Shown here one piece after another: positions 1-38,308 of a DNA stretch of 38,308 nucleotides. Position 1 is the first letter of the stretch; each line of letters begins with the position of its first letter. The position numbers and the translations under genes are program-made. Source of the DNA: a virus. The notes under the pieces were generated by a model. That model saw only the letters and a program-made list of their open reading frames with translations. It was not told where the DNA came from and did not search any database. The stretch is taken from positions 1 through 38,308 of the IMG/VR virus record IMGVR_UViG_3300025889_000336. One strand, given 5' to 3'.

Positions 1-12
1 CCGAAAGGAAAA

Positions 13-351
13 ATGACCATGAAGCCACAAACGAAACAAGCGCACACGCCTACGCCGTGGAGAGTAATGACTGGGCCAAATAAATCTCCATTAACATATA
101 ACGGCGGAGCATATTTTAAAATAACTGCTGAAGATCATAAAGAATCAATGTTTGTGTATGTTGCAGGCAATAGTCAAAATGTTGGTAAACGTGAGTTTGA
201 CGCCGAATTCATCGTCCGTGCGTGTAACTCGCATGATGAGCTTGTCGAGGCGTTGAGGAAAGCCTACAACATCATCGAAAACGAATTCCCTGAAAGCCAG
301 CTAAAAGAATTTGACTACATCAACCAAGCCCTCAAAAAAGCAGAAATGTAA
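13..351 (+). CDS. Conserved phage protein of unknown function
   Basis: This 112-residue product opens with a threonine- and proline-rich stretch (HTPTPW) and contains the phrase FIVRACNSHDELVEAL near residues 67-82. Small proteins with this HTPTPW...ARACNSHDELVEAL layout recur in many phages and have no assigned function. The start follows an AAAGG ribosome site four bases upstream; a second ATG two codons later is also possible. The C-terminal half looks helical and charged. It is the first of a run of small + strand genes and overlaps none of them. The family resemblance is from memory of similar phage proteins; no function is inferred. Confidence 0.8.
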   Translation: MTMKPQTKQAHTPTPWRVMTGPNKSPLTYNGGAYFKITAEDHKESMFVYVAGNSQNVGKREFDAEFIVRACNSHDELVEALRKAYNIIENEFPESQLKEFDYINQALKKAEM

Positions 352-365
352 CCGAAAAGGAAGAT

Positions 366-521
366 ATAAAATCATTAGAATATCTCAATAGGAATATAAT
401 TGTCGAATGTGCCGAAGGTCAATCATTCTATGAAACGCTAAAGCATTATGAAATATGGCTGGATAATACATCAAATGAAGGATTATATTTTAATGCCAAC
501 GAAATTAAAGTAAAGGGGTGA
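366..521 (+). CDS. Small gene with apparent AUA start
   Basis: An open frame of 51 codons ends in TGA at 519-521. Its composition resembles its neighbours (YLNRNIIVECAEG, YEIWLDNTSNEG). No ATG, GTG or TTG lies in a usable position. A strong AAAAGG site at 355-360 sits five bases before an ATA codon at 366, close to the spacing used by the gene at 13. Either the gene starts at AUA, which is rare but known in bacteria, or the start codon has been lost by mutation. It fills what would otherwise be a gap between two tightly spaced genes. Function unknown. Confidence 0.45.
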   Translation: MKSLEYLNRNIIVECAEGQSFYETLKHYEIWLDNTSNEGLYFNANEIKVKG

Positions 522-524
522 TAT

Positions 525-746
525 ATGGGAAATCAAGTTGTTTGTACATATTACATTAATGGTAAACAGTATGATGTAATCGGTTGTTTTGATAAAGACA
601 CGCCACAAGATGAATTTGACTTCTTTGACATATACGATACTAAAGGCGTATGTTTAAATGAGGGTGAACCGCTATATGAATTTCCAACATATAAAGAGAT
701 GATCGACTTCTTAAATTCAGTCAAGCTGTTTTTTAGACCAATATAG
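525..746 (+). CDS. Small hypothetical protein
   Basis: A 73-residue acidic and aromatic protein (YYINGKQYDV near the N-terminus, FDFFDIYDTKG in the middle). The ribosome site AAAGGGG overlaps the end of the preceding small frame. I do not recognise a family. The antisense frame over 551-805 is a shadow, because this frame has the ribosome site and the neighbouring spacing. Confidence 0.65.
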   Translation: MGNQVVCTYYINGKQYDVIGCFDKDTPQDEFDFFDIYDTKGVCLNEGEPLYEFPTYKEMIDFLNSVKLFFRPI

Positions 747-760
747 AATAGGATAAACTT

Positions 761-925
761 ATGACGTGGACTCATGTATATCCTGTTAATGACAAACAAG
801 AGCACGTTTTAGAGGGCATATATTGTCCATGTGAACCAGAAGTTAATTTCAACGGGTTTATTGTTATTCATAATGCTTATGATATGCGAGAGGCTCAAGA
901 ATATATAAACAAAAAGGGTGAATAA
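761..925 (+). CDS. Small conserved phage protein, CxC motif
   Basis: A 54-residue protein ending in TAA immediately before the next ATG at 926. It contains VYPVNDKQEH, then a CPCEP motif, then VIHNAYDMREA. This pattern (V-x-PVND-x-x-EH, C-x-C-x-P, V-x-H-N/S-x-D-x-RE) recurs in short proteins of many environmental phages, where it has no known role. The two cysteines could help bind a metal, but two alone are not enough evidence. The ribosome site is weak (AGGATAA about eight bases upstream). Confidence 0.7.
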   Translation: MTWTHVYPVNDKQEHVLEGIYCPCEPEVNFNGFIVIHNAYDMREAQEYINKKGE

Positions 926-1384
926 ATGGAACATGACATAAACACACTTTCAAAGACGATAGAAGAAAGAATGAGAAAGCATGGCTTATTAATAAGTCAT
1001 AAAGACACATCAAGAGTATTTACATTAGCGGAAGTTAGTTTTGCCTTGCCAAAATACCTTGAAGATGAAAAAGGCAATATCTATCAATTTAATATGGCTC
1101 AGGCCGTATCTTGGACTCAAGATAACAGCAATTCTTTTCTCCCTTTTTATAAACTATACCGAGGGAAAGAAAGAAGGTACAAATACGGCGGGAGTAACCA
1201 AGGCTATTTAAACGCTAACCAAAACTGTCCTGGCCATTGGCTAAGTGGAACAGAATATAATGCAAAAGCCTCTTTACTTTGTTGGCTTATTGAACGTGGA
1301 TATATGAATAAAGAAGATGTATTTAATAGGCTAAAAAATGGAACAGAAAAGAAAGATTTTAACGCACTCAAAAAAGGCAGGTGA
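926..1384 (+). CDS. Hypothetical protein
   Basis: A 152-residue soluble protein with many aromatic residues and a G/N/Y-rich middle (about residues 87-108). The start at 926 abuts the stop of the upstream gene, with an AAAAAGGGTG ribosome site inside that gene. I recognise no catalytic motif or family. The basic C-terminus (LKKGR) and its place just before the replication genes give no firm clue to its role. Confidence 0.7.
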   Translation: MEHDINTLSKTIEERMRKHGLLISHKDTSRVFTLAEVSFALPKYLEDEKGNIYQFNMAQAVSWTQDNSNSFLPFYKLYRGKERRYKYGGSNQGYLNANQNCPGHWLSGTEYNAKASLLCWLIERGYMNKEDVFNRLKNGTEKKDFNALKKGR

Positions 1385-1387
1385 ATA

Positions 1388-1459
1388 ATGACAATCTATT
1401 TAATAACTATTATTTTGTGCCTAATTATAGGCGGAATATTTATAAGCATAAACCAATAG
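1388..1459 (+). CDS. Single-span membrane micropeptide (23 aa)
   Basis: ATG at 1388 starts a 23-residue peptide that is almost entirely hydrophobic (LITIILCLIIGGIFI) and ends NQ. It would form one transmembrane helix. The ribosome site is the end of the previous gene (GGCAGG), and the stop is followed directly by the GGGAGGGG site of the next gene, which fits an operon. Its shortness limits confidence; it could be a non-coding spacer. Confidence 0.4.
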   Translation: MTIYLITIILCLIIGGIFISINQ

Positions 1460-1472
1460 GGAGGGGTGTTAA

Positions 1473-1706
1473 ATGACCGCACTAGACACGCTATATCGAG
1501 AACTAGCAAATCTACAAAGGCAAGCGAATGAATGCATAACGGATTATGGACATGTTAAAAGTGATTGTAGAGAAGAATATATGACACTAGTTACACAAAT
1601 AACCGTCATTCGTAATGCTGTAATTGTCCTAGAAAACCTAAAAGCAGAGAAAGAAAAACTTAACCAAGAGAGAAAATTTAAGATTGTTAAACGGTGGGAA
1701 GGATAG
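1473..1706 (+). CDS. Small coiled-coil protein
   Basis: A 77-residue mostly helical protein. Leucine and isoleucine recur at heptad-like spacing between about residues 5 and 70, and the C-terminal third is very rich in lysine and glutamate. It contains two cysteines. GGGAGGGG at 1459-1466 is a strong ribosome site. No family recognised. The opposite-strand frame at 1544-1732 is a shadow. Confidence 0.65.
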   Translation: MTALDTLYRELANLQRQANECITDYGHVKSDCREEYMTLVTQITVIRNAVIVLENLKAEKEKLNQERKFKIVKRWEG

Positions 1707-1710
1707 AGAG

Positions 1711-1809
1711 ATGAGAAAATACAATCAAGCATACGTCGATGGTTTGGCTTTTATTTTAACGATGGTTGCGTGCGTATTGATTAGTTTAATACTTGTTTGT
1801 TTGCAATAA
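1711..1809 (+). CDS. Single-span membrane micropeptide (32 aa)
   Basis: ATG at 1711 encodes 32 residues: a short polar N-terminus (MRKYNQAYVDG) followed by one hydrophobic span rich in L, I, V and C, then LQ. GGAAGGATAGAGAG upstream offers a ribosome site. It is the last gene before the promoter region at 1810-1955. A small phage membrane protein is plausible, but no role can be assigned. Confidence 0.45.
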   Translation: MRKYNQAYVDGLAFILTMVACVLISLILVCLQ

Positions 1810-1816
1810 ATATATA

Positions 1817-1864
1817 TTCCTCGACGGGAACATTATTAATAACTGTCATCTTCCGACGGAGGAA
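1817..1864. repeat. Two TTCC-N6-GGAA palindromes, 34 bp apart
   Basis: TTCCTCGACGGGAA (1817-1830) and TTCCGACGGAGGAA (1851-1864) are both TTCC-six bases-GGAA and both contain CGACGG. They lie just upstream of the -35 box at 1871. They could be protein binding sites or short RNA hairpins at the end of the upstream transcript. There is no U-run, so they are not ordinary terminators. Confidence 0.4.
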
Positions 1865-1870
1865 AAGCAA

Positions 1871-1898
1871 TTGACAATGGATAAATAACTGTTATTAT
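1871..1898 (+). promoter_or_regulatory. Sigma70-like promoter with operator-like palindrome
   Basis: TTGACA (1871-1876), a 16-base spacer and TATTAT (1893-1898). The palindrome AATAAC-T-GTTATT (1884-1896) fills the spacer and runs into the -10 box. A related half-site, AATAACTGTCATC, lies upstream at 1838-1850. The expected start is near 1905, giving a leader of about 50 bases before the helicase gene at 1956. A protein bound at the palindrome would block RNA polymerase. Confidence 0.55.
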
Positions 1899-1955
1899 GT
1901 GAGCACTTCGTAATTGATTTTCCAAATAAAAAACAACATTTAAAAAGTTTTCTTA

Positions 1956-3353
1956 ATGAACCTAAGCATAAAGCCAAAATTAGAAATAGATTTCTCCGAT
2001 CTTGGCTCTAAAAAGCTAAATTCTTCTTTGCAGGCAGCGATTGAATTCTGGACTAGTAATCCAGATGTCATATACTGCAAAGATACTGATATCTTCTATC
2101 AATATAAATCTGGGCTTTACTCTCAAATTAATGAGAACGTCGAACTTATTAACATGATTACCAGATGCCAAAGCATTGAAGATATTCGGATGTTATCTAT
2201 CCAAAAGAAAAGAGAAATCATTCAAAATATGAAGGCGGAGAAATACTATAAGTTATCAGATTTCAACCAAGAGAACCTAATTAATTTTAAAAATTGTTTC
2301 ATCGACTTAAAAACACTTACACCAGTTGCTCATAGTCAAAAGTATATTTCAACAAGACAACTTCCATATATATATGATAAGGAAGCAAAAGCCCCGTTAT
2401 GGATGAATACAGTTCACGAGATTATGGAAGATGATCAGCAAAAGATTGATTTGTTACAGGAATTCTTCGGATACTGCTTAACTAGGGATACCATATACGA
2501 AAAAGCACTGTTTTTGTTAGGCGAAGGCATGAACGGTAAAAGTACAATCTTGGACGGGCTTAGGTATATGTTAGGCGAGGACAATGTATCAGCTTTGTCA
2601 TTGCGATATATAACCGATCCTAGGTATGTTGGGTTGATTATAAATAAATTCGCTAATGTGGTCAGTGAGATTCCCAAGAATGTTTCAGAGTACGAGGATG
2701 ATTTTAAAACCATTGTTTCCGGCGAGCCCGTAACGGTCAACAATAAATATGAAAAAAGTTATGACTATCGACCTCATTGTAAATTGATTTTCGCAGCAAA
2801 TAAAATGCCTAGAGTTGGCGAGACATCAACGGCAATTTATAGCCGGATGATTATCTTGTCATTAAATAGAGTTTTTGATCGTGATTCCCCAGAGACAGAT
2901 AAGCATAGAAAGATAAAACTACGGGAAGAAGCCTCTGGAATATTTAATTGGGCGGTTGAAGGATTGAAAAGATTGCAGGCTAGAAATCATTTTATCTTGT
3001 CGAAAGCGATGATTGCAGACTTAAACAAAGTTGAGTTAAGCAATAATATGGTTTTGCAATATTTTTATGAAAACATAGATATAACTGGAAATGATGACGA
3101 CCATATATTTAAAGACGATTTGTTTTATAAATATCGAAACTTTGTTATCTCGAACGGATCACGAGCTAATTTTACAAAATGGAATTTCGGAGAAGAAGTT
3201 GGGAAGATATTAAAAAATGTAAGCAATAAAAATTTTCGGATGAATGTACTTGAAAATGGACGTCGTGTTACAAAAAGAGCTTGGCAAGGGATAAAGTGGA
3301 AGGTACACGAACCCGAAGAATTAGAAATAAAGGCGGTCAATTGGGATGAATGA
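1956..3353 (+). CDS. D5-family SF3 replicative helicase
   Basis: A 465-residue phage/plasmid P4- and D5-like helicase. Residues about 100-150 match the D5_N pattern (ENLINFKNCFIDLKT, then RQLPYIYD). The SF3 ATPase core follows: Walker A GEGMNGKST at 189-197, Walker B-type VVSEIP near 235-240 with Glu238, sensor motif KLIFAANKMP at 276-285 and an arginine-finger region YSRMIIL near 295-301. Many relatives carry an N-terminal primase domain; this one is too short to have it, so priming must come from elsewhere. It probably unwinds DNA ahead of the replication fork. It follows a promoter at 1871 but has no clear ribosome site before its ATG. It overlaps the next gene by eight bases. Confidence 0.9.
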   Translation: MNLSIKPKLEIDFSDLGSKKLNSSLQAAIEFWTSNPDVIYCKDTDIFYQYKSGLYSQINENVELINMITRCQSIEDIRMLSIQKKREIIQNMKAEKYYKLSDFNQENLINFKNCFIDLKTLTPVAHSQKYISTRQLPYIYDKEAKAPLWMNTVHEIMEDDQQKIDLLQEFFGYCLTRDTIYEKALFLLGEGMNGKSTILDGLRYMLGEDNVSALSLRYITDPRYVGLIINKFANVVSEIPKNVSEYEDDFKTIVSGEPVTVNNKYEKSYDYRPHCKLIFAANKMPRVGETSTAIYSRMIILSLNRVFDRDSPETDKHRKIKLREEASGIFNWAVEGLKRLQARNHFILSKAMIADLNKVELSNNMVLQYFYENIDITGNDDDHIFKDDLFYKYRNFVISNGSRANFTKWNFGEEVGKILKNVSNKNFRMNVLENGRRVTKRAWQGIKWKVHEPEELEIKAVNWDE

Positions 3354-3786
3354 TAACTATAAATACTTATATAACGCATCTATTGACGATATTCGTGACT
3401 TATATTTCATACGGCTTGAAGTTGAGGATATGTTAAAGAAAAATATGTATGACAAGCCATATGAAATATTCAAAGAGATGTTAGAAAACATTGATAGAAA
3501 TATATTTGTTAGCATGAAAGAACATAACGAAAAATACGGTGATGACATTACCATAAGAACTATAAAGGCATCAATTGTAGGAGATACCATGAATGATACT
3601 CAAGCAAAAGAGATAATTTTATATATCGAAAAGACTGGATACAAATATAACGATTGGGAACAACAATTTATTGATAAAATTAGCCAATATAACGGAACTC
3701 TATCTGCCAGACAAAGTTTTGCATTACGTAATATTTATGAAAAGGCTGTTGGCGGTGGGAGATATCAGAATAGACAAATTATATGA
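3346..3786 (+). CDS. Hypothetical protein in replication operon
   Basis: A 146-residue charged, helical protein whose start lies inside the end of the helicase gene and whose stop overlaps the nuclease start (ATGA). The C-terminal part contains WEQQFIDKIS and LSARQSFALRNIYEKA. A short L-S-x-R/K-Q-x-x-x-L-x-x-I-Y segment of this kind is seen at the ends of several phage replication-associated proteins. Tight coupling to the helicase and VRR-NUC genes suggests a part in DNA replication or repair, but that is inferred from position only. Confidence 0.7.
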   Translation: MNDNYKYLYNASIDDIRDLYFIRLEVEDMLKKNMYDKPYEIFKEMLENIDRNIFVSMKEHNEKYGDDITIRTIKASIVGDTMNDTQAKEIILYIEKTGYKYNDWEQQFIDKISQYNGTLSARQSFALRNIYEKAVGGGRYQNRQII

Positions 3787-4199
3787 AAGATTATGGGCAA
3801 TTTGTAAAATCTTTGGCTAAAGTTTATGGTAAAGATGTCATGCAGGATATAAAGTTAAAGAAGAATAGAAAAAAACGTGCCAAAGAGACAACTCCGAGAA
3901 ACCAGCCTGAGCGTGAGTTACGGAAAGAAGTAATAAATTATTTAAAATGTGAAGGTTGCGTAGTTAAACGAATTGAAAATAGCATTTCTGGGAAAAATAT
4001 AGGTAATTCGATCCCTGATCTATGGGTATTCTATGAACCAACACAATGGGGCGGTTGGATAGAATTAAAAGCACCAGGTAAAGATTTGTATGATAAAGGG
4101 CAGATACACTTTAGAGATATGTGTTTAACTACAAACGTCAATCACTTGGTTGTGAGGTCAATAGATGAACTACAGCCTATCTTTATCAAAAGAGGATAA
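3783..4199 (+). CDS. VRR-NUC domain nuclease
   Basis: A 138-residue protein with a basic N-terminus (residues 22-36) and a VRR-NUC fold: QPERELRKEVINYL (about 41-54) with a candidate acidic residue, then IPDLWV with Asp79, then the catalytic GGWIELKAPGK with Glu94 and Lys96. This is the PD-(D/E)XK arrangement of stand-alone phage VRR-NUC proteins, which cleave structured DNA in replication or recombination. It is translationally coupled to the upstream gene through ATGA and lies between the helicase and the recombinase-like ATPase, as in many phages. Confidence 0.85.
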   Translation: MKDYGQFVKSLAKVYGKDVMQDIKLKKNRKKRAKETTPRNQPERELRKEVINYLKCEGCVVKRIENSISGKNIGNSIPDLWVFYEPTQWGGWIELKAPGKDLYDKGQIHFRDMCLTTNVNHLVVRSIDELQPIFIKRG

Positions 4200-4302
4200 A
4201 GAAGAGATTAAAGAATGGTGCAAAATATTTAGAGCAAAAAGAATCTGGATTGAGGGAATAGAAGTTAATGTACCTAAAATAGAAAATAAGGAGAATGAAT
4301 AG
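4165..4302 (+). CDS. Small hypothetical protein overlapping nuclease end
   Basis: ATG at 4165 opens a 45-residue frame inside the last 35 bases of the VRR-NUC gene. It is acidic and basic in alternation (LSKEDKEEIKEWCKIF, then RAKRIWIEG). It ends TAG at 4300-4302, immediately before the ATG at 4303. The chain of end-to-start junctions supports a real gene. Family not recognised. Confidence 0.5.
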   Translation: MNYSLSLSKEDKEEIKEWCKIFRAKRIWIEGIEVNVPKIENKENE

Positions 4303-4455
4303 ATGAGTAAAATTAATAAGAAAATTAAGGAAGTGATGAGCTACATGGGCAGTAGAAATACTGACAAACAGCAAGAAGCTCGTCGAGGAAATATTAGGAA
4401 GGCTATTGCTAAACGATGGGATAAAAAAGTTGTTGACAATAACAGTCATTTGTAG
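4303..4455 (+). CDS. Small basic protein
   Basis: A 50-residue, strongly basic protein (KKIKE, RRGNIRKAIAKRWDKK) with a ribosome site AAGGAGAATG just upstream. It could bind nucleic acid through charge, but no fold is recognised. The final codons and stop lie inside the next promoter and its inverted repeat at 4433-4467, so the end of the protein is constrained by the regulatory DNA. Confidence 0.55.
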   Translation: MSKINKKIKEVMSYMGSRNTDKQQEARRGNIRKAIAKRWDKKVVDNNSHL

Positions 4456-4467
4456 TAGACTGTTATT
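4433..4467 (+). promoter_or_regulatory. Promoter containing perfect 10-bp inverted repeat
   Basis: TTGACA (4433-4438), a 17-base spacer and TAGACT (4456-4461) form a sigma70-like promoter. Overlapping it, AATAACAGTC (4438-4447) and GACTGTTATT (4458-4467) are perfect inverted arms around ten bases. The arm sequence is close to the palindrome at 1884 and the half-site at 1838. This looks like an operator for a dimeric or tetrameric repressor controlling the ATPase and DUF669-like operon. An RNA hairpin is the alternative reading. Confidence 0.6.
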
Positions 4468-4475
4468 TATTAAGG

Positions 4476-4580
4476 GGCTGGCAATGAACAACAAACTTAC
4501 AATTAATTTGTCTCCCATCGAAGGCATGCCAGCCTGCCTAGTTTCTACCCTGTTTCTAGGATCGGTGGGAGATTTTATTT
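4476..4580 (+). promoter_or_regulatory. Structured mRNA leader, possible pseudoknot
   Basis: The leader of the ATPase gene holds three helices. A is GGCUGGCA (4476-4483) with UGCCAGCC (4527-4534). B is UCUCCCAUCG (4511-4520) with CGGUGGGAGA (4563-4572), ten pairs with one G-U. C is CCUAG (4537-4541) with CUAGG (4556-4560). A and B interleave, so together they form a pseudoknot. Helix B is followed by UUUUAUUU (4573-4580) and then the ribosome site AAAGGAG, so B could act as a terminator or attenuator while A competes with it. Known classes were considered and none fits well. Confidence 0.45.
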
Positions 4581-4582
4581 AA
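4484..4582 (+). CDS. Possible leader peptide (32 aa)
   Basis: An ATG at 4484 follows AAGGGG and opens a 32-codon frame that runs through the structured leader and stops at the ribosome site of the ATPase gene (TAA 4580-4582). If translated, ribosomes would disrupt both long helices, which is how attenuator leader peptides work. The composition (NLSPIEGMPACLVS) gives no codon-run signature, and the frame may simply be open by chance. Confidence 0.25.
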   Translation: MNNKLTINLSPIEGMPACLVSTLFLGSVGDFI

Positions 4583-4590
4583 AGGAGAAT

Positions 4591-5469
4591 ATGATGGTAC
4601 TAAGAGCCAAAGCACCAGAATTAGTAATCCCAAGTAAACCTAAATTTTTAATCAGTGGCGAATCAGGCGTTGGGAAAACATTTTTTTCGCTAGATTTCCC
4701 TAAGCCCTATTTGATTGACACTGAAGGAGGAGCAACAAGACCACAGTATCAAAATAAGTTGAAAGCATCAGGCGGTGCTTATTTTGGCAAGGACGAAGGA
4801 AGCCAAGATTTTAACTCGATTATTGAGGAAGTTAAATCATTGGTTACGACAAAGCATGATTATAAGACATTGATTATTGATTCATTCTCTTATATTTATC
4901 TGCTAGAAGCGGCTGAAGCAGAATTGCATATCGGCAGTGAATTTGGTCGTGACAAAAAAGAAGCCAACAAACCAACACGCCAATTAATCCGCTGGCTTGA
5001 AAAGTTAGACATGACAGTAATAATTATTTGTCATTCAAAGCCAAAGTGGATTAAAAAGGGTAAAGAAGTTGTTCAGGAAGGGAACACTTTTGATGGTTAC
5101 GATAAGTTGGAATATATTTTGGATCTCTGGATTGAGATTTCAAAGGGTGGAAAGACTTTCCTAATTAAGAAAAGTCGCATTGAATCTTTACCTCAAGACG
5201 CATCACTCCCTTTGTCATACGCAAACTTTGCTGATGTTTACGGCAGAGAAATCATTGAATCAGAAACAAAGCCAGCAAACATGGCAAGTGTCGAACAAAT
5301 AACAAAGATTGGTAACCTTATTACCGCCTTAAATATTCAAGATGACCAAGTTGCCAAATGGTTTAAAAAAGTTGATGTTGAAGAATGGGAAGAAATGACA
5401 TCAGAACAAATCGAGAGCCTGATTGATACATTAAACAAAAAAATAATGCAGTTAAACATGAAAGGATAA
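4591..5469 (+). CDS. Sak4-like RecA-fold ATPase (AAA_24)
   Basis: A 292-residue P-loop ATPase. Walker A GESGVGKT is at residues 23-30, the LIDTEGG segment at 41-47 and Walker B TLIIDS at 93-98, followed by a HSKP segment. This is the layout of phage AAA_24/Sak4 proteins, single-strand annealing or RecA-paralogue-like recombinases. After the core, residues about 230-290 form a small helical tail (EQITKIGNLITAL, then WEEMTSEQIESLIDTL) of a kind also found at the end of other phage annealing proteins. It probably loads on single-stranded DNA with the DUF669-like product five bases downstream. AAAGGAG gives the start at 4591 or 4594. Its own promoter and structured leader suggest separate control from the helicase. 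Confidence 0.8.
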   Translation: MMVLRAKAPELVIPSKPKFLISGESGVGKTFFSLDFPKPYLIDTEGGATRPQYQNKLKASGGAYFGKDEGSQDFNSIIEEVKSLVTTKHDYKTLIIDSFSYIYLLEAAEAELHIGSEFGRDKKEANKPTRQLIRWLEKLDMTVIIICHSKPKWIKKGKEVVQEGNTFDGYDKLEYILDLWIEISKGGKTFLIKKSRIESLPQDASLPLSYANFADVYGREIIESETKPANMASVEQITKIGNLITALNIQDDQVAKWFKKVDVEEWEEMTSEQIESLIDTLNKKIMQLNMKG

Positions 5470-5474
5470 GAAAA

Positions 5475-5942
5475 ATGGTAAAGAAAATATTTAATGGCGG
5501 TGCGGATGAACCAGATAAAAAAAGTTTTAAAAAACCATCAGCGAAAGAGCATTTATTCCAAGTTGTTGATGTATACACCAGCAAAGATAATCCCTTTAAG
5601 AATGGGTTGCCGGAAGATAAGGTTGCTGTGAAATGTGAAGTTGTCGGCGGTGAGGAAGAAGGTCGGACATTGTTACAAAGATTAAGCCTTGATGAAAATT
5701 CCAAAGGCTTTTTTGCGACAAAGATATTCCTTAAAGCAATTGGAGAACCGTATAAAGGAGAGAATATTGATTTAGACACTGACCGATGGGTTGGTAGACA
5801 ATTTTACGCAACAGTAATTCATGATGGCGATTATGCCAACATTGCTGATTATAACTTTGATAAGCTAATAGATCAGGAGAAAACATATAATAGTCAAAAA
5901 CATGGGATGATCAATGGTAAAGAAATCGCATGGGACGAATAG
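5475..5942 (+). CDS. DUF669-like protein, likely ssDNA-binding
   Basis: A 155-residue protein directly after the Sak4-like ATPase. It has the DUF669 pattern: a short N-terminus with FNGGADEPDK, then a predicted beta-rich core (HLFQVVDVYTS, KVAVKCEVVGG, EEGRTLLQRLSL), the KIFLKAIGEPYKG segment, and an acidic end (KEIAWDE). DUF669 proteins sit beside Sak4-type recombinases and are thought to act as single-strand binding partners; that role is inferred from this repeated pairing. Confidence 0.75.
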   Translation: MVKKIFNGGADEPDKKSFKKPSAKEHLFQVVDVYTSKDNPFKNGLPEDKVAVKCEVVGGEEEGRTLLQRLSLDENSKGFFATKIFLKAIGEPYKGENIDLDTDRWVGRQFYATVIHDGDYANIADYNFDKLIDQEKTYNSQKHGMINGKEIAWDE

Positions 5943-5951
5943 GAGATTAAA

Positions 5952-6131
5952 ATGAATACACTTAGCGTTTACGATAGTCTAGAGCTGAAGATTAAAAAAG
6001 GTGTATTTGATCTAACACAGGATGAGCGGAATAAGCTAGAAGATTTGCTCATTGATAGGTACACAGAACGAGTAACCAGAGTTGATGATGAAACATTAAT
6101 GGGGATGGCGAGCGATGAAAAAATATTCTAA
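5952..6131 (+). CDS. Small hypothetical protein
   Basis: ATG at 5952 behind AGGAG encodes 59 residues, helical and acidic (SVYDSLELKIKKG, DLTQDERNKLEDLL). It overlaps the start of the next small gene by 17 bases in another frame. No family recognised. Confidence 0.6.
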   Translation: MNTLSVYDSLELKIKKGVFDLTQDERNKLEDLLIDRYTERVTRVDDETLMGMASDEKIF

Positions 6132-6234
6132 AAAGAAGAAAATCAGTTACGTGCGATGGAAACGGGATAAGGTTGTTCAAAACAGGATTAATCCGGTAGA
6201 GTTTGGTTGGGATTGCGAGGATGTTGTTGTTTAG
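6115..6234 (+). CDS. Small basic hypothetical protein
   Basis: A 39-residue frame with a lysine-rich N-terminus (MKKYSKKKKISYVRWKRDK) and an acidic end. It starts inside the previous gene behind a weak GGGGATGGCG ribosome region. It may bind nucleic acid by charge; this is a guess from composition. Confidence 0.45.
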   Translation: MKKYSKKKKISYVRWKRDKVVQNRINPVEFGWDCEDVVV

Positions 6235-6244
6235 GGAGAAGAAA

Positions 6245-6448
6245 ATGATTACAGAAAAAATAAGGCGTTATTTAGATAAGCATATCCCTAGTGGGTATTT
6301 GATAATGTCCCCTAGAAATGGGGAAAAGATGACGTTCTCTATTGAGAGAAAAATTGATGAAAAATATCTGAAAGTGACCGTTAATGTTAACGGGTATGAA
6401 TTGAATAAGAAAGGGCTTGTTCTTGTTACTGGGGGTAAAGTTGTTTAA
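6245..6448 (+). CDS. Hypothetical protein
   Basis: The open frame extends back to 6203, but AGGGAGAAG at 6233-6241 points to the ATG at 6245, giving 67 residues. The earlier start would overlap the upstream gene and has no ribosome site. The protein has a basic N-terminus (ITEKIRRYLDKHIP) and a probable beta-rich remainder (YLKVTVNVNGYEL, GLVLVTGGKVV). Unknown function. Confidence 0.6.
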   Translation: MITEKIRRYLDKHIPSGYLIMSPRNGEKMTFSIERKIDEKYLKVTVNVNGYELNKKGLVLVTGGKVV

Positions 6449-6459
6449 GGAGATCGAAG

Positions 6460-6603
6460 ATGGATAAGGAGTATATTTTAGTTTGTGGTTCATTGATGTT
6501 TATCTTTGTTATTGGTTTATTTGTTGGTGGCAGTGTTGCAGATAAAAGATGTATAGAAAAAATCTGTATCGAACAAAACGGGGCGATTTATTGTAAGGAG
6601 TGA
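6460..6603 (+). CDS. Small single-span membrane protein (47 aa)
   Basis: AAGGAG at 6448-6453 precedes the ATG at 6460. The product has one hydrophobic span (about residues 5-25, LVCGSLMFIFVIGLFVGG) followed by a cysteine-containing tail with C31, C36 and C45. In a Gram-negative host that tail would face the periplasm or the cytoplasm depending on topology. No family recognised. Confidence 0.55.
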   Translation: MDKEYILVCGSLMFIFVIGLFVGGSVADKRCIEKICIEQNGAIYCKE

Positions 6604-6606
6604 GGG

Positions 6607-6846
6607 ATGAAAAAAACTAAAATAAATTCTGGAAGTCTTGTTATCGAAATCGAAGAAGGTGATGATCTAAATACTCTTGATTGGCGAGATATGGCAGATT
6701 ATCTGGAACATATTTATAATAACGAACAACCAAGTTTCGACACTATAAGAGCCAATGCAGAGGCTGTAGCTAAAAAGATTTGTGGTAAGTTTGGGAGTTA
6801 TAAGGAGCGAACCATGCACAAACACATCGCAAGGAATAACAGTTGA
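6607..6846 (+). CDS. Hypothetical protein
   Basis: A 79-residue protein: an N-terminal beta-like segment (SGSLVIEIEEGDD), an acidic, aromatic middle (TLDWRDMADYLEHIY) and a basic tail. The start follows AAGGAGTGAGGG within three bases of the upstream stop. Unknown function. It is the last gene before the candidate structured RNA at 6865-7017. Confidence 0.6.
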   Translation: MKKTKINSGSLVIEIEEGDDLNTLDWRDMADYLEHIYNNEQPSFDTIRANAEAVAKKICGKFGSYKERTMHKHIARNNS

Positions 6847-6864
6847 GGTGGTGGAGTGATAACA

Positions 6865-7017
6865 TTCCCGTCTGTGGCGTAATGAATACGCAAGACCATT
6901 AGATATGAGGTCGTTAAATAACAATATCGCACCAGTTAGGAGTCTGGCACGCTAGACGGTCGATACGTTGGGACGGCGGTTTCAAACCTAGCAGGTAAAA
7001 ATCCTGCCGGACGGGGA
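6865..7017 (+). ncRNA. Candidate structured RNA with closing 10-bp stem
   Basis: Non-coding stretch of about 200 bases. UUCCCGUCUG (6865-6874) pairs with CGGACGGGGA (7008-7017) over ten positions with G-U wobbles. Inside are GCG/CGC (6877-6891), GACC/GGUC (6894-6912), GUCUGGC/GCUAGAC (6942-6957), GGUUU/AAACC (6978-6988) and GCAGG-UAAAAAU-CCUGC (6991-7007). The last hairpin, five pairs and a seven-base loop directly against the closing stem, resembles a tRNA T-arm on an acceptor stem. The rest does not fold as a normal tRNA and the loop lacks the UUC motif. A leader element or a tRNA-like RNA are both possible. Confidence 0.4.
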
Positions 7018-7043
7018 GTTTTAAAAGTGGAGGTGTTTAAGCC

Positions 7044-7595
7044 ATGAACGAACAAAAAATATTTAATGCAATAATGGCTGAAGCAAGAACTAAACGTCTT
7101 GCAAATTCCGAACAATTAATGCTAGGTGAATTGAAATTAAAATTATTGAGAATAAACGGTAAGAGTAAACCGATATTCTTTGACTTTGGTATGAAACCAG
7201 CTGGTGAGTGTAGTTGGAGAGGAAGTTATTGTGAGCTTGGGCTTAAATACTCAGAAAATGGTGGTGGAACAACATCATGGAATGGAAAGCTAATTAAAAA
7301 ACACAGCGACTACGAAATACCGTTGAAAGAATGTGAAGAAGAAAGCCATAGTCTACCAGAAAATCCAACAACGCAAAATTTCATTGATATGCTTAAAGCC
7401 ATAACCAATAAGGAATTTCTTGGTTACAAAGGCGGTGAGTTTATTATGCACAAGAATGTTGCTGTATATTTTGGGAATTATGGCGAAAGTTTTGTAAATA
7501 AATATTTTGGTAAAGATTATGTAATAGTTGCGCCAATAGACGTTATTGAAATGGATGATGCTGTTGTAATCATTACAAAAGAAGTTGAATACTAG
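7044..7595 (+). CDS. Conserved phage protein of unknown function
   Basis: A 183-residue protein containing FDFGMKPAGECSWRGSYCELGL (about residues 47-68; the key part is SWRGSY-x-EL) and later FLGYKGGEFIM near residues 129-139. These two signatures occur together in a family of phage proteins without assigned function. GTGGAGGTG about ten bases upstream is a good ribosome site. The candidate RNA ends 27 bases before the start and might control it. Confidence 0.75.
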   Translation: MNEQKIFNAIMAEARTKRLANSEQLMLGELKLKLLRINGKSKPIFFDFGMKPAGECSWRGSYCELGLKYSENGGGTTSWNGKLIKKHSDYEIPLKECEEESHSLPENPTTQNFIDMLKAITNKEFLGYKGGEFIMHKNVAVYFGNYGESFVNKYFGKDYVIVAPIDVIEMDDAVVIITKEVEY

Positions 7596-7608
7596 AAGGG
7601 ATTAAGCT

Positions 7609-7956
7609 ATGAGTGAAATTAAATATTGTAAATGCGGACACGCTATGACAGACCACATATATCACGAAGGAGCTTGCAGACCAGGGAGTAGTAAATGTGA
7701 TTGTTTTGCGTTTGTGCCTAAATCAACTATTTCAATGAGTGAAGAATTGAAGGAGTGTCCGGTGGGGCATAATACGGTTGAGATTGTAGAGAGGAGAGGA
7801 GATTATGGATATTCATTTTTAGTTGTTTATCAAGTGCGTTGTAAATGTGGGTTTTCAGGACCAGAACGATATTCTAGTAATATAAATGATGATACTGTTA
7901 GGGAAGAAGTTGCTTCATTATGGAACGCCCGACACCCATTGGAGGGGAAGAAATGA
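7609..7956 (+). CDS. Two-part zinc-binding protein, Lar-like C-terminus
   Basis: A 115-residue protein with two cysteine-rich parts. Residues about 7-32 hold C-x-CGH, then C...C-x-C (YCKCGHAMTDH, SKCDCFAF). Residues about 45-110 resemble Lar-type restriction-alleviation zinc ribbons: LKECPVGHNTVEI, then VRCKCGFSGP and a final SLWNARHP. In usual Lar-like proteins the first pair is C-P-x-C; here the second cysteine position is histidine (CPVGH). An internal ATG at 7738 could start the Lar-like part alone, but there is no ribosome site there. It overlaps the next gene by ATGA. Confidence 0.65.
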   Translation: MSEIKYCKCGHAMTDHIYHEGACRPGSSKCDCFAFVPKSTISMSEELKECPVGHNTVEIVERRGDYGYSFLVVYQVRCKCGFSGPERYSSNINDDTVREEVASLWNARHPLEGKK

Positions 7957-8165
7957 ACAGACCGACTAAAAAACGCTACACGTACACGGCGAAGGTTGAA
8001 TATATTGAAAGAGAATATGGCAACATGGTAATAGGTGGATGGAAAATTTTGTTATATCCGAGGAATGGAAAACCAATAATTAGCGAACACGTCTACCGTT
8101 CCAAATCCACCGCCGAGTTTGTGGCTAGAAAACTAATTAACTCAATAATAAAAGGAGAATTTTAG
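7953..8165 (+). CDS. Small hypothetical protein
   Basis: The frame extends to 7920, but GGAGGGG at 7940-7946 and the ATGA overlap with the upstream stop fix the start at 7953, giving 70 residues. The product begins with a basic stretch (NRPTKKRYTYTAKVEYIE) and looks beta-rich. No family recognised. Confidence 0.65.
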   Translation: MNRPTKKRYTYTAKVEYIEREYGNMVIGGWKILLYPRNGKPIISEHVYRSKSTAEFVARKLINSIIKGEF

Positions 8166-8549
8166 ATGGGGTGGTCTGTCGGTTTCGACCCTAATTGGAA
8201 AAGATGGATTGGTTATGGCGTTCCTTCAGAATGCGACCATCCTAAATGTAAGAATAGAATAGATAGAGGGCTATCTTATGTTTGTGGTCAAGATGTTTAT
8301 GGTGGTGAATGTGGGTGTGGGCTGTTCTTTTGTTCTAAACATCTATTCTTTAGTAATAGAGGTTTTCTTTGTCCGAAATGTTTAAGATACGACAAAAAGT
8401 TTTATAAACCAAAGGCAGATTTAAAAGAGTGGATTGAACTCCAATTAACCGATGAAAGTTGGTCTGATTGGAGGAAAGAAAACAAAGCTTATATTAATAA
8501 ATTAATCGGGGCGAGGGTGGTTGGGTTTATTGAAAGGATGGTTGAATAA
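8166..8549 (+). CDS. Conserved cysteine-rich phage protein
   Basis: A 127-residue protein with GWSVGFDPNWKRWIGYGVP at the N-terminus, then CDHPKCKNRIDRGLSYVCG, a CGCGLFFCSKH segment and CPKCL, giving at least eight cysteines and a histidine arranged for one or two zinc sites (residues about 23-76). The end (WIELQLTDESWSDWR) is also characteristic. This whole pattern recurs in environmental and enteric phages as a protein of unknown function. AAAGGAG just upstream supports the start. Confidence 0.75.
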   Translation: MGWSVGFDPNWKRWIGYGVPSECDHPKCKNRIDRGLSYVCGQDVYGGECGCGLFFCSKHLFFSNRGFLCPKCLRYDKKFYKPKADLKEWIELQLTDESWSDWRKENKAYINKLIGARVVGFIERMVE

Positions 8550-8821
8550 TGATAGGACGTGTATACGTTGATGTAATGCAAGCATCTTCGGGGTGGAACG
8601 GGGATAAAGTTCTAATGAGTTCTAAACCGAAAAAATGCAAAAAACAAAATTGCAAGACATGGTTAAGTCGGTATCGTATCGCAAAAGGTGCTAAATATTG
8701 TTGTGTCCACGAACATATCGGAATTAAAAAAGCAGATATTGCTGAGGTGGAATTATTAATAAAGCGTTCGAGGGAAGCTGCAAATAAAGAAGCTATAAGA
8801 AGAAAATTAAATAATAAATAA
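8549..8821 (+). CDS. Small cysteine-containing hypothetical protein
   Basis: A 90-residue basic protein that starts in a TAATG junction with the upstream gene. It has a KKCKKQNCKTW segment and CCVHEH, so four cysteines and two histidines could bind zinc. The C-terminal 40 residues form a charged helix. It is the last rightward gene; its final 15 bases overlap the end of the leftward gene at 8807. No terminator is visible at this convergence. Confidence 0.6.
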   Translation: MIGRVYVDVMQASSGWNGDKVLMSSKPKKCKKQNCKTWLSRYRIAKGAKYCCVHEHIGIKKADIAEVELLIKRSREAANKEAIRRKLNNK

Positions 8822-9271
8822 TGGAACTAATCCACTAGCTGCTGCGATCAAACTTTCCTCATGCCTAGCTGATTTAGTAGGGTTAAATACGCCTAGTATT
8901 ACACTTGATAAAACACAAATCCATATATGTAATACCCATAGAATATATGTATGATTTACAATAACAATAGCTAAAGGAGAAAAGCCAATGGCTAATCCAT
9001 AAACAGTTCGTTTGCGTAACTTATCAGATAGTCTATCAGCCCCGTACCCTAGAGATAAAGCACCTACCAACATCGGGAAATAAAACATATACCAGAACGA
9101 CCAGCTATGGTCAATAATGCTATACAAAGCGATTCCAGCCATCATCCAAGCGGAACCTAAGAACCGACGTTTCCATTTTCCGCTGATTCCACCAAGACCA
9201 TAAAGCAAAACAAATACCGCAAGCCAGAGGATTTTTGAAGCAACGATAAATTGTAGCGTGGTTTCCGTCAT
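8807..9271 (-). CDS. Multi-span membrane protein of lysis region
   Basis: A 154-residue protein with about four or five hydrophobic spans separated by short basic loops (SGKWKRRFLGS near residue 30, DKLRKRTVYG near 85). The segment YGLGGISGKWKRR and the late GVFNPTKSARHEE are shared with a family of unassigned phage proteins found near lysis genes. The start overlaps the upstream lipoprotein stop (ATGA). It could be a holin or a lysis-timing protein; position is the only evidence. Confidence 0.65.
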   Translation of the reverse strand: MTETTLQFIVASKILWLAVFVLLYGLGGISGKWKRRFLGSAWMMAGIALYSIIDHSWSFWYMFYFPMLVGALSLGYGADRLSDKLRKRTVYGLAIGFSPLAIVIVNHTYILWVLHIWICVLSSVILGVFNPTKSARHEESLIAAASGLVPLFII

Positions 9272-9459
9272 TTCATCTTCTCAATTTTAGCGTCAAGTAC
9301 CTGTTCAAAATAACGGTTACTCATGCAAATAGTACCGTTGTCTAAAAAATAAATATCCTCATTAGTTATCGGGTACATCTTAACTGTTGCGCATCCGAGT
9401 AAGAACACTGTTGATAGCAGAAGCATCCCGATTTTTAATTGCCGTCTTTGCCTCATCAT
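9268..9459 (-). CDS. Rz1-like outer-membrane lipoprotein (o-spanin candidate)
   Basis: The frame is open to 9501, but GTGAGGTG just upstream of a double ATG sets the start at 9459, giving 63 residues. MRQRRQLKIGMLLLSTVFL is a signal sequence and LLGC, with Cys23, is the lipobox. The rest is a short periplasmic domain (PITNEDIYFLDNGTICMS). The gene starts inside the preceding small membrane-protein gene in a different frame, the nested layout of Rz/Rz1 spanin pairs. Spanin function is inferred from that layout; the low proline content is less typical of Rz1. Confidence 0.6.
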   Translation of the reverse strand: MMRQRRQLKIGMLLLSTVFLLGCATVKMYPITNEDIYFLDNGTICMSNRYFEQVLDAKIEKMK

Positions 9460-9559
9460 GTAACACCTCACGAATTTTTCGCTTTTCAGCGTCACGTTCA
9501 AACTTATCTTTCATAATCAAAAAGATGATCTGAATTACTGCACTAATAATTTGAATCAT
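9380..9559 (-). CDS. Small membrane protein with charged helix (i-spanin candidate)
   Basis: A 59-residue protein with an N-terminal hydrophobic span (IQIISAVIQIIFLIM) followed by a charged helix (KFERDAEKRKIREVL). The GTG at 9565 is open, but the ATG at 9559 shares ATGA with the upstream stop and has GGAGTGG in front, so it is preferred. Its last 80 bases overlap the lipoprotein gene in another frame. This is the topology of an inner-membrane spanin subunit, though shorter than most. Confidence 0.55.
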   Translation of the reverse strand: MIQIISAVIQIIFLIMKDKFERDAEKRKIREVLHDEAKTAIKNRDASAINSVLTRMRNS

Positions 9560-9738
9560 TTCCACTCCACTGGTTGCTTAGTGATAAACCGAAGAACAAT
9601 ATTAATTGCAGAAAGAATCGCTGCTTGCACTTCAATATTAATCACTTCATTTCCTGTCAACCCCTGAACAACCATAGCAACCAAAGCGATAATGTTTACC
9701 CAAAATGTTTTTGAAACAAAAATAGATTTTGATTCCAT
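9556..9738 (-). CDS. Holin-like small membrane protein
   Basis: A 60-residue protein: SKSIFVSKTFWVNIIALVA, then a second hydrophobic stretch AAILSAINIVLRFI, ending TKQPVEW. Phage proteins with SKTFWVN...INIVLR-x-IT-x-x-P are common in lysis cassettes and often called holin-like. Two spans and a charged tail agree with that. Strong AAAGGAG ribosome site. The holin label is tentative. Confidence 0.6.
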   Translation of the reverse strand: MESKSIFVSKTFWVNIIALVAMVVQGLTGNEVINIEVQAAILSAINIVLRFITKQPVEWK

Positions 9739-9749
9739 AATATTCTCCT

Positions 9750-9926
9750 TTAAAAATCTTCTTTTAAAACTTGAATTTCAGGGTCAATATTAACTAATTT
9801 CCTCTTAACAATACTCAACCCCTCTTTTATCTGAGCAGTCATATCGTCAATCACTTTTTGTTTGATTTCGATATTACTGAGGATTTGCCTGGCTTCGTCA
9901 ACTTCTTTGTAGTCTTTGACTCGCAT
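9750..9926 (-). CDS. Small helical protein
   Basis: ATG at 9926 encodes 58 residues: VKDYKEVDEARQILSNIEI, then KQKVIDDMTAQIKEG, and ends VLKEDF. It is charged and helical and reads like a real phage protein. The ribosome site is weak (AGAGAGAAT). Its first 77 bases overlap the end of the gene at 9851-10045 in another frame. Role unknown. Confidence 0.5.
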   Translation of the reverse strand: MRVKDYKEVDEARQILSNIEIKQKVIDDMTAQIKEGLSIVKRKLVNIDPEIQVLKEDF

Positions 9927-10045
9927 AAAATTCTCTCTGCCCTATCTAAACAATGCAATGCCTTGATTACATCAACATTTTTCTCTAATAGAAAACGTGC
10001 TTCCTTAATTACGAATAAAATTTTTTCACTGGTTTCCGTTTGCAT
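9851..10045 (-). CDS. Small helical protein with odd C-terminal extension
   Basis: AAAGGTG before the ATG at 10045 supports a 64-residue product rather than the longer open frame to 10132. Residues 1-43 form a helical, well-composed region (SEKILFVIKEARFLLEKN, CLDRAERILCE). The last 20 residues are low complexity (K, S, T) and are read in the overlap with the gene at 9750-9926, which suggests a frameshift moved the original stop. It overlaps the upstream gene by 20 bases. Confidence 0.5.
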   Translation of the reverse strand: MQTETSEKILFVIKEARFLLEKNVDVIKALHCLDRAERILCESKTTKKLTKPGKSSVISKSNKK

Positions 10046-10349
10046 GATGAAACACCTTTTCTTTAATGCTGGCAACGTCCTTCTCGACGTCGTGAAGCCG
10101 AGTAATTGCGCCTTTATGCTGAAAATCCCCAATTAAAGCATCCTTTATTTCGCTGAGGACTCTGACTACTTTATCCATGTCCTCTTTGATGTCTTTTTCA
10201 AACTTTTCTTCTAACCATTGATGAGATACTTTTTGGCTCATTTTACCCACCATCCACCATAACCAACCGGCTAGTACGAAGAATCCTGTAGAACATAATC
10301 CAAATCCCCAGTAGCAGAATTTCCAAAGATGCTCGATTTCCTGTTCCAT
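10026..10349 (-). CDS. Membrane-anchored coiled-coil protein
   Basis: A 107-residue protein with a single N-terminal span (FGLCSTGFFVLAGWLWWMVG, about residues 16-35) and a long charged coiled coil (about 38-100, SHQWLEEKFEKDIKEDMDK and later RLHDVEKDVASIKEKV). Proteins with this plan and a DALIGDFQHKG-type segment occur in phage lysis cassettes. An i-spanin role with the lipoprotein gene just upstream (10352-10486) is possible and competes with the pair at 9268-9559. Confidence 0.6.
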   Translation of the reverse strand: MEQEIEHLWKFCYWGFGLCSTGFFVLAGWLWWMVGKMSQKVSHQWLEEKFEKDIKEDMDKVVRVLSEIKDALIGDFQHKGAITRLHDVEKDVASIKEKVFHHANGNQ

Positions 10350-10351
10350 AG

Positions 10352-10486
10352 TTATTCACACATCTCCATATTTACAAATTGTCCGGTTTTTTTATCTCTG
10401 CAAGCTGGTATTCTATCGTCGAGCGTATATCTAGCACACCCACCGATGATTAATAACAGCAAAATACCTACGCCTATTCGTACCAT
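10352..10486 (-). CDS. Small lipoprotein (44 aa)
   Basis: ATG at 10486 behind GGAG. The product has a short basic start, a hydrophobic stretch (GVGILLLLIIGG) and a lipobox IGGC with Cys17, then 27 mature residues with two more cysteines. It overlaps the end of the upstream gene by 13 bases and stops just before the coiled-coil gene at 10349. It is a second outer-membrane lipoprotein candidate in the lysis region. Confidence 0.6.
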   Translation of the reverse strand: MVRIGVGILLLLIIGGCARYTLDDRIPACRDKKTGQFVNMEMCE

Positions 10487-10821
10487 CGCATCTCCACGTC
10501 TGTTATTGTTGTTGTCCCAGAAATATATCTCGATAATCCTGTGCGTCCTGGGATAATTTTTACCACCCTAATTTCATACCAATTATTGCCATCTTTATAT
10601 AATTTGCTTAATACTTTAAATTTTTTCTGTATTGTTGGACAATCAAAAAACTCCTGGATACACCTTTTCCCATCTTCCAACATCTGCCACATGCCTTTTC
10701 TTGCCCTGTACTTCTCGGCGGTTAAACCCATAACAGTAAGCCCAGCCCCGATAAGAACCCCAACAAAAAGGCAAACTGCACCAACAGAAAAAACCAATAT
10801 GGCGATTGGTATTGGATTCAT
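10474..10821 (-). CDS. Membrane-anchored hypothetical protein
   Basis: A 115-residue protein with one N-terminal hydrophobic span (about residues 4-34, PIAILVFSVGAVCLFVGV and following) and a soluble domain containing CIQEFFDCP and NNWYEIRVVKI. The start shares ATGA with the upstream stop, so it is probably translated by coupling. No family recognised. Confidence 0.6.
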   Translation of the reverse strand: MNPIPIAILVFSVGAVCLFVGVLIGAGLTVMGLTAEKYRARKGMWQMLEDGKRCIQEFFDCPTIQKKFKVLSKLYKDGNNWYEIRVVKIIPGRTGLSRYISGTTTITDVEMRWYE

Positions 10822-11000
10822 TTTGATTTACCGTTTCCAATCAGTTTTAAGATAAATTCCTTCAGAATCGCTTCATCCTTTTTAACATCTTCCAGCTTCA
10901 TCAACCCCTGACGTAGTTCAAACCCAATAACTTCAATCCCTGAGTCATTGTCGATTGTTGAGTAAGTCATTTTGGAATTCTGCCGTCCTGTTCGTTCCAT
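10818..11000 (-). CDS. Small hypothetical protein
   Basis: AGAAAGGAATT before the ATG at 11000 gives 60 residues and is preferred over the open ATG at 11039, which lacks a ribosome site. The sequence (TGRQNSKMTYSTIDNDSG, then LEDVKKDEAILKEFILKL) is soluble, helical at the end and not recognised. Confidence 0.55.
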   Translation of the reverse strand: MERTGRQNSKMTYSTIDNDSGIEVIGFELRQGLMKLEDVKKDEAILKEFILKLIGNGKSK

Positions 11001-11040
11001 TTTTAATTCCTTTCTGATTGTTATGTGTTGGACGGTCATA

Positions 11041-11841
11041 TTATTCTGGATATGATAAAACTTCTTCTGCTTTTGCGGTTAATCCTGTATTGTTTGCACC
11101 GTCTGAACCAGTACAAGTGTTCCCATTCCCAGTCATGTCAAGAAAAGTGTCGGCATCTGCTGACGAACCATCTTCCTCATCATCTAAAGGCCAGTATGCC
11201 TTTAAATTAGCTTTTTGTATCTGCAATGGTATTCGTTTGGTTCTTGACAATGCTAATTGAGCAATCTCATTTGCAGTTAGTTGCGTATCCCAAATAGCCA
11301 CATCACCTGTAGTGCCATCGGATAAATCTGAAGAAGTCACTGACCATTTACCCATTGTTATTACAGTCGCTGAGTTCTGTGGGTTAGAAGTTGCGTTTAA
11401 AGTGGCATCTTCTGTTAATAAATTTCCGTTTAAATAAAACGCTATCGTAGAACCATCTATAGCGGCTCCACCACTAAAAACTACGGCTACATGATTCCAT
11501 GTATCAACGGTAAGTCCTGTTGTAGTACAAGCAGATTTCTGGGTTGTTCCGTCGTGTGTAATAAAATTAAGCGCTCCTTGAGGGCAAGAACTTGCTGCTG
11601 TCGCAAGAATTCTAAACAACCATTCTTTTACGGCATTTGAAGTATTATCATATTTAGCCAGAACTACATATTCATCTGCTGCTAACGAATCAACATTTAT
11701 CCAAGCCGCTATTGTTAATGCTGAGTCAATCGATGTCATATCACCACAATTTACAATGTCATCTACACCATCAAAATCAACCCCACCCAAACATATTGTT
11801 GGAGTCAACAAAATGGTTATTATTAATAAAAACTTCCTCAT
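11041..11841 (-). CDS. Exported LamG/ConA-like lectin-fold protein
   Basis: A 266-residue protein. Residues 1-19 form a Sec signal peptide (MRKFLLIITILLTPTICLG). The rest has LamG-type features: VDFDGVDDIVNCGD, LTIAAWINVDS, TWNHVAVVFSGG and IAFYLNGNLLTED, ending with a GDVAIWDTQLTANEIAQL segment and a YWPLDDEEDGSSADA stretch. LamG_3 domains bind sugars or proteins and are frequent on phage fibres, but a signal peptide is unusual for a virion protein. It shares ATGA with the upstream gene. It may act in the periplasm or at the cell surface rather than in the particle. Confidence 0.65.
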   Translation of the reverse strand: MRKFLLIITILLTPTICLGGVDFDGVDDIVNCGDMTSIDSALTIAAWINVDSLAADEYVVLAKYDNTSNAVKEWLFRILATAASSCPQGALNFITHDGTTQKSACTTTGLTVDTWNHVAVVFSGGAAIDGSTIAFYLNGNLLTEDATLNATSNPQNSATVITMGKWSVTSSDLSDGTTGDVAIWDTQLTANEIAQLALSRTKRIPLQIQKANLKAYWPLDDEEDGSSADADTFLDMTGNGNTCTGSDGANNTGLTAKAEEVLSYPE

Positions 11842-12338
11842 CTATTTTTCTCCATCGCCACAATCGCACGAACTAATCTTTTCAAGAACACCTTCGCATC
11901 AGCAAGATTAGCAATTCCGTCAATCGCCGTATCAATTTTAGTTAACGTATAATCAGCAACTTTTGCATTTGAAAGCGCCGTATCTAAACTAGCAACCTTT
12001 ATCGCCTCAGCCGCCGCCGCCGCTTGAGCCTGTGCCGCTAAGATAGCGTCAATCTCTGCTTGAGTTAAATCAACAACTCTACTTCCAGACACAACCGAAG
12101 TATCAAACTTAACATATTGTTGTGCCGATTTATCCCATTCTACAGATGTTGCCTCGACACAATTTGCTTGAATCCCTGTGTTGTTGTATCCAGAGCAAAT
12201 TCCGAGCCTCAGACAATCTCCTTCAACTCGTTTTGTTATGGAAAATGTTGCTCCGTCGTAACACACCCATCGTTCAGCATGGGCCGTCGTTGCAATTAAC
12301 AAGATAAGACTACTTACGATAATATTTGTACGTAACAC
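11838..12338 (-). CDS. Exported protein with alanine-rich C-terminal helix
   Basis: GGGAGGTG lies six bases before a GTG at 12338; a TTG at 12341 is open but too close to the ribosome site. Residues 1-22 are a signal peptide (IIVSSLILLIATTAHA, cleavage after AHA). Two cysteine pairs follow, then a VDLTQAEIDAI segment and a long alanine-rich helix (about residues 100-165). The VDLTQAEIDAI-plus-helix pattern is common in short proteins next to phage tail-fibre genes. It overlaps the upstream fibre gene by 29 bases. Confidence 0.6.
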   Translation of the reverse strand: MLRTNIIVSSLILLIATTAHAERWVCYDGATFSITKRVEGDCLRLGICSGYNNTGIQANCVEATSVEWDKSAQQYVKFDTSVVSGSRVVDLTQAEIDAILAAQAQAAAAAEAIKVASLDTALSNAKVADYTLTKIDTAIDGIANLADAKVFLKRLVRAIVAMEKNR

Positions 12339-13641
12339 CAATCACCTCCCTATCGCCTGTTGCTGTATCATTTGTTCCATCGTTTGCATCGGTTGATAAA
12401 AACACCCACATCATGTCACCTGCGACACATGAATCGTCCGTTGGAGTAATGCTAATTATATCTGGGTATCCTGCCGTTCCTGGAACTGTTGCAGAACCTA
12501 CTGCTACACCAGGAAACGAGGCAGTTCCAACATCCGCTGCATCTCCATCAGACGAACACATAATATCGACCTCATATTCAACTGTTCCTGAAGTAGCACT
12601 ATTCGCTGTATAATCAATATCAATCGACTTATGAGTATTCCAATCTTCTGGTAATTTGAACTGCCACACCGCCGCTTCATCCGTTGTAGCATCAAACAAT
12701 AATCGATAATTCCCATCACCAGCATCTGGTTGCGCTCCTTGTGTAGAAGCATCCCCACTCGTCGGAGTACGAACAACAAATGCCCCAGTTATTTTTGCCG
12801 ATTGTGGAGTGAAATGGTGTTCATCAACTTTTCCATCAACGCCTATCTGGTAACGCAAATCACCATTGTTATCTCTAGCCTGTAAGAATATCCCATTTGC
12901 GTCTGCATCGTCCGTAAACTCCAACTGCAACAACGTAGTATCAGCCGCAAGGTCAGCATCGGAGTTGTCAATCTTGAATACGACGTTACCGTCCATCGTG
13001 GACGTCCAGATATTTGTATATCCGGCGAAGTTGATTGAATGGTTGGCTGTTGGGGCGGTGATTGAGGAATAGGCAGAAGAACCACCACCATCGTCACTGC
13101 CATCACAAAGTCCAGCACCGCCAGTAATATCTGCACAAGTCGAGTTACAATCAATTAATGTACCAGCGGCGGTATACTTGCAATACCTCGCATCAGTTAA
13201 CGTGCCGACAATCAAGTTGCTATCCGTCAATGTTCCGTCGGTATTCCATTTTGCAATTTCCCCATTGTTTCCGGCAGTCCCAACAACCAAAGGCGAAGTG
13301 TCATTTGCCGCAGTTTTAATCCCTTGAGCAACTTCTGTTAATGCGTCAACTCCATCTGCTCCCAAATTACTTGCGGTTGTTGCCGTATCAGCGTTTCCTG
13401 TTACGTTACCCGTTAATGGTCCAGAAAAGGCTGTTGCCGTTGCTGTTCCTGAAACTTGCAATTTTGATGTAGGGGTAGATGTTCCAATCCCAACATTCCC
13501 ACCATTCTCATACAACACAGAGTCTTGGAGTGATGGTGACGCCCCACCAGTTTTTACTTTAGGGACATTATTTATAGTCAGTACAGCATATGCTTTAACA
13601 GAAACAAATAAAATCAATAAAATAAGTAATATCTTTCTCAT
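12310..13641 (-). CDS. Fibre-like protein with signal peptide
   Basis: A 443-residue protein. Residues 1-19 look like a signal peptide (MRKILLILLILFVSVKAYA). The body is low in charge and rich in T, G, A, S and D, with the fibre phrase NVGIGTSTPTSKLQVSG (about 49-65) and repeats such as TATATAFSGPLTGNVTGNAD. The phrase also occurs in large bacterial surface proteins and tail fibres. Four cysteines near residues 160-180 could pair. It heads the three-gene exported group and has an AGGAG ribosome site. A virion fibre or a phage-coded surface protein are both possible. Confidence 0.6.
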   Translation of the reverse strand: MRKILLILLILFVSVKAYAVLTINNVPKVKTGGASPSLQDSVLYENGGNVGIGTSTPTSKLQVSGTATATAFSGPLTGNVTGNADTATTASNLGADGVDALTEVAQGIKTAANDTSPLVVGTAGNNGEIAKWNTDGTLTDSNLIVGTLTDARYCKYTAAGTLIDCNSTCADITGGAGLCDGSDDGGGSSAYSSITAPTANHSINFAGYTNIWTSTMDGNVVFKIDNSDADLAADTTLLQLEFTDDADANGIFLQARDNNGDLRYQIGVDGKVDEHHFTPQSAKITGAFVVRTPTSGDASTQGAQPDAGDGNYRLLFDATTDEAAVWQFKLPEDWNTHKSIDIDYTANSATSGTVEYEVDIMCSSDGDAADVGTASFPGVAVGSATVPGTAGYPDIISITPTDDSCVAGDMMWVFLSTDANDGTNDTATGDREVIGVTYKYYRK

Positions 13642-13648
13642 CTTTCTC

Positions 13649-14017
13649 CTAATCAGTGATTATATTCCCAGAATCATCTCTAATTATATTCCCAGAATCA
13701 TCTAGTATCGTATTAGCTCCACCACCAACAGAAAGCCCTAAGTCATATAAACAATTTGCCCAATCATACAAAGTACCTAAATTATTTAAACTTCCTCCTT
13801 GAGCAATTATCTGATCTAATAAGAACTGTCTAAATTTATCGTCAATATGACCAGAATATCCTAATGAGGTAAGATAAAAATCCATGTGATCTACTGTTGT
13901 TTTATAGTTTGCACCAGACAGAGATGACCAAAAATCATACTCATCTTCATACCCTAATGAAGTAACCCATTCATAAAAATCAGCAGTATCTAATCTAGTT
14001 AATCTATGCGTTCCCAT
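13649..14017 (-). CDS. Hypothetical protein with terminal 8-residue repeat
   Basis: A 122-residue protein rich in D, Y and W in its first half (TADFYEWVTSLGYEDEYDFW). It ends in a glycine-rich linker and two copies of the repeat DDSGNII(R/T). The ribosome site is weak, and the start overlaps the end of the upstream gene by 14 bases. No family recognised. Its place between fibre and internal virion genes suggests a virion or tail-assembly role. Confidence 0.6.
   Translation of the reverse strand: MGTHRLTRLDTADFYEWVTSLGYEDEYDFWSSLSGANYKTTVDHMDFYLTSLGYSGHIDDKFRQFLLDQIIAQGGSLNNLGTLYDWANCLYDLGLSVGGGANTILDDSGNIIRDDSGNIITD
13659..13703 (-). repeat. Two in-frame 21-bp direct repeats
   Basis: ATTATATTCCCAGAATCATC plus T occurs at 13659-13679 and 13683-13703, a 24-bp period, encoding the repeated DDSGNII at the C-terminus of the gene at 13649-14017. 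A recent tandem duplication is likely. Confidence 0.85.
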
Positions 14018-14426
14018 TTATTCTTATCCAATTATATATTGTATCTACCTTAGTTCTTCCTGTAGACCAATTACCTAATCTAACCATTAAATTCTGGAAT
14101 CTTGATAAAGCATTATTCATTGTAGGCTCTTTTGCCATTGCCCAACTCATTAAATATTGTAGGCGTTCCAATGTGTCATTATCTACTTTAGAAACAGGAA
14201 TATCAAAGAAATCATACATGTCTAGATGAACGCCATTAATCATCTTTGCCGCAGTCATTATATCCATTGAAGGAGATGCTCCTCCAGACTCATCAATAGA
14301 TATATGATCTGGCTTCTCATTATTCACCCTTTGCGGATGTTTATTAATGGTTCTAGGTGCAAGTTCTATGGCTTGCTTCACTAAGAATGTTCTTTGTTCT
14401 GCTATTGATTTTTCTGGCATATGCAT
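14004..14426 (-). CDS. Hypothetical protein of virion gene block
   Basis: AAGG five bases before the ATG at 14426 sets the start (140 residues); the open GTG at 14432 overlaps the ribosome site. The protein is soluble and helical, with a conserved-looking SGGASPSMDIMTAAKMINGV and a second half containing LQYLMSWAMAKEPTMNNAL. No family recognised. It is packed between the ejection-type protein and the small gene at 13649. Confidence 0.6.
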   Translation of the reverse strand: MHMPEKSIAEQRTFLVKQAIELAPRTINKHPQRVNNEKPDHISIDESGGASPSMDIMTAAKMINGVHLDMYDFFDIPVSKVDNDTLERLQYLMSWAMAKEPTMNNALSRFQNLMVRLGNWSTGRTKVDTIYNWIRINGNA

Positions 14427-14433
14427 TACCACC

Positions 14434-16074
14434 TTAATAATTTATTAGAGAATATACTTCTCTGCGCACAAAATATTTTAATGAATTACTATTCTTCATT
14501 AATGCCAATAAACCAATGGCTCCTGCTACACCAGCCATAACTTTTTTCTTATGATAATCTTTCAATAACTTTTCTGTTACAATGTCAACATCACGTATAT
14601 TCAAATCCCTACTTGTCTTTATTTTAGCTATCTCATCCGCAACATCTTTCTTAATCTGCTTAATAACAAGTTCAGATGATTCATTTATTGCTTTCAATCT
14701 TTTCTCAGCAGACCTTATTTTCGCTCCAGTTCTCCCAACTTCAGCATCTATCCTTTTACCTAGCGAACTATTCAAATCATTAATAAATCTCATTTCATCT
14801 GGGTCTAATTTCTTCTCTCCTGCTTTTTTTAATATTGATGTCACACGCCCAGTTTCATATTTTGATTCAAATGGTTGAAATTTCTTTATAGCTTCATTTT
14901 TTAGTTTTGCATATGGGGCATATGAAGAACGTAATTCTGCCAATCCTGGAACAGCATCATCTATTTTCTCTGTTACGTCATCAATAAAGTTAGACATTAA
15001 CAAATCATTTGAATCCCATTTCTTACCAATCTTAGGGGAAAATTGATTTTTAATCCTCAACAAATCTTGTATATCTATTTTTGCTCCAGGATTATCTGCT
15101 AAACTTCCTTTTGTTCCTTTGTATAACCCATATACTGTTTCTTCTGCTCCAGTCCTAGGTGTTCTAGCAACAATCAAATTTCCTTTTTCATCAAATCTAA
15201 GAACACCTTGTTTTATTAATGTGTTCTCCATGCCAGATACAACATCATCTGCATTTATAGCAATATTTTTATTCCCTACAAGTTTACTTAACTTGCTGCC
15301 ATACTCTGAACTCTTCTTCCTAATTAAATCTACAATGTTTTCCCTTGCATTCAATCCAGCAGAATCTGCATCTTTTGTCAATTGTTGTTTTAAACTGTTT
15401 GATAAATCATCATACGATTCTTGAATATTTTTTAGTTCTATTTCTTTTTTACTTATTAATGATTCTGCTTTTTTACTTGCTTCAGAAATAGCTAGATTTG
15501 CTTTTTGTTGATAACCAAATTTTGCTGCTTCAGCAGATTCTTTAATAATTGATGGCTTCCTTATAAAATCAATCGCATTTTTAATCGGATGTCTTTCTTT
15601 CGTCAAGAAATTTGCAAATCCTTGTGCAGCTTTTGTATTCATAACTTTTTGTCCAAGATTCACGCCTTTCCCAAGAGAATCCACACCCATAGGAATCTTT
15701 GCTAATCCAGCCGTTAATAAATTAGCAGGAGTTGTCATGGTATCCGCAGCATAAGCAGGAATATCTCGCATCATTCCAGTAATCATTGCTCTTGGATAAT
15801 ACAATGCTTTAGGCTCACCTTCTAACGGATAATCAGCAGGTATTGGAGAATCTAAAGACATTTGTTGGAGGGATTTTCCTGTTATAGTTTTCGCCATTGG
15901 GTTAAATGAAAATTGAATAAGGCGTTCTCCTATAGACCCAAAACCTCTATCACTCCCACGTAATTGCTCTAAAGATACACCTTCTTGACTGATATAAGAA
16001 TCAATTTCTTCTTCAGAAGCACCTTTATTAATCATTATCTCAATATTGCTTTTTATACGTTTTATATCTGCCAT
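14434..16074 (-). CDS. Internal virion / ejection-type protein
   Basis: A 546-residue protein. The N-terminus (IEIMINKGASEEEIDSYISQ) is a short helical motif frequent at the start of phage internal proteins. The centre is long, helical and charged with many K and E (about residues 170-260 and 430-500). Near residues 515-530 there is a hydrophobic segment VMAGVAGAIGLLALM. A large helical protein with a membrane-active segment, placed after the tail genes with two further unusual proteins, fits the ejection proteins of podoviruses (as P22 gp7, gp16 and gp20). This is a role-level inference. Confidence 0.55.
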   Translation of the reverse strand: MADIKRIKSNIEIMINKGASEEEIDSYISQEGVSLEQLRGSDRGFGSIGERLIQFSFNPMAKTITGKSLQQMSLDSPIPADYPLEGEPKALYYPRAMITGMMRDIPAYAADTMTTPANLLTAGLAKIPMGVDSLGKGVNLGQKVMNTKAAQGFANFLTKERHPIKNAIDFIRKPSIIKESAEAAKFGYQQKANLAISEASKKAESLISKKEIELKNIQESYDDLSNSLKQQLTKDADSAGLNARENIVDLIRKKSSEYGSKLSKLVGNKNIAINADDVVSGMENTLIKQGVLRFDEKGNLIVARTPRTGAEETVYGLYKGTKGSLADNPGAKIDIQDLLRIKNQFSPKIGKKWDSNDLLMSNFIDDVTEKIDDAVPGLAELRSSYAPYAKLKNEAIKKFQPFESKYETGRVTSILKKAGEKKLDPDEMRFINDLNSSLGKRIDAEVGRTGAKIRSAEKRLKAINESSELVIKQIKKDVADEIAKIKTSRDLNIRDVDIVTEKLLKDYHKKKVMAGVAGAIGLLALMKNSNSLKYFVRREVYSLINY

Positions 16075-17027
16075 TATTTTAGTCCGTATTTACTCTTTAG
16101 GTCTTTAATATTTGATTTATTATTCTTAATATCTTGATCATTACTTTCTTCTCCAAGCTCAATATTAAAAGCATCTAATATCCCACTCAAGTCTTTTCTT
16201 CCTTTAATCATCTTTATTGCTTCAGGAGAAGCTCCAGCTAGAGCATATTCAGCGAATTGTCTTACTTGTTGAAACCTCTCTTCTTCTGTTAGCCCTTCCA
16301 AAGATGCAACCTCAAGCGCACCTTGTTGTTCTATTTCAGAAAGGTTCCCAACTTCTCCAAACAATCTAATTAAATTAATAGCAATCGGACGAGCATTCTT
16401 TTTTAAAGCTACTAATTTAGGATTATTAACCAATCCTTTTTTTGCTGCCCATGATTCTGCCCCACCAGCAAATCTCTGCTCTATTGGTGTTCTATCTCCG
16501 CTAGGCAATGCTTCATTATATTGTTTATTAAGAATGGCTAACTTCTTAACAGCTCCTGCCAACTTATCTGATGTTTCAATATTTTTTTGAATCATTTTTG
16601 CTTCACCTTGCGCAGAAGCACGATCAATCATTTGTTCTGGAGAAATAACTCCTTTAAACAACTTCGTATCTTTATTCGGAACAACCCCTGCAGGAAAACT
16701 AATTGGACTAGCTTCACCAGTAATAGGATCAACTATGAAACCACCACCACTCTGAGAATTAGCACTATTCGCCATCAAATACTTCTGAAACTCCATGTCA
16801 TTCTGGTCTTGAAGCATTTGCATTTTCTGCTGTTCAACCGCCCAATCCATATTTCCAAGAAAAGGTGCTGTCCCACCAGATAAAGCACGACCAAGGATAG
16901 TCATCCATCCATGTTGTCTAGGAGAATATGTCCCTATTTGTCCAGATTTTCCGCTAACATAATCCTCAATACCTGGTGCTGTAACATCTATAGTTGGTGG
17001 TTTATCAAATAATCCACGTTTTGCCAT
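16074..17027 (-). CDS. Internal virion-type protein
   Basis: A 317-residue protein joined to the next gene by TAATG. It starts MAKRGLFDKPPTIDVTAPG and has glycine-rich and Q/M-rich parts (VEQQKMQMLQDQNDMEFQ, about residues 64-81), then a helical C-terminal half with GALEVASLEGLTEEERFQQ. It lacks catalytic motifs. Composition and position next to the 546- and 222-residue proteins point to a structural, probably ejected, protein. AGGAG ribosome site. Confidence 0.5.
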   Translation of the reverse strand: MAKRGLFDKPPTIDVTAPGIEDYVSGKSGQIGTYSPRQHGWMTILGRALSGGTAPFLGNMDWAVEQQKMQMLQDQNDMEFQKYLMANSANSQSGGGFIVDPITGEASPISFPAGVVPNKDTKLFKGVISPEQMIDRASAQGEAKMIQKNIETSDKLAGAVKKLAILNKQYNEALPSGDRTPIEQRFAGGAESWAAKKGLVNNPKLVALKKNARPIAINLIRLFGEVGNLSEIEQQGALEVASLEGLTEEERFQQVRQFAEYALAGASPEAIKMIKGRKDLSGILDAFNIELGEESNDQDIKNNKSNIKDLKSKYGLK

Positions 17028-17035
17028 ATAATCTC

Positions 17036-17704
17036 CTATATCTTAATTCCCCCAATACCTTGTAAAAGGTTTCCAGCAGCATTCATTCCTAGAATCCAAT
17101 TAGGTGTTCCAGCCTGATTTTGAGAAATCATTGGTCTTCCTGCAGCAGCAAAAGTTCCATAATTCCCAGAAGTATATGCTAACCCTTGCCCTGGCTGATA
17201 ATTACCAAGTTGATTTGTATAGTTTGGTGATGTTGGTTGAGCCAAAGGTTGTCGTCCTGTTAAACTTAATCCTAAATTCTGGTAATATTGTTGATACTGT
17301 TGCTGTTGATTAATTAAGTTCCTACTTACATAATCAGCACCAATTCCAGCCTTTGCATTCTCACCTAACTGAGCTAATAGATCAGAACGATACTGTTCTT
17401 TCATTGCTTGTGGCACTTGTGCTTGCATGCCTTGTTGTGCTTGTCCTGCAAGTTGTTCCTGTAGCGCAGTAGTTCCTGGATATAACGATTCTTGAGCCTG
17501 TTGTGCTATTTGTGCATAAGGAAGCGCATATTGTTGTGCGAGTTGTAACTGTTGTTGTGCTTCTAATGGAGCGTATTTCATTTGAGCTTCATATAAAGCT
17601 GGTAATGAATTTACATACTCTCTCATTGCATCAGCAGTTGATGGTTGTGGAGGAGGAGTAGGTTGAATTATTTGTGTTGTTGTTCCTCCAGATTTTCCGC
17701 CCAT
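17036..17704 (-). CDS. Q- and A-rich internal virion-type protein
   Basis: A 222-residue protein that begins MGGKSGGTTTQIIQPTPPPQ and continues with very many glutamines and alanines (EAQQQLQLAQQYALPYAQ, about residues 48-65). It has few charges and a glycine-rich C-terminus. This composition is characteristic of small head-tail or ejection proteins in environmental podovirus-like phages and of little else in a phage. It is the first of three such genes in line. Confidence 0.55.
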   Translation of the reverse strand: MGGKSGGTTTQIIQPTPPPQPSTADAMREYVNSLPALYEAQMKYAPLEAQQQLQLAQQYALPYAQIAQQAQESLYPGTTALQEQLAGQAQQGMQAQVPQAMKEQYRSDLLAQLGENAKAGIGADYVSRNLINQQQQYQQYYQNLGLSLTGRQPLAQPTSPNYTNQLGNYQPGQGLAYTSGNYGTFAAAGRPMISQNQAGTPNWILGMNAAGNLLQGIGGIKI

Positions 17705-17705
17705 A

Positions 17706-18095
17706 TTATCTCCCTTTTATATTTAGTAAACCACTTATCCTATATAATCTTGATGATCTTGAAGGATATTTAGTTTTTCTTTCAAACTTTATCCATTTAA
17801 CTGATGGGAACCGCTCATAATTACGTAATATAAATTTTCTTACTATTTTTACTCCATCTGATTCTGGGGATATAATTAAATCCAGAACATGACAAATCAT
17901 TCCTGTCTCAGAAATATTCCATCTGACACAAGCAATAATTTTATCTCCACTATAAATAACATCAATTGTTCCATAGAATAAATGCATCCATATCGCATTT
18001 TTAATATCTTTATCATTAATATTGTAAAAATAATCTTTAACAAATTCATAAATATTATTTACTAATTGTTCAGCATTATTTTTCGTGTTTATCAT
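17706..18095 (-). CDS. GNAT-like or unknown protein between spike and internal genes
   Basis: The frame is open to 18137, but the ATG at 18095 shares ATGA with the spike stop and has GGAAG upstream, giving 129 residues. The middle (IYSGDKIIACVRWNIS, then ICHVLDLIISPESDG) is arranged like the beta4 and following helix of small GNAT acetyltransferases, and it ends with a basic tail WIKFERKTKYPSRSSR. The acetyl-CoA loop (Q/RxxGxG/A) is not visible, so the assignment is weak. Phages often carry a protein of this type next to structural genes. Confidence 0.4.
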   Translation of the reverse strand: MINTKNNAEQLVNNIYEFVKDYFYNINDKDIKNAIWMHLFYGTIDVIYSGDKIIACVRWNISETGMICHVLDLIISPESDGVKIVRKFILRNYERFPSVKWIKFERKTKYPSRSSRLYRISGLLNIKGR

Positions 18096-20476
18096 GTTAC
18101 TGTTCTTCCTATCTCGATAAAATTTGTACCGTCCCACACTAATGTAATATTATCATTAGCTTTAGCAGGAATCCAATCAGAATTTAATTTAAATGAATTT
18201 ATATCTATAATCGATGGAGTGCTTGCTTGTTGAGATAATAGCGTGAATCTCTGACCAACTCTTGCACCTAGTATCGTCGGGATAGAACAATATGTATTAT
18301 TAGTTAACTTTAATACATTCGCATTTGATATATTTGGTGTCGTCGCATTCAAATCAGCATTATATAATTCAATATCAAATTCTATTGGATGAATATTCGA
18401 TATAGATGCGTTATTCATCATGTTATTTAACTTTGTATTTGTTACTTGTTCGGTTGCACCATATGTATGCCCTGTTAAAAATATTGCAGCATCTCCACGT
18501 CCAGAATCATTGAATTCAAACGCACCAATATCAGGTATATTAAGCCGACTTACTTCATCATAATCTTCATTAACTCCAACGTCTACCCCTGTATCAATAC
18601 ATGGACTTGTTCGTTGTAAATGAAAATTAAGTCCATTTGGATCAAGCATTAATGGATTCTTTGTAAAGGAATTAAAATCTTTATTATAATTCTCTCTCCA
18701 TTGCGCTATTGACGTAAAATATGTCCAAGAAGTATCAGAAGAACCATGCGCTGTTCTAAATCCGTTTTCATCATAATAACAATTATAATCTATATCGAAA
18801 TCTTCTGGACCATAAATAGTTGTGCTTACTGTTCTAACTAAATTTTCTCGCCATCGGTAAAAAATATTGTTCTTAATAATCGTATTTGTTGTTGTTGCAA
18901 GATGCGGCACTGTCCAGCTCAAATGTGCGGATGGATTGGTTACTAAATCCGGTCTTTGGTCATAAGACCAACCTAGACCACAATTAACACAAAGATTATG
19001 AACAAATTGAACATTGTCCATTATGGTATTTAGACCATACATCCATATTTCAACAGACCAATGACAATTCTTGATTATATTATTTCTATAAATTATATTT
19101 CTTTGAGTTGTATTTGATACTGAACTCTGATTTGATATTCCTGTATCATAACAATCATAAATTAAATTTCGTTCAACAATACAATTTGCGCATGAACTTT
19201 CAAATTCAATCCCATTCCCGAACCTTAAAAACGGCGGCAAAATAGCAATAAAATCTGGATCAGCCCCAAGTTGCCAAAGAACATAAATCAAGTCACCACC
19301 ACCACCGAAATGTATCTCACAATCACGAATATTAATATAATTAGAATTTCCTACTGCTATCCCATGACCCCCAAAATATCTGAAATCAATTCCTTCAATA
19401 TTTATATATTCCTTGCCTTGAATAGCAAACCCAGAATAGGTTTGTGCTAATTCAATATGGTTGTAATATGTCCCTGGATTTGATGCAGAGTACATTTGAA
19501 TTTTCCAGTTATCTGTATCATAAAAGAAATCTCCTTGAGCCGTTACGTCGACCGCCGCAGATTTTTTTACGCCAACCGATGCTTCGTTGTTGAACACCAT
19601 TAAAGCAACATCAAATCTAAAAATAGTATCTTCATCAATTTCAACTAAAGAGACTGTATCTATCCATAGAGATTCGCCACTTGGAAGGCTATCCCCGAAA
19701 CGAAAACTTATCCGTCCGTTAGAGTCGTCTTTATTTGACAGGAAAATTAGATTAAATGTTTGCCATGATGTAGTTATGTCAAATTCCGTCGGAGTGCTAA
19801 ACTGACGATAGGTTAGATATGGACTGACAGTGGAGTGAATATCAACTTGAGTTAGTGTAAATGCAGATGTAGCCTTAGCTTTAAATGTTAAGCGATAATA
19901 TTTCCCATCTTCTACTGAGAATGATTGTCCATATGTGATGAGTTGCATATGGAGATAACTTGAACCTATAGTTGTACAATCTATCCTGGCTGAATTTGGG
20001 CCATCTGAGAATACAACTGTATCTATTACAGCAGAAGCTGACGCAGGAGATTCTGGTACAAATGTCCATCCTGTTCCTATACCATCATCATCAAATCCCC
20101 CATTAGAGATTAGTGTTGATCCTATTGATGTTCCTAAACCAGCTTCCCAAATGTTTCCTGATGAATTTGACCATAAAGCATCGCTAGAAAAATCTCTCGC
20201 ACCTATTATTTTGGGTTTATCTCCTACACCATAACTACTATATGTTATTGTCCTATCTACAAGACCTGCTTCTGGAACAAATACCGCTTCTGCACCAGAA
20301 GAAGTTGCTATAACTGTAGTTTTTGGTCTAAATGTATCGCCACATTTAAAAAATACATTGTCTCCTGGGCTAAGTGTTTGTTCATTTAATTTTTCAATCG
20401 TTTGCCAAGGTGTTAATGTAGTTAATCCATCATTTGTATCATTGCCATCAGTTGTGCTTATATAGTAATTTGCCAT
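18092..20476 (-). CDS. Tail spike: beta-helix with carbohydrate-binding-like domain
   Basis: A 794-residue protein. The N-terminus (NYYISTTDGNDTNDGLTTLT, then PWQTIEKLN) is the usual opening of right-handed beta-helix proteins. Residues about 125-285 resemble a CBM4/9-type jelly roll (ISNGGFDDDGIGTGW, KYYRLTFKAKATSAF). Beta-helix repeats follow (INIEGIDFRYFGGHGIAVGN, then NIIYRNNIIKN), ending with a DIGAFEF segment. The last 134 residues match the whole neighbouring 132-residue protein. It is probably a receptor-binding spike that binds or cleaves surface polysaccharide. No catalytic residues can be named. Confidence 0.7.
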   Translation of the reverse strand: MANYYISTTDGNDTNDGLTTLTPWQTIEKLNEQTLSPGDNVFFKCGDTFRPKTTVIATSSGAEAVFVPEAGLVDRTITYSSYGVGDKPKIIGARDFSSDALWSNSSGNIWEAGLGTSIGSTLISNGGFDDDGIGTGWTFVPESPASASAVIDTVVFSDGPNSARIDCTTIGSSYLHMQLITYGQSFSVEDGKYYRLTFKAKATSAFTLTQVDIHSTVSPYLTYRQFSTPTEFDITTSWQTFNLIFLSNKDDSNGRISFRFGDSLPSGESLWIDTVSLVEIDEDTIFRFDVALMVFNNEASVGVKKSAAVDVTAQGDFFYDTDNWKIQMYSASNPGTYYNHIELAQTYSGFAIQGKEYINIEGIDFRYFGGHGIAVGNSNYINIRDCEIHFGGGGDLIYVLWQLGADPDFIAILPPFLRFGNGIEFESSCANCIVERNLIYDCYDTGISNQSSVSNTTQRNIIYRNNIIKNCHWSVEIWMYGLNTIMDNVQFVHNLCVNCGLGWSYDQRPDLVTNPSAHLSWTVPHLATTTNTIIKNNIFYRWRENLVRTVSTTIYGPEDFDIDYNCYYDENGFRTAHGSSDTSWTYFTSIAQWRENYNKDFNSFTKNPLMLDPNGLNFHLQRTSPCIDTGVDVGVNEDYDEVSRLNIPDIGAFEFNDSGRGDAAIFLTGHTYGATEQVTNTKLNNMMNNASISNIHPIEFDIELYNADLNATTPNISNANVLKLTNNTYCSIPTILGARVGQRFTLLSQQASTPSIIDINSFKLNSDWIPAKANDNITLVWDGTNFIEIGRTVT

Positions 20477-20874
20477 TAGACAGTAACTCTAAATATTTCT
20501 ATAAAGTTTGTACCATCCCATACTAATGTAATATTGTCGCCTAATTTTGTTGGAATCCAATTACCATTCATCTTAAAACTTCCAGTATCAATAATTGATG
20601 GGAAACTAGCTTGTTGAGAAATTAATGTAAATCTTTGCCCAACTCTTGCCCCGACAAAAGTCGCTAATGTACCATATGTAGAATAATGTATTAATAAAAC
20701 ATTTGCATTGGATATATCTGGAGTTGATGCATTTGTTGAATATGTTGCTAATTCATTCCCTAATTCATTTACTTTTATACTTGAAATAGTAGCGTCATTA
20801 ACAATCTTATGAAGTTTTGTGTTTGTTATTTGCTCATTTGATACGATATTAATTCCTGTGTGTAAGTTAGCCAT
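20476..20874 (-). CDS. Stand-alone copy of spike C-terminal module
   Basis: A 132-residue protein homologous along its whole length to residues about 661-794 of the downstream spike: NEQITNTKLHKIVNDATIS, GARVGQRFTLISQQAS and the final NITLVWDGTNFIEI. Such ends (LVWDGTNW-type) are common on phage tail proteins. The DNA of the two copies is still alignable, so this is a duplication that has diverged. It could be an assembly cap, a trimerisation module or a second receptor-binding protein. Confidence 0.65.
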   Translation of the reverse strand: MANLHTGINIVSNEQITNTKLHKIVNDATISSIKVNELGNELATYSTNASTPDISNANVLLIHYSTYGTLATFVGARVGQRFTLISQQASFPSIIDTGSFKMNGNWIPTKLGDNITLVWDGTNFIEIFRVTV

Positions 20875-21731
20875 TAATATCCGCTTGCCTCTATTGAGTT
20901 ATTTGTAAAACTTGATTTTATAACTAAATCCTTCACATAAACATTATCAGTAGCATTCCTTGTCACTTTGCTGTATATTTGTATCTTATCACCTGGAGAA
21001 ATACTAAATGCTAACTCAGATATGCTAACATTCGTTGTCTCATTTGTTGATCTTTCTATTCCAACTGCAACATCGTTCAAATATAATCTACAATAAACTG
21101 GAAAACTTGGATTAGGAGTTGAACTATAGTAATTCCAGTGTATGTCAACTGTTCCACCGAATGGAACAGGAGTTAATTCTTTTGTTTTCGTATACGTACT
21201 GCTTAGGTGTGTTCTCTCTGTTAAAGCTGTTGCTAAAACTATTGAACCAGGCGTATGAGTAAATATTCCACCACTTCTACCAATAAAATTATTACTCCCA
21301 TTATAAATTATTGTCCCACCACTCGCCAATGAACTAACAATAGTCTTATAATTAAATTGTCCTATTGTTATTGGAATAGAAGCTAGATTCCTAAGCGAAG
21401 CCCCATCTATCCATGATGCTAATGCAATTGGTACCAATGCACTATTAGGAATTGATGCTAGTGTCAATAATGTTGCACCAAGAACAGGAATGTTTGCAGT
21501 AGGGATTGGTCCTGCACCAGATGGTATAGATTGTAAATTTAATAATGCTGTACCACGAACTCTACCACCACTTGTTATGTCTGCTAACTTAGAATCGACA
21601 ATTGCGGCATCTGATGCAATATCTGCATTCCTAATGCTTGCAATAGTCGCTTGATCTATTAGATTGTGTAGTTTTGTATTTGTTATCTGTTCTGTAGCAC
21701 CAAGACTAATTCCACGAGATATGTTTGCCAT
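20874..21731 (-). CDS. Tail attachment protein sharing N-terminal motif
   Basis: A 285-residue protein that opens with ISRGISLGATEQITNTKLH and ATIASIRNADIASDA, the same motif found in the two neighbouring tail proteins. Its middle holds S/T/I/P-rich repeats (LLNLQSIPSGAGPIPTANIP) and its end is beta-rich (VDIHWNYYSSTPNPSFPVY). No enzyme motif. It is end-to-start with both neighbours. A fibre or spike-base protein is likely. Confidence 0.6.
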   Translation of the reverse strand: MANISRGISLGATEQITNTKLHNLIDQATIASIRNADIASDAAIVDSKLADITSGGRVRGTALLNLQSIPSGAGPIPTANIPVLGATLLTLASIPNSALVPIALASWIDGASLRNLASIPITIGQFNYKTIVSSLASGGTIIYNGSNNFIGRSGGIFTHTPGSIVLATALTERTHLSSTYTKTKELTPVPFGGTVDIHWNYYSSTPNPSFPVYCRLYLNDVAVGIERSTNETTNVSISELAFSISPGDKIQIYSKVTRNATDNVYVKDLVIKSSFTNNSIEASGY

Positions 21732-22060
21732 TATCTCTCCGTATATTCTTTCATTATCCTAGCCATGTCTCTTTCTGCATCAACAAACCTAGAATAAACA
21801 TTAGTAATTAATTCATCATCATTATTGCGGTAAATCAACTCAACAAACTTAGTAGAGTTATCATCGCCTTCATTATAATGTTCTATTAGTTCAAATTTCT
21901 TGCCATTAGATAAGAAGTTTAATGTTACTTTATCAAAATTCCATTTCTCATCATTATACATTTTACCGTATATGCTTACATCAATCCCATATTCTTTTCT
22001 GAATTCATCCGCTCTAAAAACTCTATCTCTAATTGTTAATTCTGTTTCTCTAAAGCTCAT
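21731..22060 (-). CDS. Hypothetical tail-region protein
   Basis: A 109-residue charged protein (ELTIRDRVFRADEFRKEYG, then FVDAERDMARIMKEYTE). Its start overlaps the end of the propeller gene and its stop overlaps the next ATG. It has no recognised domain. Tight coupling inside the tail module suggests an assembly or structural role. Confidence 0.6.
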   Translation of the reverse strand: MSFRETELTIRDRVFRADEFRKEYGIDVSIYGKMYNDEKWNFDKVTLNFLSNGKKFELIEHYNEGDDNSTKFVELIYRNNDDELITNVYSRFVDAERDMARIMKEYTER

Positions 22061-23574
22061 TCTGATTGAAACTCCGTTAAATAAGTTATGATACTTGTTT
22101 CATATATAATAATATCATCAGAACCATTCGTATCGTTATGCACTAATTTCACTCTTATTTGATACCATTCCCCAAGAGAATCAAGATGAAATATTTCTTC
22201 AATAATATTATTGCTTGCTAATGTAAATGGAAGATTAATTGGAAGTACTGGTGAATTCCCTGATAAATTTATATATCCCATAAGCTGGTATTCTTGATCG
22301 TCAATCGAAGCATACACCGCAATATCATAATCTCCTGAAGATAATGCTCGTATTTTTAATACACCTCCAACTTTTTTTTGTAATGACTTCTGAAAATCTT
22401 CCTTCTTACTTTCTTCAACATAATTTATTGCAGAACCATTGTCATTATATCCAGTCCATGCCCTAAATACACTCCCATCATTAGAATCTATATAATATAA
22501 TCTTTCTTCACCATCTACCTTAACTTTTGCCCAATCAGCCACATTCCATCCAGAAATAATCATCCATCCTTGAGAAGCTGGATAATATACCCATACTTGG
22601 TTATTATATGATGATGCATTAACGGGAACAGATATAAAATATTTATTATCAAAATATATTGCTGTTGCTTTACTAATTTGCGCCCAATTTAAAGAATCAA
22701 ATTCTTCTTTTATCACATAACTTAATGGATAACTTGCTCCTAATTGTAGTTTGTCTTGTTGTGTGCGGAATACCCCTCTAATGCCATCGTGTGATAGAAA
22801 ATATACATCGTCACCAACTTGAACTGCTGTGCGTCCAGCTGCACAACCAATATCTAATATCTTTTCTGGTTTATCAGTAGCTGCTGGAGTAACCGAAGGA
22901 TTAATACCCCAAACTTGATCTTGACCTAAAGCAATTATCCCAATATCTCTAACTCCAATTAATGCACGTTCATTGCCAACAGGCATCTTATAATAATCAG
23001 TTGTTCGGTCAAAAGCACCAGAATAATCTGCTGAGAAAGCATCTGACCAATACAAATTATTGTCATCTAATACCCACAATCTATTTCTATAATAAGTACC
23101 TACTTTTGATAATGGGGGTGATGTATTTGTATTGCCTAAATCTTGTGGATTATTCAAATCTGCTGGATCGAATCTAAACCAATTATCCGTTCCGTTAGTT
23201 GATACAAAAACATCTCCAATGCCACTCTCACCAATTTTAATGATATTATTCAATAAACTTGTCGTGAAATTGGTCTTTCTCGAAGTAAATGACCCTGAAG
23301 TTGCCCAAGTATATAAGTTCGTTCCTTCAACAGCAACAAGTAGATTTGAACCACTATCTGGCTCAAAACCAAACAACCCAAGACCAGGGTTATCACTCAA
23401 ATCTTCAACCAATGTAGTTCCAGGTCGCTTTTTCCTTTGCCCAGGAACAGAAATATCAACATTTGTTAATACTGTTGCTTGATTCTCATTAATATTAGAA
23501 CCATGTATTCTATTATTCTGTCCACCTGAATAATCTCGTCGGATAACAAATATTTCTTTATCATCACTAGCCAT
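22057..23574 (-). CDS. Tail propeller / nozzle-like protein (P22 gp10-like)
   Basis: A 505-residue protein with VIRRDYSGGQNNRI near the start, then TNVDISVPGQRKKRPGT (about residues 37-53), the recurring opening of phage stabilisation and nozzle proteins that plug short tails. The body is beta-rich with repeated blade-like segments (LGLFGFEPDSGSNLLVAVEG, VFVSTNGTDNWFRFDP). The end adds a jelly-roll-like part. It follows the adaptor gene as gp10 follows gp4 in P22-like phages. The function, closing the tail tube, is from the family. Confidence 0.6.
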   Translation of the reverse strand: MASDDKEIFVIRRDYSGGQNNRIHGSNINENQATVLTNVDISVPGQRKKRPGTTLVEDLSDNPGLGLFGFEPDSGSNLLVAVEGTNLYTWATSGSFTSRKTNFTTSLLNNIIKIGESGIGDVFVSTNGTDNWFRFDPADLNNPQDLGNTNTSPPLSKVGTYYRNRLWVLDDNNLYWSDAFSADYSGAFDRTTDYYKMPVGNERALIGVRDIGIIALGQDQVWGINPSVTPAATDKPEKILDIGCAAGRTAVQVGDDVYFLSHDGIRGVFRTQQDKLQLGASYPLSYVIKEEFDSLNWAQISKATAIYFDNKYFISVPVNASSYNNQVWVYYPASQGWMIISGWNVADWAKVKVDGEERLYYIDSNDGSVFRAWTGYNDNGSAINYVEESKKEDFQKSLQKKVGGVLKIRALSSGDYDIAVYASIDDQEYQLMGYINLSGNSPVLPINLPFTLASNNIIEEIFHLDSLGEWYQIRVKLVHNDTNGSDDIIIYETSIITYLTEFQSE

Positions 23575-24494
23575 TATATATCTTCTCTGCTATATGGTTT
23601 AGGATTAAAAGTCTTTGTTTGGTTTGGCTGATTCTCTTTATCCCAAGTTATATCAACTAACCATTTTTCAAACAATCTTTCAAACTCTTGTGCTTTTTGG
23701 AATTGTCTTTTATATCTCCATGAATGAGCAGTAGCTTGTAATTCTATACCATCAGCACAATCAATTACTGGGACATCATAATCATTTACTAATGGATATG
23801 GAAGAACATGATACGGTATTGATAATGTTAAAGCACTACTTGGCGTATAATGTAATCTTATCTTTTTTACTTTATAATCTAGATCAGCCGATGACATTAT
23901 AAAATTAGTTACCCCACCAGAATTAGATGTCCCAGTAATTCTACCAGTCGTGGCAGCAGATTTAGATATGCTTCTTATCTTGCTATACGTATTTGTTGAT
24001 ACTGCTGGAGTTGTTCCTGTCAATAGCACTGTTTCGTCAATCTCGACGTCATTAGAATCTGTTCCCTTTATTCTAACAGATTGTGAAGTATCTGATGCGG
24101 ATGATGAAGATATGGAGATTGTTGATGCGGATGTTGGTTGGTTTCTAACGACGTCATTAAATATTGAATATCTGGTTGGTTGACCAGATGAATTTAATGA
24201 ATCAGCAAATTTCTCAGCTAACTCTTGAATAGATATATATGATAAATATTTTAAATTTGTTGAATCATATACATATAACTCTTTCCCAAAATCATTTGAT
24301 AAAATATAATCTTTTGTTCCTGCAACAACTGAAACTGTATATTCTAAATTAATTGCATCCCAATTTACTCTTCGTAATATCTCTCTATAAGCATCATTAC
24401 AATATCGTTTGATTTCTGTTGCCATTGTAGATGATGTGTCCTGAATATTCTTCCCGACATTAGAATATATATTTGAGAATATCCTGTTTATCAT
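23574..24494 (-). CDS. Head-to-tail adaptor protein
   Basis: A 306-residue protein. The N-terminus is helical (ATEIKRYCNDAYREILRRV, about residues 25-43), then WDAINLEYTVSVVAGTKDY, the short-tail adaptor pattern of a helical bundle with a beta insertion. Residues about 115-215 are an unusually S/T-rich insertion (STISISSSSASDTSQSVR). The C-terminal helix returns (AHSWRYKRQFQKAQEFERL). It lies upstream of the propeller protein, as in P22-like and T7-like modules. A GGGG ribosome site precedes ATG. Confidence 0.6.
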   Translation of the reverse strand: MINRIFSNIYSNVGKNIQDTSSTMATEIKRYCNDAYREILRRVNWDAINLEYTVSVVAGTKDYILSNDFGKELYVYDSTNLKYLSYISIQELAEKFADSLNSSGQPTRYSIFNDVVRNQPTSASTISISSSSASDTSQSVRIKGTDSNDVEIDETVLLTGTTPAVSTNTYSKIRSISKSAATTGRITGTSNSGGVTNFIMSSADLDYKVKKIRLHYTPSSALTLSIPYHVLPYPLVNDYDVPVIDCADGIELQATAHSWRYKRQFQKAQEFERLFEKWLVDITWDKENQPNQTKTFNPKPYSREDI

Positions 24495-24513
24495 GTTGCC
24501 CCTGTCTTATGAA

Positions 24514-25206
24514 TTATAATAATATTCTTAAATCATCTGGTAATGGAAACAATTTTGTCTTAAATACTTCTCCATTTGGCATGATTACATCGTCACCGTA
24601 ATTCCATTTTTCATATCTATCGTTAAACCATTTCTCTCCATCAAAATCAGAAGCATGTGCATAAGTAGTAACCTTCTTTTTAATATCCTTAGGACTGCAC
24701 CATGATAAATGATGCATTTCTCCATCCCATCTAACATATGAGCTGTTTACATTTCTAATATAATGAAAATCTACATGCGGTCTTGCAGCTATAATTGGAT
24801 CAAATGATGCTGGCGGGTCTAATATATAATCAATAGTTTTCCAATATACTCTTGGCAATACCGTTACTGCATTATCATTTGTATTCTTTAAGAAATCTAA
24901 TAAGTAAATTATATTCTTATTATCTATTAGTTCGTCGCTATCTAAATATATTATCCAATCACAATCTTTTAATATTTTTTTTCCAGTATTGCGTTGATAA
25001 TGATCTAACTTCCAATATCCTTTTACAACATTTACATCTAAAGATAAACATATTTCTTCTGTATTATCAGGAGCCTCTGGAACGCCAAAATATGGTCTCT
25101 CAGATAGCATTACAACAATTTCATCAACAAATGGTTTAATACATTTTATAACTGCGCCAATTGTTTCTTCATCGTTATACGCTAATATTACAGATTTTAT
25201 TTTCAT
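24514..25206 (-). CDS. Glycosyltransferase, family GT2-like
   Basis: A 230-residue GT-A enzyme. The Rossmann-type start (KSVILAYNDEETIGAVI), then QRNTGKKI and WIIYLDSDEL with a D-x-D at 89-91, define GT2 enzymes that use a nucleotide-sugar donor and a divalent metal. It lacks membrane spans, so it would act on a soluble or virion acceptor. It is the last of four glycosyltransferase genes that lie between capsid and adaptor genes; it overlaps the upstream GT by four bases. Confidence 0.75.
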   Translation of the reverse strand: MKIKSVILAYNDEETIGAVIKCIKPFVDEIVVMLSERPYFGVPEAPDNTEEICLSLDVNVVKGYWKLDHYQRNTGKKILKDCDWIIYLDSDELIDNKNIIYLLDFLKNTNDNAVTVLPRVYWKTIDYILDPPASFDPIIAARPHVDFHYIRNVNSSYVRWDGEMHHLSWCSPKDIKKKVTTYAHASDFDGEKWFNDRYEKWNYGDDVIMPNGEVFKTKLFPLPDDLRILL

Positions 25207-26024
25207 AATATATTTTTAAATAATTGATTTGTAACTGTCTCCCATGTCCCAAAATCAACTTCTTCAATCTTAGGAGGATTATTTATAGCATTAATTAGTC
25301 TATCTTTATATTCAGATAATGAAACCTTTACGCCATATTTAACTGTTGTCTCTAAAGCCATATTTGGTACAACAACAGGAATACATTTTGCTACTTGTGC
25401 TTTTGCCGCAGAAATACAAAATAACTCTATCCCTTGCCCTGGATGAAGCCAAAACTCACTTGATTTATATAATTCAATCATTTCCTTCTCAGATATAGAC
25501 TTATTATATGTAGAGATAAGTTTTGCTCCTGTTTCACGTGAAACATCTTCCCAAATACTTTTAAGAAAATCCAGCCCTCTATCTGGAGAAGATGAATATA
25601 AGCACTGTTTCCTTGTTTTTATTGGATTCTTAAATTGTTCTGGATAAAGAGATAATGGAACAACTCTTGAACTCTGTCCAAAAATACTTTGATGATATAT
25701 TGATGTAACTATTCGTTCATCATAATCTATATACTCGTAATCTCTACTATTATACCAACATGACCAATGAATATTATACTTGCCTAACTTTGGCGATCTA
25801 CTATTACAAGATAATACAATGTCTTTAGCTGAGAATGCTGATCTAGGGAGATACAGTACCCCATCATACTCTCCGGCAACCCCATCATAATAAACAATCA
25901 CTTCTTCTTTAATATTCTTCGCTGTATTAACTACAAATTCAGGAGTTCCACCAACATAATTATAAGGTGACCATTCCCATCCTTTTGGCAACTCTTCTGT
26001 CCATATCTCTATTAATCTACTCAT
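25203..26024 (-). CDS. Glycosyltransferase, GT4-like
   Basis: A 273-residue GT-B type protein. The C-terminal half has YSSSPDRGLDFLKSIWED (about residues 142-159), then FWLHPGQGIELFCISAAKAQ and VAKCIPVVVP. These match the C-terminal domain of the 761-residue fusion protein (DRGL, E-x-x-CISA-x-KAQ, CIPV), so the two are related by duplication. The N-terminal donor region is short. Its substrate is unknown; its partners and place suggest a virion glycan. Confidence 0.7.
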   Translation of the reverse strand: MSRLIEIWTEELPKGWEWSPYNYVGGTPEFVVNTAKNIKEEVIVYYDGVAGEYDGVLYLPRSAFSAKDIVLSCNSRSPKLGKYNIHWSCWYNSRDYEYIDYDERIVTSIYHQSIFGQSSRVVPLSLYPEQFKNPIKTRKQCLYSSSPDRGLDFLKSIWEDVSRETGAKLISTYNKSISEKEMIELYKSSEFWLHPGQGIELFCISAAKAQVAKCIPVVVPNMALETTVKYGVKVSLSEYKDRLINAINNPPKIEEVDFGTWETVTNQLFKNIL

Positions 26025-26722
26025 ACACCACTAAATACCTGATATAAACTATTATCGTTATATTTTATATATTTATTTATAAAATACTCTCTACTTCTAT
26101 TAAATTCATTTATATCCCCACCAAATTCACCAATAGTAGTATGAGGGTTATGAACTGCATATCCATTAAGATTTTTATAAAACTTCTTACCTTCTATATG
26201 CAGTCTAAATGCTAAGTCTGTATCATCAAAGACAACTTTATATTCTGGATCAAACCAAGCATCCTCATTCTTCATCATACAAACAGAGAAGCAAAGAGAT
26301 TCAACAATCTCATTCTTTATTGAATCTTTATGCTCGCTGATTCCCAATGATGCTATCCCACAATCGTCTTTGCTAGAAAAACAATCTAACATATATTCTA
26401 ACCAATCTTCACATACAAAAACATCATTGGCAATAAATACAATAAATTCTCCATCACATACATTGAATGCTCTATTTATACTCCTATTTGGATTCTCTTT
26501 TATTTTCTCATACAAGTAAATATCAGCATATTCATTGAAATAGTTTGATTCTGTTTCTACTATAACTAGTTCATAATTGACAGAGGTTCTCTTCATTAAT
26601 TCAATGCATTTTAATGTCATAGGAATATGTTTTTTGTCTTTAATAAATACTGGCAAGACAACATTTATTTTATCTTTTATTATTCTCATATTCCTGTTTA
26701 TTGTTATAGGGTCTTTAATCAT
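26021..26722 (-). CDS. Glycosyltransferase, GT2-like
   Basis: The frame is open to 26743 but only the ATG at 26722 has a ribosome site (GGAG) and shares ATGA with the upstream stop, giving 233 residues. INVVLPVFIKDKKHIPMTL is the GT2 start. EFIVFIANDVFVCEDW carries the metal-site region with ND in place of a full D-x-D, and a later DDTDLAFRL matches the acceptor-side motif of GT2 enzymes. No membrane span. Part of the glycosyltransferase cassette. Confidence 0.65.
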   Translation of the reverse strand: MIKDPITINRNMRIIKDKINVVLPVFIKDKKHIPMTLKCIELMKRTSVNYELVIVETESNYFNEYADIYLYEKIKENPNRSINRAFNVCDGEFIVFIANDVFVCEDWLEYMLDCFSSKDDCGIASLGISEHKDSIKNEIVESLCFSVCMMKNEDAWFDPEYKVVFDDTDLAFRLHIEGKKFYKNLNGYAVHNPHTTIGEFGGDINEFNRSREYFINKYIKYNDNSLYQVFSGV

Positions 26723-29004
26723 GTAAATAACTCTCCTGTCCATTGATTAGCGACCCTATCCCAACCAAATTCCTCTTTATGACTAATGACTTTACTTCTT
26801 ATTTCTTCTTGCTTACTACTGTCTTTGAGGATTTCGATGATACTTTCTTTGAACTTTTCTTTGACGACATTGTTATCACACCTCCCTTCAATCTTTATGC
26901 CTTCTTTTACTGTCTCTTTTAATGCGGCATAATCAGTACATACTGGTATACACCCTGCCGCCTGTGCTTTCATTGCAGAGATACAAGAAATCTCTTCAAA
27001 ATGAGATGGATATGCCCAAATAGCTGACTTTTGTAATTCTTTTACTAACTGTCGATGCCCAACTCTACCATGTTCGTATATTCCTTCTTGATTCATTAAG
27101 GTTAACATCAATTGTTTAAACTCTTTTGGTCTACGACCAGAATCCATCATTTTATCATATGTATTCCAACCATAAAATATATGTAGTTCTGCTTCTGGGA
27201 CTTGTAACTTAATGTCTGGCCACATCTCAAGAATATTCTGTAATCCTCTATCATAACTTGATGTATAAATCATTCTGTATTGATTTCTATCTAATGCGTA
27301 ATCCTTAAAATCGTTCAGATTTATCCCATTTGAACTAACGAATATTTGATCTTCTCTAACATTATTAGGTAATAAACTCTTATGAAATTCAGATAATACA
27401 ATAACTTTATCAAACAAATTCCCCTTGTTTGAATCTAAATCAATAGGAACATCATGTAACCATAAGATATTCTTCTTAGATTTTATGTCGATATGTTGAA
27501 ATATATTTGCCCTCCAAGCTACGAAATAATTAAATTCATCACGAGGATTAAATTCAAGATATGACTTATATTCAACACCATTATATATACCTGAAAACTC
27601 ACCACATTGATTGTATACAGTTACATCCCAACCAATTTTTACTAACTCACGAGATAGATAAATAATTGCTTCTTCACTTCCACCAATGCCATTCATAACA
27701 GAGAAATCTGCCCAATCTTCCCAAGAATTCCCACAATAAAATACAATAGACTTCTCCGACCATTTCTTTGGTTTAGCAATCAAGTTTCTAAGCATTGCAA
27801 CTCTACTGCTATTCAAAGATTTCTTTGGAACAGCTTCTGCTAATATCTCTAACTTATTTGGTTCAACATTTTTAATATATTTACTAATCCAAGATAAGTT
27901 CTCAAAAAATGTTTTTTCCTCTAATGCTTCAATAAATAATGGATGATATTTTTTTATTAATGCATTATTAGGAGAAATCTTCCTTGCTTGTTCAAATAAC
28001 ATGCATGCTTTTTCAATATCGCCTTTTCCTAATAAAGCCATAGCCGCATTAGCTTTTGCTTTATATGAATAAAATGTTGGATCAATCACAATTACTGTGT
28101 CTGGTTCAGGTCGTGCAATGCCTGACATATACCAATCAACAGATTTATCATAATCTTGTTTCTCAAGATATATGTTCCCTAATTGTAGATATGCATCAGG
28201 AAATTTAGTGTTTATTGCGAGGGCTTCATTGCAACAAGCTATTGCAGTCTCTAAATCTCCTAGCTTTTGATAGCAATCTGACATCTGTATCCAAGCAAAA
28301 TATTTATCATCATTCCATCCAGAGCGTCTAATAAGATTAGTCAAAAACTTTATTGCTTCTCTATATTGCCCTTTTCCGGCTAACATCCGTCCTAAATATG
28401 CTATTGTTCTAGGATCAGTATTTTCTCCATCACGATTAAATTCTTCTAATAAATACTCTAAATTTCTAGCAAATGCTTTCTCAGCATGCCCTTTATCTGT
28501 TGAATGAATTATTTTTAACTGCGTATCTCTTGCTAATATGCAATTTTCTCTATTATCTAAATGAATATTCTCATGGATTGCTTTCTTCCAATAAATATCT
28601 TTTCTCTTTTTAATTATTGTCTCTCTCCAATGAGACACAATGCATTGACCATTCTCGTCGGTATAATATTCATATAAATGAAAAGTAACATCTATCCCTC
28701 TTGCAACAGTTTGTTTAAATAATTCAGGCAATATCTCAATATTCTCAATCAAGTCATCTGTATCGAGTCTAAGATAATAATCACTAGTTATTTTATCTGC
28801 CAGAAAATTTCTTTTATCTGAAAAATTTCTAATCCATTTGTATTCATGAATCTTTACTTTATCATTTGCTAATAACTTAAACTCATCAATTCGCTCATCA
28901 ACAGCTATTGCTATTTCATCAAAATATTTCTCATAAAGATTTATTAAATTCTTAACCTTCTCTACCTCATCTTTAGCAATAATGTGTAATGCCAGCGTTG
29001 CCAT
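26719..29004 (-). CDS. GT2-TPR-GT4 fusion glycosyltransferase
   Basis: A 761-residue three-part protein. Residues about 1-180 are GT2-like (LALHIIAKDEVEKVKNLINL, D-T-D at 81-83, then IHENIHLDN). About 195-345 are TPR helices (YREAIKFLTNLIRRSGW, DLETAIACCNEALAINTKFP, GDIEKACMLFEQARKISPN). About 415-755 are GT4-like (IVFYCGNSWEDWADFS, GGSEEAIIYLSREL, MIYTSSYDRGLQNILEMW, E-x-x-CISAMKAQAAGCIPV). GT2 and TPR parts also occur fused in bacterial protein glycosyltransferases. A single chain with two active sites could add two sugars in turn. It is the first GT gene after the capsid region. Confidence 0.75.
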   Translation of the reverse strand: MATLALHIIAKDEVEKVKNLINLYEKYFDEIAIAVDERIDEFKLLANDKVKIHEYKWIRNFSDKRNFLADKITSDYYLRLDTDDLIENIEILPELFKQTVARGIDVTFHLYEYYTDENGQCIVSHWRETIIKKRKDIYWKKAIHENIHLDNRENCILARDTQLKIIHSTDKGHAEKAFARNLEYLLEEFNRDGENTDPRTIAYLGRMLAGKGQYREAIKFLTNLIRRSGWNDDKYFAWIQMSDCYQKLGDLETAIACCNEALAINTKFPDAYLQLGNIYLEKQDYDKSVDWYMSGIARPEPDTVIVIDPTFYSYKAKANAAMALLGKGDIEKACMLFEQARKISPNNALIKKYHPLFIEALEEKTFFENLSWISKYIKNVEPNKLEILAEAVPKKSLNSSRVAMLRNLIAKPKKWSEKSIVFYCGNSWEDWADFSVMNGIGGSEEAIIYLSRELVKIGWDVTVYNQCGEFSGIYNGVEYKSYLEFNPRDEFNYFVAWRANIFQHIDIKSKKNILWLHDVPIDLDSNKGNLFDKVIVLSEFHKSLLPNNVREDQIFVSSNGINLNDFKDYALDRNQYRMIYTSSYDRGLQNILEMWPDIKLQVPEAELHIFYGWNTYDKMMDSGRRPKEFKQLMLTLMNQEGIYEHGRVGHRQLVKELQKSAIWAYPSHFEEISCISAMKAQAAGCIPVCTDYAALKETVKEGIKIEGRCDNNVVKEKFKESIIEILKDSSKQEEIRSKVISHKEEFGWDRVANQWTGELFT

Positions 29005-29007
29005 AAA

Positions 29008-29424
29008 CTACATCCTCTCTGGTATAGCGAATTGTGGATAGTTCTTTGCAAACCAATATATATCTTCTTTTGTTTTAAATAACCTTCTCCCAGGCTCATC
29101 CTGAGAACTTAACATCTTTTCATAATTATCTAAAGCATCATATACGCATCTCGGCAAAGATACTCCCCATCGTAATGTATCTTTATCATTAGAAGCAAAT
29201 TCATTCATCCTAGATTTTCGTATTTCTTTATTTTGCTTTATAACTGCTTTAGCATGATCAAGATTTGTTCCAACCTGAGGATCATCACAACAAATATAAT
29301 TTATTCTTAACCTATCAGGATGTGAATGACCACAATTGTTACAATATACTCGATTATCTTTTAGAAGATAATTTATTACAGAATCGTATGCTGCTTTTCT
29401 ATTCCCATCTGTTTTTATTAACAT
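29008..29424 (-). CDS. Hypothetical phage protein with zinc-like cluster
   Basis: The frame is open to a TTG at 29454, but the ATG at 29424 is the more likely start (138 residues, MLIKTDGNRKAAYDS). It has CNNCGHSH near the N-terminus and later CCDD, which could bind a metal. It contains RMNEFASNDKDTLRWGVSLP and is otherwise unrecognised. No clear ribosome site; a hairpin lies just upstream at 29432-29452. It sits between capsid and glycosyltransferase genes. Confidence 0.6.
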   Translation of the reverse strand: MLIKTDGNRKAAYDSVINYLLKDNRVYCNNCGHSHPDRLRINYICCDDPQVGTNLDHAKAVIKQNKEIRKSRMNEFASNDKDTLRWGVSLPRCVYDALDNYEKMLSSQDEPGRRLFKTKEDIYWFAKNYPQFAIPERM

Positions 29425-29431
29425 AATATTA

Positions 29432-29452
29432 GGGGTGTTTATGGCACACCCC
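29432..29452 (-). other. Hairpin between capsid gene and next gene
   Basis: GGGGTGT (29446-29452 on the minus strand) and ACACCCC (29432-29438) are perfect seven-base arms around a seven-base loop. It lies 15 bases after the capsid stop and seven bases before the next ATG. No U-run follows, so it is not a simple terminator; it may slow read-through, stabilise the capsid mRNA or limit translation of the next gene. Confidence 0.5.
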
Positions 29453-29466
29453 AAAAGCCATTTTTA

Positions 29467-30357
29467 CTAACTCATTTTAGTCTGTAAGAAACCTGCATCT
29501 TGATGTAAACATTCAAGAGTAAGTTCGCCTACAACTTCACCTCTTGTTGAGTCACCAACTTTTGCTAACTCACGAACAAATGGTTTACGAAGGTATGCAA
29601 TTCTAAACATATCTTCATTAATACCAAGAAGATCATGGTTAACGTCTCCAGAAATTGTTACATAACGATGTGCAAACAACTTAACCATTCTTGCTGCATC
29701 TGCTTCATACACATCAACAGCATTAACTAATCTACGGTCAGTTGTTTCAACATTTTTTGTAGCTCCTGCTGTAAATGCAGAAATCTTACGCTTTAAATAC
29801 ATATCTGTATAAATAGCGTTAACTTCTGTCCCATCATCCCAAACATCTTGCAATCTGTCATTCAATAATGTTTCTGTAATTGTAACGCCAGAAGTAGATG
29901 TAATATTGTGTGCCACAAACCAATCTTTAATTCCACGCATCTGACGTGCTGTAGCATCAGCCCCACAAACTATCGTTGCACGAACTAAAGAGAACTCTGC
30001 GTCTTGTTTCCATTCTTTTAATGCTTTTTGTGTTTCATACGCATAACGATCATTAAATCCAGCTTGGTTAACTGCTCGTTCAGTATCTGAAACATCAAAC
30101 CCAACACGAACAATTTGTGTATAATTTAACAATCGAGCTGGATCAGTTCTATCTGCATAAGAAGCTTCTGCCGCTTCAACATAATTGTTAAACCCAACAG
30201 TTTTTAGAGTATCTGTCAACCATTGGTGAAGAATGTCTTTTGCTACCGATGTTTTTAATCCAGACATTAGTTGATTTTCTTTGAAATCAAGATTCGTGAT
30301 GACATCTAACAAGTCCTCACGTCTTGCATTATCTTCATATGTAAACGTCGAAGCCAT
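29467..30357 (-). CDS. Major capsid protein, SU10/DUF5309-like
   Basis: A 296-residue protein after the scaffold-like gene. It opens MASTFTYEDNARREDLLDVI, then TNLDFKENQLMSGLKTSVA, the pattern of the SU10/DUF5309 major head family. The central ERAVNQAGFNDRYAYETQKA is the helical spine region and it ends with GEVVGELTLECLHQDAG. It is expected to fold as an HK97-type subunit that forms the head shell. A strong AGGAG ribosome site and a hairpin downstream fit high expression. Confidence 0.85.
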   Translation of the reverse strand: MASTFTYEDNARREDLLDVITNLDFKENQLMSGLKTSVAKDILHQWLTDTLKTVGFNNYVEAAEASYADRTDPARLLNYTQIVRVGFDVSDTERAVNQAGFNDRYAYETQKALKEWKQDAEFSLVRATIVCGADATARQMRGIKDWFVAHNITSTSGVTITETLLNDRLQDVWDDGTEVNAIYTDMYLKRKISAFTAGATKNVETTDRRLVNAVDVYEADAARMVKLFAHRYVTISGDVNHDLLGINEDMFRIAYLRKPFVRELAKVGDSTRGEVVGELTLECLHQDAGFLQTKMS

Positions 30358-30362
30358 TTATA

Positions 30363-31286
30363 TTACTCCTCTTTAATTATCCCAGATGCTCTAAGATATC
30401 CTTTAACAGCAGCTGAGATATCACTCTTATTGTATGTTTTATTGTATTGCTCTAATGCTTTTTTAACTGTACTTTGATTTTGCGGCAAGCTAGGTTTACC
30501 ACCACCAGAAATTAAAGTTGTTTTTTGGGCTTTCTTTAAATCTTTTTTTAGTGTTTGCATAGCTGTCTTACTTTGATTTAAAGATGTTAATGCTGTTCTC
30601 CCATAAGCAATCTCAGCAGCAATCCTTAATCCATCAGGTCTGTCTTTAACCATTTTTCCAGTTGAAGGATCAACGGTATTTAACACATTTGCCATTTCTT
30701 GTGTAAGTGGATTAGCCATATTCCATGACTTATTCCCATAAGAATCTGCGACAAAACAATCTTTAAATACCGGATGATTAACAATATACTGTTCAGACTG
30801 TTGACGAATTTGAGAATTTATTTGCTCTTGCTTGAAGTTCTCAATCTCTGATTTAACTACTCTAGCTTGTTCACTTAACTGAATATCAGTAATCTGTTGC
30901 TCAACCCAACCTGCATATTGAGGATTATCAATAGCATATTGACGTAATTGAGGAATATTCTCTTTAGTGTATTTCGGCTGTTGTTGCTGCTGTTGCTGTT
31001 GTTGGCTCTTTGCCAATGTTTCTTCGATTATCTTAGGAATACTCGTTGGAAACTCATTCAGCTTTCTTTCAGCTTCCATAGCACGATTACGCCAAGGAAT
31101 TCCACGTTCATCTACATCTCCTTGCGCTATCGATTGTTCTTTGGCAACATCATTATTTGATTCCGTTGTTTCTACGGCAGGCGTTTCCGTATCAGTTGTT
31201 TCTTCAACTGTGTCTTGATTCACTGCCTGTTGGTCTATTGAGGTTACCGATCCCTCATCATTCACGATATCATTTGGGTCTAACAT
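30363..31286 (-). CDS. Scaffolding-type protein
   Basis: A 307-residue protein directly upstream of the capsid gene. It has an acidic, T/E-rich N-terminus (VEETTDTETPAVETTESN), then ERGIPWRNRAMEAERKLNE, a helical segment and a run of nine glutamines near residues 94-102, then a long charged helix. The DERGIPW-x-NRA-x-E motif and acidic-helical layout are typical of phage scaffolding proteins that direct capsid assembly and then leave. The end is basic (KKALEQYNKTYNKSD), as in scaffold capsid-binding tails. Confidence 0.7.
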   Translation of the reverse strand: MLDPNDIVNDEGSVTSIDQQAVNQDTVEETTDTETPAVETTESNNDVAKEQSIAQGDVDERGIPWRNRAMEAERKLNEFPTSIPKIIEETLAKSQQQQQQQQQPKYTKENIPQLRQYAIDNPQYAGWVEQQITDIQLSEQARVVKSEIENFKQEQINSQIRQQSEQYIVNHPVFKDCFVADSYGNKSWNMANPLTQEMANVLNTVDPSTGKMVKDRPDGLRIAAEIAYGRTALTSLNQSKTAMQTLKKDLKKAQKTTLISGGGKPSLPQNQSTVKKALEQYNKTYNKSDISAAVKGYLRASGIIKEE

Positions 31287-31323
31287 TGCTACTCCTTTTT
31301 GGATTTTAACGCTTTCCAGCGAA

Positions 31324-31932
31324 TTACTTCATTTCTGTTGAATACTTCTTACCTTTAAAAGTAAATTCTTTAAGCCCTTGTTTCCTAGCAGAAGAATATG
31401 CCTGTCCGAAATCCATTTCCTTAGAAGAACTTGCTGACTTCTTAACTACTTTACTAGCCTCTTTATATTTCATATAAATATGCCTATTTGTTTCACCTGT
31501 CTTTTCTAACAAAGACATATTCATACCACGTTTACCACCAGACTTCTTAAACATATCTTTTTGTTGTGCTATCTCATCGGCTTTTAAATTAAATAATGTC
31601 CCATATCTAGGAACAGACCCATTTAGTATCCCAGAAGTTAAATAAATAATTTCATTAAATGAATCCTTACTAGCCTTATCTGGAAACTTCTGATTAAATG
31701 CTTCCATAAATTTTTTACTCTTTGTACTATAAGCATAATACCCTTTATTCAAAACATCAGTAATCCGTCCAGTATCTGCACCAAATTCTGCCTTACCACT
31801 CTCTGCACGATTAAATATTGAAGATATTAAATGAATCTTATCTTCCCTATCCCCATTAGCCACTTCCCCATACACTGTTGCTAACACAGGAAGATAACTC
31901 TTAATATCAAAATCTACTTTATTCTCCGCCAT
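31324..31932 (-). CDS. SleB-like cell-wall hydrolase, virion-associated
   Basis: A 202-residue protein. Residues 18-45 carry ATVYGEVANGDREDKIHL and SIFNRAES, the Hydrolase_2/SleB core with Glu23 as catalytic candidate. SVPRYGTLFNLK appears later in the domain. The C-terminus ends FGQAYSSARKQGLKEFTFKG and KYSTEMK, a short motif (F-x-x-A-x-x-x-AR-x-x-G) repeated on several phage virion and lysis proteins. It lies between portal and scaffold genes, not in the lysis cluster. It may be packed in the head or act as the endolysin. Confidence 0.65.
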   Translation of the reverse strand: MAENKVDFDIKSYLPVLATVYGEVANGDREDKIHLISSIFNRAESGKAEFGADTGRITDVLNKGYYAYSTKSKKFMEAFNQKFPDKASKDSFNEIIYLTSGILNGSVPRYGTLFNLKADEIAQQKDMFKKSGGKRGMNMSLLEKTGETNRHIYMKYKEASKVVKKSASSSKEMDFGQAYSSARKQGLKEFTFKGKKYSTEMK

Positions 31933-31941
31933 AAAATCTCC

Positions 31942-32289
31942 TTAATTCGGATCATAATCCTTATTAATTATCTCATCAGGATTTTGTAGCTTTATTAATT
32001 CTTCCTGATATCTATTTAAATCATTTTTAAGATTAGGAATATATTCTATCAAAGTGTTTACTGCCATCTTTGTCATTCTCAACTCATTTAACTTAGTAAT
32101 GTCATTAAGTAAGTGCCAATTTTCATCAATATTCTTTCTTGTTTCCCTAAACATCTCTAAAACTTCTTCAAACGGTTTATACCCTTCTAGCCCAGAAATA
32201 ATAAATCTCATCCGTTCAATCCTTACAATAAGTTCTTCTTCAAGTTCTTGGATATTATTCATCGTCTGATTGTTCGCTTGTCCTTGCAC
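31942..32289 (-). CDS. Coiled-coil protein next to portal
   Basis: GGAG seven bases before a GTG at 32289 supports a 115-residue product; an ATG at 32262 is the alternative. It overlaps the end of the portal gene. The body is one long helix (ELEEELIVRIERMRFII, EVLEMFRETRKNIDENW, LKNDLNRYQEELIKLQN). Structural or assembly helper is likely from position. No family recognised. Confidence 0.6.
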   Translation of the reverse strand: MQGQANNQTMNNIQELEEELIVRIERMRFIISGLEGYKPFEEVLEMFRETRKNIDENWHLLNDITKLNELRMTKMAVNTLIEYIPNLKNDLNRYQEELIKLQNPDEIINKDYDPN

Positions 32290-34351
32290 TTTGTTCTCCT
32301 AATCCATTATTTAATTCTTCCATTTTTCTCATCATCCTGCCCTGGACATCAGGTTGTATACCAGCAGAGGCTAGAACTTGAGCCTGTTCTCCATCAGTCA
32401 TTTCATCGAAATCAGGAGGTGTTATAGCAAATGGTGGTGGAGTCTGCGGAGGAGGTGGAGGCTGCCATTGCAAATTAATTAACTCTTCCCAATTATCTAT
32501 CTCAAGATATTGATAAAATCTCTTTAAACTTGCAATCATTTGTGGAGGAGTAATTACACCAGATTGAACTAATATCGGATTCTGTACAGCTAACAAAATC
32601 TGTTGTGCTTTCTGTATTCTTGTTTGTGGATTTGTATTCCTATCATTCCCACGAACAGTAATACGATATTTACCTTGAATCTCTTCTTTTGTTAACTTTA
32701 ACTTTTCCCAACCATTCTGCCCAAAATAATTAAATTCGTACTCGTCACTTCCATATTGACACCATAATTCCCACACTTGATTAAATAACTCTGAAAATTG
32801 TTCAGTATGCATACCTGCGTCTAATGAAAATACTTGCTGAGCATTCTGGCTTTGCATTTGTACTTCGCCTAATGTTCTCGGCTGGCGTTTATTAATCATC
32901 GACTGTAATGTATAGTCAACCTGTCCAAACATTTCTTCTAACTTTGATTCAAGAATCTGTTGTTCTCTATCATAAGAGAATTCTGCATTTGGATTCGTAT
33001 TGTTTAATACATCTACCGTATCTCTTAAAGGCTGCATCCCCTTTATCGGTATCGCTTGATTAGGAATTAACTGCATTAAATTAGGGTTAACCATTCCTGC
33101 CCGATATAAAAACATCGGCGCATTTCGTATCGTCTGTTGATCAATCTTCATATTGTGCTGGATATCAATTTCCTTGATGATATCCTCAGCCATCTCAACT
33201 ATCCCACGATGGGAATACCACCTATCAGAAGTTAATTCATAAAACAATTTAACAAAAGGAAACTTCCCACTATATAACGGCAATGTCATCTTCTTTAATA
33301 CTTTATTAAAATCAGGTGCGCATATGATAACGCATTTTTCATCAACCCCATCACCATCCAAATCATACCATCCATAATATTCCCATATCCTAACATGTTC
33401 CGACGGAGAATTTAAACTATCTATCCCTTCCTGCGTATCTTTATTTTGTTCACGTTGATTCTGTGTGTCTTGTCTTTTCCCTTTGTAATCACCAATATCA
33501 GTAACACCTTTTATATCCCATCCAAAATATTCGGCATTTACTTTTACTTGAGAAAATGGCATATAAAATTCATGTATTAGGCACCCCGCCTCTTGAGGAT
33601 CAAAACCAGAATCCGACGGGACATAAAATTTTTCAGGAGCAACTAAAGCAATATCCGGTAAATCACATACAACATCTTGAACATAAAACTCAAATTCATA
33701 ATCACGACGGTTAATTGTATTAATTACTTCTTCAATTGCTTTCTCATTATCATCAGCAACCCTGTCATTCATATCAATGTCAAAGTAATTAATTATAAAT
33801 TCCCTTAACATATCTTTAGTTGTTTTGCTGTCAGAAATAAACCATACTTCATCCGTAGTTAATTCGCTTAAATCGAATTTTTCTTTTCTTTTTGTTATCT
33901 CTAATTTCCAATATGGTTTTATTAAAAAGAACCCTTGCTCTAGCTCTTGATCAATTGCAATTAATGCTTTATTCTGTATCTTCATACGTTCCATAAGAAG
34001 ATGATCTAAGAACTTCTCAATTTTTAATGCCAAATCAAAACTCCCCGACGGAGGAGGAACAACTTGAACAATCGGACGAACACCAAAAATAACATTATAT
34101 AGCGCAGCTTTTACTTTGCGAATCTTAACTTCTGCCGTAGGCATCTTAATATTAGAACACCCAACAAAAGGAAATGTTTTTGCTTTCTTGCTCCGCATAC
34201 GCATTTTATTATATTTAAGTTGTTTACTTATCCACGTCGTGCGATAGCTTTCAGCATCTTCAAATTTAGTTTTAACATAATTAAAACATTCGCTTATCTT
34301 ATCAGATGGCTCTTTATCTTTTCCTACACTTTTTTTCTTAGAATATTTCAT
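32255..34351 (-). CDS. Portal protein
   Basis: A 698-residue protein downstream of terL. The N-terminus has WISKQLKYNKMRMRSKKA, then FPFVGCSNIKMPTAEVKI, the pattern of large P22 gp1-like portals. A central region carries YYGWYDLDGDGVDEKCVIIC, and the later RQPRTLGEVQMQSQNAQQV is the helical crown region. It ends in a P-rich patch (WQPPPPPQTPPPF) and an acidic tail. The product forms the dodecameric ring through which DNA enters and leaves. Its large size is usual for podovirus-like portals. AAAGGA ribosome site. Confidence 0.8.
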   Translation of the reverse strand: MKYSKKKSVGKDKEPSDKISECFNYVKTKFEDAESYRTTWISKQLKYNKMRMRSKKAKTFPFVGCSNIKMPTAEVKIRKVKAALYNVIFGVRPIVQVVPPPSGSFDLALKIEKFLDHLLMERMKIQNKALIAIDQELEQGFFLIKPYWKLEITKRKEKFDLSELTTDEVWFISDSKTTKDMLREFIINYFDIDMNDRVADDNEKAIEEVINTINRRDYEFEFYVQDVVCDLPDIALVAPEKFYVPSDSGFDPQEAGCLIHEFYMPFSQVKVNAEYFGWDIKGVTDIGDYKGKRQDTQNQREQNKDTQEGIDSLNSPSEHVRIWEYYGWYDLDGDGVDEKCVIICAPDFNKVLKKMTLPLYSGKFPFVKLFYELTSDRWYSHRGIVEMAEDIIKEIDIQHNMKIDQQTIRNAPMFLYRAGMVNPNLMQLIPNQAIPIKGMQPLRDTVDVLNNTNPNAEFSYDREQQILESKLEEMFGQVDYTLQSMINKRQPRTLGEVQMQSQNAQQVFSLDAGMHTEQFSELFNQVWELWCQYGSDEYEFNYFGQNGWEKLKLTKEEIQGKYRITVRGNDRNTNPQTRIQKAQQILLAVQNPILVQSGVITPPQMIASLKRFYQYLEIDNWEELINLQWQPPPPPQTPPPFAITPPDFDEMTDGEQAQVLASAGIQPDVQGRMMRKMEELNNGLGEQSARTSEQSDDE

Positions 34352-34371
34352 ATATTCCTTTTTATATATAT

Positions 34372-35823
34372 CTAATCATCCATCCCATAATTTGAACTCT
34401 TACCAGCCATAGTAGGTTCTCCATAAAAATCGTCAACTTTGCCCATATCAAAATAAACAGGTGTTATCAACTGCTCTGCATATGCTAATGTGTCAATAAG
34501 ATCGTCGTGTTCCTGGTCAATTATTGAATTTAATTGTAACAGTTCTTCACGTGCTTCAATATGATTCCCATGAATGAAATATTTACCTGCTTCAAATAAT
34601 GGTTGTAATGCCGCAATCGCTCTCGCCTTCTTATTCCTCTTTGCTTCCCCAGAAGCAGACATAAACGTATTCTTTAGCTCAACTACCGGTATATTAATAC
34701 CACGTTCTTGCGCTCTTTTCATTAAAGAATTAAAAAATTCTGCATCACCACCGCCTTTAGGTATCCCAAACGCTGTACATGTTCCTTTATAATTTACAAA
34801 TAAATTTAATGCCCCATCAATAAATTCACCTTGCGGACATCTTGTACGTAAATATGCTACTAAATACCGATTCATCTTTTCATCACTGCCTATAACACTG
34901 CACGTCTTAAAATCACTCTTAGGATCATCACTATAAGCAGGATCAATTGCTATAACAATATTCATCTGTCTTGGCAAATCTGTCCATTCACGAATCATAT
35001 TTTCTTTAATCGCAGCCGTAGCCTCGGAAATAGGTTTGTTACGATACTCACTCTGAAATGCATGTGTCCCAATAATCACTTTCCGACGCTGTAACTCTCT
35101 ATGCGGCAACATATCCGGCCATAATTCATGCCCTTCTTCTTCAATCCCATCAACATAACAATCATAATGCTTCTTTGTCCACCCATTCTCATGATCAATA
35201 ATATGCTTTAAATAACATAACGGACTTATCAACGTCCCAAAATATATTATCTGACCATTAGGCAATAATTTCGGTATCAATTCCTTATTTATCCGGTTCC
35301 TCAACTTCTCCCTCTGCTCTTCACTCTCTACACTCTCATTACTCTCCAAATCATCCAAACATATCAACCCCTTACGACCACCTCTCAACTGACCGCCAAT
35401 CCCACCAGCTTCAAACGAAATCCCGTTCTTTAAAACAAAATATGTCTCTGCCCACTTCTTCGTTATCATGTCCCCAAAACAATACTTCAACTTCTCGTTA
35501 TTCTCAAACTCACCTTTTATAACTCTCACAATTTCATTAATAATGTAACTCTCCGACGCTGATAACAAAGAAATATTCCCAGTCTTATTAAATAACGCAT
35601 AATGCATCGGATATATCACTAGACCAATCGTAGACTTTGCATGCCCACGTGGCGCCGCACACGCATAATACTTGCTCGTCTTTAAATCTTCATACACCTC
35701 CCTATGAAAATTCGCTACCCCCTTACTTAATATATGTGGGAAAAAAAATCTGCCGAAATACTCAACACTATCTCGACAGAGTTTATACACTTCACGCATG
35801 TTTTCTAACTTGCCCTTATCCAA
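34372..35823 (-). CDS. terL: Terminase large subunit
   Basis: Numbered from the open GTG at 35829: Walker A APRGHAKST at 59-67, Walker B LICLDD at 155-160, coupling-type YFGTL at 196-200, and the RNase H-like nuclease with AIDPAYSDD (Asp296) and HDDLIDTLAYA (Asp442, Asp443). It pumps DNA into the head and cuts it. AAGGAG lies seven bases before a TTG at 35823, which I prefer; the GTG is one base away from the ribosome site and an ATG at 35799 lacks one. It overlaps terS by eight bases. Confidence 0.9.
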   Translation of the reverse strand: MDKGKLENMREVYKLCRDSVEYFGRFFFPHILSKGVANFHREVYEDLKTSKYYACAAPRGHAKSTIGLVIYPMHYALFNKTGNISLLSASESYIINEIVRVIKGEFENNEKLKYCFGDMITKKWAETYFVLKNGISFEAGGIGGQLRGGRKGLICLDDLESNESVESEEQREKLRNRINKELIPKLLPNGQIIYFGTLISPLCYLKHIIDHENGWTKKHYDCYVDGIEEEGHELWPDMLPHRELQRRKVIIGTHAFQSEYRNKPISEATAAIKENMIREWTDLPRQMNIVIAIDPAYSDDPKSDFKTCSVIGSDEKMNRYLVAYLRTRCPQGEFIDGALNLFVNYKGTCTAFGIPKGGGDAEFFNSLMKRAQERGINIPVVELKNTFMSASGEAKRNKKARAIAALQPLFEAGKYFIHGNHIEAREELLQLNSIIDQEHDDLIDTLAYAEQLITPVYFDMGKVDDFYGEPTMAGKSSNYGMDD

Positions 35824-36265
35824 TACCACGCTCCTTCAACTTCTTCTCACTACGCTTAACTACTTCCTTCAATAACTTCTTCCCACCACCACTCTCAACA
35901 ACAATATCAGCCTTCTCGATCTTCTCGATATTCTCCATCTTAACATCTTCATTCATAAATAAATTAAATATCGGCTCATTAAACGTAACTACCTTACTAT
36001 CATTCCACCCATGAAACGTACCTAACAACTTTAACGCTACATCAGCCTTTAAACTCCCACCTAACGCACCCTTAGCTACCTTTACCTCCTCGATATTCTT
36101 AGCAATATCTAACTTCTCCCTAAACCACTCGTCCTCACTCGCTAACTTATATAAACTCTTCCTACTCATCCCCTCAGTAACTGCAAACTCACTCAATAAA
36201 AAGTTCCCAGGTACCGACATCCAATCTATCATCCTAAAAGCTAATGCTCTTAAATCTATTGTCAT
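35816..36265 (-). CDS. terS: Terminase small subunit
   Basis: A 149-residue protein immediately upstream of terL. The N-terminus reads as a helix-turn-helix (FLLSEFAVTEGMSRKSLYKL, about residues 22-41) and the middle is helical (EVKVAKGALGGSLKADVALK), fitting the DNA-recognition and oligomer parts of small terminases. The end is very lysine-rich. There is no ribosome site, but a promoter lies so close that the ATG could be the first base of the mRNA. It begins the structural operon. Confidence 0.75.
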   Translation of the reverse strand: MTIDLRALAFRMIDWMSVPGNFLLSEFAVTEGMSRKSLYKLASEDEWFREKLDIAKNIEEVKVAKGALGGSLKADVALKLLGTFHGWNDSKVVTFNEPIFNLFMNEDVKMENIEKIEKADIVVESGGGKKLLKEVVKRSEKKLKERGIG

Positions 36266-36271
36266 AATATA

Positions 36272-36300
36272 TTTATATTAAAATAAATAACACTTGTCAA
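36272..36300 (-). promoter_or_regulatory. Leftward sigma70-like promoter for terminase operon
   Basis: On the minus strand, TTGACA (36295-36300), 17 bases, then TATAAA (36272-36277), a near-consensus promoter. The expected start is near 36265, which is the ATG of terS. On the plus strand the spacer contains AATAAC (36286-36291), the half-site seen at the other promoters. Confidence 0.65.
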
Positions 36301-36420
36301 CAAATATTTGATAAAAAATCAATAAATTGAAAATTACTCGGCGATTTTGTGAGGGATTGTATAATTATAATAATACCCTCATGGGGGGTGCCTGCCGTCC
36401 ATACGTGCGGATGAAATGAC

Positions 36421-36476
36421 ATATATATAATATATATAATATATATAATAATTAATATAATAATAAATAAATATTA
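36421..36476. other. 56 bp with no G or C
   Basis: Pure A/T DNA with repeating ATATATATA units, the kind of stretch that melts easily. It lies between the leftward promoter and the cluster of GTGAC sites, which is the order seen in many iteron-type origins. Confidence 0.5.
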
Positions 36477-36500
36477 CTACTTACAGTAGGTACGGGTGAA

Positions 36501-36522
36501 TGCCCCTAGATTGCCCCTAGAT
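36501..36522. repeat. 11-bp tandem repeat
   Basis: TGCCCCTAGAT occurs twice in tandem (36501-36511, 36512-36522), followed by TGCG. CCCCTAG appears a third time at 37014-37020. These are GC-rich islands in very AT-rich DNA. Confidence 0.7.
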
Positions 36523-36620
36523 TGCGTTAGGATGACCTATAATTAACGATAATGCCACTACCTATATATATGCCTAACCTACGATAATGCGATAATACCA
36601 CAAAATAGCAGACGGTTACC

Positions 36621-36875
36621 TTGTGACAATGGTTGCAAAAAGTGACATTAATACGTCACGCTCTAAACTACTGCAATTGCATAACTTATGATTTTTTATG
36701 TACGCTTGTGACATACTATTGTTATATATTGTTAGTTATATATATATATAAAATATGTTGTGGTACCCCTTGTCACATGTCACACCATTGCAAAATATAG
36801 AGTTACAACACGCCAAAACGTCACAAAAAAAGCACCTTAGCACTCTCATATATACACTGCTAACAAATTGTGACA
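36621..36875. repeat. Cluster of eight GTGAC/GTCAC sites (iteron-like)
   Basis: GTGAC or its complement GTCAC starts at 36623, 36642, 36655, 36708, 36772, 36779, 36820 and 36870. Most read TTGTGACA or TGTCACA. With this base composition well under one would be expected by chance in 252 bp. Some are followed by TTGCAAAA. They look like binding sites for a replication initiator or regulator. Confidence 0.6.
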
Positions 36876-36963
36876 TAGTCATTTTTTTTATTTGCCACTA
36901 TTTTATTTTTACAGCGTCGAGGATTATTTTAAAAACACAAGTACAGCGACGAGAAAAAAATAG

Positions 36964-36991
36964 TTGACAGTCATTGATAACATGATATTAT
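36964..36991 (+). promoter_or_regulatory. Rightward sigma70-like promoter
   Basis: TTGACA (36964-36969), 16 bases and TATTAT (36986-36991), the same -10 and spacing as at 1871. ACAGTCATT (36967-36975) is shared with the operator at 4442-4450. A short hairpin TCCCCT/AGGGGA (37013-37018 with 37033-37038) lies in the leader. It drives the genes from 37058. Confidence 0.6.
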
Positions 36992-37057
36992 TGCATCATA
37001 CAAACAACCAATTCCCCTAGGCGCAATCGTTGAGGGGATAAAAACGGGGGGGATGAA

Positions 37058-37783
37058 ATGAAAAAATTATCACCAAGCGAAATGCGTAAATGGGCGTACG
37101 ACATGGAAACATATTACGGTAATCATAGTAATATGCGTTATGTGATGCTAGTTAAGGCACATGCCGATAAGTTGCGTGCGGAGGCTGATATTATTGATGG
37201 ATGCAGTGGCAAGATTGCAGATGTTGCGGAAATGCACTATAACTATCCATTAATCGGCAAGGTAGTTATAAGAGGAGGCAAGATGGTTGCTCTCGAGCGT
37301 CCTTATAATTGTGAGGGCGAGGCGCACGGAATCTATACGGCTTGGGAATGGCGCAACGACCCGACGGCGGAAATTTGCGCAGGGCAATTATGCAGGTTAT
37401 ATATTGGCACCATTGATGATGGTCCACTAGCCATGTATGATGCGGATAGTCAGCAATGGTACAAGTTGGCGTCCAAAGGCAACTATGGCAAAAACTATGC
37501 GTGCGGAGGCACGTGGGCATCGACAAAAGCTGTTCAAATCCCGGAAATCGTAACAAAATTGGAGGATATTATGTACAAATTGGCACAAGCGAAAAAAAGA
37601 TTAGAGGCGTCAAAATTACGAGTATTGGCAGCGCATCAAATGGATAATGCAATAGCTTATGAGCGGCAATCGTATAATCCGGCTTATGAGGGACAATCGG
37701 AGATTTGCGCAGGCAAAGCGGAAATTATGCGTGCCTATGCTAAACGTACATTGGCACAAGCCGACCTTGTAGAGATGGTATAA
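37058..37783 (+). CDS. Hypothetical protein, likely early
   Basis: A 241-residue soluble protein with strong GGGGGG ribosome site and its own promoter. The first part is helical (SPSEMRKWAYDMETYYG, LRAEADIIDGC), the middle is rich in G, W and Y (EAHGIYTAWEWRNDP, GNYGKNYACGGTW), and the end is a long charged helix (KLAQAKKRLEASKLRVL). I do not recognise a family. Its position, first after the control region and divergent from the structural operon, suggests early expression; that is inference only. Confidence 0.65.
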   Translation: MKKLSPSEMRKWAYDMETYYGNHSNMRYVMLVKAHADKLRAEADIIDGCSGKIADVAEMHYNYPLIGKVVIRGGKMVALERPYNCEGEAHGIYTAWEWRNDPTAEICAGQLCRLYIGTIDDGPLAMYDADSQQWYKLASKGNYGKNYACGGTWASTKAVQIPEIVTKLEDIMYKLAQAKKRLEASKLRVLAAHQMDNAIAYERQSYNPAYEGQSEICAGKAEIMRAYAKRTLAQADLVEMV

Positions 37784-37810
37784 TAATTTAATAAAAACGA
37801 GGAGAATAAA

Positions 37811-38056
37811 ATGAACAAACAAACATGGTTAAACCACATTATCGAATTAAGCGGCTTGACTCCGCCCAGTCAAGGCGGGAATCCCGAGCTATGGCGGACT
37901 TTTTTAAAAGAACATAATTGTAAAGGCTGTGTCGAATGTAGAAAAAGATCAAAAACACGCAAGGCTAATCTTAGAAGAAAAGAACGGGAAGAATGTATGC
38001 GGTCTTTAGGGCTTATTTCATACCGTACAGAAACGGGCGCAATTCGTTGGGAGTAA
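37811..38056 (+). CDS. Small basic cysteine-containing protein
   Basis: An 81-residue protein: TWLNHIIELSGLTPPS, then CKGCVEC and a very basic helix (RKRSKTRKANLRRKEREE). Three cysteines could form part of a metal site, and the basic part could bind nucleic acid. GAGGAG precedes the ATG. No family recognised. Confidence 0.6.
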   Translation: MNKQTWLNHIIELSGLTPPSQGGNPELWRTFLKEHNCKGCVECRKRSKTRKANLRRKEREECMRSLGLISYRTETGAIRWE

Positions 38057-38087
38057 TTTTAACTAATAAATGAGAAAGAATAATAAA

Positions 38088-38267
38088 ATGCAAGTAAACT
38101 TAGAAAAATTAGATAAGGTGGAAAAAATGCAGCTTAAGTTTTTAATGAAAAACGGATCAAGTTTAGATCAAAATTTGGAAGTGTTAATTAATAATGTGGA
38201 AGGCGATAGAAGTCAATTAAGCAAAGAATTAATCAAGTACATGGATTACAAAGGAATAGAATTTTAA
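38088..38267 (+). CDS. Small helical hypothetical protein
   Basis: The frame is open from an ATG at 38070, but AGAAAG at about 38074-38079 favours the ATG at 38088 (59 residues). The sequence (NLEKLDKVEKMQLKFLMKN, then ISKELIKYMDY-like end) is helical and charged. Either start is weakly supported. Function unknown. Confidence 0.5.
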   Translation: MQVNLEKLDKVEKMQLKFLMKNGSSLDQNLEVLINNVEGDRSQLSKELIKYMDYKGIEF

Positions 38268-38296
38268 CCAACACAAAACGAAAAGCAAGGGAGAAA

Positions 38297-38308
38297 ATGA
38301 AGGCAAAC
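38297..38308 (+). CDS. Start of a gene cut by window end
   Basis: GGGAG is followed by ATG at 38297 and the first codons MKAN before the window ends. Only the ribosome site and start are visible, so nothing can be said about the product. Confidence 0.35.

Follow-up and report, generated by a model that had tools for sequence, protein, structure and literature searches.

The window, by which we mean the whole stretch of DNA analysed here (38,308 bp, IMG/VR record IMGVR_UViG_3300025889_000336, of the record class linear), belongs to a tailed phage, and between its early and late genes lies an array of short GTGAC words around an AT-rich tract which is probably its replication origin. We estimate a probability of about 75% that this region is an origin of a SaPI/PICI-like type, at which the C-terminal domain of a D5-type helicase would bind GTGAC, the tract would melt and replication would proceed outward. 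The gene order is that of podovirus ctKR88 (MW202524, circular, 42,585 bp): the late genes run leftward from the small terminase subunit gene terS (36265) down to about 8.8 kb, and the early genes, read rightward, occupy the stretch from 37058 onward and positions 1 to about 8.8 kb. An open frame continues across the join between the end and the start of the window (MKANPKGKMTMKPQTKQ...), and the contig may thus represent a complete circular map with a putative closure. The early and late genes diverge at a 792-bp intergenic gap (36266-37057), and the following features are relevant for the interpretation of this region.

34372-35829, minus strand: terminase large subunit (phrog_38, 3e-78)
35816-36265, minus strand: probable terminase small subunit and start of the late operon, assigned by position only (overlaps the start of the large subunit gene)
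36421-36476, unstranded: A/T-only block of 56 bp, the longest in the window (next longest 29 bp)
36623-36712, unstranded: left iteron set, exact GTGAC at 36623-36627 (+), 36642-36646 (+), 36655-36659 (-) and 36708-36712 (+)
about 36710-36759, unstranded: AT-rich tract between the site sets, probable DNA-unwinding element, from AT content and instability
36772-36874, unstranded: right iteron set, exact GTGAC at 36772-36776 (-), 36779-36783 (-), 36820-36824 (-) and 36870-36874 (+)
36964-36991, plus strand: probable early promoter, TTGACA-16-TATTAT, the -10 being preceded by TG (consensus match only, at 11 of 12 positions)
37058-37783, plus strand: first early gene, earlier proposed as binder, no family match
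1956-3353, plus strand: D5-type SF3 helicase of 465 aa without fused primase, candidate initiator (PF19263 3e-17, D5_N 2e-11, phrog_864)

The terS candidate at 35816-36265 itself matches nothing in Pfam or PHROG, and an Rfam scan and a tRNA scan were both empty. Elsewhere in the late operon, several large open reading frames at 24514-29004 look glycosyltransferase-like by eye, and ctKR88 carries annotated glycosyltransferase-like genes at the matching place.

On both strands of the 38,308 bp of the window GTGAC occurs 24 times, and eight of these copies fall within 36623-36874, which is the single GTGAC cluster in the whole 38.3 kb; the density in the rest of the window predicts 0.11 copies for this interval. 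Six of the seven copies of TGTGAC in the window are also located inside the array. The initial annotation had described eight TTGTGACA-type sites in 252 bp, and this count holds for GTGAC, but the full TTGTGACA is present in only three copies, so that the label was a loose one. When the 792-bp intergenic region was dinucleotide-shuffled 1000 times, a cluster of eight copies of any 5-mer in 260 bp arose once, and in shuffles of the whole window (n = 60) the best 5-mer with at least three G/C reached six copies. The pure A/T block likewise exceeds chance expectation, as A/T runs in the 1000 shuffled intergenic sequences reached at most 41 bp, compared to the 56 bp observed. The GTGAC sites are spaced at 19, 13, 53, 64, 7, 41 and 50 bp without helical phasing and occur in both orientations; three of four point one way in the left set and three of four the other way in the right set, an arrangement which is non-significant for this array alone. 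The likeness to iteron origins noted at the outset is well supported with respect to the origin-like character of the region, but unphased sites of mixed orientation are unlike classic direct-repeat iterons. A second set of short repeats, (G/C)AATGCCCCTA/GATTGCCCCTA and CGATAATGCCAC/CGATAATGCGAT/CGATAATACCAC, is visible between the A/T block and the array (36498-36601).

The array had been placed between divergent promoters and beside terS. It is indeed located between the leftward terS (36265) and the rightward gene at 37058, but only the rightward promoter is convincing, in a window where promoter matches overall are at chance level (nine found, 10.5 expected). The GC skew had been suggested as a check, and the minimum of the raw cumulative skew lies at 37017, about 150 bp or less from the array, which agrees with an origin there, though skew in this genome is inseparable from gene direction. 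Two further candidates for the nature of the words were rejected. The spacing of CRP-like sites (TGTGA-N6-TCACA) is mismatched with the positions of the GTGAC sites. GTGACA words recur in the ends of Mu/Tn7-like transposons, and these are ruled out by the presence of two opposed sets inside a phage genome and the lack of a transposase among the scanned proteins.

Genome-wide nearest-neighbour stability in non-overlapping 50-bp segments ranks the 56-bp A/T block as the least stable DNA and the tract within the array (36710) as third; the 40 bp at 36717-36756 are 93% AT, more than any other part of the array. The tract within the array belongs to the top 0.13% of instability in each of the eight standalone-D5 arrays tested, including that of the window. 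Judged from these properties, the tract at 36710-36759 is the probable DNA-unwinding element. The A/T block, which had been regarded as part of the origin, fares less well: the tract within the array is conserved in position, but the block is not, its counterpart being missing in relatives or, as for the 32-bp A/T run of phage G015, located on the opposite side of the array. It is an unproven candidate for a secondary unwinding site or a promoter-upstream element.

According to the initial annotation no known initiator gene was visible, and the product of the gene at 37058 was suggested as the binder; both statements had to be abandoned. The protein encoded at 1956-3353 is a D5/SF3 helicase with D5_N and DUF5906 domains, whose best solved relative, by sequence and by fold search, is the self-loading primase-helicase of SaPI5 (7ola). 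No primase domain is found among the Pfam and PHROG matches of this 465-aa protein, which starts near D5_N. Its AlphaFold model has a mean pLDDT of 69.7; for residues about 383-448 most block means are 81 to 89 (one block 65), and the order of secondary structure elements, strand-helix-helix-strand-strand, is that of a winged helix. The C-terminus (about 383-448) is thus modelled as a winged-helix-like region; the ortholog in G015 has a Pox_D5 C-terminal domain. The helicase ends in ...AVNWDE and a neighbouring small early protein (5475-5942) in ...KEIAWDE, and the tip Trp of D5 is invariant in ten D5 relatives; the two endings represent a possible shared C-terminal docking peptide.

The 37058 protein, in turn, belongs to no Pfam or PHROG family, and its relatives are confined to four viral contigs, with no other array phage among them; it was dropped as iteron binder for these reasons. 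Neither this protein nor the 37811 product was found in the array relatives compared, and among the loci compared the latter was present only in L002. This contig differs from the window by one mismatch up to 37828 and shows no difference within the array; L024 is likewise identical, but its sequence does not include the region, so that neither of these close relatives tests the GTGAC sites. The identity of L002 drops sharply within gene 37811 and the sequences are unrelated after 38081, which marks an abrupt mosaic boundary where the early operon begins; the next L002 open reading frame past 38081 looks clamp-like by eye.

No GTGAC clusters were found in distant terminase relatives, and no moderately diverged relative with this word was found. 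This is because the word changes: a search for any clustered word shows that many terminase relatives have, upstream of terS, a cluster built from a different word. It had been asked whether relatives keep the sites, and what they keep is the two-set architecture, but with a differing word. A scan for D5 helicases yielded 66 loci, and the comparison included nine other standalone-D5 phages and 58 further D5 loci. Later word scans used a laxer noncoding mask, as a spurious 70-aa open reading frame (36755-36967) otherwise masks the array of the window, and strong word clusters in coding regions or at contig ends (e.g. the ends of G006, G007 and G038) were left out of the counts. Eight of the nine other standalone-D5 phages have arrays of a different word, spanning 164-288 bp and located 1.6-3.8 kb upstream of D5, in genomes that are partly non-independent and with words picked after inspection of the sequences; the array of the window lies 3.39 kb upstream of its D5, if the contig closes. 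The words are GGACA(T) in G015, TGACTAC in G034, GCGTGG in G036, TGTCY in G037, ACACGCC in G038, GCGTATAAT in G039, AGCTGTA in G040 and TGGACA in G041. The arrays of G037 and G038 were spotted by eye, the automatic scan having missed both; that of G034 is weak, with only four sites, all in the same orientation, and G042 has no clear array.

Sets of largely opposed orientation around an AT tract are found in seven of the eight other standalone-D5 phages with arrays. Across 18 arrays, some of them from close relatives, 158 site pairs on either side of the AT centre are opposite and 82 point the same way, an excess reached in none of 20,000 permutations. The 58 further D5 loci come from bacterial genomes (Desulfoluna, for instance) and from viral contigs. 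Significant clusters of a word in noncoding DNA were detected in 34 of them, and in 27 of these 34 the array begins within 1 kb past the 3' end of D5, an end that is approximate for several loci; no cluster adjoins D5 in the window. In the arrays of G015, G030, G036, G037 and G038, whose iteron words differ, copies of CTACAATG adjoin an iteron at the border of the AT tract, and TATAAGGG recurs in four arrays; from their recurrence, CTACAATG/TATAAGGG is a possible second conserved origin element. In ctKR88, six copies of AGTACCA and a long inverted repeat at 35127-35344 directly follow the 3' end of the annotated repA gene; this is a likely origin that would use another initiator.

Which protein reads the words is indicated by the D5 C-terminal domains. 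Where the cores are 80-95% identical, mean C-terminal identity is 85.3% for pairs with the same word (n = 10) and only 54.4% for pairs with different words (n = 7), the pairs compared not being independent; at a core identity of 60-70% this difference vanishes (36.6 vs 42.2). In L167 and L259 the cores are 97% identical, the C-terminal domains 48%, and the words differ; G015 and G038 likewise combine 89% core identity with 43-44% C-terminal identity and different words, and L170 and L185, with 88% and 83%, have their word in common. The domain of the window D5 shares no more than 17-32% identity with its counterparts in the relatives. As the C-terminal domain tracks the word among the relatives compared above, D5 is indicated as the probable binder. 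For the D5-family helicase Cch2 of SCCmec, binding of AAGTG iterons via the C-terminal domain has been described, and origin recognition by SaPI Rep also resides in its C-terminal domain (PMC7581432).

It is unlikely that the GTGAC sites are instead operators of a phage or host transcription regulator controlling divergent early and late promoters, with the AT tracts as promoter elements. Mixed orientation and irregular spacing would suit regulator clusters, the array is located between divergent operons, with a good early promoter some 90 bp downstream, and the regulator could be among the largely unidentified early genes. However, no site lies on this promoter, as the last one ends at 36874 and the -35 element starts at 36964, no regulator family was found among the proteins scanned, which include part of the early open reading frames, and two sets around the least stable DNA would not be expected of operators. 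In addition, arrays follow D5 even where there is no divergent junction, as at the loci with an array less than 1 kb downstream, and the word tracks the D5 C-terminal domain. Even less probable is a genuine origin bound by the 37058, the 37811 or some other unidentified early protein, with D5 recruited secondarily. The two named genes are the first of the early operon and adjoin the array, and arrays also occur where no D5 was found (ctKR88, G009, G025, G026, G028 and G030, mostly fragments), so that other initiators can use them; yet D5 is favoured by the narrow distribution of both proteins and by the way in which its C-terminal domain follows the word. The least probable reading, in favour of which are the roughly 360 bp that separate the array from the start of terS and the arrays upstream of terS in many relatives, is that of TerS binding sites at which packaging starts (pac/cos), given that the ctKR88 array is about 2.6 kb from terS, that arrays follow D5 in the wider D5 loci including integrated elements, and that the C-terminal link is with D5.

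The SaPI/PICI-like origin that we favour can be set against several known systems. In iteron theta plasmids (RepA/Rep_3), the direct repeats are usually helically phased and some 20 bp long, and they are accompanied by DnaA boxes and an initiator of the Rep_3 type. The repeats of the window similarly adjoin an AT-rich, putatively unwinding tract, but its words have 5-8 bp and are unphased and in both orientations, and no Rep_3-type initiator was seen; the region also contains no DnaA box (TTATNCACA) and in this respect does not resemble a bacterial oriC. In satellite phage P4, the initiator alpha is a D5/P4-type helicase with a fused primase that acts on short repeats at an AT-rich origin (ori/crr) and needs two separate repeat loci. 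The window has the helicase type, the short repeats and an AT-rich putative origin in common with P4, but only one array and no fused primase.

PICI origins consist of two iteron sets flanking an AT-rich region (PMC6092414), and this layout is seen in the four plus four GTGAC sites around the AT tract of the window. Further similarities to SaPI/PICI are the D5/DUF5906 helicase, putatively self-loading, whose best match is SaPI5 7ola, and a word that differs between relatives. In contrast to SaPI/PICI, the putative origin is found where the early operon begins and does not directly follow the helicase gene, the helicase lacks the fused primase of the SaPI5 type, and the element is a complete tailed phage and not a satellite. 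Most of the wider D5 relatives have their array in the classical SaPI position directly 3' of D5, but the window's own group does not. As this position is one of the features that define the type, we regard the probable origin of the window as a variant of the SaPI/PICI type and not as a member of it. Cch2 also belongs to the D5 family, and the 5-bp iterons recognised by its C-terminal domain are direct AAGTG repeats in noncoding DNA, a putative origin (PMC7581432); however, there three iterons are located directly 3' of the gene, whereas in the window there are eight, grouped in two opposed sets and distant from the helicase gene.

By analogy with SaPI Rep and Cch2, we infer that the phage D5/SF3 helicase would bind the GTGAC iterons through its C-terminal winged-helix-like domain, and that a hexamer would form on either site set, the two sets facing opposite ways. 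The intervening AT tract (36710-36759) would then melt, the helicases would load, and replication would proceed outward both ways, starting from the point where the early and late operons diverge and not directly 3' of the helicase gene. Origin word and helicase C-terminal domain of D5 phages might further constitute a swappable specificity pair, in which domain and word change together on near-identical cores (up to 97%), co-infecting phages sort into origin-compatibility groups, and the code is readable from natural pairs; we consider this a tentative proposal with slightly less than an even chance of being correct. The origin described here would extend the SaPI/PICI origin type to environmental tailed phages, in which the word changes from phage to phage. 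It would also provide dozens of natural helicase-word pairs for the study of DNA recognition by D5-family helicases, the relatives of poxvirus D5/E5, and a practical rule for locating origins in the genomes of uncultured phages.
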